Part shown: piece by piece, positions 1-64,000 of the stretch
Numbering within the stretch: position 1 is the stretch's first letter
Layout: the number at the start of each line of letters is the position of its first letter
From: Streptomyces griseochromogenes
Lineage (GTDB): Bacteria > Actinomycetota > Actinomycetes > Streptomycetales > Streptomycetaceae
DNA length: 64,000 nt
Direction: 5' to 3'
Assembly: GCF_001542625.1 (NCBI RefSeq)
Contig: NZ_CP016279.1
Location: forward strand, 372,001-436,000
The notes under the pieces: generated by a model
What the model saw: only the letters and a program-made list of their open reading frames with translations
Databases searched by the model: none
What the model was told of the DNA's origin: nothing
Made by a program: the position numbers and the translations under genes

Positions 1-694
1 GACCCGGGTGGCGCAGCTCCAGGGCGACCTGCCGGTCGTCCTGTATGGGGATGAAGGCGACGGACTCGTCACAGATGATGAGACGTTCGACCAGTTCGTC
101 GATGGTCCGGTACTCCGCCTTGCCGTTGGCGAACTGGTCCACGTAGGCGAGCCGTTCGGGGCTGTATCTGGCGGTGTGCTGGTACAGGGTCCGGATGCGG
201 ACGCCTCGCTCGATCAACGGCTTGTCGCGTTCGAGGGCTTCGACGAGTCTGCGTTCGGGATGGCGGTGGCTGGGCTGGACCGTGAGGACCTCGTTCTGGC
301 ACTGGGCCGTGGCCAGGTCGAGTGCCGTGTTGATCCGGTCGAGCCCCTCCAGCACGGTGACCGAGTGGGTGGACGCCGTAGCCTGGGCGCTGAGGTCCAG
401 GAACGGCTCGAACACCTCGGCAAGTTTGGTTGACACCGTCCTGCGTTCGGTGATTTCACGCTCAAGGGGGTTGAGCCGCTGGGCGAGGGCCACCGACGCG
501 GGGACCGGGCGCAGCCAGTTCGCATCGTCAGGATCCGGATGGAGAAGCGCGAACTCCATCAGACAGGGAGCAACTTCCACATCCGCGCGGGCGATGCGTC
601 CCGTACGCAGTGCGTTCGCGTAGAGACGGCTGCCTGCCTCGCACAGATCCGTCAAGGCATGGGGATGTGTCTCTTTAGTGCGATTCGTTACCAA
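1..694 (-). CDS. LuxR/TrmB-type transcriptional regulator, C-terminus outside window
   Basis: The frame stays open from a TTG start at 694 (GGTGGAG six bases upstream) to the window edge, giving 231 residues of a longer protein. The visible part resembles the sensor region of Streptomyces regulators that join a TrmB/phospholipase-D-like region to a C-terminal LuxR helix-turn-helix: an N-terminal helical part, a linker around residues 90-105 with ITERRTVSTKLAEVF, then VLEGLDRINTALD, YQHTARYSPERLAYVDQF and VERLIICDESVAFIPI. The DNA-binding domain would lie beyond base 1, so the class is inferred from family resemblance. It is divergent from the DTAWS peptide gene, 113 bp away, and is the likely regulator of that pair. 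Confidence 0.7.
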   Translation of the reverse strand, partial: MVTNRTKETHPHALTDLCEAGSRLYANALRTGRIARADVEVAPCLMEFALLHPDPDDANWLRPVPASVALAQRLNPLEREITERRTVSTKLAEVFEPFLDLSAQATASTHSVTVLEGLDRINTALDLATAQCQNEVLTVQPSHRHPERRLVEALERDKPLIERGVRIRTLYQHTARYSPERLAYVDQFANGKAEYRTIDELVERLIICDESVAFIPIQDDRQVALELRHPG

Positions 695-715
695 ATCTCC
701 ACCCCCCAGGGTCCT

Positions 716-732
716 GAACATGCAGGAACATG
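716..732. promoter_or_regulatory. GAACATG direct repeat in divergent promoter region
   Basis: GAACATG occurs at 716-722 and again at 726-732, a period of 10 bp that puts both copies on the same helix face. It lies between the divergent regulator (start 694) and peptide gene (start 808), so it is a plausible operator. This is inference from position only. Confidence 0.35.
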
Positions 733-807
733 ATGCACTGATTGTGTGGCCATGACGTGCCCGAATGAGCCATCGTCTTGTTCGACGGGGGAAGAGGGGA
801 CTTTCAA

Positions 808-1017
808 GTGAGGACGAAGCCGACTATGCGAAAGAGAATGCTTCGCTCGATACTTGTCGCCGCCTTCTCCGCCGTTGTGGCCTTCGGATCGCTGAGTGGC
901 CTCTCTGGCGCGAAGGGTGACGCTCGAGCGGACACCGCTTGGTCTGTCATGGCCGGCACGCGCCAGGTGGGCGCGAGCGCCGCTGCCGCCTTCCCGACCG
1001 ACACCGCGTGGAGTTGA
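808..1017 (+). CDS. Small secreted peptide with two DTAWS motifs
   Basis: A 69-residue protein from a GTG start with GGGGA about seven bases upstream; an ATG at 826 is the alternative. Residues 7-38 look like a Sec signal: basic RKRMLR, a hydrophobic stretch around residues 14-34, then small residues. The mature part is only about 30 residues and begins and ends with the same pentapeptide, DTAWS at 42-46 and at 65-69, the second being the exact C-terminus. I do not recognise a named family. A secreted peptide signal or a modified-peptide precursor is possible. It is followed one base later by the Rieske-like gene and is divergent from a large regulator. Confidence 0.65.
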   Translation: MRTKPTMRKRMLRSILVAAFSAVVAFGSLSGLSGAKGDARADTAWSVMAGTRQVGASAAAAFPTDTAWS

Positions 1018-1018
1018 T

Positions 1019-1354
1019 GTGACGACTCCACCCGACGACCGCTCCTTCCGACGCGAGATGGCCACCGCCTACCGCTCGGGCTGGCACTTCATCGACCTGG
1101 TCACCGCCATCCCCCACAGCGGCGACTCGTTGATGGTGACGGTGTTCGGCGAGCCGGTCGTCGTCACCCGGGACGACGAAGAGGACGTGCGCGCGTACCG
1201 GTGCCTGCGCAAGCCTCGCGGTGCGCCACAGCCGGTGCGATGTGCCATCCGCTACGGCATGATCTTTGTGAACCTGGACCAACGCGACCATCGGTTGGCA
1301 GAACCGGACGATTCAGACCTTAGGGCTGTCTCTGCCACCCCCCGCAGTGCCTGA
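1019..1354 (+). CDS. Small Rieske-like protein with missing cluster ligands
   Basis: A 111-residue protein. Its GTG start lies one base after the peptide gene's TGA, implying translational coupling. The order of motifs copies the N-terminal Rieske region of ring-hydroxylating oxygenase alpha subunits: SGWHFI, VTVFGEPVVVTRDDEEDVRAY, CLRKPRGA where the family has C-x-H-R-G-A, then VRCAIRYGMIFVNLD, which recalls the second ligand pair fused to the GFIFVNLDP strand. The Cys/His pairs of a [2Fe-2S] site are not intact: one Cys survives in each half but the histidines are absent, and the spacing is short. It is therefore either a degenerate remnant or a Rieske fold used without iron-sulphur. No catalytic domain follows. 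Confidence 0.5.
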   Translation: MTTPPDDRSFRREMATAYRSGWHFIDLVTAIPHSGDSLMVTVFGEPVVVTRDDEEDVRAYRCLRKPRGAPQPVRCAIRYGMIFVNLDQRDHRLAEPDDSDLRAVSATPRSA

Positions 1355-1397
1355 CGCGATTCCCCCGTCGTAAAAGATCGCTCAGGTGCTTCCCCCC

Positions 1398-1438
1398 GCA
1401 GCGGCGTCACCGTGACCTGAACACGGTGACGCCGCTGC
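1398..1438 (+). terminator. Strong hairpin terminator after the Rieske-like gene
   Basis: A perfect 17-bp inverted repeat (1398-1414 with 1422-1438) around a 7-base loop, 44 bp after the stop at 1354. There is no long T-run, which is usual for actinobacterial terminators. Confidence 0.8.
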
Positions 1439-1462
1439 AGTTTGTGGCGACATTTCGATGTA

Positions 1463-1476
1463 TGGGAGCGCTTTCA
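1463..1476. promoter_or_regulatory. LacI-family (CebR-like) operator-like sequence
   Basis: TGGGAGCGCTTTCA matches 12 of 14 positions of the CebR box TGGGAGCGCTCCCA known from Streptomyces cellulose-sugar regulons. It lies between two gene 3' ends with no promoter-proximal gene nearby, so its function is doubtful. Confidence 0.3.
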
Positions 1477-1477
1477 C

Positions 1478-1538
1478 GGTGGCTGAAACCAACCGGTTGA
1501 CCTCTTCTTGAGGGTGGCTGAAACCAACCGGTTGACCT
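1478..1538. repeat. Two 26-bp direct repeats each with a 10-bp palindrome
   Basis: The same 26 bases occur at 1478-1503 and 1513-1538, a period of 35 bp. Each copy contains the perfect palindrome CAACCGGTTG. The layout resembles paired regulator operators but lies between convergent genes; it may be left over from a lost gene. Confidence 0.6.
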
Positions 1539-1545
1539 GCTCGTC

Positions 1546-2004
1546 TCAGCCGCGCCCCAGAGCGCGCTCCACCTCGATCTCGATCACCACCCGTGAGGGG
1601 TTCTCGCCGGGCACGCGTCCGTACCGCTCGGCATAGCGCCGCTCCGCCTCCGCGACCCTTCCCCGCTCTCGGCTCCGCTCGTGCGGGGGGACGCCCATCG
1701 CCTCGCCCCGCACCCGCGCCCGGCCCTCCAGCGTGGCCCAGCGCCGGCCGTCCACCTGGCACACCGCGACCCGTGCGCCCTCGGGTCCGGCCGCGAGGAC
1801 GTGGGACACCTTCGCGCTGGTCCTGTTGGTGATCACCCTCGCCAGTCGCGCCTCGGGGTCGTACGTCACCCCGACCGGCACCACGTGCGGGCTGCCGTCG
1901 GGGCGCAGGGTGGTCAGCGTGCACAGGTGCCGCTCCCGCCAGAAGGCGAGGTACGGCTCGTCCGGGGCGACCGGGTCCACGGAGTACGAGGTCATGGCAG
2001 TCAT
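1546..2004 (-). CDS. PPOX-class flavin/F420-dependent oxidoreductase
   Basis: About 152 residues from ATG 2004, with ATG 1995 as alternative. It is a single split-barrel domain of the pyridoxamine-5'-phosphate-oxidase-like superfamily. The N-terminal LAFWRERHLCTLTTLRP and DGSPHVVPVGVTYDPE strands and the RVITNRTSAKVSHVLA cofactor-binding region are typical of the small actinobacterial F420-dependent group. Substrate is unknown, and FMN rather than F420 cannot be excluded. It is divergent from clpB across a 141-bp gap. Confidence 0.75.
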   Translation of the reverse strand: MTAMTSYSVDPVAPDEPYLAFWRERHLCTLTTLRPDGSPHVVPVGVTYDPEARLARVITNRTSAKVSHVLAAGPEGARVAVCQVDGRRWATLEGRARVRGEAMGVPPHERSRERGRVAEAERRYAERYGRVPGENPSRVVIEIEVERALGRG

Positions 2005-2041
2005 GGGCCGCAACCTAGCCCCAGAATCCTCCGGAGCCAGC

Positions 2042-2062
2042 CTTGAGTGGAATAGACTCAAC
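2042..2062. promoter_or_regulatory. HAIR element (HspR operator) upstream of clpB
   Basis: CTTGAGT-N7-ACTCAAC matches the HspR-associated inverted repeat CTTGAGT-N7-ACTCAAG except for its last base. It lies 83 bp before the clpB start. In Streptomyces, HspR with DnaK as co-repressor controls the dnaK operon, clpB and lon through this element. Confidence 0.9.
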
Positions 2063-2145
2063 TTTGTGTACGCTGGTTAAGTCAGCAATGGGAGACATGG
2101 GAGAGACACGGCCGACGGGCCGACGTCGAGGAGGAGAGCGCGAAC

Positions 2146-4743
2146 GTGGACGCCGAGCTGACCAACAGGAGCCGGGAAGCGATCAATGCGGCCAGTAGCC
2201 GTGCCGTGACCGGGGGGCATCCCGACCTCACCCCCGCCCACCTGCTGCTCGCGCTGCTCGCGGGGCAGGAGAACGAGAACATCACCGATCTGCTGGCGGC
2301 CGTGGAGGCCGACCAGGCCGCCGTACGATCGGGCGCCGAGCGGGTGCTGGCCGGGCTGCCCAGCGTGACCGGCTCCACCGTGGCGCCCCCGCAGCCCAAC
2401 CGCGAGCTGCTCGCCGTGCTCGCCGACGCGAACGAACGGGCGAAGGCCCTCGGTGACGAGTACCTGTCCACCGAACACCTGCTGACCGGCATCGCCGCGA
2501 AGGGCGGCGCGGCCGGTGAGGTGCTCCGCAAGCAGGGCGCCGACGCGAAGAAGCTCCAGGAGGCCTTCCGGAAGGCCAGGGGAGGGCGCCGTGTGACCAC
2601 CGCCGACCCCGAGGGCCAGTACAAGGCCCTGGAGAAGTTCGGTACCGACTTCACCGCCGCCGCCCGCGAGGGCCGCCTGGACCCCGTGATCGGGCGGGAC
2701 CAGGAGATCCGGCGGGTCGTCCAGGTCCTCTCCCGCCGTACGAAGAACAACCCGGTCCTCATCGGTGAGCCCGGCGTCGGCAAGACCGCCGTCGTCGAAG
2801 GGCTCGCCCAGCGGATCGTGAAGGGCGACGTGCCCGAGTCCCTGAAGGACAAGCGGCTCGTCTCGCTCGACCTCGGCGCGATGGTGGCCGGCGCCAAGTA
2901 CCGCGGCGAGTTCGAGGAGCGGCTGAAGTCCGTGCTCGCCGAGATCAAGGACTCCGACGGGCAGATCATCACCTTCATCGACGAGCTGCACACCGTCGTG
3001 GGCGCGGGCGCCGGCGGGGACTCCGCCATGGACGCCGGCAACATGCTCAAGCCGATGCTGGCCCGCGGCGAGCTGCGCATGGTCGGCGCGACCACCCTGG
3101 ACGAGTACCGGGAGCGGATCGAGAAGGACCCCGCCCTGGAGCGCCGCTTCCAGCAGGTGCTGGTCGCCGAGCCGACCGTCGAGGACACCATCGCCATCCT
3201 GCGCGGACTCAAGGGCCGCTACGAGGCCCACCACAAGGTGCAGATCGCGGACAGCGCGCTGGTCGCGGCCGCGACCCTCTCCGACCGCTACATCACCTCC
3301 CGCTTCCTGCCCGACAAGGCCATCGACCTGGTCGACGAGGCGGCCTCCCGCCTCCGCATGGAGATCGACTCCTCGCCCGTCGAGATCGACGAACTCCAGC
3401 GCTCCGTCGACCGGTTGAAGATGGAGGAGCTGGCGATCGCCAAGGAGACCGACCCGGCCTCCGTCGAACGCCTGGACAAGCTGCGCCGCGACCTCGCCGA
3501 CAAGGAGGAGGAGCTGCGGGGCCTGACCGCCCGCTGGGAGAAGGAGAAGCAGTCCCTCAACCGGGTCGGCGAGCTGAAGGAGAAGCTGGACGAGCTGCGC
3601 GGTACGGCCGAACGCGCCCAGCGCGACGGCGACTTCGACACCGCGGCCAAGCTGCTCTACGGCGAGATCCCGCAGCTGGAGAAGGAGCTGGAGGCCGCCT
3701 CCGAGGCCGAGGAGGAGGTCGCCAAGGACACCATGGTCAAGGACGAGGTGGGCTCCGACGACATCGCCGACGTCGTCGCCGCCTGGACCGGCATCCCCGC
3801 CGGGCGCCTCCTGGAGGGCGAGACGCAGAAGCTGCTGCGCATGGAGGATGAGCTCGGCAAGCGGCTCATCGGGCAGGGCGAGGCCGTACGGGCGGTGAGC
3901 GATGCCGTACGGCGGTCGCGTGCCGGGATCGCCGACCCCGACCGGCCCACCGGCTCCTTCCTCTTCCTCGGCCCGACGGGCGTCGGCAAGACCGAACTCG
4001 CCAAGGCGCTCGCCGACTTCCTCTTCGACGACGAGCGGGCCATGGTCCGCATCGACATGTCGGAGTACAGCGAGAAGCACAGCGTGGCCCGGCTGGTCGG
4101 CGCGCCTCCCGGCTACGTCGGCTACGAGGAGGGCGGACAGCTCACCGAGGCGGTGCGGCGGCGCCCGTACAGCGTGGTGCTGCTGGACGAGGTGGAGAAG
4201 GCCCACCCCGAGGTCTTCGACATCCTGCTCCAGGTGCTGGACGACGGACGCCTGACGGACGGCCAGGGACGCACGGTCGACTTCCGCAACACCATCCTGG
4301 TGCTCACCTCCAACCTGGGCAGCCAGTACCTGGTGGAGCCGCTGACCAGCGAGCACGAGAAGAAGGAGCAGGTCCTGGAGGTGGTCCGGGCCTCCTTCAA
4401 GCCCGAGTTCCTCAACCGGCTCGACGACCTGGTGGTCTTCTCGGCGCTGGCCAAGGACGAGCTGGCCCGGATCGCCCAGCTCCAGATCGACCGGCTCGCC
4501 AGGCGGCTGGCCGAACGCCGGCTCACCCTGGAGATCACGCCCGAGGCGCTGACCTGGCTCGCCGACGAGGGCAACGACCCGGCCTACGGCGCCCGCCCGC
4601 TGCGCCGCCTGGTGCAGACCGCCATCGGCGACCGCCTCGCCAAGGAGATCCTCTCCGGCGAGATCAAGGACGGCGACACGGTCCGGGTGGACCGCTTCGG
4701 CGAGGGCCTGATCGTGGGCCCGGCGACCGGGAAGACACTGTGA
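2146..4743 (+). CDS. clpB: ATP-dependent chaperone ClpB
   Basis: A cytoplasmic AAA+ disaggregase of 865 residues, the usual length, that threads aggregated proteins through its hexamer pore with DnaK/DnaJ/GrpE. The N-terminal Clp repeat domain covers about residues 1-150. NBD1 has Walker A GEPGVGKT at 207-214 and Walker B FIDELH with D279/E280. The M-domain coiled coil, rich in E/K/L, runs about 400-530. NBD2 has Walker A GPTGVGKT at 609-616, Walker B LLDEVEKA with D681/E682, and TSNLGS. The GTG start has GAGGAGGAG upstream. The HAIR element at 2042-2062 indicates heat induction by release of HspR. No residues are missing. Confidence 0.98.
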
Positions 4744-4746
4744 CGC

Positions 4747-5217
4747 TCACACGGTGAACGCCATGAACCGTACGAGGGCCCGGTCGGGGCCCTCGTACGT
4801 CACATCCACGAGCACCGCGTCCGCCTCGGCCCCGGCCGGGGGTGCGTGCTCGCCCTCGCCGTTCAGCCGCAGACAGAGATCCACTCCGTCGTCGCAGTAC
4901 TCCGTGTCGGTCTCGGGCGCGTGCGGATAGGCGGCCCGCAGCCAGTCGCGCACGCCCTCCCGCGGCATCCGGAACGAGGCGTCGTAGGAGGTGTCCAGCC
5001 AGGTCTCCACGGTGCAGTGCGCGGCATGCGCCTCCTTCGGCAGCTTCGCCCCACCGAAGGCGAGCGCCTCGGCGCAGGGCGCCTTCTGCGGGCTGCCCAT
5101 CTCGGAGAACGAGATCGCGAACGTCACCACCTCCACGCCCAGCCACACCAGGACCAGGGCCGGAACCGCCACGATCACCGCGACGAGAACCCGTCTTTTC
5201 CGCCCCCACCCCGCCAT
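4747..5217 (-). CDS. Single-pass membrane/secreted hypothetical protein
   Basis: About 156 residues from ATG 5217, chosen because a G-run (GGGGGG) precedes it; an upstream open extension to 5304 is less likely. After basic GWGRKRR comes one transmembrane or uncleaved signal segment (about residues 8-30), then an outward domain with four cysteines (PCAEAL, HCTVETW, YCDDG, LCLRL) that could form disulphides. I recognise no family. It converges on clpB with three bases between the stops. Confidence 0.6.
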   Translation of the reverse strand: MAGWGRKRRVLVAVIVAVPALVLVWLGVEVVTFAISFSEMGSPQKAPCAEALAFGGAKLPKEAHAAHCTVETWLDTSYDASFRMPREGVRDWLRAAYPHAPETDTEYCDDGVDLCLRLNGEGEHAPPAGAEADAVLVDVTYEGPDRALVRFMAFTV

Positions 5218-5357
5218 ACCGACCCCCCTGCGCGCCCCGGCCCTCCACCCGACCAGACGGATCCTGTCAGCCGACGGCTGACAGGTCCCGGCGGGGCTTG
5301 CCACCCCCCTCCCCGCATGGGGGAGGATGACGGAATCCGCATGAAGGGAAAATCACG

Positions 5358-5888
5358 GTGAGCATCGACCCGTCCTCGATTCCGAACTTCGGGGGCCAGC
5401 CCGAACCCGATCCCCAGGGACCGGCCGGCCCCGTCGTCCCGGATCAGGACCTCGTGAAGCAGCTCCTCGACCAGATGGAGCTGAAGTACGTCGTCGACGA
5501 GGAGGGTGACCTCGCGGCGCCGTGGGAGCAGTTCCGCACGTACTTCATGTTCCGCGGGGAGGCCGAACAGTCGGTCTTCTCGGTGCGGACCTTCTACGAC
5601 CGCCCCCACAAGATCGACGAGAAGCCGCAGCTGCTGGAGTCCATCGACGACTGGAACCGCCGCACCCTGTGGCCCAAGGTCTACACCCACACCCATGACG
5701 ACGGCACCGTCCGCCTCATCGGCGAAGCCCAGATGCTGATCGGCACCGGTGTCGACATCAACCACTTCGTCTCCTCCACGGTCAGCTGGGTGCGGGCCGC
5801 GATCGAGTTCGACCGGTGGCTGGTGGAGCAGCTGGGCCTGGAGGAGGACGTCAACGACGCGGAGGAGCCGGGCGGCGACGAGGAGTGA
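5358..5888 (+). CDS. YbjN-domain protein
   Basis: A soluble acidic protein of 176 residues from GTG. After a Pro-rich N-terminus (1-35) comes a YbjN-like domain: LLDQMELKYVVDEEGDLAAP, a FRTYFMF strand, SVFSVRTFYDRP, DDWNRRTLWPKV and a long helix SSTVSWVRAAIEFDRWLVEQL. YbjN proteins are linked to stress and tolerance phenotypes in enterobacteria and resemble type III secretion chaperones in fold; no enzyme activity is known. It ends in an acidic tail. Confidence 0.75.
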   Translation: MSIDPSSIPNFGGQPEPDPQGPAGPVVPDQDLVKQLLDQMELKYVVDEEGDLAAPWEQFRTYFMFRGEAEQSVFSVRTFYDRPHKIDEKPQLLESIDDWNRRTLWPKVYTHTHDDGTVRLIGEAQMLIGTGVDINHFVSSTVSWVRAAIEFDRWLVEQLGLEEDVNDAEEPGGDEE

Positions 5889-5947
5889 TCCCGGCCCCCT
5901 GCCACAGCTGAGGTCCGGGGGCCGCCGCCCCCGGATCGCAGCCGGAC

Positions 5948-7132
5948 TCACATGCTCCGCAGCCGCTGTGCCGCCTCCCGCAGCACCTCCTCGCGCTTGC
6001 AGAAGGCGAACCGCACGAACGGCGCTCCGGCCTCCCGGTCGTCGTAGAAGACCGCGTTGGGGACGGCCACCACGCCCGCCCGCTCCGGCAGGGCGCGGCA
6101 GAAGGCGAAGCCGTCCTTCTCGCCGAGGGGGCGGATGTCGGTCGTGATGAAGTAGGTGCCCGCCGTCCGGAAGACCTCGAAGCCCGCCTCGGTGAGCCCC
6201 TGGGCGAGGATGTCCCGGCGCACGCGCATGTCCCGGCGGAACCCGTCGAAGTAGGCGTCGGGCAGCGCGAGAGCCTCGGCCACCGCGTACTGGAAGGGCC
6301 CCGCGGAGACGAAGGTGAGGAACTGCTTCACCGCGCGCACGGCGCTCACCAGCTCGGGCGCGGCCGTCACCCAGCCGACCTTCCAGCCGGTGAAGGAGAA
6401 GGTCTTGCCGGCCGAGCCGATCGTGACCGTGCGCTCCCGCATCCCGGGGAACGTGGCCAGCGGCAGGTGCTCGGCGTCGTCGAAGACCAGGTGCTCGTAG
6501 ACCTCGTCCGTCACCACCAGCAGATCCCGCTCCACCGCCAGCTCGGCGATCGCGGCCAGCTCCGCGCGGGTGAGGACCGTGCCCGTGGGGTTGTGCGGGG
6601 TGTTGATCAGCAGCAGCCGGGTGCGGTCGGTGACCGCCGCGCGCAGCTCGTCCAGGTCCAGCCGGAAGCCGCCGTCGTCCGGACGCAGGGTCACCGGCAC
6701 CCGCCTGCCGCCCGCCATCGCGATGCTCGCCGCGTAGGAGTCGTAGTACGGCTCCAGGGCCACGACCTCGTCATCCGGCTCCAGGAGGGCCAGCAGGGAG
6801 GCCGCGATGGCCTCCGTGGCGCCGGCCGTGACCAGCACCTCGGTGTCGGGGTCGTACGACAGCCCGTAGCGGCGCAACTGGTGCGCGGCGATCGCGGTGC
6901 GCAGCTCCGGGATGCCCGGACCCGGCGGGTACTGGTTGCCGCGCCCGTCGCGCAGCGCGCGCACGGCCGCCTCCCGGACTTCCTCGGGGCCGTCGGTGTC
7001 CGGGAAGCCCTGGCCCAGGTTGATCGACCCGGTCGACACGGCGAGGGCGGACATCTCGGCGAAGATCGTCGTCCCGAACTCGGCGAGGCGGCGGTTGAGG
7101 TGCGGGCGCGCGCTGGAGGTCATGCCCGTCAT
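5948..7132 (-). CDS. Class I/II PLP aminotransferase (kynurenine/methionine aminotransferase-like)
   Basis: A cytosolic fold-type I aminotransferase of 394 residues. Visible are the N-terminal INLGQGFPDTDGP, NQYPPGPGIPELR, the substrate loop NTPHNPTGTV, TDEVYEHLVFD, the Schiff-base lysine K243 in SAGKTFSFTGWKVGW, and the C-terminal RFAFCK arginine. The GQGFP and FTGWKVGW pattern fits the kynurenine-oxoglutarate/methionine aminotransferase branch; DapC-like enzymes are close relatives. Genes for kynurenine formation lie 9 kb away, so kynurenine is a reasonable candidate substrate, by inference. Starts at 7132 or 7123 are equally possible. Confidence 0.85.
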   Translation of the reverse strand: MTGMTSSARPHLNRRLAEFGTTIFAEMSALAVSTGSINLGQGFPDTDGPEEVREAAVRALRDGRGNQYPPGPGIPELRTAIAAHQLRRYGLSYDPDTEVLVTAGATEAIAASLLALLEPDDEVVALEPYYDSYAASIAMAGGRRVPVTLRPDDGGFRLDLDELRAAVTDRTRLLLINTPHNPTGTVLTRAELAAIAELAVERDLLVVTDEVYEHLVFDDAEHLPLATFPGMRERTVTIGSAGKTFSFTGWKVGWVTAAPELVSAVRAVKQFLTFVSAGPFQYAVAEALALPDAYFDGFRRDMRVRRDILAQGLTEAGFEVFRTAGTYFITTDIRPLGEKDGFAFCRALPERAGVVAVPNAVFYDDREAGAPFVRFAFCKREEVLREAAQRLRSM

Positions 7133-7271
7133 CCTGCGCCCAAGCTCTGGAGTTCCTCAACTCGGCTTTGAGGCACGGAACGGCCGGGCATCCCCCCGTC
7201 ACCGCACGACAGGCGGCGAGGGACGAGGCGTCCACGGGGCCGCTTCGGGGGAACGGAAGGAGCGTGACGCC

Positions 7272-7604
7272 ATGAGCGACAACATGATCGAACTCATCAT
7301 GCTGGCGGCGGCCGTGGTTGTGCTGACCGTGGTGAGCAAGATCCGTCGCAGGCGGCATGCCGGGCCGTCGCTCGGCAAGCGCCGCGGGGGGAACCGGGCG
7401 TACGGCTCGTCCTCGACCAGCGGGGGCGGCAGCTGGTGGGCCGGCGACGGGGGCGGCGGTTCGTCGTCCGGCGGCCACCACTCCGGTGGCCACCACTCGG
7501 GCGGCCATCACTCCTGCGGGGGCGGCCACTCGTGCGGCGGCCACTCGTCGTGCGGCGGGGGTTCCTCCTGCGGCGGCGGGGGCGGATGCGGTGGAGGCAG
7601 CTGA
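7272..7604 (+). CDS. Small membrane protein with Gly/His/Cys-rich tail
   Basis: 110 residues from ATG 7272, preceded by GGAAGGAG. One hydrophobic helix (about 5-22, ELIMLAAAVVVLTVV) is followed by basic KIRRRRH, so the tail is probably cytoplasmic. The tail holds three near-identical GGHH repeats, then a Cys-Gly-Gly-rich end with at least six cysteines. Such tails could bind metal, but low-complexity Gly/Cys ends are common on actinobacterial membrane proteins, so function stays open. The repeats make the DNA low-complexity. Confidence 0.65.
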   Translation: MSDNMIELIMLAAAVVVLTVVSKIRRRRHAGPSLGKRRGGNRAYGSSSTSGGGSWWAGDGGGGSSSGGHHSGGHHSGGHHSCGGGHSCGGHSSCGGGSSCGGGGGCGGGS

Positions 7605-7926
7605 CACGGGGCAGCTGAGCTTCCCGCTCTCGGGCGCCCGCCGGGCAGCACATCCGGCGGGCGCCCGGCCGTCGCGATCCCGCTCGCGGCGTGCGCCCGG
7701 CGTACGCCATAGTTGAACAGTTGAGCTGTGTAGCCCTCTGAGGGATGGAAAGCCCACGAAGTTGGGTAAAAACGCTGTGGTGGCGCCACTGTCCATGATT
7801 CCCTCTAAAACACCTACGCAGCCCCTCGGACGTCCCGCAGACTCCCCTCCCCGGCCGGGCAGGCTGGGCTGATCGGGCTGACATGGCCGAACTCCCCCCA
7901 TCTTTGCGTGTTAGCGGAGCCGATCC

Positions 7927-8451
7927 ATGCTCACGACCCTGAACACCTCCTACACCGATACGCGCGCTGCCGACCTCGCCTGGGCGCTCGGGCGCGAGCC
8001 GCTGCCCGCCCTGGCCGCCCTCGATCTGGAACTGACGGGCGCGAAGCTGCAGTTGAGACTGCTCGGCGCATCCCACCAGGTACTGCTGGAGGAGGAGCGG
8101 GGCAGCTGCTCGGAGACGGTCGCGTGCATCCCCGGATCCAGCACCCCTCTTCCGCTGGGCGTGGCCAAGCGGGTCGGCGACTGGGAGTACGAGTTCGCGG
8201 CGCGCGTCGAGGTGCTGACACCGGGCTCGTTCGCGGGCCGCGCCCAGGAGTTGCTGGCCCTCGTCTCCGACCACCCGCACGGTCTCGCCGGTGTCTTCCC
8301 CGGCAGTCCGCACGCCTTCACCGCGATGCTCGCCCAGCGGCACGAGGGCCAGGTGCACTGGCGCACCTGGCACGCCTACCCGCAGGACGGGCAGTTGGTG
8401 GCGACACGGACGCGCGTCGGGCAGCGGGTGTCCGCGGCCCAGACGGACTGA
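7927..8451 (+). CDS. DUF2617 family protein
   Basis: A soluble protein of 174 residues from ATG. The pattern LTTLNTSYTDTRAADLAWAL, LSLRLLG-like strands, SCSETVACIP and the HxWRTWHAYPQ segment matches the DUF2617 family, conserved in Streptomyces next to a spermidine synthase-like gene, as here. No biochemical role is known. The neighbour begins 108 bp downstream in the same direction. Confidence 0.75.
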   Translation: MLTTLNTSYTDTRAADLAWALGREPLPALAALDLELTGAKLQLRLLGASHQVLLEEERGSCSETVACIPGSSTPLPLGVAKRVGDWEYEFAARVEVLTPGSFAGRAQELLALVSDHPHGLAGVFPGSPHAFTAMLAQRHEGQVHWRTWHAYPQDGQLVATRTRVGQRVSAAQTD

Positions 8452-8559
8452 GGCGTGCCGCAAGCCTCCCGGACGACATAAACCCCGCTACGACAACTGC
8501 CCGCAGTTCCACACGTGTGGGTGACGAAGCGTACCGAGCCTGTGACGTAACGTCGCAAC

Positions 8560-10197
8560 GTGATCGAACCGCACGCCCCCCCGCGCCCGGGTGCCTCGCC
8601 CTGGACCGGCCCCGCTCGGCTGCCCGTCCGGCCCGGCACCGGCCGGTTCCTGGTCCTCGTGTGCGTCTTCGTCTGCGCGGCCTGCGGACTCGTGTACGAA
8701 CTCGAACTCGTCGCGTTCGCCTCGTACTTGATCGGCGACTCGGTCACCCAGGCCTCTGTCGTGCTGTCCGTCATGGTCTTCGCGATGGGCATCGGCTCGC
8801 TCGCCGCCAAGCGGCTGCGCTGGCACGCGGCCGTCGGCTTCGGCGCGATCGAGACCGTCCTGGCGCTGGTCGGCGGGTGCAGCGCGATGGCGCTGTACGC
8901 CGTCTTCGCCTGGACCGGCGGCTGGGGCGGGATGTGGGCGGCCGGACCGCGCTGCCTGCTGGTCGCCTTCTCCCTCGCCATCGGCCTGCTCATCGGCGCC
9001 GAAGTCCCCCTGCTGATGGAGCTGATCCAGCGCATCCGCCGTCAGGACGCGGGCGGCGCGGTCGCCGACCTGTTCGCGGCGGACTACGTGGGCGCGCTGG
9101 TCGGCGGCCTGGCCTTCCCCTTCCTTCTCCTGCCGTTCCTGGGCCAGTTGACGGGCGCCCTGCTCACCGGCACGGTCAACGTCGTCGCAGGGGGCGCCCT
9201 GGTCCTCGGTCTGTTCCACCGCGACCTGACCCACCGCGCCCGCTGGACGCTGCTCGTCGCCGGCCTCGTCGTCCTCGGCGTCCTCGCCTCCGCGGTCGCC
9301 CTCGCCGACGACTTCGAACGGGCGGCCCGGCGTGCGGTGTACGGCAGGGACGTCCGGGTCGCGCTGCAGACCGATGTGCAGGAGGTGGTCCTCACCGGCG
9401 GCACCCACGGCCGTCCCCTCGACCTCTTCCTGGACGGCCGGCTGCGGGTCGGGGGCCGCGACGAGCGCCGCTACCACGAGGCCCTGGTCGCCCCCGCGAT
9501 GACCGGCCCGCACGCGCGCGTGCTCATCCTCGGCGGCGGCGACGGCCTGGGTGCCCGCGAGGTCCTGCGCCACCGGGGCGTGCACCGCGTCGACGTCGTC
9601 GAGCTCGACGCCGGCCTGGTGGGCCTGGCCCGCCACGACCCCGGCCTGACCGCCCTCAACGGTCACGCGTACGACGATCCCCGCGTCCGCGTCACGACCG
9701 CCGACGCGCTCACCTGGCTGCGCGGGGCGCCCGAGGCGGCGTACGACGTCGTGATCGCGGACCTGCCCGACCCCGGCATCACGGCCAGCACCAAGCTGTA
9801 CTCCCAGGAGTTCTACGGCCTGGCCCGCCGCGTCCTCGCCCCCGGCGGCCGCCTGGTGGTGCACGCCGGACCCGTCGCCACCCGCCCCCGCGTCTTCTGG
9901 ACGGTGGCCGCGACCCTCCGCGCGGCCGGCTTCGCCACGGCCCCCTACCGGGTCCTGGGCCATGACTCCGGCTTCCCGGCCGGTCCCGACCGCTCGGCGG
10001 GCGCGTCCAGGGCCCCACGCGACTGGGGTTTCCTCCTGGCGGCCCCGGACCCCTCTGCTCCCCGCCTGACCCTGGACCCGCGGGACGCACACCCGCGCAC
10101 CCTGACCCGGGCCGACCTGGCCGCCGCCGCACGGGCGGCGGCGCGGACGAGGGTCGCAGGGCTGCGGGCTTCGACGCTGGTGCATCCGCGGTACTGA
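8560..10197 (+). CDS. Membrane-fused polyamine aminopropyltransferase (spermidine synthase-like)
   Basis: 545 residues from GTG. The N-terminal half (about 25-235) holds roughly six to seven transmembrane helices; the C-terminal half is a class I methyltransferase-fold spermidine synthase domain. Diagnostic motifs are [18 protein letters not shown] (decarboxy-SAM binding), VVELD, and VIADLPDP in place of the usual D-x-TDP catalytic loop, followed by [19 protein letters not shown]. Membrane-fused enzymes of this kind occur in many actinobacteria and their true product is unproven. It is likely co-transcribed with the upstream DUF2617 gene. Confidence 0.85.
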
Positions 10198-10288
10198 ACG
10201 GTGCCGAACGGTACCGAGGAGCGCGCCGGTGAGGCGGCCGCTGCTGGGGAGGGTACGTTCCGGCCACTACTGGGTAGGCTCAGCCGAC

Positions 10289-11209
10289 ATGGAGCACCAG
10301 GTCTTCGTCCCGGTTCCGCCCGACCGGCTGAGGGCGGCCCTCGCCGACCCCGCCCGGGTGGCAAGGGCGGTTCCCGGCCTCCAGCAGGACGCCGGTGCCG
10401 AGCCCGTCGCCGGACGCCTGAAACTGCGGGTCGGCGGCCACTCCGTCACCTACCGCGGCGCCCTGCGCATCACGCCCCGCGCGGACGGCACGTACAGCGT
10501 CGAGGGCGATGCCACCGAGGCCCGCGGCACCGGCGGCGTCGAACTGGCGCTCACCGTGCGCCTCGCGGACACCGAGGACGGCACGACGGTCACGGTCGAG
10601 GGAACGGCGGACGCGGACGGACGCATCGCGGAACTCCCCCAGGACGCGGTCGGTTCGGCACTGACCCGGCTGCTGACCCGCTGGGTGGAGGCCTTGGCGG
10701 AGAGCCCCGGACCGCAGAGCCCGGAGAAGCCGGCCGCCGAGTCCGGGTCCGTGCCGGAAGCCGAGCACACCTCCGTCTTCGACACCGAGGTCCCCCCGTC
10801 GTCCCTGGCCCCCGACGCGGACGACGACACCGCGGCCGGATGCACCGCCGCCGCGGCCGACCGCCTCTCCGGCGACGGCCTTTCCGACGACCGCCTCTCC
10901 GACGACCGCCTCTCCGACGACCGCCTCTCCGACGACCGCCTCTCCGACGACCGCCTCTCCGACGAACGCTTCGCCGAGGACTTCGCCGACACGGGCGAGC
11001 CGCCCGCCGAGGCCGCGCACGCCCGCCGGACGATGATCGGCCGCAGTGCGGAGGAGGTCGACCACGCTCCGCCGCGCGGCCGCTACGCCCCCGTCCCGGC
11101 CCCCCAGACCGCCACCGCGGGCCCGGCCCTGCGCTGGGCGGCCCCGGCCGCCGCCCTCGCCCTGGCCTCGGCGATCGTCGTGGGCCGTGCCCTGCGTCGA
11201 CGCCGCTAG
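10289..11209 (+). CDS. SRPBCC/CoxG-like protein with RLSDD repeats and C-terminal anchor
   Basis: 306 residues from ATG 10289 (MEHQVFVPVPPDRLRAALAD). Residues 1-140 match the START/SRPBCC fold of CoxG-type proteins: helix PDRLRAALADPARVARAVPGL and alternating strands to the C-terminal helix ALTRLLTRWVEALAE. An acidic disordered linker follows, containing six RLSDD-type pentapeptides (residues 198-227), then a single hydrophobic anchor near 283-300 with a terminal ALRRRR. CoxG family members help mature or localise CO dehydrogenase-type molybdoenzymes; no such enzyme is visible here, so only lipid/ligand binding can be suggested. Confidence 0.75.
   Translation: MEHQVFVPVPPDRLRAALADPARVARAVPGLQQDAGAEPVAGRLKLRVGGHSVTYRGALRITPRADGTYSVEGDATEARGTGGVELALTVRLADTEDGTTVTVEGTADADGRIAELPQDAVGSALTRLLTRWVEALAESPGPQSPEKPAAESGSVPEAEHTSVFDTEVPPSSLAPDADDDTAAGCTAAAADRLSGDGLSDDRLSDDRLSDDRLSDDRLSDDRLSDERFAEDFADTGEPPAEAAHARRTMIGRSAEEVDHAPPRGRYAPVPAPQTATAGPALRWAAPAAALALASAIVVGRALRRRR
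10880..10969 (+). repeat. Six tandem 15-bp coding repeats
   Basis: Six in-frame 15-base units (CTCTCCGACGACCGC and close variants) encode LSDDR repeats in the SRPBCC protein linker. The middle copies are identical at DNA level, suggesting recent slippage, so copy number probably varies between strains. Confidence 0.9.
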
Positions 11210-11267
11210 GCCCCGCGCGCCGTTCGTCCGGCGAACGCCGTCTTGATCGCCCCAGTACTGTCATCCC

Positions 11268-12074
11268 GTGAGTAACGAAGACATCACGCTGACCGCAGGC
11301 GACGCGGAAGTACGCGTCAGCCCAGCCAACGGTGGCCGCATCAGCGGGCTCAAGTTCGATTCCCTGGAACTGCTGAGGCAAGGGGACCGCTACGGCTGCT
11401 TCCCGATGGTGCCCTGGTGCGGCCGGATCCGGGAGGGCCGCTTCCTGGACGGCGCCACCGTCCGCCAGATGCCCCTCAACTCCCCGCCGCACGCCATCCA
11501 CGGCACCGCCCGCGACGGCGCCTGGAGCGTCGCCCGCGCCTCGGCGAGCGAGGCGGTCATCACGTACGAACTGGTCGACCCCTGGCCGTACCCCGGCCGG
11601 GTCACCCAGATCGTCACGCTGGCCGAGGACAGCCTGACGCTGGCGATGTCCGTGGAGACGTACGACGACTCCTTCCCGGCGCAGATCGGCTGGCACCCCT
11701 GGTTCAACCGAACCCTCGCGGGCGAGGACGGCGCGGTCGGCGCGGGCGCACAGCTGGACTTCACACCGGCCTGGCAGGAGGAGCGCGGCGACGACCACCT
11801 GCCCACCGGCAACCGCATCGACCCGGAGCCCGGCCCCTGGGACGACTGCTTCGGCATGCCCGGCGGCGTCGACGTCACCCTCACCTGGCCCGGACAGCTG
11901 GAGCTGAAGGTGACCAGCCGGCAGGAGTGGGTGGTCGTCTACGACGAGCAGGCCGAGGCCGTCTGCGTGGAGCCGCAGACCGGCCCGCCCAACGGCCTGA
12001 ACACCCTCCCGCGCCTGGTCACGCCGGTGCGGCCGCTGGAGGCGGCGACCACCTGGAGCTGGCGCCGCATCTAA
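11268..12074 (+). CDS. Aldose 1-epimerase family protein
   Basis: 268 residues from GTG. It is a galactose-mutarotase-like beta-sandwich: NGGRISGLKFD, PWCGRIREG, the HAIHG histidine, IGWHPWFNR, and CVEPQTGPPNG carrying the conserved glutamate. Such enzymes interconvert alpha and beta anomers of hexoses or act on sugar phosphates; the substrate cannot be told. The pyrE gene starts 11 bp downstream, so the two are probably one transcript. Confidence 0.88.
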   Translation: MSNEDITLTAGDAEVRVSPANGGRISGLKFDSLELLRQGDRYGCFPMVPWCGRIREGRFLDGATVRQMPLNSPPHAIHGTARDGAWSVARASASEAVITYELVDPWPYPGRVTQIVTLAEDSLTLAMSVETYDDSFPAQIGWHPWFNRTLAGEDGAVGAGAQLDFTPAWQEERGDDHLPTGNRIDPEPGPWDDCFGMPGGVDVTLTWPGQLELKVTSRQEWVVVYDEQAEAVCVEPQTGPPNGLNTLPRLVTPVRPLEAATTWSWRRI

Positions 12075-12084
12075 GCTGGTCGGC

Positions 12085-12633
12085 ATGACGGACGTACGCG
12101 GCGAGCTGCTGCAGCAGATCAAGGACAAGGCCGTGGTGCACGGCAAGGTGACCCTCTCCTCGGGTCTGGAGGCCGACTACTACGTCGACCTGCGCCGCAT
12201 CACCCTCGACGGCGAGGCCGCCCCGCTGGTCGGCCAGGTGCTCCTGGACCTGACCGACGACCTCGACTTCGACGCGGTGGGCGGCCTGACCATGGGCGCC
12301 GACCCGGTCGCCGCCGCCATGCTGCACGCGGCCGCCGCGCGCGGCAGGAAGCTCGACGCCTTCGTCGTGCGCAAGGCGGCGAAGGCGCACGGGCTGCAGC
12401 GGCGGGTGGAGGGACCGGACATCGCGGGCCGGCGTGTGCTCGTCGTCGAGGACACCTCCACCACCGGCGGCTCCCCGCTCACCGCCGTGGAGGCCGTGCG
12501 CGAGGCCGGTGCCGAGGTCGTCGCCGTCGCCACCATCGTGGACCGGGCCACCGGCGCGGCCGAGAAGATCGAGGCCGGCGCGGGCGTTTCGTACCGGTTC
12601 GCCTTCTCGAAGGATGAACTGGGTCTGGACTGA
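12085..12633 (+). CDS. pyrE: Orotate phosphoribosyltransferase
   Basis: 182 residues, the normal size for this type I PRTase, which makes OMP from orotate and PRPP in pyrimidine synthesis. Seen are GKVTLSSGLEADYYVDLRR at the N-terminus, FVVRKAAKAHG in the catalytic loop region, and the PRPP motif VLVVEDTSTTGGS. It starts 11 bp after the epimerase gene. Confidence 0.95.
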   Translation: MTDVRGELLQQIKDKAVVHGKVTLSSGLEADYYVDLRRITLDGEAAPLVGQVLLDLTDDLDFDAVGGLTMGADPVAAAMLHAAAARGRKLDAFVVRKAAKAHGLQRRVEGPDIAGRRVLVVEDTSTTGGSPLTAVEAVREAGAEVVAVATIVDRATGAAEKIEAGAGVSYRFAFSKDELGLD

Positions 12634-12664
12634 CGCGCGCCTTTGACCTGGACTTGACCGGAGC

Positions 12665-12682
12665 CCCGACCATCGGGTCGGG
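12665..12682 (+). terminator. Short hairpin after pyrE
   Basis: CCCGACC-ATCG-GGTCGGG, a 7-bp stem with a 4-base loop 32 bp after pyrE and about 100 bp before fba. It is short for a terminator and could instead be part of the fba promoter region. Confidence 0.35.
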
Positions 12683-12778
12683 TCTGGAAAGATGGGGCCG
12701 ACGACGACGTCACACCCCAGGTCTAGGTCAGGGCCGTAGTACGCAGAACGCCAACCCGCACACTCAAGGAGCGGACAG

Positions 12779-13801
12779 ATGCCCATCGCAACCCCCGAGG
12801 TCTACAACGAGATGCTCGACCGGGCGAAGGCAGGCAAGTTCGCCTACCCGGCCATCAACGTCACCTCGACCCAGACCCTGCACGCCGCCCTGCGCGGTTT
12901 CGCGGAGGCCGAGAGCGACGGCATCGTCCAGATCTCCACGGGTGGCGCCGAGTTCCTGGGCGGCCAGTACAGCAAGGACATGGTGAGCGGCGCGGTCGGG
13001 CTCGCCGAGTTCGCGCACATCGTCGCCGAGAAGTACCCGGTCAACATCGCGCTGCACACGGACCACTGCCCGAAGGACAAGCTCGACGGGTACGTACGTC
13101 CGCTGCTCGCGATCTCCGAGGAGCGCGTCAAGGCCGGCCGCAACCCGCTGTTCCAGTCGCACATGTGGGACGGTTCCGCCGAGACCCTGGCCGACAACCT
13201 GGCCATCGCGCAGGAGCTGCTCGAGCAGGCCCGCCGCGCCAACATCATCCTCGAGGTGGAGATCACCCCGACCGGTGGCGAGGAGGACGGCGTCTCCCAC
13301 GAGATCAACGACTCCCTGTACACCACGGTCGAGGACGCGATCCGCACCGCCGAGGCCCTGGGCCTGGGCGAGAAGGGCCGTTACCTGCTGGCCGCCTCCT
13401 TCGGCAACGTGCACGGCGTGTACAAGCCGGGCAACGTCGTGCTCCGTCCCGAGCTGCTGAAGGAGCTGAACGAGGGCGTCGCCGCCAAGTACGGCAAGCA
13501 GTCCCCGTTCGACTTCGTCTTCCACGGCGGATCCGGCTCCACCGAGGAGGAGATCCGGACCGCGCTGGAGAACGGCGTCGTGAAGATGAACCTGGACACG
13601 GACACCCAGTACGCCTTCACCCGTCCGGTCGCCGCCCACATGTTCCAGAACTACGACGGCGTCCTGAAGGTCGACGGCGAGGTCGGCAACAAGAAGGCCT
13701 ACGACCCGCGCACCTGGGGCAAGCTGGCCGAGGGGTCCATGGCCGCCCGTGTCGTGGAGGCCACCAAGAACCTGCGCTCGGCGGGCAACAAGATCAAGTA
13801 A
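12779..13801 (+). CDS. fba: Class II fructose-bisphosphate aldolase
   Basis: A zinc-dependent aldolase of 340 residues that splits fructose 1,6-bisphosphate to glyceraldehyde 3-phosphate and dihydroxyacetone phosphate. Seen are ALHTDHCPKD with zinc-ligand histidine, FQSHMWDGS, VEITPTGGEEDG, NVHGVYKPG, and the phosphate-binding FHGGSGSTEEEI with NLDTDTQYAF. The ATG is preceded by AAGGAG. It has its own transcript: gap upstream and strong hairpin downstream. DUF3151, a usual neighbour of this gene, follows two genes on. Confidence 0.97.
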   Translation: MPIATPEVYNEMLDRAKAGKFAYPAINVTSTQTLHAALRGFAEAESDGIVQISTGGAEFLGGQYSKDMVSGAVGLAEFAHIVAEKYPVNIALHTDHCPKDKLDGYVRPLLAISEERVKAGRNPLFQSHMWDGSAETLADNLAIAQELLEQARRANIILEVEITPTGGEEDGVSHEINDSLYTTVEDAIRTAEALGLGEKGRYLLAASFGNVHGVYKPGNVVLRPELLKELNEGVAAKYGKQSPFDFVFHGGSGSTEEEIRTALENGVVKMNLDTDTQYAFTRPVAAHMFQNYDGVLKVDGEVGNKKAYDPRTWGKLAEGSMAARVVEATKNLRSAGNKIK

Positions 13802-13820
13802 CCCGCGGCGGTACTTCGGT

Positions 13821-13851
13821 GAGCCCGGCGCCTGCGCAAGGCGCCGGGCTC
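13821..13851 (+). terminator. Hairpin terminator after fba
   Basis: A perfect 13-bp inverted repeat (13821-13833 with 13839-13851) and a 5-base loop, beginning 20 bp after the fba stop. Confidence 0.85.
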
Positions 13852-13868
13852 GCTGTATACCTGGGTGC

Positions 13869-15323
13869 ATGCCCGATGTCCGGATCTCCTCGTCCCAGGG
13901 CAAGTGGATCCTGTTCACCACGGTCCTCGGCTCCAGCATGGCCCTGCTGGACTCGACGGTCGTCAACGTGGCCCTGCCGACCATCGGCCGCGACCTCGGC
14001 GCGAGCCTCGCCGCCCTCCAGTGGACGGTCAACGCGTACATGGTCACGCTGGCCGGCCTGATCCTGCTGGGCGGTTCGCTGGGCGACCGCTACGGCCGCC
14101 GCAGGATCTTCGTGCTCGGGGTCGTCTGGTTCGCGGCCGCGTCCCTGCTCTGCGGCCTCGCCCCCACGCCCGGCATCCTCATCGCCGCCCGGGCCCTCCA
14201 GGGCGTCGGCGGCGCGCTCCTCACCCCCGGCTCCCTCGCCCTCATCCAGGCCTCCTTCCATCCGGACGACCGCAGCCGGGCGGTCGGCCTGTGGTCCGGC
14301 TTCGGCGGGATCGGGGCGGCCGTGGGCCCCTTCCTGGGCGGCTGGCTGGTGGACGGTCCCGGCTGGCGCTGGGTGTTCCTGCTCAACGTGCCGCTGGCCC
14401 TGTTGTGCGTCCCCATCGCCCTGCGGCACGTCCCGGAGTCGTCCGACAAACGTGCCCACGGCCGCTTCGACGTCCTCGGCGCGGTCCTGGGCGCCCTGGC
14501 GCTGGCCCTGCTGACGTACGCGCTGATCGAGGCGCCCGGCGGCTCCGTGGCGGTGGCGCTGACCGCGGTGGCGGGAGTGGCCGCGGCCGTCGCCTTCGTC
14601 TACGTCGAGCACCACCGTCCCGATCCCATGCTCCCGCCGGACATCTTCGCCTCGCGTCAGTTCACGGCGGTCAACCTGGTCACGCTGTGCGTGTACGCGG
14701 CCTTCGGCGGCTATTTCTTCCTCACCGCGCTCCAGCTGCAGGTGGTGGCGGGGTACTCCGCCCTGCAGGCCGGTACGGCCCTGCTGCCCTCGACCGCCCT
14801 GATGCTCCTGTTCTCCGCCCGCTCCGGCGCGCTGGCCGACCGTACGGGGCCGCGGCTGCCGCTGACCGTCGGGCCGCTGCTGTGCGCGACGGCGATGCTG
14901 CTGATGCTGCGGGTGGGCGAGCACGCGAACTACCTCGCCGACGTCCTCCCGGCCGTCCTCATGATGGGCGTCGGCATGGTCACCCTGGTGGCCCCGCTCA
15001 CCGCCACGGTCCTCGCTTCCGTCGACACCGCCCGGGCGGGCCTGGCCAGCGGCATCAACAACGCGGCGGCGCGGGCGGCGAGCCTGGTGGCGGTGGCCGC
15101 GCTGCCCCTGCTGGCGGGGATGGGCCCGGAGGCGTACCGCTCGGCCGCGGCTTTCGACGCGGCGTTCGACCGGGCGATGCCGATCTGTGCGGGGGTGCTG
15201 GTGGTGGGGGCGATGATCGCTTTCACCCTGGTCCGGCGGCCGGCCCCGGACTGCCGGCACCCGGAATGCAGGACTCACGGCTGCGTCACGGCTCCGCCGC
15301 TGGAGCGGGGCAGCCGTTCGTAG
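13869..15323 (+). CDS. MFS transporter, DHA2 family (14 TM drug exporter type)
   Basis: 484 residues from ATG 13869. The N-terminal motif LLDSTVVNVALPTIGRDLG, WTVNAYMVTLAGLILLGGSL, GDRYGRRRIF (motif A) and the antiporter motif C region GGIGAAVGPFLGGWLVD identify the EmrB/QacA-type DHA2 branch with about 14 helices; these use the proton gradient to expel drugs or metabolites. The start is only 18 bp past the fba hairpin. No regulator gene is adjacent, so the cargo is unknown. Confidence 0.9.
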   Translation: MPDVRISSSQGKWILFTTVLGSSMALLDSTVVNVALPTIGRDLGASLAALQWTVNAYMVTLAGLILLGGSLGDRYGRRRIFVLGVVWFAAASLLCGLAPTPGILIAARALQGVGGALLTPGSLALIQASFHPDDRSRAVGLWSGFGGIGAAVGPFLGGWLVDGPGWRWVFLLNVPLALLCVPIALRHVPESSDKRAHGRFDVLGAVLGALALALLTYALIEAPGGSVAVALTAVAGVAAAVAFVYVEHHRPDPMLPPDIFASRQFTAVNLVTLCVYAAFGGYFFLTALQLQVVAGYSALQAGTALLPSTALMLLFSARSGALADRTGPRLPLTVGPLLCATAMLLMLRVGEHANYLADVLPAVLMMGVGMVTLVAPLTATVLASVDTARAGLASGINNAAARAASLVAVAALPLLAGMGPEAYRSAAAFDAAFDRAMPICAGVLVVGAMIAFTLVRRPAPDCRHPECRTHGCVTAPPLERGSRS

Positions 15324-15458
15324 CCCCGGCCCACCGTCTTCGCCCGCGGACCCGCGGTGGCTGGTCGCGCGGTTCCCCGCGCCCCTTCAGGGCGCTCGGC
15401 CGCGGGCAGCCGCAGACCTGGCGGGCTCTGTACGCCCCGGTGCGGGAAACTGGGTGCC

Positions 15459-15872
15459 ATGACGATTCACGAGAACCTCCTCGGCGGTCCGCCCCCCACC
15501 CACCTCCCCGACGACCCGGAGCCCCGCGAGCTCCTCGCCCAGGGCACCGCCCCCGCGGACGTCGCCGCCAAGTACCCCACCTCCTCCCTCGCCTGGGCCC
15601 AGCTGGCCGACGACGCGTTCGAGCGGGGCGCTGTCGTGGAGTCGTACGCCTACGCCCGTACGGGCTACCACCGTGGTCTGGACGCCCTGCGCCGAGGCGG
15701 CTGGAAGGGCCACGGCCCGGTCCCCTGGGAGCACGAGCCCAACCGCGGCTTCCTGCGTGCCCTGCACGCCCTGGCCCGCGCCGCCCAGTCGATCGGCGAG
15801 CAGGAGGAGTACGAGCGCTGCGCGCAGTTCCTGAAGGACTCCTCGCCGACGGCGGCCCAGACGCTCGGCTAG
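15459..15872 (+). CDS. DUF3151 domain protein
   Basis: 137 residues from ATG 15459. The domain spans nearly the whole protein: AKYPTSSLAWAQLADDAF, VESYAYARTGYHRGLDALRR, GHGPVPWEHEPNRGFLRAL and a C-terminal helix with EQEEYERCAQFLKDSS. DUF3151 is an actinobacterial family usually found near fba, as here. Its function is not known. Confidence 0.85.
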   Translation: MTIHENLLGGPPPTHLPDDPEPRELLAQGTAPADVAAKYPTSSLAWAQLADDAFERGAVVESYAYARTGYHRGLDALRRGGWKGHGPVPWEHEPNRGFLRALHALARAAQSIGEQEEYERCAQFLKDSSPTAAQTLG

Positions 15873-15888
15873 CGGCTGCCCGGGTGTG

Positions 15889-15912
15889 GCCCGTCTGGCA
15901 GCAGACGGGCCT
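15889..15912 (+). terminator. Hairpin terminator after the DUF3151 gene
   Basis: GGCCCGTCTG-gcag-CAGACGGGCC, a perfect 10-bp stem 16 bp after the stop at 15872. Confidence 0.85.
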
Positions 15913-16017
15913 TGCCGTATCCGAGGGGATTGCGGAGGATTCCGCTTGGAGACCGGGGCCCCCGTGCCGGCATCGGCAGGGGCGGACCGCTACCCGGAGT
16001 AACAACAGGAGACAGAG

Positions 16018-16866
16018 ATGTCCCAACAGGCTCACCCCCTTTCCGAGGCCGCTGAGCCCGAGACCCCGCATCTCGACTTCGCGGGTACGACGCCGTACGA
16101 GGACTACGTCAAGGCGGACGTGCTCACCCACCTCCAGCACACCCTCTCCGAGGACCCCGGAGAGATGGTCTTCCTGGTGACGACCCAGGTCATGGAGCTG
16201 TGGTTCACGGTGATCGTGCACGAGTGGGAGACCGCCGCGAAGGCGCTGCGCGGCGACGACGTCCCGACCGCCATCGCCGCGCTCAAGCGCTCCGTACGGG
16301 AGCTGGAGGCCCTGAACGCCTCCTGGAAGCCGCTCGGCCAGCTGACCCCGGCGCAGTTCAACTCCTACCGCTCGGCCCTCGGCGAGGGCTCCGGCTTCCA
16401 GTCGGCGATGTACCGGCGTATGGAGTTCCTGCTCGGCGAGAAGTCCGCGTCCATGCTCGTCCCGCACCGCGGTGCCCCGCGCGCCCACGCGGAACTGGAG
16501 AAGGCCCTGCACGAGCCGAGCCTGTACGACGAGGTCCTGCGGCTCCTCGCGCGCCGCGGCCACCCGATCCCGGCCTCCGTCCTGCACCGGGACCTCGCGC
16601 AGCGCCACGAGTCCTCCGACGCCGTGGAGGCGGCCTGGACGGAGATCTACTCCGGCGACCAGAACACCGAGCTCGTCCGTCTCGGCGAGGCGTTGTCGGA
16701 CGTCGCCGAGCTGGTGTGGCGATGGCGCAACGACCACCTGGTCGCCACTCGCCGCGCGATGGGTGCCAAGCAGGGCACGGGCGGCTCGGCCGGCGTGGCC
16801 TGGCTGGAGAAGCGCGCCCGCAAGAACGTCTTCCCCGAGCTGTGGACGGCGAGGTCCCATGTCTGA
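16018..16866 (+). CDS. kynA: Tryptophan 2,3-dioxygenase
   Basis: A cytosolic heme dioxygenase of 282 residues that opens the tryptophan indole ring to N-formylkynurenine. Seen are DYVKADVLTHLQ, the helix with TTQVMELWFTVIVHEW, the substrate-site FNSYRSALGEGSGFQS, RMEFLLG, and the heme-region WRWRNDHLVATRRAMG with KQGTGGSAGVAWL. The ATG follows AACAGGAGACAGAG. The stop overlaps the kynU start by 8 bp, giving a coupled operon. Confidence 0.97.
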   Translation: MSQQAHPLSEAAEPETPHLDFAGTTPYEDYVKADVLTHLQHTLSEDPGEMVFLVTTQVMELWFTVIVHEWETAAKALRGDDVPTAIAALKRSVRELEALNASWKPLGQLTPAQFNSYRSALGEGSGFQSAMYRRMEFLLGEKSASMLVPHRGAPRAHAELEKALHEPSLYDEVLRLLARRGHPIPASVLHRDLAQRHESSDAVEAAWTEIYSGDQNTELVRLGEALSDVAELVWRWRNDHLVATRRAMGAKQGTGGSAGVAWLEKRARKNVFPELWTARSHV

Positions 16867-18043
16867 ACTCGTGTTGCGCGCGGAGAAGCTCGACGCGGCG
16901 GACGAACTGGCCCCGCTGCGCTCCCGCTTCGTCCTGGACGACGTGGTGTACCTGGACGGAAACTCCCTTGGCGCCCTGCCGGCGAACGTGCCCGGCCGCG
17001 TCGAGGACGTCGTCCGCAGACAGTGGGGCGAGCTGCGCATCCGCTCCTGGGACGAGAGCGGCTGGTGGACGGCCCCCGAGCGGATCGGCGACCGGATCGC
17101 CCCGCTGGTGGGCGCCGCACCGGGCCAGATCGTCGTGGGCGACTCCACAAGCGTCAACGTCTTCAAGGCACTTGTGGCCGCGGTCCGCATGGCGGGGGAG
17201 GAGCGCGACGAGATCCTGGTCGACGCGACGACGTTCCCGACGGACGGCTACATCGCCGAGTCCGCCGCCCGCCTGACCGGCCGCAGGCTGCGGGCCCTCG
17301 ACCCGGCCGAGGTGCCGTCGGCACTCGGCGACCGCACGGCGGCGGTCCTGCTGAACCACGTCGACTACCGCGGCGGCCGCCTGCACGATCTGCCCGCGCT
17401 CACCGCGGCGATCCACGCGGCCGGCGCGCTCGCCGTCTGGGACCTGTGCCACAGCGCGGGCGCGCTGCCGGTCGGCCTGGACGAGCACGGGGTCGATCTG
17501 GCGGTCGGCTGCACCTACAAGTACCTGAACGGCGGTCCCGGTTCGCCCGCGTACCTCTATGTCCGCCGTGACCTGCAAGGCCGCTTCGACTCCCCGCTGC
17601 CCGGCTGGAACTCCCACGCCGAGCCCTTCGGCATGAGTCCGTCGTACGCCCCGGCACCGGGCGCCCTGCGCGGCCGCGTCGGCACGCCCGACATCCTCTC
17701 CATGCTGGCGCTGGAAGCGGCCCTGGACGTCTGGGACGACGTCTCGGTCTCCTCGGTCCGCGCCAAGTCCCTGGCCCTGACGGACTTCTTCCTGGAGTGC
17801 GTCACGGCGTACACCGAGCCGGGCCGGGTCGTCTGCGTCACTCCGGAGCCGCACGGCGAGCGGGGCAGCCAGATCGCCCTGCGCTGCCCCGACGCGGGCG
17901 AGGTCATGAAGCGCCTGATAGCCCGGGGGGTCGTGGGCGACTTCCGCCACCCCGACATCCTCCGCTTCGGCTTCACCCCGCTGTACGTGAGTTTCGCCGA
18001 CGCGGAACGAGCGGCCCGGGTGCTGGGGGAGGTGCTCGGGTAG
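16859..18043 (+). CDS. kynU: Kynureninase
   Basis: A PLP enzyme of 394 residues that cleaves kynurenine to anthranilate and alanine. Seen are VYLDGNSLGALP, GDSTSVNVFKAL, the DLCHSAGALPVGL cofactor loop, CTYKYLNGGPGS with Schiff-base K221, and the C-terminal VGDFRHPDILRFGFTPLY. The ATG lies inside the kynA end, an 8-bp overlap. With kynA and the downstream HGGxW hydrolase it completes tryptophan to anthranilate, which may feed catabolism or anthranilate-derived metabolites such as those in Streptomyces antibiotics. Confidence 0.96.
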   Translation: MSELVLRAEKLDAADELAPLRSRFVLDDVVYLDGNSLGALPANVPGRVEDVVRRQWGELRIRSWDESGWWTAPERIGDRIAPLVGAAPGQIVVGDSTSVNVFKALVAAVRMAGEERDEILVDATTFPTDGYIAESAARLTGRRLRALDPAEVPSALGDRTAAVLLNHVDYRGGRLHDLPALTAAIHAAGALAVWDLCHSAGALPVGLDEHGVDLAVGCTYKYLNGGPGSPAYLYVRRDLQGRFDSPLPGWNSHAEPFGMSPSYAPAPGALRGRVGTPDILSMLALEAALDVWDDVSVSSVRAKSLALTDFFLECVTAYTEPGRVVCVTPEPHGERGSQIALRCPDAGEVMKRLIARGVVGDFRHPDILRFGFTPLYVSFADAERAARVLGEVLG

Positions 18044-18160
18044 CGGAACCCGGGGGAGTGAGGAGGGGCGGGGCGCGACGGTGCCCTGCCCTTCTCTTTC
18101 TCCCCGCGGAGCCCCCGGCCGCGTACGAACTCTCCGAAGAACCGTTTACCCTCACCCTCC

Positions 18161-18188
18161 GTGACATCCCCATGTCCTCGCATGTCAC
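18161..18188. promoter_or_regulatory. GACAT/ATGTC repeats before the kynB-like gene
   Basis: GTGACAT at 18161-18167 pairs with ATGTCAC at 18182-18188, and a third half-site ATGTC sits at 18172-18176. The cluster lies 85-112 bp before the start at 18273 in a 229-bp gap, a plausible operator or promoter region. Its function is inferred. Confidence 0.35.
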
Positions 18189-18272
18189 CGGCCTGATACC
18201 GTCCCGGCCAACGGCCGACGAAGAATTCCCGCCTGGTCCGCCAAATTCGTTCCGTAGCTGAGAGGTTGGAGC

Positions 18273-19166
18273 ATGCCGGACGACGCCGCAGCAGCCCGCG
18301 CCGCCGCCGAAGAGGAGTCGGCCTTCTCGCATCCCCCGGTCGACCCCGATGTCACCGCCGCCTACGGCGACCACCCGGACCAGGTGATCGACTTCTACGC
18401 TCCCCGTACCGAGACCGCCCTCGCACCGCTGATCGTCGTCCTGCACGGCGGGGCCTGGCGCGCCCGGTACGACCGCCGCCACATCAGCCCTTTCGCGGAC
18501 TACCTGGCCCGCAGGGGCTTCGCCGTGGCCAGCGTCGAGTACCGCAGGGGCGGCGCGCCCCTGATCCCGGCACAGCAGCCGGGACCCGAAACCTCGACAC
18601 CACCGGCCGGCCGCTGGCCCGACACCTTCGACGACGTCGCCGCCGCCCTCGACGCCCTGCCCGCCCTGGCGCGCGAAGCGCTCCCGCAGGCCGATTCCCG
18701 CCGCACGGTTCTCACCGGCCACTCGGCGGGCGGCCACCTGGCCCTGTGGGCCGCGGCCCGCCATGTCCTGCCCGCCGACGCCCCCTGGCGCACCGACGGC
18801 CCGGCCCTGCTGCGCGGCGTCGTCGCGCTCGCCCCGATCGCGGACTTCGCCGTGGCGGAGAAACTGGACGTCTGCGGCAACGCCTCGCTGCAACTCCTCG
18901 GTGGAGAGGCGGAGTTCGCGGAGCGCCGGCCGTACGCCGACCCGGTGCTCCTGCTTCCGACGGGCATCGCGACCACCCTGGTCCAGGGCCGTACCGATCT
19001 GGTGGTGCCGCACCAGGTGGCAGAGTCGTACGCGGACGCGGCGGCGAAGGCGGGCGAGGTGGTGGGCCTGACGCTGCTGGAGGACGTGGGCCATTTCCCG
19101 CTGATCGACCCGGCGGCGGACGCGTGCGCGGTGGTGGCGGAGGAGATCGCCCAGCTCGCCTGGTGA
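18273..19166 (+). CDS. kynB: Alpha/beta hydrolase, probable kynurenine formamidase
   Basis: 297 residues from ATG 18273 (GAGAGGTTGGAG upstream). It is an esterase-type alpha/beta hydrolase with the oxyanion motif HGGAW, the nucleophile elbow GHSAGG, and LEDVGHFPLID carrying the catalytic histidine. HGGxW is characteristic of eukaryote-type kynurenine formamidase, and its position after kynA-kynU supplies the missing middle step, N-formylkynurenine to kynurenine. It could instead be a general carboxylesterase. The gap of 229 bp suggests its own promoter. Confidence 0.75.
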   Translation: MPDDAAAARAAAEEESAFSHPPVDPDVTAAYGDHPDQVIDFYAPRTETALAPLIVVLHGGAWRARYDRRHISPFADYLARRGFAVASVEYRRGGAPLIPAQQPGPETSTPPAGRWPDTFDDVAAALDALPALAREALPQADSRRTVLTGHSAGGHLALWAAARHVLPADAPWRTDGPALLRGVVALAPIADFAVAEKLDVCGNASLQLLGGEAEFAERRPYADPVLLLPTGIATTLVQGRTDLVVPHQVAESYADAAAKAGEVVGLTLLEDVGHFPLIDPAADACAVVAEEIAQLAW

Positions 19167-19327
19167 GGCGCCCGGTTCTCACGTAGGGGCCGGTCCCGGT
19201 CATACCCGTAATACCTGAGAGCTACGAAGCGGAACAGCTCCCTGGCGGGACGCGAACGACACGCCCCGATTTCTAACTTCCTTGTCAGAAGAGCCCGATG
19301 GCCGGGCGATCTGAGAGGAAGCCGACC

Positions 19328-20419
19328 ATGGGGCAGGCACGGCCCGACACCGCGGACCCGCACTCGCAGGCGGCGCCTTCGCCCCACGAGGGCCCGCCGG
19401 ACCCGGCGACGGAAGCCGCACGAGGGGTGCGGACGGGAGAAGAGACCCGGCCGAAGGCCGGACGCACTCCCGCATGGCTGCGCGCCCTCCTCTCCGCTCT
19501 CCTCACCGCGGCCATAGTCGCCCCCCTCTCCGGCGCGGCCCGCCCCGACATCCCCGCCCCGCCCCCCGCCACCCTGGCCCCCCTCGCCCCCTCCACGCTG
19601 CACACCGCGTACGAGGCGAACCGGGCCGACGCCGCCGAAGCGGCCCGCATGGCCGCCGCGCACGGCGACACACACCGAGCCGCCGCCGACCGCGCCCTGG
19701 CCTCCCCCTCCCGCCACCTCCTCTCCTTCGACGGCCGGGGCGCCGGACAGGCCACGGAGATCCTCGGCGACCTGACCCGCGCCGACCACGTGGCCGTCCT
19801 CGTCCCCGGCTCCGACACCTCCATAGACACCTACGACCGCTTCCACCGGGCGGCGGCGGCCCTGTACGAGGACCTCACGCACCGCGCCCCCGGCGGCACG
19901 CGCGTCGCCGTGGTCGCCTGGCTCGGTTACCGCACCCCGGGCACGGTCAGCACCACGGTGACCACCACGACCCGGGCCGACGAGGCGGCCCCTCGCCTCC
20001 GCGCCCTCGTCCGGCAGCTGCACACCCTCGCCCCCGCCCGGGCCCGCGTCTCCCTGCTCTGCCACTCCTACGGCTCCGTCGTCTGCGGCCGGGCCGCCGC
20101 CGGTCTGCCCGTCGACGACATCGTCCTCGTCGGCAGCCCCGGCACGGGCGCGGACTCCGTCGCCGCCCTGCGCACGCCCGCCCGCGTCTGGGCGGCCCGC
20201 GGCAGCTCCGACTGGGTGGCGCACGTACCGCACGTCCGCGCCGACCTCCTCGGCGTCACCGTCGGCTTCGGCACCGACCCGGTCTCCCGCGCCTTCGGCG
20301 CCCGGGTCTTCGACGCCGCCGGCGCCGACCACAGCGGCTACTTCACCCCGGGCTCGGCCTCCCTCGCCAACCTGGCCCGGATCACCCTCGGCGAGACCTC
20401 GGAGGTGCCCCGTGCCTGA
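19328..20419 (+). CDS. Alpha/beta hydrolase of the DUF1023 type, exported or membrane-anchored
   Basis: 363 residues from ATG 19328, chosen because GAGGAAG precedes it. After a disordered Pro/Glu-rich cytoplasmic start there is one hydrophobic segment (about 49-70), then a hydrolase domain: DHVAVLVPGSDTSIDTYDRF, VAVVAWLGYRTPG, the nucleophile elbow LLCHSYGSVV, VLVGSPGTGAD and GADHSGYFTPGS near the end with the catalytic histidine. This matches the DUF1023 family common in Streptomyces; substrates are unknown. It overlaps the acyltransferase by 8 bp. Confidence 0.8.
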   Translation: MGQARPDTADPHSQAAPSPHEGPPDPATEAARGVRTGEETRPKAGRTPAWLRALLSALLTAAIVAPLSGAARPDIPAPPPATLAPLAPSTLHTAYEANRADAAEAARMAAAHGDTHRAAADRALASPSRHLLSFDGRGAGQATEILGDLTRADHVAVLVPGSDTSIDTYDRFHRAAAALYEDLTHRAPGGTRVAVVAWLGYRTPGTVSTTVTTTTRADEAAPRLRALVRQLHTLAPARARVSLLCHSYGSVVCGRAAAGLPVDDIVLVGSPGTGADSVAALRTPARVWAARGSSDWVAHVPHVRADLLGVTVGFGTDPVSRAFGARVFDAAGADHSGYFTPGSASLANLARITLGETSEVPRA

Positions 20420-21650
20420 GCCCGCCCTGAGCGCTCCGCGCCGCGCGCTGGAGGCGATGCGTCGCGGTGCCCACCGCGTGGACGCCGCCACACCCGCCTC
20501 CCGGGACCGCGCGGTCGACGCCCTGCGCGCCTTCGCGATCCTCGGCGTCGTCCTCGGCCACTGGCTGGTCACGGCCCTGGTCGCCGAGGACGGAGCGCTG
20601 CACACGGCGAGCCCGCTGCAGCACATGCCGTGGCTGGCCCCCATCTCCTGGGCCTTCCAGACCCTCGCCGTGTTCTTCCTGGTCGGCGGCCATGTGGCGA
20701 CCCGCAGCCATGCCGCCGCGCGGGCCCGTGGGGTGTCGTACGGCGCCTGGCTGCGCGCCCGCCTGGCCCGCCTCCTCGGGCCGGTCGTCGCCCTCCTCAC
20801 CCTGTGGACGGTGGCCGCGACGGCCCTGCTGCTGACCGGCACTTCCTTCTTGACGCTCCACACGCTCGTCAAGCTGGCCCTGTCCCCGCTGTGGTTCCTC
20901 CTGGTCTTCGCCGCTCTGACGGCGGTCACCCCCCTGGCCGCCCGCCTCAACCCGCTCTGGCCCCTGGCCGTCGTCCTGCACGTGGACATCCTCCGCTTCG
21001 GCCTGCACACCGGCCCCTCCTGGCTGGGCTGGGTGAACCTGGCGGCGGGCTGGCTGGTCCCGTACACCCTCGGCGCCGCCTGGACCCGCGGCGAGCTGGA
21101 GACCCGCCGCGCGGCCTGGGTCCTGCTCCTCGGCGGTACGACGGCCACGGCCGTGCTCGTGCTGGCGGCGGGCTACCCCGCGTCGATGGTCGGCGTCCCG
21201 GGCGCCCCGGTCTCCAACCTCAACCCGCCGACCCTGGCGGCCGTGACCTTCGGACTGGCCCAGTGCGGTCTGGCCCTCCTCCTGCGCGAGCGGCTGCGGC
21301 GCGCGATGCGCCGCCCGCTCGTCTGGGCGGCCGTGGCGCTGGTCAACCTCTCCGCGATGACGATCTTCCTGTGGCACCAGACGGCGCTGATGGCCACGAC
21401 GGCGACGGCCCTCTCGGCGGGCCGCCTTCCCGGACTGCACACGCTCCCCGACGGCCTGGGCTGGGTGGCGGCCCGGCTCCTGTGGCTCCCGGTGTTCGCC
21501 CTGGTCCTGGCCGTGTGCTGGACCGCGTTCCGGTCCCTGGAACAGAGGGCCCACCGTCGTTCCGCCGGCGCACACCGGGTGCGCCCGCGGGTGGTCCGGG
21601 TGCACCGGCCCAGGGACGCGGAGACTGCGCGGGCGGTCCGCCATGTCTAG
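20412..21650 (+). CDS. Membrane acyltransferase family protein
   Basis: 412 residues from GTG 20412, with about ten transmembrane helices. The N-terminal RDRAVDALRAFAILGVVLGHW is the acyltransferase-3 signature (R-x10-H) of OafA/YrhL-type enzymes, which move acyl groups onto sugars or lipids at the membrane. Later segments are LWFLLVFAALTA and FLWHQTALM. It overlaps the upstream DUF1023 hydrolase by 8 bp, suggesting both act on one envelope substrate. The tail is basic. Confidence 0.82.
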   Translation: MPEPALSAPRRALEAMRRGAHRVDAATPASRDRAVDALRAFAILGVVLGHWLVTALVAEDGALHTASPLQHMPWLAPISWAFQTLAVFFLVGGHVATRSHAAARARGVSYGAWLRARLARLLGPVVALLTLWTVAATALLLTGTSFLTLHTLVKLALSPLWFLLVFAALTAVTPLAARLNPLWPLAVVLHVDILRFGLHTGPSWLGWVNLAAGWLVPYTLGAAWTRGELETRRAAWVLLLGGTTATAVLVLAAGYPASMVGVPGAPVSNLNPPTLAAVTFGLAQCGLALLLRERLRRAMRRPLVWAAVALVNLSAMTIFLWHQTALMATTATALSAGRLPGLHTLPDGLGWVAARLLWLPVFALVLAVCWTAFRSLEQRAHRRSAGAHRVRPRVVRVHRPRDAETARAVRHV

Positions 21651-21660
21651 GGTGAGGCGC

Positions 21661-23028
21661 GTGACGGAAACGGAGGGGCGCCGGGTGCTCGTGGCGCTCG
21701 GGGGCTGGGCCAGACGCTGGCTGCGCGTGCTGCGCGACGACTTGTGGACGACCAGGCCGGATCCGCTGCCCCCCTCCGTGTGGCTGCGCTGGCTGCCGCA
21801 CGGCGTCGTGTGCCTGGCCGCGCTCGGGGTCACGCTCGGCGCAGTGGCACAGCTCAGGGAGAACGGGCATCTGGGCACCGGAGCGGCCTTCGTCATCGGT
21901 GTCGCGCCGGGCGGCGCGATGGTCCTCGCGCTGTGGCGGCCCATCCCGGCCTGGTGGCTGTCCATGGCGGCGACCGTGGTGGGAGCCGTCGCGGTCCACG
22001 GAAGACTGAGCATGGTGCGCCAGGTGACGTTCACCTGGCCCTGGACCGCGTCGGGCATCATCGCGCACCTGTTCGTCCTGCTGCTGCTCGCGCTGCGCGT
22101 GCGCACCCGGGTGACGCTCGAGGCGCTGGCCCTGACCGTGCTGGTCACCTACGTCCTGGAGGGCGTGTGGGGCGCGGAGCACTACCAGACCACCGGGGTC
22201 GTCACGGTGGTGCTGTCCGCGGTCGTCGTGCTGCTCGGCATCGCCCTGCGCGGCCGCCGGGTGGCGCGGGCCGAACTCGTCCAGCAGACCACCCTCACCG
22301 CGGAGGAGCGGGCCCGCCGCACCCTGCTGGAGGAGCGCAGCCGTATCGCGCGGGAGCTGCACGACGTGGTGGCGCACCACATGTCGGTCATCTCCATCCA
22401 GGCGCAGGTGGCCCCGCACCTCGTCGAGCAACCGCCCGACGAACTGATCGAGAACCTGGCGGGCATCCGCAAGAACGCGCTGGAGGCGCTCACCGAGCTG
22501 CGCCGGGTGCTCGGCGTGCTGCGTTCGGAGAACCCCGAGGACCCCTACGGCCTCGGGGATCCCGGCACCAGGTCGGCCCCGGACGCTCCCCAGCCCACGC
22601 TCGACCGGCTCGACGTGCTCATGGAGAACACCCGCGCGGCGGGGCTGGACGTGACCATCGAGGTCGTCGGCAAGGCGCGGCCCTACGATCCCGGTGTGGA
22701 GCTGTCGGCGTACCGGATCGTGCAGGAGGCGCTGAGCAACGCCCTGCGGCACGCGCCGGGGTCCCGGGTGCGCGTCGAGGTCGGACACTTCCCGAACGGC
22801 CTGCACCTGGAGGTGACCAACTCCCGCCCGCGGGAGCCCGTCCCGCCCTCTCCGGGCGCCGGGCACGGACTGCTCGGCATGCGTGAGCGCGCGGCGATGC
22901 TCGGCGGCCATGTCACCGCGAGCAGCACCCGGCACGGCGGCTTCCAGGTCATGGCCTTCCTGCCCCGGGACGGCACCCCGCCCGCGTCCCCGTCCGACCC
23001 GCCCCTGACAGGAGAAGTGACCCCATGA
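21661..23028 (+). CDS. Two-component sensor histidine kinase (DesK/NarX-type)
   Basis: About 455 residues from GTG 21661 (GTGAGG just upstream); ATG 21643, overlapping the upstream stop, is the alternative. Several membrane helices lie between residues 35 and 195. The dimerisation/phospho-acceptor segment is SRIARELHDVVAHHMS, with the His after the E-L. The ATPase domain has AYRIVQEALSNALRHA, GAGHGLLGMRERA and GGFQVMAFLP. It is the HPK7 class that pairs with NarL-type regulators. The stop overlaps the regulator start (ATGA). The sensed signal is unknown. Confidence 0.92.
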   Translation: MTETEGRRVLVALGGWARRWLRVLRDDLWTTRPDPLPPSVWLRWLPHGVVCLAALGVTLGAVAQLRENGHLGTGAAFVIGVAPGGAMVLALWRPIPAWWLSMAATVVGAVAVHGRLSMVRQVTFTWPWTASGIIAHLFVLLLLALRVRTRVTLEALALTVLVTYVLEGVWGAEHYQTTGVVTVVLSAVVVLLGIALRGRRVARAELVQQTTLTAEERARRTLLEERSRIARELHDVVAHHMSVISIQAQVAPHLVEQPPDELIENLAGIRKNALEALTELRRVLGVLRSENPEDPYGLGDPGTRSAPDAPQPTLDRLDVLMENTRAAGLDVTIEVVGKARPYDPGVELSAYRIVQEALSNALRHAPGSRVRVEVGHFPNGLHLEVTNSRPREPVPPSPGAGHGLLGMRERAAMLGGHVTASSTRHGGFQVMAFLPRDGTPPASPSDPPLTGEVTP

Positions 23029-23699
23029 CGAGCGGCACCATCCGCGTACTCATCGCCGACGACCAGGAGATGGTCCGGCAGGGCTTCACCGTGCTGCTCA
23101 ACACCAAGCCCGACATCGAGGTCATCGGGCAGGCGGTGGACGGCAGGGACGCGATCGCCAAGGTCGCCGAACTGACCCCGGACGTGGTCCTGATGGACAT
23201 CCGGATGCCCGATGTCGGCGGCATCGAGGCGACCGGCCGCATCACCCTCGACCACCCGGGCATCAGGGTCCTCGTCCTGACCACCTTCGACCTGGACGAG
23301 TACGTGTACGACGCGCTGCGCGCCGGGGCCGCCGGGTTTCTGCTCAAGGACGCCTCCGCGGACCAGCTCGCCGAGGCGGTCCGGATCGTGGCGGCCGGGG
23401 ACGCGCTGCTCGCCCCGGGCATCACCCGCCGGCTGATCGCCGAGTTCTCCCGCCTGGACGGCACCCGCCGGGCCCCGCTCAAGCAGCGGGTGGGCGGTCT
23501 GACGGATCGGGAGACGGAGGTGCTGGCGCTGATCGCGCAGGGCCTGTCGAACGCGGAGATCGCCGAGCGGCTGGTCGTGGCCGAGCAGACGGTGAAGACG
23601 CATGTGGGCCGGATCCTGGTGAAGCTGGGCCTCAGGGACCGCACCCAGGCGGCGGTCTTCGCCTACGAGTCGGGCCTGGTCCGCCCCGGCGGCCGCTGA
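23025..23699 (+). CDS. NarL/LuxR-family response regulator
   Basis: 224 residues. The receiver domain (about 5-122) has acidic DDQ, phospho-acceptor D in VVLMDIRMPD, a T in VLTTFDLDEYVY and K in LLKDAS; the LuxR helix-turn-helix (about 155-215) has LTDRETEVLALIAQGLSNAEIAE (in part) and VKTHVGRILVKL. It is coupled by ATGA overlap to the kinase before it and is highly similar to the regulator at 25141. Confidence 0.95.
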   Translation: MTSGTIRVLIADDQEMVRQGFTVLLNTKPDIEVIGQAVDGRDAIAKVAELTPDVVLMDIRMPDVGGIEATGRITLDHPGIRVLVLTTFDLDEYVYDALRAGAAGFLLKDASADQLAEAVRIVAAGDALLAPGITRRLIAEFSRLDGTRRAPLKQRVGGLTDRETEVLALIAQGLSNAEIAERLVVAEQTVKTHVGRILVKLGLRDRTQAAVFAYESGLVRPGGR

Positions 23700-23797
23700 C
23701 CCCGGCCCCGCGCCCGCGCGTAGTACCTGAGACGGACCCCCGAGGACCCCCCTCCATGGGGACGACCGCGCCCCCTCCGCCGCCTACCGTGTCGCAT

Positions 23798-25144
23798 GTG
23801 ACCGAGACGACACACACGCAGACGACACCGCCGGGCGGAGCCGCGAGGCCGCGCAGCCCCGAGTTCCAGCTCGCCGCGGACGCCCTGCGCGGGCTGCGGC
23901 AGGACTTGTTCCAGGACGCCTTCGCCTACCGCCCGCTGCCGCGCAGGGAGGCCCACGGCCGGCTCGCCCGCCGGTCCGGCCGTGTGAAGGAGTACGCGCC
24001 CTGGGCCCCGCACGCGATGGTGGCCGCCTTCGGCACGGTGGCGATGCTCCTCGCCCTGTCGAGCGAAGCCGGACTGCCGTCCGCGCTGTGCGGGCTGCTG
24101 GCGCTCGGGCCGGTGCTGCTGACCCTGGCCCGTCCGGTGGGCGCGTTCTGGTTCTCGCTCGCCGCGTCCACGGCCGCCGTCGTCGTCGGCGCCAGCACCT
24201 GGAGCGACCGGCCGTGGCTGCCGAGCAGCTTCCTGTCCCACCTGGTGGTGCTCACGGTCGTCGCGATACGCACGCGCCCGCGTACGGCGGCCTGGATGTG
24301 GGTGCTGACCGCGGCCTACGGTTTCCTCACCGAGACCATCGCCCCATGGAGCCAGTACGACACCAACGTGGGCCCGATGCTGGTGGTCTCCGCGCTGTCC
24401 CTGCTGGTCGTCACCGTCCGGCACACCCGCCGGGAGGCCCAGCAGGAGGTGACCGCCCAGCTGACCGTGACGGAGCACGAGCGCTCGCGGCGCACGCTGC
24501 TGGAGGAGCGCACGACCATCGCCCGTGAGCTGCACGACGTCGTCGCCCACCACATGTCGGTGGTCGCGATCCAGGCGGAGGCCGCGCCCTACCGGGTGGA
24601 GAACCCGCCGCCGGAGCTGGAGAAGGCGTTCGCCACCATCCGGGAGAACGCGGTGGCGGCCCTGACCGAACTGCGCCGCGTCCTGGGCGTGGTCCGAGCC
24701 GAGGACTACGAGGCCCCCGACGCCCCGCAGCCGAACCTCGCCGACCTGGACGGGCTGCTCGCCAATGTGCGGGAGGCCGGACTGGAGGTGGAGAAGGTGG
24801 TGACCGGAGCGGTGCGCGAACTGCCGCAGGGCGTCGAGCTGTCGGCGTACCGGATCGTGCAGGAGGCGCTGAGCAACTCGCTGCGGCACGCCCCGGGCGC
24901 GGGCGCCCGGGTGGAGATCGGGTACGTTCTCGGTGGACTGGGCCTGCGCATAGTCAACGGTCCGCCGCCCGCTTCCGCCCTGCTCAAGCCCTCGCCGGGC
25001 GCGGGGCACGGCATCACGGGGATGCGGGAGCGCGTCTCGATGCTGAACGGTGAGATGACGGCGGGCCCGGTGCCCGACGGAGGCTACGAGGTGACGGTGT
25101 TCCTGCCGGTGCCGGCGGACACCCCGATCGAGGGTGAGGCATGA
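23798..25144 (+). CDS. Two-component sensor histidine kinase, paralogue of the 21661 kinase
   Basis: About 448 residues from GTG 23798; an in-frame ATG at 23756 would add a Pro-rich stretch. Membrane helices lie between about 75 and 210. The acceptor box TTIARELHDVVAHHMS, the ATPase SAYRIVQEALSNSLRHA and GAGHGITGMRER closely match the kinase 2 kb upstream, so the two systems are a tandem duplication whose sensor halves have diverged. It overlaps the next gene by ATGA. Confidence 0.92.
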   Translation: MTETTHTQTTPPGGAARPRSPEFQLAADALRGLRQDLFQDAFAYRPLPRREAHGRLARRSGRVKEYAPWAPHAMVAAFGTVAMLLALSSEAGLPSALCGLLALGPVLLTLARPVGAFWFSLAASTAAVVVGASTWSDRPWLPSSFLSHLVVLTVVAIRTRPRTAAWMWVLTAAYGFLTETIAPWSQYDTNVGPMLVVSALSLLVVTVRHTRREAQQEVTAQLTVTEHERSRRTLLEERTTIARELHDVVAHHMSVVAIQAEAAPYRVENPPPELEKAFATIRENAVAALTELRRVLGVVRAEDYEAPDAPQPNLADLDGLLANVREAGLEVEKVVTGAVRELPQGVELSAYRIVQEALSNSLRHAPGAGARVEIGYVLGGLGLRIVNGPPPASALLKPSPGAGHGITGMRERVSMLNGEMTAGPVPDGGYEVTVFLPVPADTPIEGEA

Positions 25145-25806
25145 CGATCCGCGTACTGATCGCGGACGACCAGATGATGGTCCGCGAGGGCTTCTCCGTC
25201 CTGCTGAACGCGATGCCGGACATCGAGGTCGTCGGTGAGGCCGTCAACGGCCGCGAGGCGGTCGAGCGGGTGCGGGAACTCGCCCCGGACGTGGTGCTGA
25301 TGGACATCCGCATGCCGGAGCTGAACGGCATCGAGGCGACCCGGGAGATCGTCGCCGCGGACGGGGCGGCGAAGGTGCTGGTGCTGACCACGTTCGACCT
25401 GGACGAGTACGTCTACCAGGCGCTGCGCGCGGGAGCCTCCGGCTTCCTCCTGAAGGATGCCTCGGCGCGCCAGCTGGCGGAAGGGGTGCGGGTGGTGGCG
25501 TCCGGGGAGGCGCTGCTCGCCCCCTCCGTGACCAAGCGGCTGATCACGGAGTTCTCGCGCCTCGCCGAGGCGCCGCGCATGATGCCGTCGGCACGGGCGG
25601 CGTACGGGGAGCTGACGGAGCGGGAGACTGAGGTGCTGGTCCTGATCGCGCAGGGCCTGTCGAACGCGGAGATCGCCGAGCGCCTGGTGGTGGCGGAGTC
25701 GACGATCAAGACTCATGTGAGCAGGATCCTGGTGAAGCTGGGCCTCAGGGACCGCACCCAGGCGGCCGTGTTCGCGTACGAGGCCCGGCTGGTCACACCG
25801 GGCTGA
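25141..25806 (+). CDS. NarL/LuxR-family response regulator, paralogue of the 23025 regulator
   Basis: 221 residues. The receiver has DDQMMVREGFSVLLNAMPD, acceptor D in VVLMDIRMPE, TTFDLDEYVYQ and LLKDAS; the output domain has ELTERETEVLVLIAQGLS and IKTHVSRILVKLGLRDR. The DNA-recognition helix is nearly identical to that of the first regulator (TIKTHVSR against TVKTHVGR), so overlapping targets or cross-talk are likely. Confidence 0.95.
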   Translation: MTIRVLIADDQMMVREGFSVLLNAMPDIEVVGEAVNGREAVERVRELAPDVVLMDIRMPELNGIEATREIVAADGAAKVLVLTTFDLDEYVYQALRAGASGFLLKDASARQLAEGVRVVASGEALLAPSVTKRLITEFSRLAEAPRMMPSARAAYGELTERETEVLVLIAQGLSNAEIAERLVVAESTIKTHVSRILVKLGLRDRTQAAVFAYEARLVTPG

Positions 25807-25849
25807 CGGCGCGTGATGTCCACACGGGGGTCTGAGTGAGGGAGTACGC

Positions 25850-26311
25850 ATGGAGGTCGAGATCCGCCCGCACGTCGGCGTGGGTCCTTTCCGGCTCGGC
25901 ATGTCGGTCGAGGAGGCGCGCGGCGCGTTTCATGGGCCCGGGCCCTTCCGGACCGTCGCGAGCGATGCGCACCCGGGGCAGATCGTCCTCACACACGACG
26001 AGTCCCGGCTGAACATCGTGCTCGGATTCACCTCGGGCGCACTGAGCGGTGTGGAACTGTTCAGGTTCCAGAACGAGGACGCCGACGTGCGGATACTGTT
26101 CGACGGGCTGGATGTCTTCCGCACCCCGAGCGAGGACCTCTTCGGGCAACTCGCGCGGCGGGGCCACGTCATCGAGGAGGACGACCTCGGTTTCGACGCC
26201 CTGCCGGAGCTGAAGGTGATCCTCGCGAGCCAGAGCGGCCACGAGCACCCGGTGGACGAGGAGGGCGATCCCCTCTACTACGACTACGTTCTGGTCGCGG
26301 ACTGGATCTGA
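25850..26311 (+). CDS. Hypothetical protein, first of a tandem paralogous pair
   Basis: A soluble acidic protein of 153 residues from ATG 25850. It shares a scaffold with the next gene: GVGPFRLGMSVEEARGAF against GVAPLRLGMTLDEAVAAV, and LFDGLDVFRTPSEDLF against LLDGDDVFATPAVDLF. No enzyme motif or membrane segment is seen. Small acidic cytosolic proteins duplicated in tandem are typical of immunity proteins for contact-dependent or secreted toxins, but no toxin gene is present here, so this is only a suggestion. Confidence 0.7.
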   Translation: MEVEIRPHVGVGPFRLGMSVEEARGAFHGPGPFRTVASDAHPGQIVLTHDESRLNIVLGFTSGALSGVELFRFQNEDADVRILFDGLDVFRTPSEDLFGQLARRGHVIEEDDLGFDALPELKVILASQSGHEHPVDEEGDPLYYDYVLVADWI

Positions 26312-26327
26312 ACGGCGAAGGGCGGCC

Positions 26328-26819
26328 ATGGAACTGGTACTCGACCCACCGCGCGGAGTCGCACCGCTGCGCCTCGGGATGACGCTCGACGAGGCGGTCG
26401 CGGCGGTGTCCGGCTGGGGCGAGCCCAGGGTGCTCGTGCGGGGCCGGAACTCGGCGACGGTCTCCTCGTCCCCGGACGGGGTGGGCGTGCAGGCTCTTCT
26501 GGAGGGCGGTCCCACCGTCACGGCCGTCGAACTGTGGTGGCCGGGGGAGGGCCGGGAGTCGAGCACACGCGTCCTGCTCGACGGGGACGACGTGTTCGCG
26601 ACACCCGCCGTCGACCTGTTCCGCCGCGCCGCCGAGCGGGGCTGGACGGTCGACACGTCCCGGCCCGAGTACCCGGTGATCCCCGGGGTGTCCCTGGGCT
26701 TCACCCGGCAGACCTCCCAGGAGATCCCCCGCGACGCCGAGGGCCTGCCGCGGTACGTCACATCCGTCCTCGTCGGCGGCAAGGACTACTACGACTTCCG
26801 GTACGAGAACCGCGGCTGA
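26328..26819 (+). CDS. Hypothetical protein, second of a tandem paralogous pair
   Basis: 163 residues from ATG 26328, 16 bp after the previous stop. It aligns with its neighbour over most of its length: the LRLGMTLDEA start, VTAVELWW against LSGVELFR, VLLDGDDVFATP, and a C-terminal half ending in DYYDFRYENRG against PLYYDYVLVADWI. The function is unknown. The pair is likely one transcript. Confidence 0.7.
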   Translation: MELVLDPPRGVAPLRLGMTLDEAVAAVSGWGEPRVLVRGRNSATVSSSPDGVGVQALLEGGPTVTAVELWWPGEGRESSTRVLLDGDDVFATPAVDLFRRAAERGWTVDTSRPEYPVIPGVSLGFTRQTSQEIPRDAEGLPRYVTSVLVGGKDYYDFRYENRG

Positions 26820-26877
26820 GCACGTCAGCGGCGGACACCCCTGGTCAGACGCCGGTCCGGCGCGCTAGCGTCCCCGC

Positions 26878-28098
26878 ATGGCAGGCCCCACCGACCTCGC
26901 GTTCGACCCCTGGGACCCCGCGTTCCTCGCCGACCCGTACCCGGCCTACGCCGAGCTGCGGGCACGCGGCCGGGTGATCTGGTACGAGCCGACCCGCCAG
27001 TGGCTGGTCCCGCACCACGCGGACGTCTCGGCGCTGCTGCGCGACCGCCGTCTGGGCCGCACCTACCAGCACCGCTTCTCGCACGAGGAGTTCGGCCGGA
27101 GCGCGCCCCCGCCGGAGCACGAGCCGTTCCACACCCTCAACGACCACGGCATGCTCGACCTGGAGCCGCCGGACCACACCCGGATCCGGCGCCTGGTGTC
27201 GAAGGCGTTCACCCCGCGCACGGTCGAGCGGCTGGGGCCGTACGTGGCGGACCTCGCCGGCCGGCTGGTGGACCGGCTGGTCGCGGCGGGCGGCGGGGAT
27301 CTGCTCACGGATGTCGCCGAGCCGCTTCCCGTGGCCGTGATCGCCGAGATGCTGGGCATCCCGGAGCCGGACCGGGCCCCGCTGCGCCCCTGGTCGGCGG
27401 AGATCTGCGGGATGTACGAGCTGAACCCGTCGCAGGAGACGGCGCGCAGGGCGGTGCGCGCCTCGGTCGAGTTCTCGGACTACCTGAGGGAACTGATCGC
27501 CGAGCGCCGCAAGGAGCCGGGCGACGACCTGATCTCCGGGCTCATCGCCGCCCATGACGAGGGCGACCGGCTGACCGAGCAGGAGATGATCTCCACGGCC
27601 GTACTGCTGCTGAACGCCGGGCACGAGGCCACCGTCAACGCCACGGTCAACGGCTGGTACGCCCTGTTCCGCAACCCCGGCCAGCTCGCCGCCCTGCGCG
27701 GCGACCACTCCCTGATCCCCTCGGCCGTCGAGGAGCTGATGCGCTACGACACCCCGCTCCAGCTCTTCGAACGCTGGGTCCTGGACGACATCGAGATCGA
27801 CGGCACGGTGATCCCGAGAGGCGCGGAGATCGCCATGCTCTTCGGCTCCGCCAACCACGACCCGGAGGTCTTCCACCACCCCGGGGAGCTCGACCTCGCC
27901 CGCGAGGAGAACCCGCACATCTCCTTCAGCGCGGGCATCCACTACTGCATCGGCGCCCCGCTGGCCCGTATCGAGCTGGCCGCCTCGATGACGGCCCTGC
28001 TGGAACGGGCACCGACCCTGCGGCCGGCCGAGGAACCGGAGCGGAAGCCGAACTTCGTGATCCGGGGGCTGGAAGGACTCCGGGTGGAGGTGCGCTGA
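26878..28098 (+). CDS. Cytochrome P450 with Ala at the I-helix threonine position
   Basis: A soluble bacterial class I P450 of 406 residues. Seen are the ExxR motif in VEELMRYD, the PERF-region ERWVLDDIEID, and the heme-thiolate loop FSAGIHYCIGAPLARIE with C357. The I-helix reads LNAGHEATV: A247, G248, E250 and then A251 where most P450s have the oxygen-activating threonine; T252 follows. EryF has a comparable AGFEAS. It needs ferredoxin and reductase partners, none of which are adjacent. No biosynthetic genes flank it, so the substrate is unknown. Confidence 0.93.
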   Translation: MAGPTDLAFDPWDPAFLADPYPAYAELRARGRVIWYEPTRQWLVPHHADVSALLRDRRLGRTYQHRFSHEEFGRSAPPPEHEPFHTLNDHGMLDLEPPDHTRIRRLVSKAFTPRTVERLGPYVADLAGRLVDRLVAAGGGDLLTDVAEPLPVAVIAEMLGIPEPDRAPLRPWSAEICGMYELNPSQETARRAVRASVEFSDYLRELIAERRKEPGDDLISGLIAAHDEGDRLTEQEMISTAVLLLNAGHEATVNATVNGWYALFRNPGQLAALRGDHSLIPSAVEELMRYDTPLQLFERWVLDDIEIDGTVIPRGAEIAMLFGSANHDPEVFHHPGELDLAREENPHISFSAGIHYCIGAPLARIELAASMTALLERAPTLRPAEEPERKPNFVIRGLEGLRVEVR

Positions 28099-28125
28099 AG
28101 TGCGGTGAGCCCTTGGGCGGGCGCG

Positions 28126-28695
28126 TCATCCGGCCAGTCGCAGGACCCAGCGCCGTGACGGGTCGGAGTCGCAGGTGAACTGGACCATCTCCAGGTTGTT
28201 GTCGGACAGGGTGCCGCCCGCGATCGTCGCGCACTTGCCGGTCTTCACGTTGACGAGCTGGTAGGAGGAGCCGTTCCAGTCGGCCACCCGATAGCGCCGT
28301 GACGGGTCGGAGTCGCAGGTGAACTGGACCATCTCCAGGTTGTTGTCGGGCAGGGTGCCGCCCGCGATCGTCATGCACTTGCCGGTCTTCGCGTTGCTGA
28401 TCTGGTACGAGTCACCGTCGAAGTCGATGAGATTCCAGCGGCGTGAGGCGTCCGTGTCGCAGTCGAACTGGACCATCTTGAGGTTGTTGTCGGGCAGGGT
28501 TCCTCCGGCGATCGTGGCGCACTTGCCGGTCTGCACGTTACGGATCTGGAAGGAGGCTCCGGAGATCCGCGGCGCGTCAGCGGCGGCGGAGGTGGCGAGT
28601 TCCGCACGGGCGGGAGCCGGCAGAAGCAGGATGCCCCCGGCCACGAAGACCGTCGGCACCGTCAACAGACGGCGTGCGCGGGCGTTTTTGCGCAT
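28126..28695 (-). CDS. Secreted RICIN-type beta-trefoil lectin
   Basis: 189 residues from ATG 28695, preceded by GAGGAG. Residues 1-31 are a Sec signal (basic MRKNARARR, hydrophobic VFVAGGILLLPAP, cut near ARA). The rest is a single trefoil of three repeats of about 44 residues: TGKCATIAGGTLPDNN, TGKCMTIAGGTLPDNN and TGKCATIAGGTLSDNN, each with VQF and a second Cys. The QxW position is W, Y and W (SRRW, SRRY, SRRW). No catalytic domain is attached, so this is a stand-alone carbohydrate binder. A 130-bp direct DNA repeat follows from the three subdomains. Confidence 0.88.
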   Translation of the reverse strand: MRKNARARRLLTVPTVFVAGGILLLPAPARAELATSAAADAPRISGASFQIRNVQTGKCATIAGGTLPDNNLKMVQFDCDTDASRRWNLIDFDGDSYQISNAKTGKCMTIAGGTLPDNNLEMVQFTCDSDPSRRYRVADWNGSSYQLVNVKTGKCATIAGGTLSDNNLEMVQFTCDSDPSRRWVLRLAG

Positions 28696-28858
28696 GGGGG
28701 TGCTCCTCTCCGAGGAAGAGGGAGGTGACAGCCCCGCCGACTGGTCGTCAGGTCCGCTCTCCGGCGCCGTGGGACGGACGGTCCGCCGGGGGATCACTGA
28801 TCGGGACGCGGCTGTTCTCCCACTATCGGCGCCCCTGACCCCGCCCGCAACCTCAGCC

Positions 28859-30495
28859 TCACGACCCGATGTCCCGCCTGTGCAGCCCCGTCAGTCCCGC
28901 GGCCACCAACGCCGCCGCCAGCCCGGTGAGGACCAGCACCGGCCCCCATTCCATCCCCCCGCCCGGCAGCTTCGGCACATGCCCGAACGGGGAGAGGTCC
29001 AGGACGATCCGGGGTGCGTCCAGGGCCGGGCCGACCCAGCCGATCAGCAGCACGGCCACGGCCACGCCCCAGCTCGCGGGTGCCGACCGCGGTGCGACCC
29101 CGTACAGCAGCACCGCCACCCCGCCGATCACCCACACCGCCGGGAGCTGCACCAGGCAGGCGCCCAGGACCGGCCCCACCTGCTTGCCGTAGCCCACCGC
29201 GAAGCCCAGGCCCGCCAGGAGCATGATCAGGGCCGAGCCGCCGAAGGCGATCGTCAGATGGCCCGCGGCCCAGCGCAGGCGCCCCACCGCGCAGGCCAGC
29301 ACCGGTTCGGCGCGGCCCGAGGTCTCCTCGCCGTGCGGGCGCAGCACCGAGGCCACGATGCAGAGGGCCGCGATCAGGCCGAGCATGCCGGTCATGGAGG
29401 CGAGGAACGCGTCCGTGAGGCCGCTCTGCCCGCCCATGCGCTCGAAGATCTGCCGGGCCTGGTCGTTGTCGCGGACCAGGTCGGCCGCGCCGTCCGTGAG
29501 GCCGCCGTAGACGACTCCGGCGAGGAAGAAGCCGATCGACCAGCCGAGGACGCCGCCGCGTTGCAGGCGCCAGGCCAGCGCGGCCGCCGTGCCGAGGCGG
29601 CCCACGGACGGTCCGGTCGGGGTCCCCCCGCTCAAGCGGAGCCGGGAGTGGGGGAGGGCGGGCAGGAAGCGCATGCCGAGGTCCCGGCGCCCGGCGAGTC
29701 CGTAGGCCACCGCGCCCTGCGCGACCACCGACGCCGCGAAGAGCGACAGCACCCACCACCGCTCGTCGGCGAAGGAGCGCAGGTTCTCCAGCCAGCCCAG
29801 CGGCGAGAGCCAGGTCAGTACCGAAGTGCCCCCGTCCGCCGCCGAGTCGCCCGCCGCGCGGAGGACGAACGCGGCCCCGAGCACCGCGGCCGTCAGGCCG
29901 CGGGCGAGCCGCCCGCTCTCCGTCAGCTGGGCGACGATCGCCGCCGTCGTGGCGAAGACCATGCCGACGCCCGCGAGACCGAGACCGAGGGCCAGGGCAC
30001 CCGAGGGTCCTTGCCCGGCCAGACCGGCCGTGACCAGCAGCGCCAGTACGGCGTTGGCGACGGCCGCCGCCAGCAGCGCCGCCGTGAGGGAGGCCCGGCG
30101 GCCCACCATCCCCGACGCCACCAGCTCCTGCCGGCCGCTCTCCTCCTCGTCCCGGGTGTGCCGTACGACGACGAGCAGGCTCGCCGCGGCCGCCAGCGCG
30201 GCGGCGTACACCCCCACGCGCCAGGCGGTGAGCGCGCCGGTCGAGGTGTCGAAGACCGGTCCGATCAGGGCCCGGAACGAGGCGTTGGTCTCCAACTGGT
30301 GGACCAGGCCGGTGCGTTCGGCCGGGGTGCCGTACAGGTTCTTCAGCGTGTACGGCATGGAGAGGACCATGAGCGCGTTCACCGCGACGAAGACCGGGAT
30401 CATCACCCGGTCGCGGCGCAGGGCGAAGCGCAACAGGGCTCCGGTGCCCGCGAGCCGGCGGGAGCCGCCGGACGGCGCCGGTGCCGCGAGAGCCG

Positions 30496-30499
<4 letters not shown>
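28859..30499 (-). CDS. ABC exporter permease, two fused ABC-2-type halves
   Basis: 546 residues from ATG 30499, with about 12 transmembrane helices in two similar halves, each starting with an [11 protein letters not shown] or [14 protein letters not shown] segment. This is the large permease found with DrrA-like ATPases that export polyketides, peptides or lipids, also called the tetronasin-type (TnrB3) exporter. The start overlaps the ATPase stop by ATGA. With the divergent GbsR/MarR-like regulator it forms an inducible efflux unit. Confidence 0.88.
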
Positions 30500-31389
<890 letters not shown>

Positions 31390-31409
31390 GGTTCCGAACG
31401 TACGCTTCT

Positions 31410-31425
31410 TTCAGAAATTTGTGAA
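31410..31425. promoter_or_regulatory. Palindromic operator between ABC exporter and its regulator
   Basis: TTCA-n-AAATTT-n-TGAA, symmetric at 14 of 16 positions, in an unusually A/T-rich spot midway between divergent starts at 31389 and 31464. It is the likely binding site of the regulator at 31464, controlling both directions. Confidence 0.6.
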
Positions 31426-31463
31426 GTTAAGGAAGCTCATGAATGCCGGATAGGGTGAGAGGC

Positions 31464-31979
31464 ATGACGGAGTCGAGTACGGAGAGGGACCCGGAGTCGG
31501 TCTCGCGGTTCGTGGAGCACTTCGCGGCACAACTCGTCGAGGCGGGGATGCCGCGTATGCCCTCCCGGGTCTTCGCCGCGCTGCTCGCCTCCGACACCGG
31601 CACCCTGACCTCGGCGGAGCTGGGCGAACAGCTGCGGATCAGCCCCGCCGCCGTCTCCGGTGCCGTGCGCTACCTCTCCCAGGTGCACATGGTGTCCCGC
31701 GAGCGGGATCCCGGCTCGCGCCGGGAGCGCTACCGCGTGCACAGCGACCAGTGGTACGAGGCGCTCACCAACCGCGAGGCGATCATCAAGCGCTGGGAGG
31801 ACGCCCTGCGCGACGGCGTGGCCAGCCTGGGCGCCGACACACCGGCCGGGCGCAGGCTGGCCGAAACCCTGGACTTCTTCGAGTTCATCGAGCGGGACGT
31901 GGCCGAACTGATGAAGCGCTGGCGCGCTTACCGGGAGCAGAAGTACAACCGCCCTGAAGGGGTGCGGGGCAGCGTCTGA
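31464..31979 (+). CDS. GbsR/MarR-like winged-helix regulator
   Basis: 171 residues from ATG 31464 (GGGTGAGAGG before it). The winged helix covers about 20-105: MPRMPSRVFAALLAS, LTSAELGEQLRISPAAVSGA, VRYLSQVHMVSRERDPGSRR. A C-terminal helical dimer part holds FFEFIERDVAELMKRW. MPRMPSRVFA is typical of GbsR-like repressors that sit beside DrrAB-type exporters. It is divergent from the exporter operon and is presumably its local repressor. Confidence 0.88.
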   Translation: MTESSTERDPESVSRFVEHFAAQLVEAGMPRMPSRVFAALLASDTGTLTSAELGEQLRISPAAVSGAVRYLSQVHMVSRERDPGSRRERYRVHSDQWYEALTNREAIIKRWEDALRDGVASLGADTPAGRRLAETLDFFEFIERDVAELMKRWRAYREQKYNRPEGVRGSV

Positions 31980-32064
31980 CGCGCGGCTGCCGCCGCGTGG
32001 GCGCGACCGGCCACGACGGCGCGGCAGCCACCCGGCGGCCCATGGCGGCACCCCCGGTGGAGCG

Positions 32065-33576
32065 TCACCGCTCCTTCGTCTCCTCCAGCACGGTCCGGCC
32101 CAGCAGCGCGTACCGCTCGGGCGAGCGCCGCTTGAGGTACTGCGCGTACCCGATACCCGTCCCCGCGACCAGCGCCACCAGCCACGGCGTCGCCTTCAGC
32201 ACCAGCGAACCGGACTCGGGCCCGGCCGCCGCGCCCATGTTGGACACCAGCAGGACGACCACGGCGAGCATCGCGACGCCGCCGATGAGCGGCGCGGTGA
32301 AGGTCCGGAACCAGTGGCGGCTCTCGGGGCGGTGGGAGCGGAAGTACACCAGCACCGCGAAGGAGCACACCGCCTGGACGACCAGGATCGCCATGGTGCC
32401 GAGGATGGCGAGCAGGACGTAGGTGCCGGTGTACGGGTCCTTGCCCGCGGCCCAGAAGGCGCCGATCAGCACCGCGCTGACGACCGTCTGCACCAGGCCC
32501 GCGATGTGCGGGGAGCCGTGCCGGGCGTGGGTGCGGCCGACGGTGTTCTTCAGCGAGGGCAGGACGCCTTCCCGGCCCAGGGCGTACAGATAGCGGGCGG
32601 CGCAGTTGTGGAAGGCCATGCCGCAGGCCAGCGAGCCGGTGATCATCAGCCACTGCATGACGTCGACGGCCCAGTGGCCGACGTAGCGCTCGGTGGGGTC
32701 GAAGAACATCGCGAGCGGGTTCGCGGACGAGGCCGCCTTCACGGCCTCGGCCTCGCCGTTGCCGGTGATGGCCATCCAGGAGACGAAGACGTAGAAGACG
32801 CCGACGCCCAGCACGCTGATCATCGTCGCCTTGGGGATGATCTTCTTCGGGTCGCGCGACTCCTCGCCGTACATCGCCGTCGACTCGAAGCCGACCCACG
32901 ACCAGAAGGCGAAGAAGAGCCCGAGCCCGGCGGATGTGCCCTTGAAGGCGTTGACCGGGTTGACCGGCGCGAAGGTGAAGCCGTGCGGTCCGCCGCCGTG
33001 GAAGGCGACCGAGACGGCCATCGCGGCCAGCACCGTCACCTCCGTCGCCAGCAGTGCCACCAGCAGCTTCTCGGCGACGCTCACCCCGAACCAGGTGCCG
33101 GTGGCGTTGATCGCCAGCATCAGGATCGCGAAGGCCCACCACGGGACGTGCAGCCCCGTCTGGTCCACGAGGGTGTTCGTGGCGAAGGTGGAGAAGATCC
33201 CGATCAGCGCCGGCTCGAAGACGACGTACGCGAAGGTCGCGAGCAGCCCCGAGGCGAGTCCCGCGGTGCGCCCGAGTCCGTAGGAGATGAAGCCGTAGAA
33301 GGCGCCCGTGGAGGTGATGTGCTTCGCCATCGACGTGAAACCCACGGAAAAGATTGCCAGGACGACCATTGCGACGAGATAGCTCGCGGGGGCCCCGATG
33401 CCATTGCCGGAGGACACCATGAAGGGCACGTTGCCGGTCATCGCGGTGATCGGCGCGGCGGTGGCAACGGCCATGAACACCACGCCGAGCAGCCCTACGG
33501 CGTTGGGTTTCAGTCGATGGACCGTTTCGTTCCCGTCCGTCTTCGCCGCCGGGGCGACGCCCTCGTCCACTGCCAT
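32065..33576 (-). CDS. APC-family amino acid/polyamine permease
   Basis: 503 residues from ATG 33576 (GGAAGGGG upstream), with 12 or more helices. The first helix carries GLLGVVFMAVATAAPITAMTGNVP, then GFTSMAKHITSTGAFYGFISYGLGR and the conserved WVGFESTAMYGEESRDPKKIIPKAT. These are standard amino-acid/polyamine/organocation features; proton- or substrate-driven uptake at the membrane is expected. The substrate cannot be named. It stands alone, with about 135 bp to the diacylglycerol kinase. Confidence 0.88.
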   Translation of the reverse strand: MAVDEGVAPAAKTDGNETVHRLKPNAVGLLGVVFMAVATAAPITAMTGNVPFMVSSGNGIGAPASYLVAMVVLAIFSVGFTSMAKHITSTGAFYGFISYGLGRTAGLASGLLATFAYVVFEPALIGIFSTFATNTLVDQTGLHVPWWAFAILMLAINATGTWFGVSVAEKLLVALLATEVTVLAAMAVSVAFHGGGPHGFTFAPVNPVNAFKGTSAGLGLFFAFWSWVGFESTAMYGEESRDPKKIIPKATMISVLGVGVFYVFVSWMAITGNGEAEAVKAASSANPLAMFFDPTERYVGHWAVDVMQWLMITGSLACGMAFHNCAARYLYALGREGVLPSLKNTVGRTHARHGSPHIAGLVQTVVSAVLIGAFWAAGKDPYTGTYVLLAILGTMAILVVQAVCSFAVLVYFRSHRPESRHWFRTFTAPLIGGVAMLAVVVLLVSNMGAAAGPESGSLVLKATPWLVALVAGTGIGYAQYLKRRSPERYALLGRTVLEETKER

Positions 33577-33711
33577 CGGGTGGCCCCTTCCTGACCGTCA
33601 CGCGCGGACGCACCGCGCCTTGATGGAGCAGGATGGTGGAGGACGAACCGGTCTCTCAAGGGGTCGGCACGGTTAAATATTTGTCACCAGACCTTTAGGG
33701 GGTCCGTGAGG

Positions 33712-34566
33712 TCAGGTGCCGGCGGGCAGCGTCAGCGTCCACGCGGCCTCGCGCACGGTCCAGGTCCGGCGCCGTACGGGCCCGGAGACCGCCGCGTCCG
33801 CCCGGTACCGGAAGTCCCCGCCGGCCACGGTCACCGAGCGCCCCGACGCCGTGAGCGGCGTCGCCTCCGCGCCCACCGACAGCGGTCGCACCTCGACCCG
33901 CGCGACCCCGCCGGAGCCCGGTGTCACCGTGACCGCCTCCACGGGCTGGTCCAGGTCCACCAGCGTCTCGCCGTCGATGTCCACCCGGAGCCGGGCGGGC
34001 CCCGGCGCCGGTACGGCCGTCAGACGGGCGGGGCGGGGCGCCAGGGTGCGGACCAGGGAGCGGTACGTCGTGCGCAGCCAGGGGCGGCCCGGAGCGACAC
34101 TCACCGGTTCGGCGGCGACGGCCGCCCGCACCGGCGCCGGCGGGATGCCCAGTGCGCCCAGCACCAGCCCGTCGCCGTCGTCGACGAGGAGGTCCAGGGG
34201 GCGCTCCGCCCCGTCCAGCACGGCCCGCGCTGCGGCCACCGCCCCGCAGGGCACGCCGAGGGACTCCGCCAGGGCCGTGCCGCCGACCGGCACCACCGAC
34301 AGGGCACATCCGGCCAGCTCCCGCTGCCGGTGCAGCAGGGTCACCGCGCGGACCAGAGCCCGGTCGTCGCCGACCACGACCGGGCGCCGGGACCCTCGCC
34401 GGCCGAGCGCCCGGGCGAATTCCTCGGGCCCGTCCGGCAGACACACTTTGGTGGTGGCACCCGCGCTGAGCACGTCTTTCGCGATCCGTACGGACTCACC
34501 GTCCGTCTGCCGGGCCGCCGGATCGATGATCACCAGCAGCTGTTCGGACGTCGCGAAGGTCGCCAC
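33712..34566 (-). CDS. Diacylglycerol kinase family protein
   Basis: 284 residues from GTG 34566; longer frames upstream run into the purA leader and are unlikely. The N-terminal lobe has LLVIIDPAARQTDGESVRIAKDVL and the catalytic-loop VVPVGGTALAESLG, corresponding to the GGT-N type motif but with TALAES where NTL/NDFA is common. The second lobe has beta-rich repeats. DagK-type enzymes phosphorylate diacylglycerol or make lipid phosphates. The altered GGT loop leaves activity uncertain. It is divergent from purA. Confidence 0.72.
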   Translation of the reverse strand: MATFATSEQLLVIIDPAARQTDGESVRIAKDVLSAGATTKVCLPDGPEEFARALGRRGSRRPVVVGDDRALVRAVTLLHRQRELAGCALSVVPVGGTALAESLGVPCGAVAAARAVLDGAERPLDLLVDDGDGLVLGALGIPPAPVRAAVAAEPVSVAPGRPWLRTTYRSLVRTLAPRPARLTAVPAPGPARLRVDIDGETLVDLDQPVEAVTVTPGSGGVARVEVRPLSVGAEATPLTASGRSVTVAGGDFRYRADAAVSGPVRRRTWTVREAAWTLTLPAGT

Positions 34567-34608
34567 CTCGGTCCTGCCTCGCTTCCTCGGGTAGCATCTT
34601 TGTGCAAG

Positions 34609-34636
34609 AGCCCCTTGCGCTATTGCGCCAGGGGCT
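34609..34636. terminator. Stem-loop in the purA leader region
   Basis: AGCCCCTTGCGC and GCGCCAGGGGCT pair with one mismatch around TATT, ending in TTCGT. It lies 127 bp before purA and 43 bp from the divergent kinase start. It may end an upstream transcript or act as a purA leader attenuator; direction is not resolved. Confidence 0.5.
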
Positions 34637-34762
34637 TCGTCTATTCCGGGGCATCCGGTCCGACGGTTTGCGGCCAACGGCGGTCGCGGTGGCACGCGGC
34701 GGTGAACCTTACGCCCACGCCCCTGACCTTGGACATGCCCCGCCCGGAAGGGGTGTACGCGC

Positions 34763-36046
34763 GTGCCCGCACTTGTGCTGCTCGGTGCTCAGTGGGGTGA
34801 CGAAGGCAAGGGGAAGGCCACCGACTTGCTCGGTGGCTCGGTGGACTATGTGGTGCGATACCAGGGCGGCAACAACGCCGGCCACACGGTGGTCGTCGGC
34901 GACCAGAAGTATGCACTCCACCTCCTCCCTTCCGGAATCCTCTCGCCCGGTTGTACGCCGGTCATCGGTAACGGTGTCGTCGTCGACCCGTCGGTCCTGC
35001 TCTCCGAGCTGAGCGGTCTGAACGAGCGCGGCGTCGACACGTCCAAGCTCCTGATCAGCGGTAACGCGCACATCATCACGCCGTACAACGTGACCGTCGA
35101 CAAGGTGACGGAACGCTTCCTCGGCAAGCGCAAGATCGGTACGACCGGCCGCGGCATCGGCCCGACCTACGCGGACAAGATCAACCGTGTCGGCATCCGG
35201 GTCCAGGACCTCTACGACGAGTCGATCCTGCTGCAGAAGGTCGAGGCGGCCCTCGACGTCAAGAACCAGCTGCTCACCAAGCTCTACAACCGGCGCGCGA
35301 TCGCCGCCGACCAGGTGGTCGAGGAGCTGCTGGGCTACGCCGAGCAGATCAAGCCGTACGTCACCGACACCGTGCTGGTCCTGAACCAGGCGCTGGAGGA
35401 CGACAAGGTCGTCCTGTTCGAGGGCGGCCAGGGCACCCTCCTGGACATCGACCACGGCACGTACCCCTTCGTCACCTCCTCGAACCCGACCGCGGGCGGC
35501 GCTTGCACCGGCGCCGGCGTGGGCCCGACGAAGATCAGCCGGGTCATCGGCATCCTCAAGGCGTACACGACCCGCGTCGGCGCCGGCCCCTTCCCGACCG
35601 AGCTGTTCGACGAGGACGGCGAGGCGCTGCGCCGCATCGGCGGCGAGCGGGGCGTGACGACCGGGCGCGACCGCCGCTGCGGCTGGTTCGACGCGGTCAT
35701 CGCCCGCTACGCGACCCGCGTGAACGGCCTGACCGACTTCTTCCTCACCAAGCTGGACGTCCTCACCGGCTGGGAGCAGATCCCGGTCTGTGTGGCGTAC
35801 GAGATCGACGGCAAGCGCGTCGAGGAGCTGCCCTACTCGCAGACGGACTTCCACCACGCGAAGCCGGTCTACGAGACCCTGCCGGGCTGGTCCGAGGACA
35901 TCACCAAGGCGAAGTCCTTCTCCGACCTGCCGAAGAACGCCCAGAACTACGTCAAGGCGCTGGAGGAGATGTCCGGCGCCCCGATCTCCGCGATCGGCGT
36001 GGGCCCGGGCCGGGACGAGACGATCGAGATCAACTCGTTCCTGTAG
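34763..36046 (+). CDS. purA: Adenylosuccinate synthase
   Basis: A GTP-dependent enzyme of 427 residues that joins IMP and aspartate to adenylosuccinate, the first step from IMP to AMP. It starts at GTG, giving [23 protein letters not shown], the glycine-rich GTP loop, and continues with [13 protein letters not shown] (catalytic His), [32 protein letters not shown] (in part), and [13 protein letters not shown] at the aspartate site. No residue is unusual. It is followed by a perfect terminator. Confidence 0.98.
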
Positions 36047-36082
36047 GACACGGGCGCGGGCCCGCCTCGCGCCACCTGCTCC

Positions 36083-36127
36083 GACCGCCCGCCGGTCCGC
36101 CCTCCGGGGCGTGACCGGCGGGCGGTC
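36083..36127 (+). terminator. Terminator after purA
   Basis: A perfect 15-bp inverted repeat (36083-36097 with 36113-36127) around a 15-base loop, 37 bp after the purA stop. Confidence 0.85.
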
Positions 36128-36156
36128 TCGCGTTGCGGGAGGCGCACAATCGGAGT

Positions 36157-36366
36157 ATGAGCGTCCACCCCGCGCTGTGCCGGGGGCCGTACGGCGGCGA
36201 GGGTGACCGGGCCGACGGCACGCACTGCTCCGACCCCGCCGTCTTCGAGATCGCCCGGTACGCGCGGCCTCCGCTCAGGGTCTGCCCGGTCCATCTGGGG
36301 CCGGCGCTGCTGATGGCGAGCGGGGTGCTGTGGCCGCCGGAGATCACGCTCATCGGGCGGCTCTGA
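36157..36366 (+). CDS. Small conserved hypothetical protein downstream of purA
   Basis: 69 residues from ATG 36157. It holds three cysteines (LCRGPYGG, HCSDPAVF, VCPVHLGP) and a histidine after the last, a spacing that could bind zinc, though no named ribbon is evident. The start lies 30 bp past the purA terminator, so it needs its own promoter. Coding is supported by codon use and by the short C-terminal hydrophobic segment ALLMASGVLW. Confidence 0.55.
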   Translation: MSVHPALCRGPYGGEGDRADGTHCSDPAVFEIARYARPPLRVCPVHLGPALLMASGVLWPPEITLIGRL

Positions 36367-36549
36367 GGCGGCTCATCGGCCCCACCGCGGCCTGTCGCCC
36401 GTGGCGCCCGGCAGCCGCGTCACCCGTACGGCGGCCCCGGCGTGCGGTCGGCCGCCGCGGCCGGAAGCCTAGGATCCGTCACTGGACGGTGGGAAATGTC
36501 TGCCTTGATGGGTTCTGGGCTGATCCACTCCATGACCGAAGGAGCCGGG

Positions 36550-37173
36550 ATGGCGCACCGCGTCGGCAGGACCCGTTGGCGACGCTTCGCGGTGGTCCTG
36601 GTGTCCGGTGTCGTGGCCTGCGGGACGCTCGGCATCGCCATGGGAGAGGGGGCGCTGGCGGCGTCGTTCCTCATCTCCGGCAAGAGGTTCCAGGTCACCG
36701 CGGACACCCTGACCGCGCGCGGACTCAGCATCTACAGCATGCTGGACGTGACCAAGCACGGCGAGCGCGTGCCGGTGCTGGTCACCGGATCCCGGCACTC
36801 GACGATCAGCGGGCTGTGCCAGTCCGTACTGGTCGAGGTCCCGGTGCTGGGCCCGCAGACGCTGAAGATCACCGGCGGGAACGAACGCCCGGTCGAGGCG
36901 ACGAACCTGTTTCTCGACACGACCTTCCAGTCGGCGGGGCAGGCGGATTTCAGAGGCCTCGACATGGGCATCGCGCAGGGGGAGATCACCAAGGGGCCGA
37001 TCAATCCGGGCGACCGGAACTCGCCCTACTTCGACCCCGGCGGCTTCGGGCAGCAGGCCACGTCGGTCAGCCTGACCGACGTGCGGCTGACCGCGGTCGC
37101 GCTCTCCGCCGGCACGTTCGACATCCCCGGCCTGCGCGTGCGGATCGAGCAGGGCCGCCACGAATGCGCCTGA
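36550..37173 (+). CDS. DUF6230 family membrane-anchored protein
   Basis: 207 residues from ATG 36550, selected because AAGGAG lies five bases upstream. After GRTRWRRFAVVLVSGVVACG, which is a signal anchor, comes an extracytoplasmic domain: FLISGKRFQVTADTLTARGL, a GLCQS cysteine, LGPQTLKITGG, RPVEATNLFLDTTFQSAGQA, and LRVRIEQGRHEC at the end. This pattern is the DUF6230 family, found in Streptomyces directly before a DUF6114 gene, as here. The function is unknown. It overlaps that gene by 10 bp. Confidence 0.75.
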   Translation: MAHRVGRTRWRRFAVVLVSGVVACGTLGIAMGEGALAASFLISGKRFQVTADTLTARGLSIYSMLDVTKHGERVPVLVTGSRHSTISGLCQSVLVEVPVLGPQTLKITGGNERPVEATNLFLDTTFQSAGQADFRGLDMGIAQGEITKGPINPGDRNSPYFDPGGFGQQATSVSLTDVRLTAVALSAGTFDIPGLRVRIEQGRHECA

Positions 37174-37625
37174 CCCCCGGGTGGGCCACGCCCGCCGAAC
37201 GCGCCCGCGTCCGCCGCGCGGTGGCGCACGCACGCCGCAGGTTCCGCACCTGGCGCGGGGAACGCCCCTTCTGGGCGGGGCTCTTCACCTCGGCGGCGGG
37301 GCTGCCCATCCTGTACTGGCCCTACGTGGACCTGGACATGGGCGGGATCCCGCTGGCCCTGTCGACCACGTCCGGTGCCGGATCCCTGGTCATCGGCGTG
37401 CTGCTCATCACCCTGGGGCTCACTCTCTGGTACCACGCCCACCTCCGGGTGTTCGCCGGGATCGCCACCCTCCTGCTCGCCCTCGTCTCCTTCCCCGTCG
37501 CCAACCTCGGGGGCCTTTTCCTCGGTGTGTCCACCGGCCTGATCGGCGGTTCCCTGGCCTGCGCCTGGGTTCCGCCCGCCACCGAGGAACCGTCGGCGGC
37601 GGAGGCGGACGGCGGACCGAGCTGA
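37164..37625 (+). CDS. DUF6114 family membrane protein
   Basis: 153 residues with four hydrophobic helices: GLFTSAAGLPILYWPYV, GAGSLVIGVLLITLGLTLW, AGIATLLLALVSFPVANLG and GLFLGVSTGLIGGSLACAWV. The conserved N-terminal FRTWRGERPFWAGLF precedes the first helix. It partners the DUF6230 protein with overlapping reading frames, so the two probably form one membrane complex. Confidence 0.78.
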   Translation: MRLTPGWATPAERARVRRAVAHARRRFRTWRGERPFWAGLFTSAAGLPILYWPYVDLDMGGIPLALSTTSGAGSLVIGVLLITLGLTLWYHAHLRVFAGIATLLLALVSFPVANLGGLFLGVSTGLIGGSLACAWVPPATEEPSAAEADGGPS

Positions 37626-37753
37626 CCCATCCTTGACCTGGACATGGCCTGTTCCTGGTTCCGGCCACTGGCGGGCACGAGCACGATCTACGCGGGTAGC
37701 CCCCGCACGTACGCCCATCTGCTCGCGTCAACTCCAGCCTCCCGGGAGCCTGT

Positions 37754-39577
37754 ATGCCCGCCCAGCCCCTCAACCGCCGCACCTTCCTGCAGAAGTCGGC
37801 CGTCACCGGCGCCGCCGTCGCCGCCGCGGGAGCGGTCGGCACCGGCACCGCCGAGGCCGCGGAAGCCGGGCACCGGCCCGAAAAGGCCCCGCGTACCTGG
37901 TCGTTCTCCATCCTCGGCACGACCGATCTGCACAGCCACGTCTTCGACTGGGACTACTACAAGGACGCCGCCTACAGCGACAAGGCGGGCAACTCGGTGG
38001 GCGTGGCGCGGGTGGCCACGCTGATCAAGCAGCAGCGCGAGGCGAAGGGCGAGGACCACGTCCTGCTCGTCGACGCCGGCGACATCATCCAGGGCACGTC
38101 CCTGGCCTACTACTTCGCCCGTGTCGACCCGATCACCGGCACCGACGGCAAGCGCGGCCCCAGGCATCCGATGGCCGTCGCCATGAACCACATGCGCTAC
38201 GACGCCGCGGCCCTCGGCAACCATGAGTTCAACTACGGCATCGAGGTGCTGCGGAAGTTCGAGAGCCAGTGCCACTTCCCGCTCCTCGGCGCGAACGCGC
38301 TGGACGCGAAGACGCTGCGTCCCGCCTTTCAGCCGTACACCGTGAAGCGGATCTGTGTGCCGGGCGCCCCGGACATCAAGGTCGGCATCCTGGGCCTCAC
38401 CAACCCCGGCATCGCGCTGTGGGACAAGGACAACGTCAGCGGCAAGATGGTCTTCCCGGGCCTGGTCGAGCAGGCGAAGAAGTACGTTCCGCGGATGCGT
38501 GCGCTCGGCTGTGACGTGGTGTTCCTGACGGACCACTCGGGCCTCGACGGCTCCTCGTCCTGGGGCGACTCGCTCCCGTACGTCGAGAACGCCTCGAACC
38601 TGGTGGCCGAACAGGTGCCGGGCATCGACGCGATCCTCGTCGGCCACACCCACGTCGAAGTCCCCTCCTACACGGTGAAGAACGCGGAGACCGGAGAGGA
38701 GGTCCTCCTCTCCGAGCCGTACTGCTGGGGCTACCGCCTGAGCGTCTTCGACTTCGAACTCGAACTCCACCACGGCCAGTGGAAGGTGACGAGCAAGACG
38801 GCGCAGACCCTCAACCCCAAGGACGTGGACGAGGACCCGGAGATCAAGAAGCTCCTGGAGGCCGACCACGAGCTGGTCGTGAAGTACGTGAACACGGCGG
38901 TCGGCACCTGCACGCAGGACCTCTCGGCGGCGGAGTCCTGCTGGAAGGATGTGCCGATCATGGACTTCATCCACAAGGTCCAGATGGAGACGGTGAAGGC
39001 CGGGCTCTCGGCGTCGGACGCGGCGCTCCCGCTGATCTCGGTCGCCGCGCCCTTCAGCCGCACGGCCGACATCCCCCAGGGCAACGTCACGATCAAGGAC
39101 ATCGCGGGGCTCTACATCTACGACAACACCCTGTACGGCAAGAAGCTGACGGGCGCCCAGCTCAAGGACTACCTGGAGTACGGGGCGAAGTACTACCACC
39201 AGGTCCCGGCCGGCACGAAGGTCGACACCGCGACCCTCACCAACGCCAACAACTTCTGGGACTACATGTACGACACGGCGGCGGGCGTCGGCTACGAGAT
39301 CGACATCGCGCAGGCGGAGGGGTCGAGGATCAAGAACCTCACCTACAACGGCGCCCCGGTCGCCGACGACCAGGTCTTCGTCGTGGCGGTCAACAACTAC
39401 CGGGCGAACGGCGGTTCGGGCTACCCGCACATCGCCTCGGCGCCGAACGCGTACAGCTCCACGAACGAGATCCGCCAGCTCATGATCGACTACGTGACGG
39501 CGAAGAAGACCCTCGACCCGGCCGACTTCGCGGCCACCAACTGGAAGCTGACGCAGGCCGGGACGCCGGTGTTCTGA
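37754..39577 (+). CDS. Tat-exported 5'-nucleotidase/2',3'-cyclic phosphodiesterase
   Basis: 607 residues from ATG 37754. The N-terminus has the twin-arginine signal NRRTFLQKSAVTGAAVAAAG cut near AEAAEAG. The calcineurin-like domain has DLHSHVF, VDAGDIIQG, ALGNHEFNYG, FLTDHSGLD and GHTHVEVP metal-ligand motifs. The C-terminal 5'-nucleotidase domain has AAPFSRTADIPQGNVTIKD, IYDNTLYGKKLTGAQLKDYL and VNNYRANGGSGYP. It should hydrolyse extracellular nucleotides for phosphate or nucleoside salvage. I did not find a clear PHO box upstream. Confidence 0.92.
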   Translation: MPAQPLNRRTFLQKSAVTGAAVAAAGAVGTGTAEAAEAGHRPEKAPRTWSFSILGTTDLHSHVFDWDYYKDAAYSDKAGNSVGVARVATLIKQQREAKGEDHVLLVDAGDIIQGTSLAYYFARVDPITGTDGKRGPRHPMAVAMNHMRYDAAALGNHEFNYGIEVLRKFESQCHFPLLGANALDAKTLRPAFQPYTVKRICVPGAPDIKVGILGLTNPGIALWDKDNVSGKMVFPGLVEQAKKYVPRMRALGCDVVFLTDHSGLDGSSSWGDSLPYVENASNLVAEQVPGIDAILVGHTHVEVPSYTVKNAETGEEVLLSEPYCWGYRLSVFDFELELHHGQWKVTSKTAQTLNPKDVDEDPEIKKLLEADHELVVKYVNTAVGTCTQDLSAAESCWKDVPIMDFIHKVQMETVKAGLSASDAALPLISVAAPFSRTADIPQGNVTIKDIAGLYIYDNTLYGKKLTGAQLKDYLEYGAKYYHQVPAGTKVDTATLTNANNFWDYMYDTAAGVGYEIDIAQAEGSRIKNLTYNGAPVADDQVFVVAVNNYRANGGSGYPHIASAPNAYSSTNEIRQLMIDYVTAKKTLDPADFAATNWKLTQAGTPVF

Positions 39578-39638
39578 GACGCGCGTTCCCGCGCCGACGG
39601 GCCGGTCCTTCGAGGCCGGGGCGGTCGTGACACAAGCT

Positions 39639-39671
39639 AGGAGGGCGCCCCCCCGGCGGGGGCGCCCTCCT
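39639..39671. terminator. Bidirectional terminator between convergent genes
   Basis: A perfect 14-bp stem (39639-39652 with 39658-39671) and 5-base loop CCGGC, in the 111-bp gap between the nucleotidase stop and the 3' end of the minus-strand gene at 39689. It probably serves both. Confidence 0.85.
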
Positions 39672-39688
39672 CGTCTTCGGGCCGGGAC

Positions 39689-40369
39689 TCAGCTGAACAC
39701 GATCATCGACCCCTGGGCCAGGGATCGCGTCGCCGCCGCGTGCAGGCCGAGCCACACATGGCGCTCGCGGGCGAAGGGGCTGGGGTCGTACGGCGCCGGG
39801 ACGGCCGGTTCCTCCAACTCCGTGGGGGCGGAGGGGGGTTCGGGCGCGGCCGGGGGGTTGGCCGGATCGATGCCGATCGACGGCGCCACGTACTCCAGTT
39901 CCCTCAGCAGCGTCTGCGCGGAGCCCAGGGGGCCGCCGCCCGCGAGGAGCTCGTCGCTGGACAGCGGGTGCGGGAAGTCGACGGGGACGTACGCGCCCGC
40001 GTGGTCGTAGTGCCAGACCAGGTGGGACTGCTGGGCCGTCGACTCGAACATCTCCAGCAGCTGCTCGTAGTCGCCCCCGAGCTCGTCCACCGGGGTCACC
40101 GGCAGCCCGCACACCTGGAGCAGGTAGGCCCGGCGCAGGAAGTGCAGCGCGTCGTAGTCGAAGCCGGCCACGGGGGCGACGTCGCCGGACAGGCCCGGCA
40201 TGTACTGGTACACCGGCACCGGCGGCAGCCCGGCCGCGGCCAGCGCGTTGTTGTAGTGCGCGAGTTCCTCGGCGAACGGGTTGTCCGGGGTGTGGCACAA
40301 CACGTCCACGAGCGGTACCAGCCACAGATCACAGGCCAAAGAGAGCTCCTCACACAGCGTGTTGTTCAC
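39689..40369 (-). CDS. Conserved hypothetical protein
   Basis: 226 residues from GTG 40369; a TTG at 40339 has GAGGAG six bases upstream and is a good alternative, giving a start at LACDLWLVPLVDVLC. The protein is soluble and has no domain I can name. Conserved-looking blocks are HTPDNPFAEELAHYNNALAAAG, PPVPVYQYMPG, HFLRRAYLLQVCGLP, DYEQLLEMFES and WHYDHAGAYVPVDFP; a Pro-rich stretch lies near residues 166-190. It may share a transcript with the glycosyltransferase 36 bp upstream. Confidence 0.65.
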   Translation of the reverse strand: MNNTLCEELSLACDLWLVPLVDVLCHTPDNPFAEELAHYNNALAAAGLPPVPVYQYMPGLSGDVAPVAGFDYDALHFLRRAYLLQVCGLPVTPVDELGGDYEQLLEMFESTAQQSHLVWHYDHAGAYVPVDFPHPLSSDELLAGGGPLGSAQTLLRELEYVAPSIGIDPANPPAAPEPPSAPTELEEPAVPAPYDPSPFARERHVWLGLHAAATRSLAQGSMIVFS

Positions 40370-40405
40370 GGCACGGGTAAGCAGAGTAGTTGGTGCGGTG
40401 CGGGC

Positions 40406-43222
40406 TCAGCTGCCCCTGTGCAGGTCCCATACCCAGACGCCGCCGGTCCACTTCCCGTCCCTCCCGGTCAGCCTGTTCAGGACGGTTCGCAGGGCGCCGT
40501 CGTTGGGCTGCGGGGCCAGCACCAGGGCGCCCGCCTTCCAGTAGGCGAAGTCCTGCCGGGCCTGCGCCCGCCACTCCTTGCCGATCACCGGGGCCACGCC
40601 CGTGTAGCCCACGTCCCGGAGCATGTTGGAGGTGTAGCGGGGGGAGGCGCCGTAGATGCCGATACGGTCCTTGCCCCAGGGGCCGTTGAAGTAGCCGCCG
40701 GGCAGCTTGAAGCCCAGGTGGGCCGCTGTCTGCCAGTGCAGGGCCTCGGCGGCGCCCGGGTCGGGCAGCGGCACGGGGACCAGGGTCTCGCCTTCGTGGA
40801 CGTACGACTTCCACGTCCCCTCCGTGATGAACGCCGGCACCGCGACCCGGTCCGTGGACTTCAGCGGGGCCGGGATCAGCGGGAGCAGCGCGAGGGCCAC
40901 GCCCAGCAGGCCGAGGTACTGGCTGGTCGGGTTCCGGGAGGCGGCGGCCCGGTCGACGGCGAGCGCGAGGAGCATGCCGAGGGCCGGTGCGCAGATCATC
41001 GCCACGCGGCCCTCGATGACCGACTCGAACAGCGGCTTGTGGGCGAGCAGGGCCCAGGGGCCGGGGCAGACGATGTCGGTGAGCGGGATGCGGATCTTCG
41101 GGCCGAGGGAGAGGACCGCGGCGGCCACCGTCGTGAACGCCAGCGCCTTGACCAGCGCGTTGTCCCACAGCCGTACGACGATCGCGAAGGCGACGGCGAC
41201 CAGCGGCCAGCCGTAGAAGGCGTTCTGTTCGGTCGGGTTCAGGGAGAGCGAGCCCGCGATCTGCGCGTCGCCCGCGACCAGCGAGCGCTCGGCGAAGGCG
41301 AGCAGGGACAGGGGGCTGTTGCCCGCGTTGTCGCCGTGCAGGATGCCCTGGTAGCTCTGCGGTCCGGCGAACTGCCAGTACAGCGCGTATCCCGCCAGGG
41401 GCAGGCAGACCGCCGAGCCGATCAGCAGGCCCTTCAGCAGGGGCCGCCAGGCCGCCCGCGCCACGTCCCGGCGTACGGCGCCGTAGGCGGCGGCGAACAG
41501 GGCCGTTCCGATCGACGCGAGCAGCAGGGGCTCCTCGCCGAGGAAGACCTGGTACGCGGCCATCAGGCCGAGCACGATCCCGTCCCGGACCACCCGGGCG
41601 CCCGTGGCGAGGCGCAGGGCTCGGTCGATGATCAGCGGGATCATGAAGAGGATCACGAAGTTGGGGTGCGCGTTGGCGTGGCTGACCATCGGCGGCGCGA
41701 AGGCCGCGAGGGACGCCCCGACGAAGGCCGCGCTCCTGCGCCGTACGACCCGTTTCACGATCAGCCGGTACCAGGCGGCGGCGGTGGCGGCGATGCCGAG
41801 GGCCATGCAGACACTGAGCGAGACGGCGGGGCCGAACAACAGGGTGATGGGGGCGAAGGGCACCGACAGGCCCAGCATGGCGGTGTTGGCCATGAGGTTG
41901 ACGCCGTCGGGGAAGCCCTGCAGGTCGGTGAAGAGCGGGTTGTGCAGATGGGCGACGCTGTCGGCGGTGACCGCGAAGAACCACTCCCACTGGTTCTGGT
42001 CCTGCATGGAGTCGGTCAGATAGCGGTGTGAGGGGGCGAAGAAGCGGCCGGAGTACAGGGCCACCGACATCAGGAGGAAGAGGGCGGTGGCGAGGAGGTC
42101 GGCGGGGCGCAGGGAGCGGGCCCTGATGCGGGCGAGGTCGGTGAGGACGCGAAGGTAGTCGAGGGGGCCGACCTTGGAGCCGGGGCGGTGGCTCCAGCGG
42201 ACCGGGACCTCGGCGATGGGCCGGCCGGCGCGGTGGAAGTGGTGCAGCACCTCCACGTCGATGCCCCAGCCGTCGAGGCGGGCGGCGCCGAAGGCCTCGC
42301 GTGCGCGGTCGCCCTCGAACAGTTTGAAGCCGCACTGGGTGTCCCGGATCCCCGGTACGGCCGTGCGGCGTATCAGGAGGTTTCCGGCGCGGCCCAGCAG
42401 TTCGCGTGTGCGGTGCTGGCGGTGGGCTATGTCCGCGCCGGGTACCGAGCGGGAGCCGATGGCGGCCGTGTTGCCCTCGCTGAGGGCCTTGTCGAGGCGC
42501 TCCAGTTCCTCGATGGGGGTGGACAGGTCGGCGTCGGTGGTCAGGACCCGGTGGCCGCGGGAGACGGCGACGCCGAGGCGCAGGGCGTGGCCCTTGCCCC
42601 GGTTGCGGGGGCTGGTGACGAGGCGGACCCGCGGCCGGTTCAGCGCCGGGACCTCGCGGGTGCCGTCGGTCGATCCGTCGTCGACGACGATCACCTCCCA
42701 GGTGCCCCAGCGGCCCTCGTGGTCGGTGAGGTAGGTGGTGATGGCGTCGAGGGTGGGGGCGAGGCGGTGTTCCTCGTTGTAGGCGGGGATGACGACGGAG
42801 AGGTCGACCGCCGCCCCGGCTTCGCCTCCGCCGCCGTCTTCGTTCCCGCCCGCACCACCCGTGCGGCGCTCGCGGCCGGGTGCGGACGGCCCCGGGACGT
42901 ACGCGCCGTCGGCGGCTCGCTGGTGGGGGATGGGCGTCGGGGAGGGGACGTCGCCGGGGTGCGGGCCCGGGCGGTCGGCTTCGGGGCGGATGTGCCCAGG
43001 GCCTGCGGGCCGGTTGTGTCCGGGTCCTGCGAGGTGGCTGTGTCCGGGTCCTGCGAAGTGGCCGTCTCCGGCCCCTGCGGGGTGGACGTGTCCGGGCTCT
43101 GGGGAGTGATCTTGTCCGGGCACGGTGGAGTGGTTGTGTCCTGGCCCTGTGGGGCGGTCGTGTGCGGGCCCTGCGGGGTGGGTTCCGGCAGGGCGGGCGG
43201 GATCGGTCGTGGGGCCCGTCAT
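40406..43222 (-). CDS. GT2 glycosyltransferase fused to a large membrane domain
   Basis: 938 residues from ATG 43222, whose overlap with the regulator stop (TCAT, i.e. ATGA) supports this start. Residues 18-81 are eight His/Gly/Pro octapeptides, then a disordered linker to about 135. The GT2 domain (about 137-370) has LSVVIPAYNEEHRLAPTLD, VIVVDDGSTDGT, PRNRGKGHALRLG, TDADLSTP and DTQCGFKLF, like polyprenyl-phosphate sugar transferases. The rest has about 12 helices with a periplasmic C-terminal region, resembling membrane GT-C proteins. It probably makes and uses a lipid-linked sugar. The substrate is unknown. Confidence 0.85.
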   Translation of the reverse strand: MTGPTTDPARPAGTHPAGPAHDRPTGPGHNHSTVPGQDHSPEPGHVHPAGAGDGHFAGPGHSHLAGPGHNRPAGPGHIRPEADRPGPHPGDVPSPTPIPHQRAADGAYVPGPSAPGRERRTGGAGGNEDGGGGEAGAAVDLSVVIPAYNEEHRLAPTLDAITTYLTDHEGRWGTWEVIVVDDGSTDGTREVPALNRPRVRLVTSPRNRGKGHALRLGVAVSRGHRVLTTDADLSTPIEELERLDKALSEGNTAAIGSRSVPGADIAHRQHRTRELLGRAGNLLIRRTAVPGIRDTQCGFKLFEGDRAREAFGAARLDGWGIDVEVLHHFHRAGRPIAEVPVRWSHRPGSKVGPLDYLRVLTDLARIRARSLRPADLLATALFLLMSVALYSGRFFAPSHRYLTDSMQDQNQWEWFFAVTADSVAHLHNPLFTDLQGFPDGVNLMANTAMLGLSVPFAPITLLFGPAVSLSVCMALGIAATAAAWYRLIVKRVVRRRSAAFVGASLAAFAPPMVSHANAHPNFVILFMIPLIIDRALRLATGARVVRDGIVLGLMAAYQVFLGEEPLLLASIGTALFAAAYGAVRRDVARAAWRPLLKGLLIGSAVCLPLAGYALYWQFAGPQSYQGILHGDNAGNSPLSLLAFAERSLVAGDAQIAGSLSLNPTEQNAFYGWPLVAVAFAIVVRLWDNALVKALAFTTVAAAVLSLGPKIRIPLTDIVCPGPWALLAHKPLFESVIEGRVAMICAPALGMLLALAVDRAAASRNPTSQYLGLLGVALALLPLIPAPLKSTDRVAVPAFITEGTWKSYVHEGETLVPVPLPDPGAAEALHWQTAAHLGFKLPGGYFNGPWGKDRIGIYGASPRYTSNMLRDVGYTGVAPVIGKEWRAQARQDFAYWKAGALVLAPQPNDGALRTVLNRLTGRDGKWTGGVWVWDLHRGS
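42980..43171 (-). repeat. Eight 24-bp coding octarepeats, His-rich
   Basis: The start of the glycosyltransferase encodes eight units such as GPGHNHST, EPGHVHPA, GPGHSHLA and GPGHNRPA. Units differ by a few bases each. Octapeptide His/Gly/Pro repeats recall metal-binding repeats in unrelated proteins; metal binding here is inference. Confidence 0.85.
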
Positions 43223-43911
43223 TCCGAGGCCAGACGTTCGACCAGGGCCAGGGAGTGGGCGTTGGCGGCGGCCATGATGGTGCGGGCCTTCTCCGTCTCG
43301 CGGCGGGTGAGGGCGTCGACCAGGTCGGTGTGGCCGGACCACAGGCGGCCGCGTACGTCGGGCAGGCGGCGCAGGTGCTGGACCGCGCAGACCCAGGACT
43401 GCACCCGCAGCCGGTGCAGGAAGTCGGCGAGGTAGGGGTTGCCGAACAGGCCGCTCAGCTCGCGCCAGAAGCGCAGGTCGTAGCCGATGAGCACGGTCAG
43501 GTCACCGGCCGCCGCGGCTCGCTCGGCCTCCTCGCCGCGCCTGCGTACCGCCGCCAGGGCCGCCACCGTCCGTGGGTCCTCGGTGTCGGCGAAGGTCGTG
43601 TGACCGGCGGCGAGGGCCTGGAACATACCGTCGGTGACCAGACTGCGGGCCTCGATCATGTCCCGGTAGTCGGCGAGGGAGTACTCGGGAACGCGGAAGC
43701 CGCGGTGCTGGTCGGCCTCCAGGATGCCCTGCGCGGACAGGTCGACCAGCGCCTCGCGGACCGGGGTCGCCGAGACGCCGTACTGGTCGGCGATCTCCTT
43801 GACGGTGAACGCCCGGCCCGGCCGCAGACGTCCCGCCAGCACCTCGTCACGCAGCGCGTCCGCGATCTGCTGGCGCAGGGTGCTGCGCGTCACGGTGCCG
43901 TTGCCGGGCAT
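43219..43911 (-). CDS. GntR/FadR-family transcriptional regulator
   Basis: 230 residues from ATG 43911. N-terminal winged helix: LRQQIADALRDEVLAGRLRPG, FTVKEIADQYGVSATPVREAL, LSAQGILEADQHRGFRVPEY. C-terminal FCD ligand domain: DYRDMIEARSLVTDGMFQ, and the late-helix HTDLVDALTRRETEKARTIM. FadR-type regulators respond to small organic acids. The start lies 101 bp downstream of the aminotransferase 3' end on the same strand, and its stop overlaps the glycosyltransferase start, so its target could be either. Confidence 0.9.
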   Translation of the reverse strand: MPGNGTVTRSTLRQQIADALRDEVLAGRLRPGRAFTVKEIADQYGVSATPVREALVDLSAQGILEADQHRGFRVPEYSLADYRDMIEARSLVTDGMFQALAAGHTTFADTEDPRTVAALAAVRRRGEEAERAAAAGDLTVLIGYDLRFWRELSGLFGNPYLADFLHRLRVQSWVCAVQHLRRLPDVRGRLWSGHTDLVDALTRRETEKARTIMAAANAHSLALVERLASE

Positions 43912-44012
43912 CGTCCGGGCCTCTCCTCACACGTTCGGGTGACGTACTCGCCATCTCTTACGAGCACGCCACCTTACGCGTTCGGGTTCCCGGGAGGGCA
44001 GACGCCGATCGG

Positions 44013-45368
44013 CTACGCGGTGTACTCGTCGGCGACGCTCAGCGCCGCGTCCAGTGCCGCGAGGCCTTCCTTCAGCTCGGCCTCCGTGACGTTGCAGGGC
44101 GGCACGACGTGGGTCCGGTTCATGTTGACGAAGGGCCACAGGCCGTGCCGCTTGGCGGCGGCACCGAACGCGGCCATGGGCGCGTTCGCCTCGCCGGCCG
44201 CGTTGTACGGCACCAGCGGCTCCCGGGTCTCCCGGTTCTTCACCAGGTCCAGCGCCCAGAACATGCCGACACCGCGGACCTCGCCGACGCTCGGGTGCCG
44301 CTCGGCCAGCTCGGCCAGGGCCGGGCCGACGACGCTCTCGCCGAGCCGCCTGGCGTTCTCGACGACGCCCTCCTCCTCCATCACCTTGATCGTGGCGACG
44401 GCGGCCGCGCAGGCCAGCGGGTGCCCGGAGTAGGTGAGACCGCCGGGGTAGGGGCGCTTGGCGAAGGTCTCGGCGATCTCCGCGGAGATGGCGACGCCGC
44501 CGAGCGGGACGTAACCCGAGTTCACGCCCTTGGCGAAGGTCATCAGGTCCGGCACGACGCCGAACAGGTCCGCCGCGAACCACTCACCGGTGCGCCCGAA
44601 CCCGGCCATGACCTCGTCCAGGACGAAGACGATGCCGTACTTGTCGCAGATCTCGCGGACGCCGGCCAGGTAGCCGGGCGGCGGGACCATGATCCCGGCG
44701 GTGCCGGGCACGGTCTCCAGGATGATCGCCGCGACCGTGCCCGGCCCCTCGAAGGCGATCGTCGTCTCCAGGTGCTCCAGGGCCCGCGCGGTCTCCTGCT
44801 CCTCGGTCTCGGCGTAGAAGCGGGAGCGGTAGAGGAAGGGCGCCCAGAAGTGGACGACGCCGGCGCTGCCGCTGTCCGAGGCCCAGCGGCGCGGGTCACC
44901 GGTGATGTTCACGGCCTGCTGGGTGCCGCCGTGGTACGACCGGTAGGCCGAGAGCACCTTCGGGCGGCCCGTGTGCAGCCGGGCCATGCGCACCGCGTGC
45001 TCGACGGCGTCCGCGCCGCCGTTGGTGAAGAAGATCTTGTCCAGGTCGCCGGGGGTCCGCTCGGCGATCAGCCGGGCCGCCTCCGAGCGCGCCTCGACCG
45101 CGAACGCGGGCGCGAAGGTCGTCATCGTCGCCGCCTGCTCCTGGATGGCCGCGACGACCTTGGGGTGCTGGTAGCCGATGTTGGTGAAGACGAGCCCGCT
45201 GGTGAAGTCCAGGTACCGCGTGCCGTCGTAGTCCCAGAAGTACGACCCCTCGGCGCCGGCGACGGCGAGCGGGTCGATGAGGTCCTGGGCCGACCAGGAG
45301 TGGAAGACATGCGCACGGTCCGCGGCCTTCACTGCGGCGCCGGCGTCGGGGTTGGGCTGAGGGGTCAT
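44013..45368 (-). CDS. Class III aminotransferase (omega-aminotransferase type)
   Basis: 451 residues from ATG. Seen are HVFHSWSAQDLIDPL, FWDYDGTRYLDFTSGLVFTN, NGGADAVEHAVRMAR, YRSYHGGTQQA, the DEVMAGFGRTG loop with the PLP-ring aspartate, and TFAKGVNSGYVPLG with the Schiff-base lysine. Such enzymes use beta-alanine, GABA, putrescine or similar omega-amines; the family is often labelled aspartate aminotransferase. Putrescine/GABA/beta-alanine catabolism is plausible. The FadR regulator downstream on the same strand could control it. Confidence 0.88.
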   Translation of the reverse strand: MTPQPNPDAGAAVKAADRAHVFHSWSAQDLIDPLAVAGAEGSYFWDYDGTRYLDFTSGLVFTNIGYQHPKVVAAIQEQAATMTTFAPAFAVEARSEAARLIAERTPGDLDKIFFTNGGADAVEHAVRMARLHTGRPKVLSAYRSYHGGTQQAVNITGDPRRWASDSGSAGVVHFWAPFLYRSRFYAETEEQETARALEHLETTIAFEGPGTVAAIILETVPGTAGIMVPPPGYLAGVREICDKYGIVFVLDEVMAGFGRTGEWFAADLFGVVPDLMTFAKGVNSGYVPLGGVAISAEIAETFAKRPYPGGLTYSGHPLACAAAVATIKVMEEEGVVENARRLGESVVGPALAELAERHPSVGEVRGVGMFWALDLVKNRETREPLVPYNAAGEANAPMAAFGAAAKRHGLWPFVNMNRTHVVPPCNVTEAELKEGLAALDAALSVADEYTA

Positions 45369-45483
45369 GCGGGCGAGCGTAAATGTCCGGGATGCGGACG
45401 CGACATCGGCGTCTTGTTCCTTGGACGGGGGATTTCCACGACAGGTTGTCGAAGGAGGGGGTGTGAGGGCGACGTTCGCGTAT

Positions 45484-45518
45484 TGACAGGATGCTGTCGT
45501 GGCGACAGCCTCCTGTCA
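45484..45518. promoter_or_regulatory. 16-bp-arm inverted repeat before the DJ-1/marR operon
   Basis: TGACAGGATGCTGTCG and CGACAGCCTCCTGTCA pair with one mismatch around TGG. The element spans a TTGACA (45483-45488) that could be the -35 box and runs up to the first base of the ATG at 45518. It looks like a MarR operator for autoregulation. A weaker CGACA-GGT-TGTCG copy lies at 45439-45451. Confidence 0.75.
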
Positions 45519-46156
45519 TGAATGAAGCGACGCGCAAGCCCGTGCATCTGGCGGTCTACGACAGCCTCGCCGACTGGGAGACGGGGCACACGACCGCGCA
45601 TCTCGCCCGCGCCGGGTACCAGGTCCTGACCGTGGCCATCGGCCGTGAGCCGGTCATGAGCATCGGCGGGCTGCGGATCCGGCCCGACCTGGCGCTCGCG
45701 GATCTCCGCGCCGAGGACAGCTCCCTGCTGATCCTCCCGGGCGCCGATCTCTGGACCCGGACGTCAGCCGCTGCCGCGGCGGGCACGGACGGCCTGGCCC
45801 CCTTCGCCCGCTCGGCCCGCGCCTTCCTCGACGCGGGTGTGCCCGTCGCCGCGATCTGCGGAGCCACGGCGGGCCTCGCCCGCGAGGGCCTGCTCGACGA
45901 CCGCGCCCATACCAGCGCGAGCCCCCACTACCTGGCCGCCACCGAGTACGCCGGCTCCGACCGCTACGTCGAGGCCGACGCGGTCACCGACCGCGACCTG
46001 ATCACCGCCGGGCCCACCGAACCCGTCGCCTTCGCCCGGGAGGTGTTCCGGCTCCTCGGGGTGTACGAGGGCGAGGTGCTGGACGCCTGGTACCGGCTGC
46101 ACCACGACTCCGACGTCCAGGCGTACTTCGCCCTCCAGCAGGCGGCGGCCCGGTGA
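45518..46156 (+). CDS. DJ-1/PfpI family protein
   Basis: 212 residues from ATG 45518. The fold is the flavodoxin-like PfpI/DJ-1 domain: VHLAVYDSLADWETGHTTA, LLILPGADLW, and the nucleophile elbow VAAICGATAGLAREGLLD with the reactive cysteine, then TSASPHYL. Members act as glyoxalases, amidases or redox sensors; this subgroup lacks an identified substrate. It shares a start-stop overlap (GTGA) with the MarR gene, and both sit behind a long palindrome, so the pair is probably self-regulated. Confidence 0.85.
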   Translation: MNEATRKPVHLAVYDSLADWETGHTTAHLARAGYQVLTVAIGREPVMSIGGLRIRPDLALADLRAEDSSLLILPGADLWTRTSAAAAAGTDGLAPFARSARAFLDAGVPVAAICGATAGLAREGLLDDRAHTSASPHYLAATEYAGSDRYVEADAVTDRDLITAGPTEPVAFAREVFRLLGVYEGEVLDAWYRLHHDSDVQAYFALQQAAAR

Positions 46157-46620
46157 GCCGGGAACGCCAGGAACTGCTCAGCAGGGGTGCGCTCGGGGTC
46201 TTCCGGCTCAATGGACAGTTCCTGGGTGTCGCCGAGGAGCTGGCGCGGCCGGCCGGGCTCACCGCCGCCTGGTGGCAGGTGCTCGGAGCGGTGCTGCCCG
46301 GGCCGCTGCCGGTGTCGGGCATCGCGCGGGCCATGGGGATCACCCGGCAGAGCGTGCAGCGCGTCGCCGATCTGCTGGTGGAGCGGGGGCTCGCCGAGTA
46401 CCGGCCGAACCCGGCCCACCGCCGGGCGAAACTCCTCGCGCCCACCGAGCGGGGGCGGGCGGCCGTGGCGCGGATCGGCCCCGGGCACGCGGCCTTCGCC
46501 GACCGGCTCGCGGCGACGATGGGACAGGCCGAACTCGCCGAGGCCGTACGGCTCCTGGAACGGCTGTCGGCGGTCCTGGACGAGCTGGGGCCGCCCGACG
46601 GGGCTGTTACGGAACCGTAG
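46153..46620 (+). CDS. MarR-family transcriptional regulator
   Basis: 155 residues from GTG 46153. The winged helix-turn-helix is at about 28-105: LTAAWWQVLGAVLPGPLPVS, IARAMGITRQSVQRVADLLV, ERGLAEYRPNPAHRRAKLLAP. The terminal helices carry the dimer interface. It probably represses its own operon by the palindrome at 45484-45518, with a small phenolic or oxidant signal as inducer by analogy. No cysteine is in the protein, so direct thiol sensing is unlikely. Confidence 0.9.
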   Translation: MSRERQELLSRGALGVFRLNGQFLGVAEELARPAGLTAAWWQVLGAVLPGPLPVSGIARAMGITRQSVQRVADLLVERGLAEYRPNPAHRRAKLLAPTERGRAAVARIGPGHAAFADRLAATMGQAELAEAVRLLERLSAVLDELGPPDGAVTEP

Positions 46621-46700
46621 ACCCCGGTCCGCGCGACTGTCCGTAGGATCGCACTATTCTCGGTCCGTTGCAGACCTATGGGGGGGAAGGCGGCGCGGGG

Positions 46701-48722
46701 ATGGAGAAGCTGGGACCGGGGGATCCGCAGAGGATCGGGGCGTACCGGTTGCTCGCGCGGCTGGGCGCGGGCGGTATGGGGCATGTGTATCTGGCCCGGT
46801 CGGACCGGGGCCGCACCGTCGCCGTGAAGCTGGTCCGCGAGGAGCTGGCCGCGCAGGAGGAGTTCCGGGCGCGGTTCCGTCAGGAGGTGCGGGCCGCGCG
46901 GCGGGTCGGCGGGCACTGGACCGCGCCCGTGCTGGACGCGGACACGGAGGCCGCGGTGCCCTGGGTGGCCACCGGGTATGTCGCCGGGCCGAGCCTGCAG
47001 CAGGTCGTCGGCCGCGATCACGGTGCGCTGCCCGAGCGGTCGGTACGGATCCTCGCGGCGGGGCTCGCGCACGCGCTGAAGGACATCCACGCGGCGGGGA
47101 TCGTGCACCGGGATCTGAAGCCGTCGAACGTGCTGGTGACCATCGACGGACCGCGGGTGATCGACTTCGGGATCGCGCGGGCGATGGAGACGCTCGCGGG
47201 GGAGGGGCTGACCCGTACCGGGTCGCTGGTGGGGTCGCCCGGGTTCATGGCGCCGGAGCAGGTGCGCGGGGACCGGATCACGCCGGCCTGCGATGTGTTC
47301 TGCCTCGGGTCCGTGCTCGCCTATGCCTCGACCGGTGTGCTGCCCTTCGGGGGTGCGAACAGCGGTGTGCATGCCCTGATGTTCCGGATCGCCCAGGAGG
47401 AGCCGGACCTGGAGGGGGTGCCGGAGGGGGTCGCGGATCTGGTGCGGGAGTGCCTGCGGAAGGACCCCGCCGCCCGGCCCTCGCTGGATCGGATCCTGGA
47501 GCGCACGGGGGCGGAGGACACGGTGGCCGGGGGGCGGTCCCGGGATCCGTGGCTGCCGGGGGCGTTGGTGGCGCAGCTGGGGCGGCATGCGGTGCAGCTG
47601 CTGGAGACCGAGGATCCGGAAGGGGGACCGGAGCCGGAGCCGGAGTCGGGTGCGGACGGCCCCGGTGGGGCGGAGGCGCCGTCGTCCGCTGCGGGTGCCG
47701 GTGCCGGTGCCGGTGCCGGTGCGGGTGCGGGCGCTGGTGGTGATCGGGCGGGAGTGCCCATGCCCCTCTGGGCTCGGCAGCAGGGTGATTCCGGAGGGTC
47801 TCCGGAGCATGCGTCCGTGGCCGATGACGGGGCCGTGGCGGGGGCCGCGCCCGCGGACCAGGGCGGGGCGGGCCGCCCGGCCGAGGGAAGCGGTGGGGCC
47901 GTCAATCACCTTCCGACCGTGGTGTCCGGGCAGACTCCGCCGCCCTCCCCGCCTCCCGCGATTCCCGGGTACGGCGCGCCCGGCCCGTACGGCTATCCGC
48001 AACAGCCCCAGCAGCACCCGCAGCATCCGCAGCCCCCTTCCGCCGCCTACGGATACCCGCAGCAGCCGTACAACCCCTATGCCGGCGGCGGGCTCGGTTC
48101 CACGCCGCCCTACGGTCCGCCGGCGGTCGGTGCTCCGCAGGAGCCGGAGCGCAGGAACGGGCGGTCGACCGCGCTGCTCGTCGTGATCGCGCTGGTGGTG
48201 GCGCTGGGCGCGGGCGGGTCGGTGTACGCGCTGATGAAGAGGGGCGGTCACGGCACGGCCGACCGGACGGTCAGCCCCGGGCCGGTCATCGGCTCGACGC
48301 CGCCGGGCACCTTCCGAGCGCCCGGCCCGACGTCTTCGGCGGCTTCCTCCTCCGCGCCCGCGGACGGCGTGATCCCGGACGGCTACCTGGGTACCTGGGA
48401 GACCACGATCGACAACGCCAACGGCTCCAACACCCGTGAACTGACCATCCAGCAGGGCCAGGTCGGCGACACGGTCCTCACGCTTGTCGCGGACGGACCC
48501 ACCGACGACGGCGGCACGTACCACTGTGTCTTCGAGGCGAAGCTCACCGAACAGCCGGACAGCGACGGCCCGTTGGAGGTCGGCCCGTCCACGGTCTCCT
48601 CCGGTGAGCCGATGTCGTCCTGCTCCCCCGGCGAGGCCACCGAGGTGACGCTGCAGCCGGACGGGAAGCTGAGGCGAGTGAAGCGGAGCGGCGGGGAGAG
48701 CCTGACGTACACCAAGCGATGA
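46701..48722 (+). CDS. Membrane Ser/Thr protein kinase (PknB-like) with extracytoplasmic tail
   Basis: 673 residues from ATG 46701 (a TTG at 46668 is the longest option). Kinase domain 10-270: LGAGGMGHVY, K43 in VAVKLV, HRDLKPSN with D138, IDFGIARAM, GSPGFMAPEQ. A disordered juxtamembrane part follows, with an AG-repeat (residues 331-347) and Pro/Gln/Tyr-rich PQQPQQHPQHPQPPS. One transmembrane helix lies near 492-512, then an outward domain with EDNA-like WETTIDNANGSNTRELTIQQ (in part), possibly a sensor. It is an orphan kinase next to the PstS-like membrane protein. Confidence 0.92.
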   Translation: MEKLGPGDPQRIGAYRLLARLGAGGMGHVYLARSDRGRTVAVKLVREELAAQEEFRARFRQEVRAARRVGGHWTAPVLDADTEAAVPWVATGYVAGPSLQQVVGRDHGALPERSVRILAAGLAHALKDIHAAGIVHRDLKPSNVLVTIDGPRVIDFGIARAMETLAGEGLTRTGSLVGSPGFMAPEQVRGDRITPACDVFCLGSVLAYASTGVLPFGGANSGVHALMFRIAQEEPDLEGVPEGVADLVRECLRKDPAARPSLDRILERTGAEDTVAGGRSRDPWLPGALVAQLGRHAVQLLETEDPEGGPEPEPESGADGPGGAEAPSSAAGAGAGAGAGAGAGAGGDRAGVPMPLWARQQGDSGGSPEHASVADDGAVAGAAPADQGGAGRPAEGSGGAVNHLPTVVSGQTPPPSPPPAIPGYGAPGPYGYPQQPQQHPQHPQPPSAAYGYPQQPYNPYAGGGLGSTPPYGPPAVGAPQEPERRNGRSTALLVVIALVVALGAGGSVYALMKRGGHGTADRTVSPGPVIGSTPPGTFRAPGPTSSAASSSAPADGVIPDGYLGTWETTIDNANGSNTRELTIQQGQVGDTVLTLVADGPTDDGGTYHCVFEAKLTEQPDSDGPLEVGPSTVSSGEPMSSCSPGEATEVTLQPDGKLRRVKRSGGESLTYTKR

Positions 48723-48850
48723 GATGAACGGGCGTTGCTCCAGAGGCAGTTGAACGTTCGGCGAACTTCGGCGGACGCGTCCGGTTCGTCCCCTTCCTCG
48801 CGCGTACCGTGACCGCACCATCCGACTCCGGGCAGTGGCGGGGGCACCCC

Positions 48851-50386
48851 ATGGAGTGGCTGAGCGCGGAGAACATCGTCGCCGTCGGAACAGCGGTGCT
48901 GGGCATCGCCGCGTCCGCGGGCATGGTCTGGTACGAGCGCCGGGTGCCGCGCCGCAGACGCGTCGGCTACCGCGTGCAGATGGACAACCCCATAGGCGAC
49001 GACGTCCGTTCGGGTCGGGCCAACCGCCGGTTCGGCCTCCTGCTCTTCGACTTCGACGGGGCGCCGGACATGAGCGACGCCACGCTCGTCCTGCTCCGCA
49101 TCGAGAACGACGGCTCGCTGGGCATCGACCGCGACGACTACACCAGCCCCGAACTCCACGGCCTGACCGCGGTGTTCACGGACCGCACCGTCCGCGGCGT
49201 CTCGGTCACCCAGCCGACCGACACCGGCCATCTGATGGACCACTTCACCGCCGAGCGCGGCTTCGGCTACGAGGGCAACACCCTGCGCATCCCGCGCGTC
49301 CCGCTGAACAAGGGGGACCACTTCAAGCTGCTCGTGCTGCTGTCCGGCGGGGACGTCGGCCGGGACATCCGGATCGTCGGCGGGATCAAGGAGGGCGAGG
49401 TCCATCCCAACCGCAGCGCCACACCCGACGACAAGCCGCCGCTGTTCAGCCGCGCGTCCCGGCTCATCACCATCATGCTGACGCTGTCCGTGGTGACCCT
49501 GGCGGCGATCGTCGTGGCCCGCGACGACACCCCGCCCCCGATCGGCTGTGCGAAGGGCAGGCTGACCGTCACGGGGTCGACCGCGTTCGAACCGGTGATG
49601 CGGGAGGTGGCGAAGAAGTACGAGGAGGACTGCGCGGGCTCCACCATCACGGTGGACGCGCACGGATCGACGGCGGGCATCCGGGAGCTGGCCGCGACCG
49701 GAGCGGCGGCGAAGGGCTCGCCCGCGCTGGTGGCCCTCTCCGACGGTCCCAAGCCCGCCGACATGCCCGAACTCCGCGAGAACCGGGTCGCGTTGTCGGT
49801 CTTCACCCTGGTCGTGAACGACGACGTGGGAGTGCGGGACCTCTCGATCGGGGACGTGCGACGCCTGTACCGGGGCGAGATCACCAACTGGCGTCGGCTG
49901 GGCGGCCGTTCACTGCCGGTGCACCTGGTCAGCCGGGACGCCAACTCCGGGACCCGGCAGGTCTTCCAGCGGCATGTGCTGGGCCGGGGCGAGATGGCGA
50001 ACTCCTCCGTCGACTGCGTCCACAAGGACGACCCGACGGCGCCGGTGATCCGCTGCGAACTCGACTCCACCGACCAGGTGCTGACCGAGGTGGCCGAGCT
50101 GCCCGGCGCCATCGGCTACAGCGAGCTCAACCTGGCCGCCCGGGCCAAGGGCCTGCACGTCCTGGACCTGGACGGCGACGCGCCCTCGGTGGACGCCATC
50201 GAACACGGCCACAGCACGTATCCGTACCGCGAGATCGAATACGCCTACACCTACGGCCAGCCGCCCGCGGACTCACTGGCCTCGAGCTTCCTGACGTACC
50301 TGTCCCGGGGGAACGGCCAGGACATCGTCCGCACCCACGGGCATGTGCCCTGCTGGACTCCGGAGGGCATGAAGCTGTGCGCTTAG
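48851..50386 (+). CDS. Membrane-anchored PstS-like solute-binding protein
   Basis: 511 residues from ATG 48851. There is one hydrophobic segment near the N-terminus (IVAVGTAVLGIAASAGMVWY), an intracellular-looking domain of about 170 residues, a second hydrophobic segment (about 204-222), then a type 2 periplasmic-binding domain: LTVTGSTAFEPVMREVAKKY, VDAHGSTAGIRELAATG, VNDDVGVRDLSIGDVRRLY and NSGTRQVFQ phosphate-type loops. It has no ABC genes beside it, so a sensing rather than uptake role is likely. The preceding gene is a Ser/Thr kinase. Confidence 0.8.
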   Translation: MEWLSAENIVAVGTAVLGIAASAGMVWYERRVPRRRRVGYRVQMDNPIGDDVRSGRANRRFGLLLFDFDGAPDMSDATLVLLRIENDGSLGIDRDDYTSPELHGLTAVFTDRTVRGVSVTQPTDTGHLMDHFTAERGFGYEGNTLRIPRVPLNKGDHFKLLVLLSGGDVGRDIRIVGGIKEGEVHPNRSATPDDKPPLFSRASRLITIMLTLSVVTLAAIVVARDDTPPPIGCAKGRLTVTGSTAFEPVMREVAKKYEEDCAGSTITVDAHGSTAGIRELAATGAAAKGSPALVALSDGPKPADMPELRENRVALSVFTLVVNDDVGVRDLSIGDVRRLYRGEITNWRRLGGRSLPVHLVSRDANSGTRQVFQRHVLGRGEMANSSVDCVHKDDPTAPVIRCELDSTDQVLTEVAELPGAIGYSELNLAARAKGLHVLDLDGDAPSVDAIEHGHSTYPYREIEYAYTYGQPPADSLASSFLTYLSRGNGQDIVRTHGHVPCWTPEGMKLCA

Positions 50387-50396
50387 CCAGGTGGGC

Positions 50397-51146
50397 CTAT
50401 CGAGGCTCCGGCGGCCGCTGTCTGGGCATGTTCGGGCGGGCGCCGTTCGCCGGGGGGAGCGGAAACCTTCCTACAGGCCCGGCCGACTCGGCGCGTGAGC
50501 CCGACGCCACCGCCGTCTGGATGCCGAGGGGTGCCGGCCCGGTCCGGAACTCCACCATCCAGTCGGCCGTCTCCGTGCGCACCAGCTCCAGCACGTCCTC
50601 GGAGAAGCGCCGCAGCACTCCCAGGCACCGCTCGGCGGCCTCGCTCGCCGTCCCCTCCGCCGGCCCCAGCACCTCGCGCACGCTCTCCGACGCCCAGTCG
50701 AACTGCAGCGCCTGCAGCCGCCGCTGCACGGCCTGCGCGGTGGCCACGTCCCTTATCCATCCGGAGGTGACGCCGAAGTACCGGTCGATCCCGACGCACG
50801 CCACCGCGAGCATCAGCGCGAGATATCCCCAGGGCGCGACCCCGCCGACCACCCCGGTCAGATCAAGCAGCGGCAGCGCGGCCCCGCAGACCGCCCCCGC
50901 CGCCGCCCCGGTCCGCAGCACCCGCGCCCCCCGCCGCTTCCACACCCGGTCCGCCAGATACCAGGCCGCCGTCCGCAGCGCCCCCTCCTCCACCCAGCGG
51001 TACAGCTCGTCGAGCCGCTCGGCGGGCTCCGCCCAGTCCCCGAGCGGGAACGCCCGCCCGGTCAGATCGCCCGGCCGCAGCCCGGCCGCACCCTCGCCCC
51101 GCCCGTCCTGAGGCGGCCCCTCGGGCTGCATCTCCGGCTGACCCAC
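50397..51146 (-). CDS. SLATT-domain protein (two-TM, possible defence effector)
   Basis: 249 residues from GTG 51146 with GGGAG upstream. The core has a helix ERLDELYRWVEEGALRTAAWYL, basic DRVWKRRGAR, two adjacent hydrophobic helices (about 72-90 and 95-112), then DRYFGVTSGWIRDVATAQAV, RRLQALQFDWASESVREVL, EAAERCLGVLRRFSEDVLEL and MVEFRTGP. This matches the SLATT family, two-TM proteins predicted to be pore-forming effectors of nucleotide-signalling defence systems. No cyclase or SLOG gene is adjacent, so any defence role is unproven. Direct repeats lie upstream. Confidence 0.75.
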   Translation of the reverse strand: MGQPEMQPEGPPQDGRGEGAAGLRPGDLTGRAFPLGDWAEPAERLDELYRWVEEGALRTAAWYLADRVWKRRGARVLRTGAAAGAVCGAALPLLDLTGVVGGVAPWGYLALMLAVACVGIDRYFGVTSGWIRDVATAQAVQRRLQALQFDWASESVREVLGPAEGTASEAAERCLGVLRRFSEDVLELVRTETADWMVEFRTGPAPLGIQTAVASGSRAESAGPVGRFPLPPANGARPNMPRQRPPEPR

Positions 51147-51462
51147 CCGGCACTCCCTACTGAACACGAGACCGAACACGGCACTGAACACGGCCGGTGA
51201 CATTGCGTGACATTGCATGTCGAGGCGCGGCACCTTTCCTACCGCCCAATGGGTGGCTCGGACGTAGCTTTCCCGGCTTTTCCGCTCGGAAGAGGGTCTT
51301 GATCAGGTATAGGGCTGCCATTGCTCTCACTCGAAAGAGTGGCGGGGCGATGGCCGCGTAGACCACGTAGGCTCGTGCACAACGGAGAAACGGCGTTGTG
51401 GACGAAGCGCCACGCGGAACGCCGCGCAACGCCGAAGAGCGACGAGGAACCAGGAGCTGATC
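51147..51462. other. Intergenic region between SLATT gene and ybaB
   Basis: A 316-bp divergent spacer. The left 75 bp hold the direct repeats described separately. The remaining 240 bp should contain the ybaB-recR promoter. I see no convincing -35/-10 pair or RNA gene there. Confidence 0.5.
51162..51221. repeat. Iteron-like direct repeats before the SLATT gene
   Basis: GAACACG occurs at 51162, 51174 and 51186 (12-bp period). GTGACATTGC occurs at 51197 and 51207 (10-bp period), the second continuing into the palindrome GACAT-TGC-ATGTC (51209-51221). All lie 16-75 bp upstream of the GTG at 51146. Confidence 0.7.
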
Positions 51463-51807
51463 GTGATCCCCGGTGGTGGCCAGCCCAACATGCAGCAGTT
51501 GCTCCAGCAGGCCCAGAAGATGCAGCAGGACCTGCAGCAGGCGCAGGAGGAACTGGCGAACACGGAGGTCGACGGGCAGGCGGGCGGCGGCCTGGTCAAG
51601 GCCACCGTCACCGGCTCCGGTGAGCTGCGCGCCCTGAAGATCGACCCGAAGGCGGTCGACCCGGAGGACACCGAGACCCTCGCCGACCTGATCGTGGCGG
51701 CCGTCCAGGCGGCCAACGAGAACGCGCAGACGCTCCAGCAGCAGAAGCTGGGCCCGCTGGCCCAGGGTCTGGGCGGCGGCAGCGGCATCCCGGGCCTGCC
51801 CTTCTAA
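51463..51807 (+). CDS. YbaB/EbfC family nucleoid-associated protein
   Basis: 114 residues from GTG 51463 (AGGAGCT upstream). The N-terminal coiled coil [20 protein letters not shown] is followed by [19 protein letters not shown] and a helix to the Gly-rich C-terminus. The family makes small dimeric DNA-binding proteins. It sits immediately before recR, its normal place, with 55 bp between. Confidence 0.93.
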
Positions 51808-51862
51808 GTCGGGCCGCGGGCAACTACGGTACGTACTGAAAGACTCCAGGAAGGTCAGTCCG

Positions 51863-52462
51863 TTGTACGAAGGCGTGGTCCAGGACCTCATCGACGAGCT
51901 GGGGCGGCTGCCCGGCGTCGGTCCCAAGAGCGCGCAGCGGATCGCCTTCCACATCCTTCAGGCGGAGCCGACGGACGTGAAACGGCTCGCGCAGGCGCTC
52001 CTGGAGGTCAAGGCGAAGGTCCGCTTCTGCGCGACCTGCGGCAACGTGGCACAGGAGGAGCTGTGCAACATCTGCCGCGACCCGCGCCGCGACCCGTCGG
52101 TGATCTGCGTGGTGGAGGAGCCCAAGGACGTCGTCGCCGTCGAGCGCACCCGCGAGTTCCGGGGCCGCTACCACGTGCTCGGCGGCGCGATCAGCCCGAT
52201 CGAGGGTGTCGGCCCCGACGACCTGCGTATACGAGAACTTCTCGCGCGGTTGGCCGACGGGACGGTCACGGAGCTGATCCTGGCCACGGACCCGAATCTG
52301 GAAGGCGAGGCCACGGCCACGTACCTCGCCCGCATGATCAAGCCCATGGGCCTGAAGGTCACCCGCCTGGCCAGCGGCCTCCCGGTGGGTGGCGACCTGG
52401 AATACGCGGACGAGGTCACCCTCGGCCGCGCCTTCGAGGGGAGACGACTCCTAGATGTCTGA
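51863..52462 (+). CDS. recR: Recombination protein RecR
   Basis: 199 residues from TTG 51863 (GGAAGGTCAG upstream). RecR works with RecF/RecO in loading RecA at gaps. Visible are the helix-hairpin-helix [20 protein letters not shown], the Cys4 zinc finger CATCGN-CNIC, and the Toprim domain beginning [15 protein letters not shown] with [12 protein letters not shown]. It overlaps the DUF5063 gene by 8 bp. Confidence 0.97.
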
Positions 52463-53123
52463 CGCCACGCTGCACGCCACGTCGCAGAACCCGGACGACT
52501 TCGCGGTCCAGATCGCGGACCAGGTCGAGAGCTTCCTGGTGGCCGTCACGGAGGTGGCGAAGGGCGACGAGCCCGACTCGGCCGTTCCCTTCCTCCTCCT
52601 GGAGGTCTCCCAGCTCCTGCTGGCCGGCGGCCGCCTGGGCGCCCACGAGGACATCGTCCCCGACGAGCGCTACGAGCCCGATCTGGGCCCCGAGCCGGAC
52701 GTGGACGAACTGCGCGAGAACCTGGCCCGTCTCCTCGAACCCGTCGACATCTACTCCGAGGTCTTCGACCCCTACGAGCCCCGCAAGGCCCCCGTCCCGG
52801 CCCGTATCTCCGACGACCTCGCCGACGTCATCACCGACCTGCGCCACGGCATGGCCCACTACCGCTCCGGCCGCACCACCGAGGCCCTGTGGTGGTGGCA
52901 GTTCTCCTACTTCTCCAACTGGGGCGGCACCGCCTCCGCCACCCTGCGTGCCCTGCAGTCCCTGGTCGCCCACGTCCGCCTGAACCAGCCCCTGGAGGAA
53001 CTGGACGGCCTCGACACCGACCAGGCCACCATGGGTGACGAGACCCTGGAGTTCGAGGCGGGCAGGGTCATGGCACAGGAGATCGGCGGGCCGCTGGGGA
53101 TGCGCCCGGCCAAGCAGCCGTAG
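52455..53123 (+). CDS. DUF5063 domain protein
   Basis: 222 residues from ATG 52455. The block runs from [20 protein letters not shown] to [21 protein letters not shown] and [22 protein letters not shown], the DUF5063 signature. It is always near recR in Streptomyces as I recall. It is soluble, with no known activity. It marks the right edge of the core recR operon before the accessory region. Confidence 0.85.
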
Positions 53124-53125
53124 CC

Positions 53126-53521
53126 TCACCGGGCGACGGCGGCGAGCAGAGACTCCGGATCGACGTACGGGGCCTGCGGAGTCGGCTCGCTGTACCACCG
53201 CAGGGGCCAGGTGTTGCCGTCCAGCGCCGGGATCCCGATGTAGGTGACGGTACGCACGCCTCTCCCGCCGAACTGCTGCACACCGATCGGCCAATGGCGC
53301 CTCCGCACCTCACCGGGTGCCAGCAGGAAGTACATCCACCGGAAGCCGACCACCTCGCACACGATCGGCCCCGCGTCCCCGTCCGCCGCCTCGATGAGCC
53401 GCTCGGTGACCCGTTCCCCTCGTACGCCCTCGATCCGTACGGCGTCGAAGTGCACGCCCGCGATGCGAAGTTGATGCCCCGCGACCGGGATCCAGTCGGG
53501 GCGGTGAGTTGCGTTGTCCAT
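53126..53521 (-). CDS. Hypothetical protein, accessory region
   Basis: 131 residues from ATG 53521; GTG 53527 is an alternative. It is probably soluble. Strands around FDAVRIEGVRGERVTERLIEA, IVCEVVGFRWMYFLLAPG and TVTYIGIPALDGNTWPLRWY suggest a small beta-rich domain. I recognise it only as a type seen in Streptomyces accessory regions and give no function. Its 3' end is two bases from the DUF5063 stop. Confidence 0.6.
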   Translation of the reverse strand: MDNATHRPDWIPVAGHQLRIAGVHFDAVRIEGVRGERVTERLIEAADGDAGPIVCEVVGFRWMYFLLAPGEVRRRHWPIGVQQFGGRGVRTVTYIGIPALDGNTWPLRWYSEPTPQAPYVDPESLLAAVAR

Positions 53522-53714
53522 GGTCACACGGTGGCGTCGACGGGCCTACGCTCGGTAGCGACTGAGGTGATACACGCCGGGGTGCATCCGCCGGAGGTGC
53601 GTGCCGTGTCGGGTCAGTACAACTCCCAGCCACCTGCCACCTGCCACCTGCCGCCTGGCGCTACAGCGGGAACCGGATACGGAGTGCGGCCGACGGCGAT
53701 AGCCAAGTCGGCTC

Positions 53715-54533
53715 TCAGCGACGGCAGACGAGGACGCCGCCCAGGCACGTGACTTCGAAGGCCCCGAGTCGGGCGATGTGATCAACGAGGATCGCGCGGG
53801 CCCGCTCGATCGTGGCCTCGAACGGCACGTCGTGCTGGTCTGCCCACGCCCGGTAGGAGGCCATGTGCGCGACGACCGGCTCGGGATCGTGGACCGTGAT
53901 AGTGCCGGGCAGCTCGATCGTCTCCACCCGGCCGAACTCCTCGCCGAGGAAGGCCGGGGCCTTCTCCAGGGAGAAGCGGGCGCTGAGCGAGATGCGGGCC
54001 GGGCCGCGTCCGGTGCCGAGGACGTCGCCCGCAGCCCGCTGCCACAGGTCGTCGAGTTCGGCCTTGTCCCGGTCGCTGTTGGTGGAGGCGATCACCGCCC
54101 CGTCACGAGTCACGACGCGGGACAGCTCCCTGACCGCCTGCGGGATGTCCGGGACGTGGTACAGCATGTGCAGGGCCAGGGCGGCGTCGACGCTCGCTGT
54201 GCCCAACGGCAGGCGGGTGGCATCTGCCACAGCGACCGGGCCGGGCACGCCGACGAGGATGCCGGGGGCGATGTCCAAGCCGAGCACAGCCAGCTCAGGC
54301 CGATCGTCGCGGAGCCGCTGGATGAACTTGCCGTTGCCGCAGCCGACATCGACCACTCGTCCGTGTACGCCGCTCAGCTGCTCGGCGACGATGCCGGGCA
54401 GGTCGTAACGGGGCGTCTGCCACTGGTACAACGACTGGCGGGCGGCCAGGTCCCGGTCGCTGTTGTAGGCGCTCCCTGCGAGGCGGCTCCGGTCGGTGAC
54501 GGCGGCGTCGTGTGCGGCGGACAGTTCGGTCAC
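53715..54533 (-). CDS. Class I SAM-dependent methyltransferase
   Basis: 272 residues from GTG 54533. The Rossmann methyltransferase has VVDVGCGNGKFIQRL (motif I), LGLDIAPG, VADATRLPLGTASVDAALALHMLYHVPD (motif IV region) and AVRELSRVVTRDGAVIAS. Substrate is unknown; a small-molecule type is likely from the SAM-MT-11-like pattern. The start overlaps the stop of the upstream TPR fragment (GTGA), so it was once part of that operon. Confidence 0.85.
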   Translation of the reverse strand: MTELSAAHDAAVTDRSRLAGSAYNSDRDLAARQSLYQWQTPRYDLPGIVAEQLSGVHGRVVDVGCGNGKFIQRLRDDRPELAVLGLDIAPGILVGVPGPVAVADATRLPLGTASVDAALALHMLYHVPDIPQAVRELSRVVTRDGAVIASTNSDRDKAELDDLWQRAAGDVLGTGRGPARISLSARFSLEKAPAFLGEEFGRVETIELPGTITVHDPEPVVAHMASYRAWADQHDVPFEATIERARAILVDHIARLGAFEVTCLGGVLVCRR

Positions 54534-55180
54534 GTCGGCAGCTCCGGTGGGTGGGCGGCGGGCGAGGCCGCGAGGACGGCCGTGTGCTGGAGTCGTTCGC
54601 GAAGGTGTGCGGCCTGCGCGGCTCCACCGTACTGCGGCCTGCCCAGCTCCCGGCCCAGAGCGGTGAGTCGGCGCACGATGCTGGCCGACATGCGCTCCGG
54701 TGGGGAATCGAGGACGAATCCGAGCATCGCCTCGGTGCCGTCCAAGTCGCCCAGGAGCAGATGACCGCGGGCGAGATCGACATGGGCTGCGAACAAGTCG
54801 CCGACCGACTGGTCGTCGTCCTCGGCACTGCGGTAGAGCCGGACTGCGGTGTCCGCGCTGGCGATGGCTTGCCGGACGTGCTCCCGCCCGCCCACGGCCA
54901 GGTGGCTCGTCCCGGCGTACGCGAACTGCTTGGCGGCAGGGAAGGCGAAGATGCCCGGCACCTCGTCGTGACCCGGCATCGCCTCACGCGAGCGCTCGGC
55001 GTCCGCCAAGGCGGCCACCGCGCCCGCCTGGTCTCCGGCTATGGCGAGCGCCCGCGCCTCCAGGCTCGCCAGCCGGGCTCCGATACTGCCGCGAGCCCGG
55101 TGGTGGCGGCCGGCCTGCGCAAGCCGCGCCGCCTGCTCGTACCGCCCGGTCCAATAGGTGCGATGGCCGTGCGCCCTCGC
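54530..55180 (-). pseudogene. 5'-truncated TPR-type regulator
   Basis: The frame is open leftwards from about 55180 to the stop at 54530. The visible C-terminal part reads HRTYWTGRYEQAARLAQAG, EARALAIAGDQAGAVAALAD, FPAAKQFAYAGTSHLAVGG, LARGHLLLGDLDGTEAMLGF. This is the TPR half of Streptomyces XRE-type regulators, whose N-terminal helix-turn-helix is missing. Recognisable sequence stops near 55165-55190, where the next reading frame on the other strand begins, so the 5' end was lost by deletion or recombination. A short in-frame start at 55018 might still give a protein. Confidence 0.65.
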
Positions 55181-55200
55181 CCGAGGGGGCCGCCGACTGG

Positions 55201-55371
55201 ATGCTCGACACCCGTCAGTGGCCTGGCACCGTCGCGGAGTATGCAGAGCGGCTGCTCGCCATGACCGATACGTTGCTGTCCGACCCCCGCCACTTCTTCC
55301 GCTCGTACTCGGCCTCCGAGATCAGCCGCATGATGACTGCACCAGCCACCAGGAGCGTCCCCGCCCCATGA
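55201..55371 (+). pseudogene. 3' fragment of an unidentified gene
   Basis: 56 codons from ATG 55201 to the TGA at 55371. The peptide has GTVAEYAERLLAMTDTLL, HFFRSYSASEISRMMT and a Pro-rich end. It looks like the last part of a longer protein cut at the same point as the TPR regulator on the other strand. The stop overlaps the ASCH start (ATGA), so it was the upstream gene of that operon. I cannot name the family. Confidence 0.5.
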
Positions 55372-55763
55372 CCGACACCACCGCCCGTGTCCGCGAACTC
55401 AACCTCTACCGCCAGTACTTCGACCTCGTCGCCGCGGGCACCAAGACCATCGAGGTGCGGGTGAAATACCCGCACCTCGCCGACCTCGCCGCAGGCGACG
55501 TCATCCGCTTCCGCATCAAGGGCACGGACGAGACCTGCGAGGTCAAGGTCAAACGCGTCACCGAGTATCCAAACTTCGAATCTCTGCTTGACGGCGAGGG
55601 GCCGGCGAATGTCAACCCGACCGCCACCCGTGACGAGCAATTGACCAACATCCGCTCCGTCTACCCGCAGGAAAAGGAAGCCCTTGGCGCCCTCGCCATC
55701 GAGATCGAACTCGTTTCGGACAGCCGTAGCCAGCGCGGGCCTCGCACCCGCCACGAGACGTGA
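55368..55763 (+). CDS. ASCH-domain protein
   Basis: 131 residues from ATG 55368, with AGGAG 12 bases upstream. The ASCH beta-barrel is complete: NLYRQYFDLVAAGTKTIEVRV, LAAGDVIRFRIKGTDETCEV and VYPQEKEALGALAIEIELV. ASCH proteins bind RNA or act as nucleoside amidohydrolases. The usual upstream neighbour is truncated. The tail runs into the DUF397 remnant in another frame. Confidence 0.85.
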   Translation: MTDTTARVRELNLYRQYFDLVAAGTKTIEVRVKYPHLADLAAGDVIRFRIKGTDETCEVKVKRVTEYPNFESLLDGEGPANVNPTATRDEQLTNIRSVYPQEKEALGALAIEIELVSDSRSQRGPRTRHET

Positions 55764-55785
55764 AGCCGGCGCTCAGTCCGACAAC

Positions 55786-55947
55786 CCTGAGTCGAGTTAC
55801 AGCGATGACGAAGGCGCTGACTGTGTCGAGGTAGCCGTGTCCGCCGACATCCATGTCCGCGACTCCAAGGCCTCTGGCGGCCCCCAGCTCCACATCACCA
55901 CCCCCGCCTGGAAGGCGTTCATTTCCGCAGTTCAGCCCGGAGCTTGA
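55786..55947 (+). pseudogene. DUF397 remnant
   Basis: The frame reads ESSYSDDEGADCVEVAV, VRDSKASGGPQLHITTPAWKAFI, the DUF397 core, without the normal start and the W-R-K before SSYS. DUF397 proteins are small partners of XRE regulators in Streptomyces. No sensible start codon or ribosome binding site is seen; upstream is the ASCH C-terminus in another frame. I read it as a fragment. Confidence 0.6.
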
Positions 55948-55985
55948 GTCTCGGGCTTCGAGCTCCTCCCATGGGTTTTCCGGGT

Positions 55986-56019
55986 TTTGGTTTGGTTGAA
56001 ATCCAACCCAACCAACCAA
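55986..56019. repeat. AACC-rich imperfect hairpin
   Basis: TTGGTTTGGTTG faces CCAACCCAACCAACC with mismatches. The element is 40 bp after the DUF397 stop, a possible terminator. A weak call. Confidence 0.35.
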
Positions 56020-56074
56020 GCCTGTACGTGAGTTGAGGCGTCGTACCCCACATGGGTGACGTTCCGTGATTGGC

Positions 56075-56104
56075 TTGCATCGGAATGTAAAGCCGCTCTA
56101 GGTT
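56075..56104 (+). promoter_or_regulatory. Vegetative-type promoter for the winged-helix gene
   Basis: TTGCAT at 56075-56080, 18 bp, TAGGTT at 56099-56104. This fits the HrdB -35/-10 pattern and would give a leader of about 80 nt before the GTG at 56193. Confidence 0.45.
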
Positions 56105-56127
56105 CGCGGCAAACGACCAAATAGTTC

Positions 56128-56163
56128 GGCCCCGGTCGGTGCGCCAACACCGGCTCCGGGGCC
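56128..56163 (+). promoter_or_regulatory. Leader hairpin before the winged-helix gene
   Basis: GGCCCCGG (56128-56135) pairs with CCGGGGCC (56156-56163), and inside it CGGTG (56137-56141) pairs with CACCG (56148-56152) around CGCCAA. Together 13 base pairs with a small internal loop. It ends 29 bp before the start codon and could be an attenuator or a protective 5' structure. Confidence 0.6.
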
Positions 56164-56171
56164 TGACCTCG

Positions 56172-56192
56172 GATCGAAGAGGAAGTTCGATC
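56172..56192 (+). promoter_or_regulatory. Ribosome binding site in the loop of a perfect hairpin
   Basis: GATCGAA (56172-56178), GAGGAAG (56179-56185), TTCGATC (56186-56192): a perfect 7-bp stem whose loop is exactly the Shine-Dalgarno sequence. The stem ends on the base before the GTG start at 56193. It decides the start and may allow translational control. Confidence 0.7.
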
Positions 56193-57284
56193 GTGGCTTA
56201 CGCCCAGCCTAGCCCTGCCCTGCCGTCCCCGTCCCACCCCATGGCCAAAACGGGTTACGGCAAACGCTCCGCAGGTGACGAAGACCCGCACGCAGATCCG
56301 GACTTCGCACACCTGCACCCCCGCGACGCCGAGATCGCCGTCTTCATCGACCACCTCGACAACGGCCACGCGATGGGCCACAAGGTGCTCGCGGCGGAAC
56401 ACCCCCGCTACGGACAGCAGGCGTTCCGCACCGCGCTCAACCACCTCACCGAGGCCGGCCACCTGCGCTGGATCAAGGAACACATCACCGTCGAGGACAA
56501 CTCGATGCGCTGGGTGACGCGGACGTACTGGTCGCGTACGCCCAGGTCGCCGGAGTGGTGGGCCGACTTCGCGCGGGAACGCGACGGCAAGGATGTGACG
56601 GACTACCAGCCGGGCCTGGCCCGCACCGAGGACCCGGCACCACGGTCGGCCCCCGGAGTCGTACCGGGCGACGAACCGACCCCTGACGAGCCCGGCGCCG
56701 CGTACCGCATCCTCGCCGGACTCCGTGCCGCAGACCCTCGTATGCCTCTCTCCGAAACCGACTGCCGGTCCCTCGAACACCTCGCCGCGGAGTGGCTGTC
56801 CCGTGGCGCGACACCGAACGACATCACCCGAGCCCTGACCGACGGGCTCCCATCCACTGTCAGCAACCCTGGCGGGCTCGCCCGCAATCGACTGGAGGCA
56901 AAGATGCCCCCGCAGAAGAGCGACACCTCCACCGCCCCGGCTCGCCCCCTCCGTGGCCGGGTCACCCGCGTGATCATGGCCTGTGCCAGCTGCGACCAGG
57001 ACGAACGCACAGTGAGGATCGACCGGGGCATCTGCGAGGACTGCCGCAAGGAGTGCGCGGAGAACCCGATGACCGATGAGGACATCGCCAAGGGCTTCGC
57101 CGAGATCGCCCACCTCGGCGTCACGTCCGCCCGCTTCCTCAAGCAGAAGCTGGAACGCCGTACGGGCGGCGCCGTACCCGACACGTTCCGCTCCGTGCCG
57201 ATCGAGGACCGCGTCTTCTACCACTACCGCGACAACCGCGACCGCATCGCGAACGGGCTCCCGCCGAGGCGCTGGAACCCGTGA
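56193..57284 (+). CDS. Winged-helix protein with C-terminal zinc ribbon
   Basis: 363 residues from GTG 56193, chosen because of the ribosome binding site directly before it; ATG 56241 is in frame. The wHTH block is HPRDAEIAVFIDHLDNGHAM, RYGQQAFRTALNHLTEAGHL and MRWVTRTYWSRTP. A Pro-rich linker follows, then LEHLAAEWLSRGATPNDITRA, and near the end CASCDQDERTVRIDRGICEDC, a C2-C2 zinc ribbon. The type occurs in Streptomyces accessory DNA and is sometimes called MarR-like or replication-related; the function is not known. It is followed by a decayed antitoxin/PIN pair. Confidence 0.7.
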   Translation: MAYAQPSPALPSPSHPMAKTGYGKRSAGDEDPHADPDFAHLHPRDAEIAVFIDHLDNGHAMGHKVLAAEHPRYGQQAFRTALNHLTEAGHLRWIKEHITVEDNSMRWVTRTYWSRTPRSPEWWADFARERDGKDVTDYQPGLARTEDPAPRSAPGVVPGDEPTPDEPGAAYRILAGLRAADPRMPLSETDCRSLEHLAAEWLSRGATPNDITRALTDGLPSTVSNPGGLARNRLEAKMPPQKSDTSTAPARPLRGRVTRVIMACASCDQDERTVRIDRGICEDCRKECAENPMTDEDIAKGFAEIAHLGVTSARFLKQKLERRTGGAVPDTFRSVPIEDRVFYHYRDNRDRIANGLPPRRWNP

Positions 57285-57415
57285 GTCGAGGACGAGCAGC
57301 GATGGAGGAGTACGAGGCGGAGTACGGACCGTTCTCCGCAGCGGAGGTGGCAGGGGCGGACGCCTGGGCCGGCGACCTCTTCGGGCCGGCCGGTGGGGAG
57401 CGGCGCGGCGCATGA
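57281..57415 (+). CDS. Small acidic protein, probable antitoxin remnant
   Basis: 44 residues from GTG 57281, which overlaps the previous stop by GTGA; an ATG at 57302 is also possible. The sequence MEEYEAEYGPFSAAEVAGAD resembles the C-terminal part of small antitoxins that precede PIN-domain toxins, and PIN-like sequence follows directly. The DNA-binding N-terminus is absent. A weak functional call. Confidence 0.45.
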   Translation: MSRGRAAMEEYEAEYGPFSAAEVAGADAWAGDLFGPAGGERRGA

Positions 57416-57598
57416 GCCACGTTTGCGAAAGCGGCCGCGGTTCTCTGCCACGAGAACAGGACGTCCGACGTCATCGATGCCAGCGTCGTCGTAGCCTCCA
57501 TCGTCTACGACGAGGCCCCGATCCTGACGGACGACCTGGGTGACATCCGAGCCCCCTGGACACCGAGCCGCTCAAGGAGCTCGTCGCTTGAAACTTGA
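57416..57598 (+). pseudogene. PIN-domain toxin fragment with frameshift
   Basis: The frame reads KAAAVLCHENRTSDVIDASVVVAS then ILTDDLGDIRA, the C-terminal half of a VapC-type PIN ribonuclease with the DASVV and TDDLGDI acidic residues. The N-terminal half with the first aspartate is missing. Near 57557 the frame shifts: LDTEPLKELVA, the natural-looking end, lies in another frame and stops at 57589-57591. It is non-functional. Confidence 0.6.
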
Positions 57599-57761
57599 TC
57601 CACAGCGGTCACTGTGACCCGGGGCACTTTCCGCGTGGCGTGCGGAGCGGTGGGCAGGTTCGGAGGCGAGCGCCCGACGTCTCACCATGCGGGAGCAGGA
57701 GGGTCGATTTCGGACGCTCGTTAGACTGAGCCGACACAAACGAACCGAGCGAGGAGCGCAC

Positions 57762-59033
57762 GTGGGCCTTGTCGTGCAGAAGTACGGAGGTTCCTCCGTA
57801 GCCGATGCCGAAGGCATCAAGCGCGTCGCCAAGCGGATCGTGGAAGCGAAGAAGAACGGCAACCAGGTGGTTGTCGTCGTTTCCGCGATGGGCGACACGA
57901 CGGACGAGCTGATCGATCTCGCCGAGCAGGTTTCTCCGATGCCTGCCGGGCGTGAGTTCGACATGCTGCTGACCGCCGGAGAGCGTATCTCCATGGCCCT
58001 GCTGGCCATGGCGATCAAAAACCTGGGCCACGAGGCCCAGTCGTTCACCGGCAGCCAGGCAGGTGTCATCACCGACTCGGTCCACAACAAAGCCCGGATC
58101 ATCGACGTCACGCCGGGCCGGATCCGGGACTCGCTGGACAAGGGCAACATCGCGATCGTCGCCGGCTTCCAGGGCGTGAGCGCCGACAAGAAGGACATCA
58201 CCACGCTGGGGCGCGGTGGGTCCGACACCACGGCCGTGGCGCTGGCCGCCGCGCTCGACGCCGAGGTCTGCGAGATCTACACCGACGTCGACGGCGTGTT
58301 CACCGCCGACCCGCGCGTGGTGAAGAAGGCGAAGAAGATCGACTGGATCTCCTTCGAGGACATGCTGGAGCTCGCGGCCTCCGGCTCCAAGGTGCTGCTC
58401 CACCGCTGTGTGGAGTACGCCCGCCGCTACAACATCCCGATCCACGTCCGCTCCTCCTTCAGCGGGTTGCAGGGCACGTGGGTCAGCAATGAGCCGATTG
58501 GGGACAAGAAGGTGGAGCAGGCCATCATCTCCGGTGTCGCGCACGACACCTCCGAGGCCAAGATCACGGTCGTCGGCGTGCCGGACAAGCCGGGTGAGGC
58601 CGCCGCGATCTTCCGTACCATCGCCGATGCCGAGATCAACATCGACATGGTCGTGCAGAACGTGTCCGCGGCCGCCACGGGCCTGACGGACATCTCCTTC
58701 ACGCTGCCGAAGACCGAGGGCCGCAAGGCCATCGACGCGCTGGAGAAGAACCGCCCCGGCATCGGCTTCGACTCGCTGCGCTACGACGACCAGATCGGGA
58801 AGATCTCGCTGGTCGGCGCCGGTATGAAGACCAACCCCGGGGTCACCGCCTCCTTCTTCGAGGCGCTGAGCGACGCGGGCGTGAACATCGAGCTGATCTC
58901 GACCTCCGAGATCCGTATCTCGGTCGTCACCCGCGCCGACGACGTGCCGGAGGCCGTGCGCGCCGTGCACACCGCCTTCGGGCTCGACTCCGACACCGAC
59001 GAGGCCGTCGTCTACGGAGGCACGGGCCGGTAA
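57762..59033 (+). CDS. lysC: Aspartokinase, with possible internal start for a beta subunit
   Basis: 423 residues from GTG 57762 (GAGGAG upstream). It phosphorylates aspartate, the entry to Lys/Thr/Met and diaminopimelate. Kinase part: [63 protein letters not shown]. Two ACT domains follow: [20 protein letters not shown] and [20 protein letters not shown]. An in-frame GTG at 58512 (residue 251), with GGGGAC upstream, begins VEQAIISGV, where actinobacterial beta subunits start. The enzyme is probably an alpha2-beta2 type. The stop overlaps asd by one base. Confidence 0.96.
58512..58514 (+). promoter_or_regulatory. Possible internal start codon for aspartokinase beta subunit
   Basis: GTG in frame with the aspartokinase gene, GGGGAC (58500-58505) six bases before it. 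It opens the C-terminal ACT-domain region where Corynebacterium LysC beta begins. Inferred from family knowledge and position. Confidence 0.5.
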
Positions 59034-60112
59034 TGGCGCCGACCGGGAAGCCGACGCTCGCGGTCGTGGGAGCGACCGGAGCCGTCGGCGCGGTCATGCT
59101 CCAGATCCTGTCCCAGCGCGCGGACATCTGGGGCGAGATCCGTCTGCTCGCCTCGCCGCGCTCGGCCGGCCGCAAGCTGGCCGTGCGCGGCGAGGAGGTC
59201 GAGGTCACGGCCCTGACCGAGGACGCCTTCGACGGGGTCGACATCGCGATGTTCGACGTGCCCGACGAGGTCTCCGCCCAGTGGGCGCCGATCGCCGCCG
59301 CGCGCGGCGTGGTGGTCGTCGACAACTCCGGCGCCTTCCGGATGGATGCGGACGTGCCGCTCGTCGTACCCGAGGTCAATCCGCACGCGGTGCGGATCCG
59401 GCCGCGCGGGATCGTCGCCAACCCCAACTGCACCACCCTGTCGATGATCGTCGCCCTCGGCGCGCTGCACGCCGAGTTCGGGCTGCGCGAGCTGGTGGTG
59501 TCCTCCTACCAGGCGGTGAGCGGGGCCGGCCGGGCGGGCGTCGAGACGCTGCGTTCCCAGCTGTCCCTGGTCGCCGGCACGGAGCTGGGCACCACACCCG
59601 GCGACGTACGGCGGGCCGTCGGGGAGGAGACCGGGCCGTTCCCGGAGCCGGTCGCGCTGAACGTCGTCCCGTGGGCCGGATCGCTCCGGGAGGACGGCTG
59701 GTCGTCGGAGGAGATGAAGGTGCGGGACGAGTCCCGCAAGATCCTCGGACTGCCGACCCTGCCGGTCGCCGTGACCTGTGTACGGGTGCCGGTGATCACC
59801 TCGCACGCGCTGACCGTCCACGCCCGCTTCCAGGGCGAGGTGACCGTCGACGGTGCCCGCGAGATCCTCGCCACCGCCCCCGGGGTGGTGCTCTTCGACG
59901 ACCCCGCCGCCGGTGAGTTCCCCACGCCCGCTGACGTCGTGGGCACCGACCCGACCTGGGTCGGACGGCTGCGGCGGGCCCTTGACGACCCCACCGCGCT
60001 CGAACTCTTCGTGTGCGGGGACAACCTGCGCAAGGGCGCCGCGCTCAACACCGCGCAGATCGCCGAGCTGGTGGCCGCGGAGGTCACGGGTGGGGCGGCG
60101 GCCCGTGAGTAA
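59033..60112 (+). CDS. asd: Aspartate-semialdehyde dehydrogenase
   Basis: 359 residues from ATG 59033 (TAATG overlap with aspartokinase). It reduces aspartyl phosphate to the semialdehyde with NADPH. Motifs: [18 protein letters not shown] (dinucleotide binding), [35 protein letters not shown] with the catalytic Cys, [17 protein letters not shown], and [16 protein letters not shown] near the active-site His. It is one operon with lysC. Confidence 0.97.
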
Positions 60113-60434
60113 GACGTTTGTAGGATCCGTGTAAGAAATGTGGCCGGGAGCATGGTCCAAACCACTTGTACCGCGCTCCTCGGCGACAGAGGATTTTCCT
60201 CCCCGCTCTCCGCAACCGCGCGAAGGGCGGGGAGCGTCTTTGCGGTCACCCTTGCGGGGCGTGAGACGTGAGGATCCTGGCGTGGGGACGCCGTGATCGG
60301 GGCGTGGGGACGCCCGTTCATATGGGACATAAGGGAAGAGCGGGACGCATGACGGCACTTGCTTCACCGTCGGTTGTCGCACATGTGACGCCCGGCACGT
60401 ACAACCCTGGCGGGGGAAGACGTGTCCAACTGGC
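60113..60434. other. Intergenic region between asd and the sigma factor gene
   Basis: 322 bp. It contains the hairpin at 60199-60234 and presumably the sigma-factor promoter. A short open frame from 60350 lacks coding-type codon bias. No RNA gene seen. Confidence 0.45.
60199..60234 (+). terminator. Hairpin after asd
   Basis: CTCCCCGC (60199-60206) pairs with GCGGGGAG (60227-60234), an 8-bp stem with a 20-base loop, followed by CGTCTTTGCGG. A likely terminator of the lysC-asd operon. Confidence 0.55.
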
Positions 60435-61109
60435 GTGGCAGAGGTACTCGAACTCCGTGCGGCCGCTCGCGGCACCGCAGCGCTCCGGCCGCGCCTTCCC
60501 GGCGGCATGCCGGTGATCGCGCCCATGCCCGCAGCGCGGCCCGCCCGCATACCCAGCCAGCGCGACGGCTCCGACGGCTCCGGCGGCACCACGGCCACCG
60601 AGGACGACGCGGTCGTCGGCACCACCGTCGACCACCTCACCGAGACCTACCGGGCGCACTACCGCTCGCTGCTCGGCCTCGCCGCGCTCCTGCTCGACGA
60701 CACCGCCTCCTGCGAGGACGTCGTGCAGGAGGCCTTCATCCGCGTCCACTCGGCCCGCAAGCGCGTCCGCGACCCCGAGAAGACCCTCGCCTACCTGCGG
60801 CAGACGGTCGTCAACCTCTCCCGCTCCACCCTGCGCCGGCGCATCCTCGGCCTGAAGCTGCTCTCCAAGCCGATGCCCGACATGGCGAGCGCGGAGGAGG
60901 GCGCCTACGACCAGCTGGAGCGGCGCGACCTCATCAAGGCGATGAAGGGGCTGCAGCGCCGCCAGCGCGAGGTCCTCGTGCTGCGCTACTTCGCGGACAT
61001 GACCGAGGCGCAGGTCGCCGAGACGCTCGGGATCTCGCTGGGCTCGGTGAAGGCGTACGGTTCGCGGGGCATCGCCGCACTGCGGGTGGCCATGGAGGCA
61101 CCGTCATGA
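60435..61109 (+). CDS. SigE-family ECF RNA polymerase sigma factor
   Basis: 224 residues from GTG 60435. Region 2 has YRAHYRSLLGLAALLLDDTASCEDVVQEAFIRV (in part) and LAYLRQTVVNLSRSTLRRR; region 4 has GLQRRQREVLVLRYFADMTEAQVAE, TLGISLGSVKAYGSRGIAAL. A Pro/Ala-rich 65-residue N-terminal extension precedes them. It is typical of the SigE/SigL-like ECF group of Streptomyces. The best ribosome binding site (GGGGGAAGAC at 60413-60422) stands before an out-of-frame GTG at 60422, so the real start may differ. ATGA overlap with the next gene. Confidence 0.9.
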   Translation: MAEVLELRAAARGTAALRPRLPGGMPVIAPMPAARPARIPSQRDGSDGSGGTTATEDDAVVGTTVDHLTETYRAHYRSLLGLAALLLDDTASCEDVVQEAFIRVHSARKRVRDPEKTLAYLRQTVVNLSRSTLRRRILGLKLLSKPMPDMASAEEGAYDQLERRDLIKAMKGLQRRQREVLVLRYFADMTEAQVAETLGISLGSVKAYGSRGIAALRVAMEAPS

Positions 61110-62326
61110 GCGAACGCGATCAGGCGGGCGATTCCCATGAACCCCACTCCCGAGACCGCCATGAGCCCGACGTCCGGCACGAGCCGGCGAAGCGGCACGA
61201 GCAAGAGCACACGCAATCGCACGCTGGGAACGGAACTGTGAACCACGGCCCCGACGACAAGAGCCCCGAGGGGCTCGGCCCGGGCCTCGACGGGCTCGAC
61301 GGGCTCGCCCCGGACGAGTCGGCCCTGCGCCGGATGCTGCACTCCGCGGTCGACGACATCGAACCGCGCTCCGGCACCCTGGACCATCTGCACCGGGCCG
61401 TACCCGCACGGCGGGCCCGCAAGCGTCAGGCCGTCGTCGGCATGGCGGCCGCGGCCCTGTTCATCGGCACCGCGATCCCGGCCCTGATCCACGTCTCCGA
61501 CTCCGGTGGCTCCGACACCAACACCGGCCTGGCCGGGCAGTCGTCCCAGGCACAGGGCGGGACCAGCCAGGGCAAGAACCCGGACGGCGGCTCCAGCAGC
61601 GTCGGCGGCACCCACGGCACGACCCCGGGGCACGGCAGGAGCAGTGGCAAGGGGAGCACGCCGGGCAAGCACGACGGCAGCGGCGGCACCTCGTCCGGCG
61701 GCGCGAACCCGTCCGCCACCCTGGCCGCCGGTACCTCGGTGTGCACGGCGGCCCAGCTGGGCTCCGCCACCCAGAGCGTCGACGCCCCCGACTCCGCGGG
61801 CGTCGTCTACGGCACCTTCCGCGTCACCAACATCTCCTCCTCCAGCTGCAGCGTCGGCGGCGCGGGCGCCGTGGACGTCGCGGCGCAGGGCGCCGCCGAC
61901 CCGGCCAAGATCGGCAAGGCGCGGCACGCGTCCGGGGACGCGGCGGCCGGTCTGCCCGACCCCTCCCTGGAGGTCTCGGACCTGGTCCTGCAGCCGGGCG
62001 CGGCCTACGAGGAGAAGTTCGCCTTCGTCCCCTCCGAGACCTGTCCCACCACCGGCGGGGGCACCTCCACCACCGGCGGCTCGGACAGCGGCGGCCCCTC
62101 GCCGGACCCGACGCCCAGCCAGGACACCGGTGCCACCGGGAGCACGGACACCGGCACCACCACGGCGGGCACCACGCCCCAACTCGTCGCCGAGGACGGC
62201 ACGACGGCCGACGGCGGCGTCCTGGTCACCCACACCGCCCAGGGCGGCACGCCGACGGTGTCGGCGACGGTGTCCAACGCGTGTGCGGGGACCGTGTACT
62301 ACACGGGCGTGCTGGCGGGGGCGTAG
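61106..62326 (+). CDS. Membrane protein coupled to the sigma factor (anti-sigma candidate)
   Basis: 406 residues from ATG 61106. The cytosolic part (1-112) is His/Glu-rich then acidic, with LRRMLHSAVDDIEPRSGTLDHLHRAVPARRARKRQ, of a type seen in partners of SigE-like factors. One hydrophobic helix (about 113-130, AVVGMAAAALFIGTAIPALI) leads to a Ser/Gly/Thr-rich linker and an outward domain with CTAAQLG, TFRVTNISSSSCSVGG, VLQPGAAYEEKFAF and SNACAGT, like DUF4232. Translational coupling supports an anti-sigma or sensor role. This is inference. Confidence 0.75.
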   Translation: MSERDQAGDSHEPHSRDRHEPDVRHEPAKRHEQEHTQSHAGNGTVNHGPDDKSPEGLGPGLDGLDGLAPDESALRRMLHSAVDDIEPRSGTLDHLHRAVPARRARKRQAVVGMAAAALFIGTAIPALIHVSDSGGSDTNTGLAGQSSQAQGGTSQGKNPDGGSSSVGGTHGTTPGHGRSSGKGSTPGKHDGSGGTSSGGANPSATLAAGTSVCTAAQLGSATQSVDAPDSAGVVYGTFRVTNISSSSCSVGGAGAVDVAAQGAADPAKIGKARHASGDAAAGLPDPSLEVSDLVLQPGAAYEEKFAFVPSETCPTTGGGTSTTGGSDSGGPSPDPTPSQDTGATGSTDTGTTTAGTTPQLVAEDGTTADGGVLVTHTAQGGTPTVSATVSNACAGTVYYTGVLAGA

Positions 62327-62357
62327 CACGGGGCGCTCGCGGCTCGCGCAGTCCGGT

Positions 62358-63149
62358 TCAGCCGCTGGACACCTCGACCCGGGGTTCCTCCTCGGGCACC
62401 AAGCCCAGGGCGGCGTCCCGCTGGTACTCCACCTCGCGGCGCAGCAGCCGGAACCACATGAAGACCACGAAGCCCGCGAAGACGAACCACTCCCCGGTGT
62501 AGCCGAGGTTCTGGAACGCCTTCAGGTCGAGGCCCGTGTCGTCCGGCGCGGTCGCGGGCACCGCCTTCATCCCCGCGTCGGCCTTGTCGAGGGTGACCCA
62601 GGCGTCGTACAGCCGGTACGGCACCAGGTTCACCAGCGAGGCCGAGCTGATCGCCGCCGTCTGCCCGGCGGGCAGCCCGCTCTGGGCGCTGACCCCGTTG
62701 TCACCCGGGCTCTCGGAGGCCTGCAGCGCACCGGTGACGGTGACCTCGCCGGCCGGCGGGGCGGGAGCCTTCGCCGCGTCCGCCGTGCCCGGCAGCCAGC
62801 CCCGCACGACGGGCAGGGCCTTGCCGGAGTCGGTGCGCAGCAGCGTCAGTACGTAGAAACCGTGCTTGCCGTCCAGCTCCCGGCCGGGCACCAGGAGTTG
62901 CTTGCCGTACCGGCCGCTCGCGCTGACCCGTCGTCCCGAGGTGCTCTTGTCGACGGGCAGCTGTGTGGCGAGGGGCCGGGCCGCCTCGTGTCTGTCGGAG
63001 GCGGCCTGCTCGGTCGCGGCACGGTGGTCCTGCACCCGTCCCTCGAACCGGCTCAGCTGCCACGTCCCCATGAAGACGCAGAACGGGATGGCGAGCAGCA
63101 CGAAGACGTTGATGCCCCACCAGCGGGGTGTCAGCAGAAACCGGTACAC
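62358..63149 (-). CDS. SURF1 family cytochrome-oxidase assembly protein
   Basis: 263 residues from GTG 63149 (GAGGG before it). Two transmembrane helices flank an outer domain: FLLTPRWWGINVFVLLAIPFCVFMGTWQLSRF at the start and EWFVFAGFVVFMWFRLLRREV near the end. Between them are RRVSASGRYGKQLLVPGRELD, LPVVRGWLPG and VPYRLYDAWVTLD. Surf1 helps insert heme a into cytochrome c oxidase. The longer frame upstream to 63542 lacks a start with a ribosome binding site. Confidence 0.88.
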   Translation of the reverse strand: MYRFLLTPRWWGINVFVLLAIPFCVFMGTWQLSRFEGRVQDHRAATEQAASDRHEAARPLATQLPVDKSTSGRRVSASGRYGKQLLVPGRELDGKHGFYVLTLLRTDSGKALPVVRGWLPGTADAAKAPAPPAGEVTVTGALQASESPGDNGVSAQSGLPAGQTAAISSASLVNLVPYRLYDAWVTLDKADAGMKAVPATAPDDTGLDLKAFQNLGYTGEWFVFAGFVVFMWFRLLRREVEYQRDAALGLVPEEEPRVEVSSG

Positions 63150-63576
63150 GCCCTCAACGGTACGGCCGTACGGAACCGGACCTTTTGCGGGGTCCGGTTC
63201 CCGGGGGCGCACGGCGGGCCGCGTGGCCTTCGGCGAGCGGACGAGCGGGATGCGGACGATCCGCCCGAAAGCGGTAGTGGCCGTCCCGCGGCTCGAGGTA
63301 CCCGAAGCGCCGGAAGACCGGGACGTCGTGTTCGCGGACCAGGGTGTCCGGGCTACGCGGGAGAGGGAATCTTCGGCCACCGAATTCCGGGGAACACTCA
63401 TCTGGCGAATGCGAAGCTCGATGAAATCCGGTCCGGCGGCGAAAGCAATTTCTTGCGTTTCGGGTAATGCTCCGGTGAAGATTCTGTGTGATTGATCAAA
63501 GAGTCCGCAATGACTAGACTTCATCCGGCGTCGGCAGACCACCGACGTCCTATGGGCTCTACGGAACGGGGTTTAA
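63150..63576. other. Intergenic region between SURF1 and the small secreted protein
   Basis: 427 bp. The frames open through it have no good start signal. An A/T-richer part around 63370-63500 probably holds the promoter of the 63577 gene. I see no RNA gene or repeat. Confidence 0.4.
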
Positions 63577-63834
63577 GTGAGTAAGCTCAGGAGCAAGCTG
63601 GCGGCAGTGACCGGCCTGGCCCTGGCGGCCGGCACGCTTCCGCTGATATTTGCCGGTACGGCGCAGGCGAGTGCCTTTGACTGCATGAAGTACCTGGACA
63701 GCAAGGGCTACCGAGTCGGCCCGAAGGTGGAGGCCGCCTGCAACCTCGACGAAGGCAGCTGCATCCTCGAACTGGGAAAGCTGCATGTTGCCCAGCCGGT
63801 TAAGCTCGAGGCCTGCTACAGGATCCACCGCTAG
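63577..63834 (+). CDS. Small secreted cysteine-containing protein
   Basis: 85 residues from GTG 63577 (GGGG upstream). Residues 1-32 are a Sec signal (basic KLRSKLAAVTG, hydrophobic core, AQA-S cut). The mature part of about 53 residues has four cysteines: DCMKYLD, ACNLDEG, GSCILEL and EACYRIH, enough for two disulphides. A C/Y-rich secreted peptide of a kind common in Streptomyces; a toxin, inhibitor or structural role cannot be told. A 15-bp inverted repeat follows. Confidence 0.75.
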   Translation: MSKLRSKLAAVTGLALAAGTLPLIFAGTAQASAFDCMKYLDSKGYRVGPKVEAACNLDEGSCILELGKLHVAQPVKLEACYRIHR

Positions 63835-63857
63835 CAGAGGCGATCTGGCGCGTTGAT

Positions 63858-63946
63858 CTGTCGGCGGGCGATCGGTCGACAGGCCGGGGCGGATATTCCA
63901 TCCCCCTGGGCGTTTTAATCCGACGCACTACATCGCCCGCCGACAG
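63858..63946. repeat. Perfect 15-bp inverted repeat, 59 bp apart
   Basis: CTGTCGGCGGGCGAT (63858-63872) and its exact complement (63932-63946) enclose 59 bp that include an A/T-rich patch (GTTTTAAT). It is too far apart for a simple terminator and may be a long stem-loop RNA, regulator half-sites or the ends of a tiny mobile element. Confidence 0.7.
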
Positions 63947-64000
63947 GCACCTGAAGTGCCGTAATTCCGCACCCACCCGAAGCGGACGCGGCGGAGCACG

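What the first reader, a model, noticed from the sequence alone, without database searches (positions are those of the whole stretch)
1..1354. Divergent regulator, secreted DTAWS peptide and Rieske-like protein as one unit
A large TrmB/PLD-like LuxR-type regulator faces a tiny secreted peptide gene coupled one base upstream to a small Rieske-like gene. The set looks like a peptide-signalling or peptide-modification cassette that I cannot place in a known class. The right boundary is a very strong terminator.
Basis: partly seen in the sequence, partly recalled or inferred. Interest (0 to 1): 0.75.

Follow-up and report, generated by a model that had tools for sequence, protein, structure and literature searches.

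The report
Streptomyces peptide signal with matching receptor
Next to a heat-shock gene, most Streptomyces carry a tiny secreted-type protein built from copies of a species-specific four-residue word (aspartate-x-x-tryptophan) beside a DNA-binding protein in which one residue changes in step with that word, which points to a private peptide language in the main antibiotic-producing bacteria.

Summary
The regulator is cut by the window edge; it is 345 aa in the genome, with four paralogs between hspR and clpB. The 69-aa peptide and Rieske-like genes are a one-base-spaced pair. The set is found together in most Streptomyces.
Relatives explain the peptide. Precursors carry 1-10 copies of [D/E/N]-x-x-W. 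Copies within a precursor share x-x (98 of 104 multi-copy precursors; shuffle mean 5.4) with synonymous codon drift, while species differ. Regulator residue 145 tracks core residue 2: Ser-Met 63/63, Thr-Val 28/28, Pro-Leu 13/13. Ser/Thr changes at least 15 times on the tree, always with Met/Val; no other regulator column exceeds 30%. The second regulator shows no such link. Direct recognition of the peptide by the divergent TrmB/PLD-fold LuxR regulator is strongly suggested.
Other members of the regulator family, also in other genera, can sit beside small secreted W-motif peptides. In S. coelicolor two members (SCO3664, SCO2686) are reported actinorhodin down-modulators.
The 'Rieske' protein lacks both His ligands, so it is not a Rieske enzyme. 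Secretion, processing and import are inferred. Best reading: a new peptide-signalling class, Phr/RRNPP-like in logic, unrelated in parts.

The parts
2..721 (-). Divergent regulator ('ref1'), N-terminal two thirds; continues beyond base 1 (full ORF L009:9684-10721, 345 aa). TrmB/PLD-like sensor plus C-terminal LuxR HTH
   Evidence: residue 145 covaries with peptide position 2
712..732 (+). Palindromic operator-like site TCCTG-N6-CAGGAACATG in the divergent promoter region
   Evidence: CAGGAACATGATGC in 59 of 59 loci, TCCTGN6CAGGAACATGATGC in 52 of 59; only exact match in the genome. Function inferred
808..1017 (+). Secreted-type signal precursor, 69 aa (GTG start)
931..945 (+). First core DTAWS, directly after the putative signal-peptidase site ARA
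   Evidence: sequence; codons differ from copy 2 (gct/gcg, tct/agt)
1000..1014 (+). Second core DTAWS, C-terminal
1019..1354 (+). Degenerate Rieske-like protein, 111 aa, one base behind the precursor; both His ligands missing; ATPRSA tail
1398..1438 (.). Strong inverted repeat, possible terminator without a T tract
   Evidence: self-hit; none by scan

Best explanation
A peptide-signalling locus. The precursor is exported by Sec and cut to short [D/E/N]xxW peptides (here DTAW or DTAWS); these accumulate outside and are re-imported by an oligopeptide permease. The peptide is then bound in the TrmB/PLD-like sensor domain of the divergently encoded LuxR-type regulator, where residue 145 reads peptide position 2, and this changes binding at the conserved palindrome between the two genes. 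Shown here: gene arrangement, conservation, core identity rules, site-specific covariation, predicted fold. From the literature: disruption of the S. coelicolor ortholog SCO3664 and of the family member SCO2686 raises actinorhodin. Inferred: secretion, processing, import, binding, operator use. The Rieske-like protein is an accessory non-redox partner of unknown role, seen only in the clpB locus; I guess an intracellular binding or buffering protein.
For: 125 distinct precursors carry 360 cores; 104 have two or more; x-x identical in 98 of 104 (shuffle mean 5.4, max 13 in 1000 shuffles); 531/541 pairs within against 4969/56750 between precursors; codon differences 169 synonymous vs 6 not at position 2, 274 vs 6 at position 3, but 103 vs 250 at position 5. 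Residue 145 of the regulator: Ser-Met 63/63, Thr-Val 28/28, Pro-Leu 13/13 of 123 loci. Among 91 Ser/Thr loci it explains all of the entropy, next column 30%; 15 Ser/Thr changes on the tree, 15 at residue 145, 15 jointly. Same test in 59 long loci: ref1 residue 145 1.0 (Ser-Met 32/32, Thr-Val 17/17), next ref1 column 0.38; best column of ref0 0.31 (49 loci), PPOX 0.40 (38), Rieske-like 0.24 (49), solute-binding protein 0.71 (44). ref0 has V at this place in 50 of 51. Core similarity tracks the sensor (partial r 0.43, 0 of 200 permutations) and not the HTH (-0.04). Regulator model pLDDT 87.7, matches TrmBL2/TrmB and PLD-fold proteins. Family members elsewhere sit beside secreted W-peptides. ACT phenotypes: PMC6585502 passages.
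Against: No experiment shows secretion, maturation, import or binding. Clade signal is strong: over all core types the Rieske-like protein has as high a mean association with position 2 (0.256) as ref1 (0.248), and one near-invariant column of it reaches 1.0; only the Ser/Thr subset separates them. Residue 94 of the solute-binding protein also follows Ser/Thr partly (0.71; 1 of 200 permutations as high), so ref1 may not be the only reader. Over all 123 tips position 2 changes 24 times, residue 145 19 times, both together 25, so the link is looser for aliphatic cores. Position 3 associates with residues 190/154, but the residue-190 class changes only once on the tree. ref0 and the tandem paralogs do not covary; their ligands are unknown. 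In one search one of 48 loci mismatched (L088) because the script took a wrong ORF; corrected. Under strict criteria only 42 of 98 family regulators have a candidate secreted neighbour, 16 with the motif (shuffle mean 4.8, max 10). The palindrome shows no genome-wide regulon (58 sites at up to 2 mismatches against 54 for the control).
Confidence: 0.78

Rival explanations
1. Cell-autonomous sensor: the regulator reads unexported precursor (or its fragments) inside the producing cell, reporting secretion or protein-folding stress; no extracellular signal. The place between dnaK-hspR and clpB would fit.
For: The same covariation would arise; the locus lies between heat-shock genes; a DNA-binding regulator must be cytosolic.
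Against: Species-specific diversification of the core while W stays fixed is typical of private signals, not of a stress gauge (inference); family pairs occur elsewhere in genomes and in other genera.
Confidence: 0.13
2. Multi-core RiPP natural product: the cores are modified, by the Rieske-like protein or another enzyme, and act as a metabolite; the regulator is its pathway regulator.
For: Multi-core precursor and an adjacent small protein with a Rieske-like fold; a PNPOx-family gene lies convergent before clpB.
Against: His ligands missing in all 59 loci and in the 118 of 120 database homologs that parsed, with Cys losses too; Sec-type leader; the PNPOx gene shows no Ser/Thr link above 0.40; family pairs elsewhere have no Rieske-like gene.
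Confidence: 0.06
3. Secreted antimicrobial or toxin with the Rieske-like protein as immunity.
For: Small secreted-type product coupled to a conserved small protein.
Against: A four-residue conserved unit in up to 10 copies and covariation with a transcription factor do not fit; the Rieske-like protein barely varies while cores vary.
Confidence: 0.02
4. The covariation is an artefact of shared ancestry or joint transfer of neighbouring genes.
For: Many columns carry clade signal, in the Rieske-like protein too.
Against: 15 concerted Ser/Thr changes confined to one ref1 column (1.0 against 0.30 for the next); ref0, PPOX and Rieske-like stay at or below 0.40.
Confidence: 0.01

Closest known systems
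RRNPP systems (Rap-Phr, PlcR-PapR, NprR, Rgg) of Bacillota
   Same: Small propeptide gene beside its cytosolic regulator gene; very short mature peptide, often near the C-terminus (mature-peptide details recalled)
   Different: Receptor is a TrmB/PLD-fold LuxR protein, not a TPR protein; actinomycete host; tandem identical cores; no sequence relation found
TrmB / TrmBL2 sugar-responsive regulators
   Same: Closest solved structures by Foldseek (5bpd E 1e-13, 3qph), though whole-chain TM-scores are low (0.3-0.4)
   Different: C-terminal LuxR HTH added; ligand predicted to be a peptide
Rieske oxygenase N-terminal domain (GbcA, naphthalene dioxygenase)
   Same: Weak sequence and fold similarity
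   Different: No intact [2Fe-2S] ligand set, no catalytic domain, 111 aa
Gamma-butyrolactone signalling of Streptomyces (recalled)
   Same: Intercellular control of antibiotic production
   Different: Enzyme-made small molecule and TetR-type receptors

Membership tests
RRNPP quorum sensing | Receptor of 250-500 aa with tetratricopeptide repeats (criteria read in PMC10075063 passages) | tested here: not met
   Length fits (345 aa); fold is TrmB/PLD plus LuxR HTH; no TPR family among hits
RRNPP quorum sensing | Propeptide and receptor genes directly adjacent | tested here: met
   Divergent ref1 next to the peptide/Rieske pair in 59 of 59 parsed loci, and in L104
RRNPP quorum sensing | Mature peptide imported and bound by the cytosolic receptor | not testable with these tools
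   Covariation is indirect evidence only
Rieske [2Fe-2S] protein | Two Cys and two His cluster ligands (C-x-H ... C-x-x-H; consensus recalled, seen in L208) | tested here: not met
   The places read C-x-R and C-x-x-R in 59 of 59 loci and in 118 of 120 listed homologs that parsed; first Cys is Leu in L102 and L120
Rieske [2Fe-2S] protein | Rieske fold | tested here: inconclusive
   Model pLDDT 70; Foldseek best E 2.7e-3, nearly all of the 50 listed hits are Rieske oxygenases; Pfam below cut-off
RiPP cluster | Precursor with a modification enzyme | tested here: inconclusive
   The Rieske-like protein lacks its ligands; the next gene is a convergent PNPOx-family ORF, whose role was not tested
TrmB-LuxR regulator family | TrmB/PLD-like sensor and C-terminal GerE/LuxR HTH | tested here: met
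   GerE weak for ref1, above cut-off for ref0 and ref3; alignment and model; profile found in 121 of 246 class genomes, 45 of 103 genera

The most novel reading that the evidence does not exclude
The actinomycete TrmB/PLD-LuxR regulators as a whole are a peptide-receptor family, each with a private short W-containing secreted peptide ([D/E/N]xxW in the clpB locus; DTSWG, SNIWF, TSVWD, NYWE, NTWPG and others elsewhere). This is a phylum-wide peptide language, partly controlling antibiotic production, whose specificity can switch by one residue on each side (Ser/Thr against Met/Val).
Probability: 0.5. Interest if true: 0.95.

Novelty: new variant of a known kind. Interest (0 to 1): 0.88.

Why it matters
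Signals of this phylum are described as typically enzyme-made small molecules, with propeptide signals assigned to Bacillota (PMC10075063 introduction passage). A genus-wide peptide signal with a readable recognition code would give Streptomyces a new communication layer, a cheap handle on antibiotic production through synthetic 4-5-residue peptides, and a ligand class for a large orphan regulator family. It is directly testable in model strains.

Tried and rejected
Peptide modification by a Rieske enzyme: rejected on ligand loss. Regulon by the palindrome: not seen. Residues 190/154 as readers of position 3: mostly one ancestral change, not claimed. Mean-association comparison over all cores: not decisive, since the Rieske-like protein scores as high as ref1 and ref0 is missing from the Pro/aliphatic clades; replaced by the Ser/Thr test. 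Rieske-like gene outside Streptomyces: matches in 1 of 8 genera of the order sample. Paper searches for a description of this system gave none; bioRxiv and most subscription papers are not in that library, so absence in print is not shown. Dropped or misread rows: L208 (ordinary Rieske oxygenase) and L209 had no peptide; for L204 the script took a wrong ORF and counted no core, although DPAWD is there; L088 was misread and is right. Many of the 170 loci overlap (same genome fetched in different ways); they reduce to 126 distinct precursors. Regulators for the family survey were the best matches, not a random draw.

Full report
WHAT IS THERE. The window starts inside a cluster that lies between dnaK-grpE-dnaJ-hspR (plus a Peripla_BP_4 solute-binding protein) and clpB of a 10.76 Mb Streptomyces genome (heat-shock names recalled from the sequences). 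The divergent side has the 69-aa precursor (808-1017) and, one base later, the 111-aa Rieske-like gene (1019-1354). A strong hairpin follows at about 1398-1438, without a T tract, then a convergent PNPOx-family gene (1546-2061).

CONSERVATION. The precursor is matched in 236 of 295 and the Rieske-like protein in 256 of 295 Streptomyces genomes (at least one weak match in the second count is an ordinary Rieske oxygenase). In an order-level sample the Rieske-like protein occurred in 182 of 245 genomes and 1 of 8 genera. In 28 genomes (20 of the 39 without a Rieske match, 8 with weak ones) the best ref1 match was at most 43% identical. Of 60 long loci, 59 were parsed by script and L104 separately; ref1 is divergent from the peptide/Rieske pair in all (in five of the 59 the peptide was read). 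ref0 was recovered in 51 of 59, and 0-4 extra paralogs lie between. About 100 bp of the divergent promoter region are highly conserved, including TCCTG-N6-CAGGAACATGATGC: exact in 52 of 59, the right half in 59 of 59.

THE PRECURSOR IS A CORE REPEAT. In relatives the mature part carries 1-10 copies of [D/E/N]-x-x-W. From 170 loci, 168 gave a precursor ORF; these are 126 distinct sequences, 125 with at least one core, 360 cores in all. There are 33 pure core classes and 6 mixed ones, for example DTAW, DTVW, DSAW, DTQW, DSIW, DSVW, DSSW, DSTW, DSGW, DVGW, DLSW, DIAW, DPGW, EPSW, EPTW and NTSW. In 98 of 104 multi-copy precursors all copies share positions 2-3 (shuffle mean 5.4, max 13). Codon differences between copies are synonymous at positions 2 and 3 (169 vs 6; 274 vs 6) but not at position 5 (103 vs 250). 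Selection therefore keeps a four-residue word. In 48 of 125 precursors the last core ends the protein, one residue after W; in 109 it ends within 10 residues of the end. In a diverged clade a single C-terminal DPAWD or DPTWG remains. In the window the two DTAWS copies use different Ala and Ser codons.

THE REGULATOR READS THE WORD. Across 123 loci, ref1 residue 145 (V of EVLTVQP in the sensor; residue 123 of the model, in strand 122-127) is Met for Ser at core position 2 (63/63), Val for Thr (28/28) and Leu for Pro (13/13); with Ile, Leu or Val it is V, I or L, and the single Arg has V. Among the 91 Ser/Thr loci it explains all of the entropy, the next column 30%; the ref1 tree built without that column needs 15 changes for either state and 15 for both together. 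Over all 123 tips the numbers are 24, 19 and 25. A tree from ref0, solute-binding protein, PPOX and Rieske-like needs 13 and 12 changes in 48 Ser/Thr tips, with one mismatch (L088) that is a parsing error; with cores read correctly the 49 long Ser/Thr loci are 32/32 and 17/17.

CONTROLS. In the Ser/Thr test the best column explains 0.31 in ref0 (49 loci), 0.40 in PPOX (38), 0.24 in the Rieske-like protein (49) and 0.71 in the solute-binding protein (44), against 1.0 for ref1 residue 145 and 0.38 for the next ref1 column. The 0.71 column (residue 94, eleven states) is reached by 1 of 200 permutations of the maximum; I note it as a lead that the lipoprotein may also see the peptide. Over all core types deep clades dominate: the mean association with position 2 is 0.248 for ref1 but 0.256 for the Rieske-like protein, so that comparison decides nothing. 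ref0 has Val at the matching place in 50 of 51, and tandem paralogs show no rule. Position 3 associates with residues 190 and 154, but the residue-190 class changes only once on the tree, so I do not count it. The core tracks the sensor beyond the HTH (partial r 0.43 against -0.04). The regulator model (pLDDT 87.7, pTM 0.62) matches TrmB-type and PLD-fold structures, with low whole-chain TM-scores.

A WIDER FAMILY. The regulator profile matches 121 of 246 genomes of the class, 45 of 103 genera. Neighbourhoods of 98 distinct members (best matches, not a random draw): 42 have a strict-criteria secreted small ORF, 16 with [D/N/E]xxW against a shuffle mean of 4.8 (max 10 in 500); of 35 control places in the own genome 3 had candidates and none the motif. 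Cases picked by eye include ...AHADTSWGY......AQADTAWE...DTAWE, four GNTWPG repeats...DDTGWD...SNIWF...TSVWD, and in the window's own genome ...DQDIRWD. No Rieske-like gene was found in the 97 loci (tblastn).

FUNCTION FROM THE LITERATURE. The locus of a S. coelicolor relative (L104, genome G246; its Rieske-like protein is P0127, named S. violaceoruber, on a contig of the same length) has LuxR-family genes of 394 and 327 aa next to ref1. These are the lengths of SCO3666 and SCO3665 (PMC3282765, Table 1 passage), so SCO3664 is ref1 (inference). Its precursor ends in a single DTIWS. Insertions in SCO3664 raised actinorhodin more than 50-fold (PMC6585502, passages). SCO2686 is listed there as another down-modulator; the paper's SCO2686 primers match L346 exactly, where the regulator is divergent from a small secreted-type ORF ending in ...DDSQWG, followed by a GTP cyclohydrolase II gene. 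That paper restored 12 of 16 tested regulator mutants by complementation; which ones is in its Fig. 2, not seen.

THE RIESKE-LIKE PROTEIN. Nearly invariant, but the His places read Arg in all 59 aligned loci and in the 118 of 120 listed homologs that parsed; a Cys is lost in 16 of those 118. The fold is weakly Rieske-like. It cannot hold a Rieske cluster of the known kind. The ATPRSA tail after a variable linker suggests a binding role (inference).

VERDICT. Most likely a peptide-signalling system with a new receptor class; it works like RRNPP systems but is not a member (no TPR receptor). Export, processing, import and operator use remain to be shown.

Noticed in passing
L009:3923-5041 (+): Orphan Peripla_BP_4 solute-binding protein between hspR and ref0; its residue 94 (eleven states) partly follows core position 2 (0.71 of Ser/Thr entropy; 1 of 200 permutations), which may mean it also meets the peptide.
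   Followed up: partly
L215:775-1005 (-) and 1342-2355 (+); G000:C1 near 300.8 kb: Second regulator/peptide pair in the window's own genome, peptide ending DQDIRWD.
   Followed up: partly
L346:1090-1251 (-), 443-1099 (-): SCO2686-type pair: secreted-type ORF ending DDSQWG followed by a GTP cyclohydrolase II gene, again an enzyme-like partner behind the peptide.
   Followed up: partly
L293, L294, L296-L300, L305: Non-Streptomyces actinomycetes: W-peptides (DSSWG, DTSWG, DTGWP, DTAWE x2, GNTWPG x4) convergent with the regulator rather than divergent.
   Followed up: partly
G394 and G457, G218: Rieske-like gene apparently frameshifted or with a stop in the match in a few genomes.
   Followed up: no
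window 1478-1503 and 1513-1538: Direct repeat GGTGGCTGAAACCAACCGGTTGACCT downstream of the hairpin.
   Followed up: no
L209 (G023:C1:93194-93475): Second diverged Rieske-like copy without a recognised peptide.
   Followed up: no
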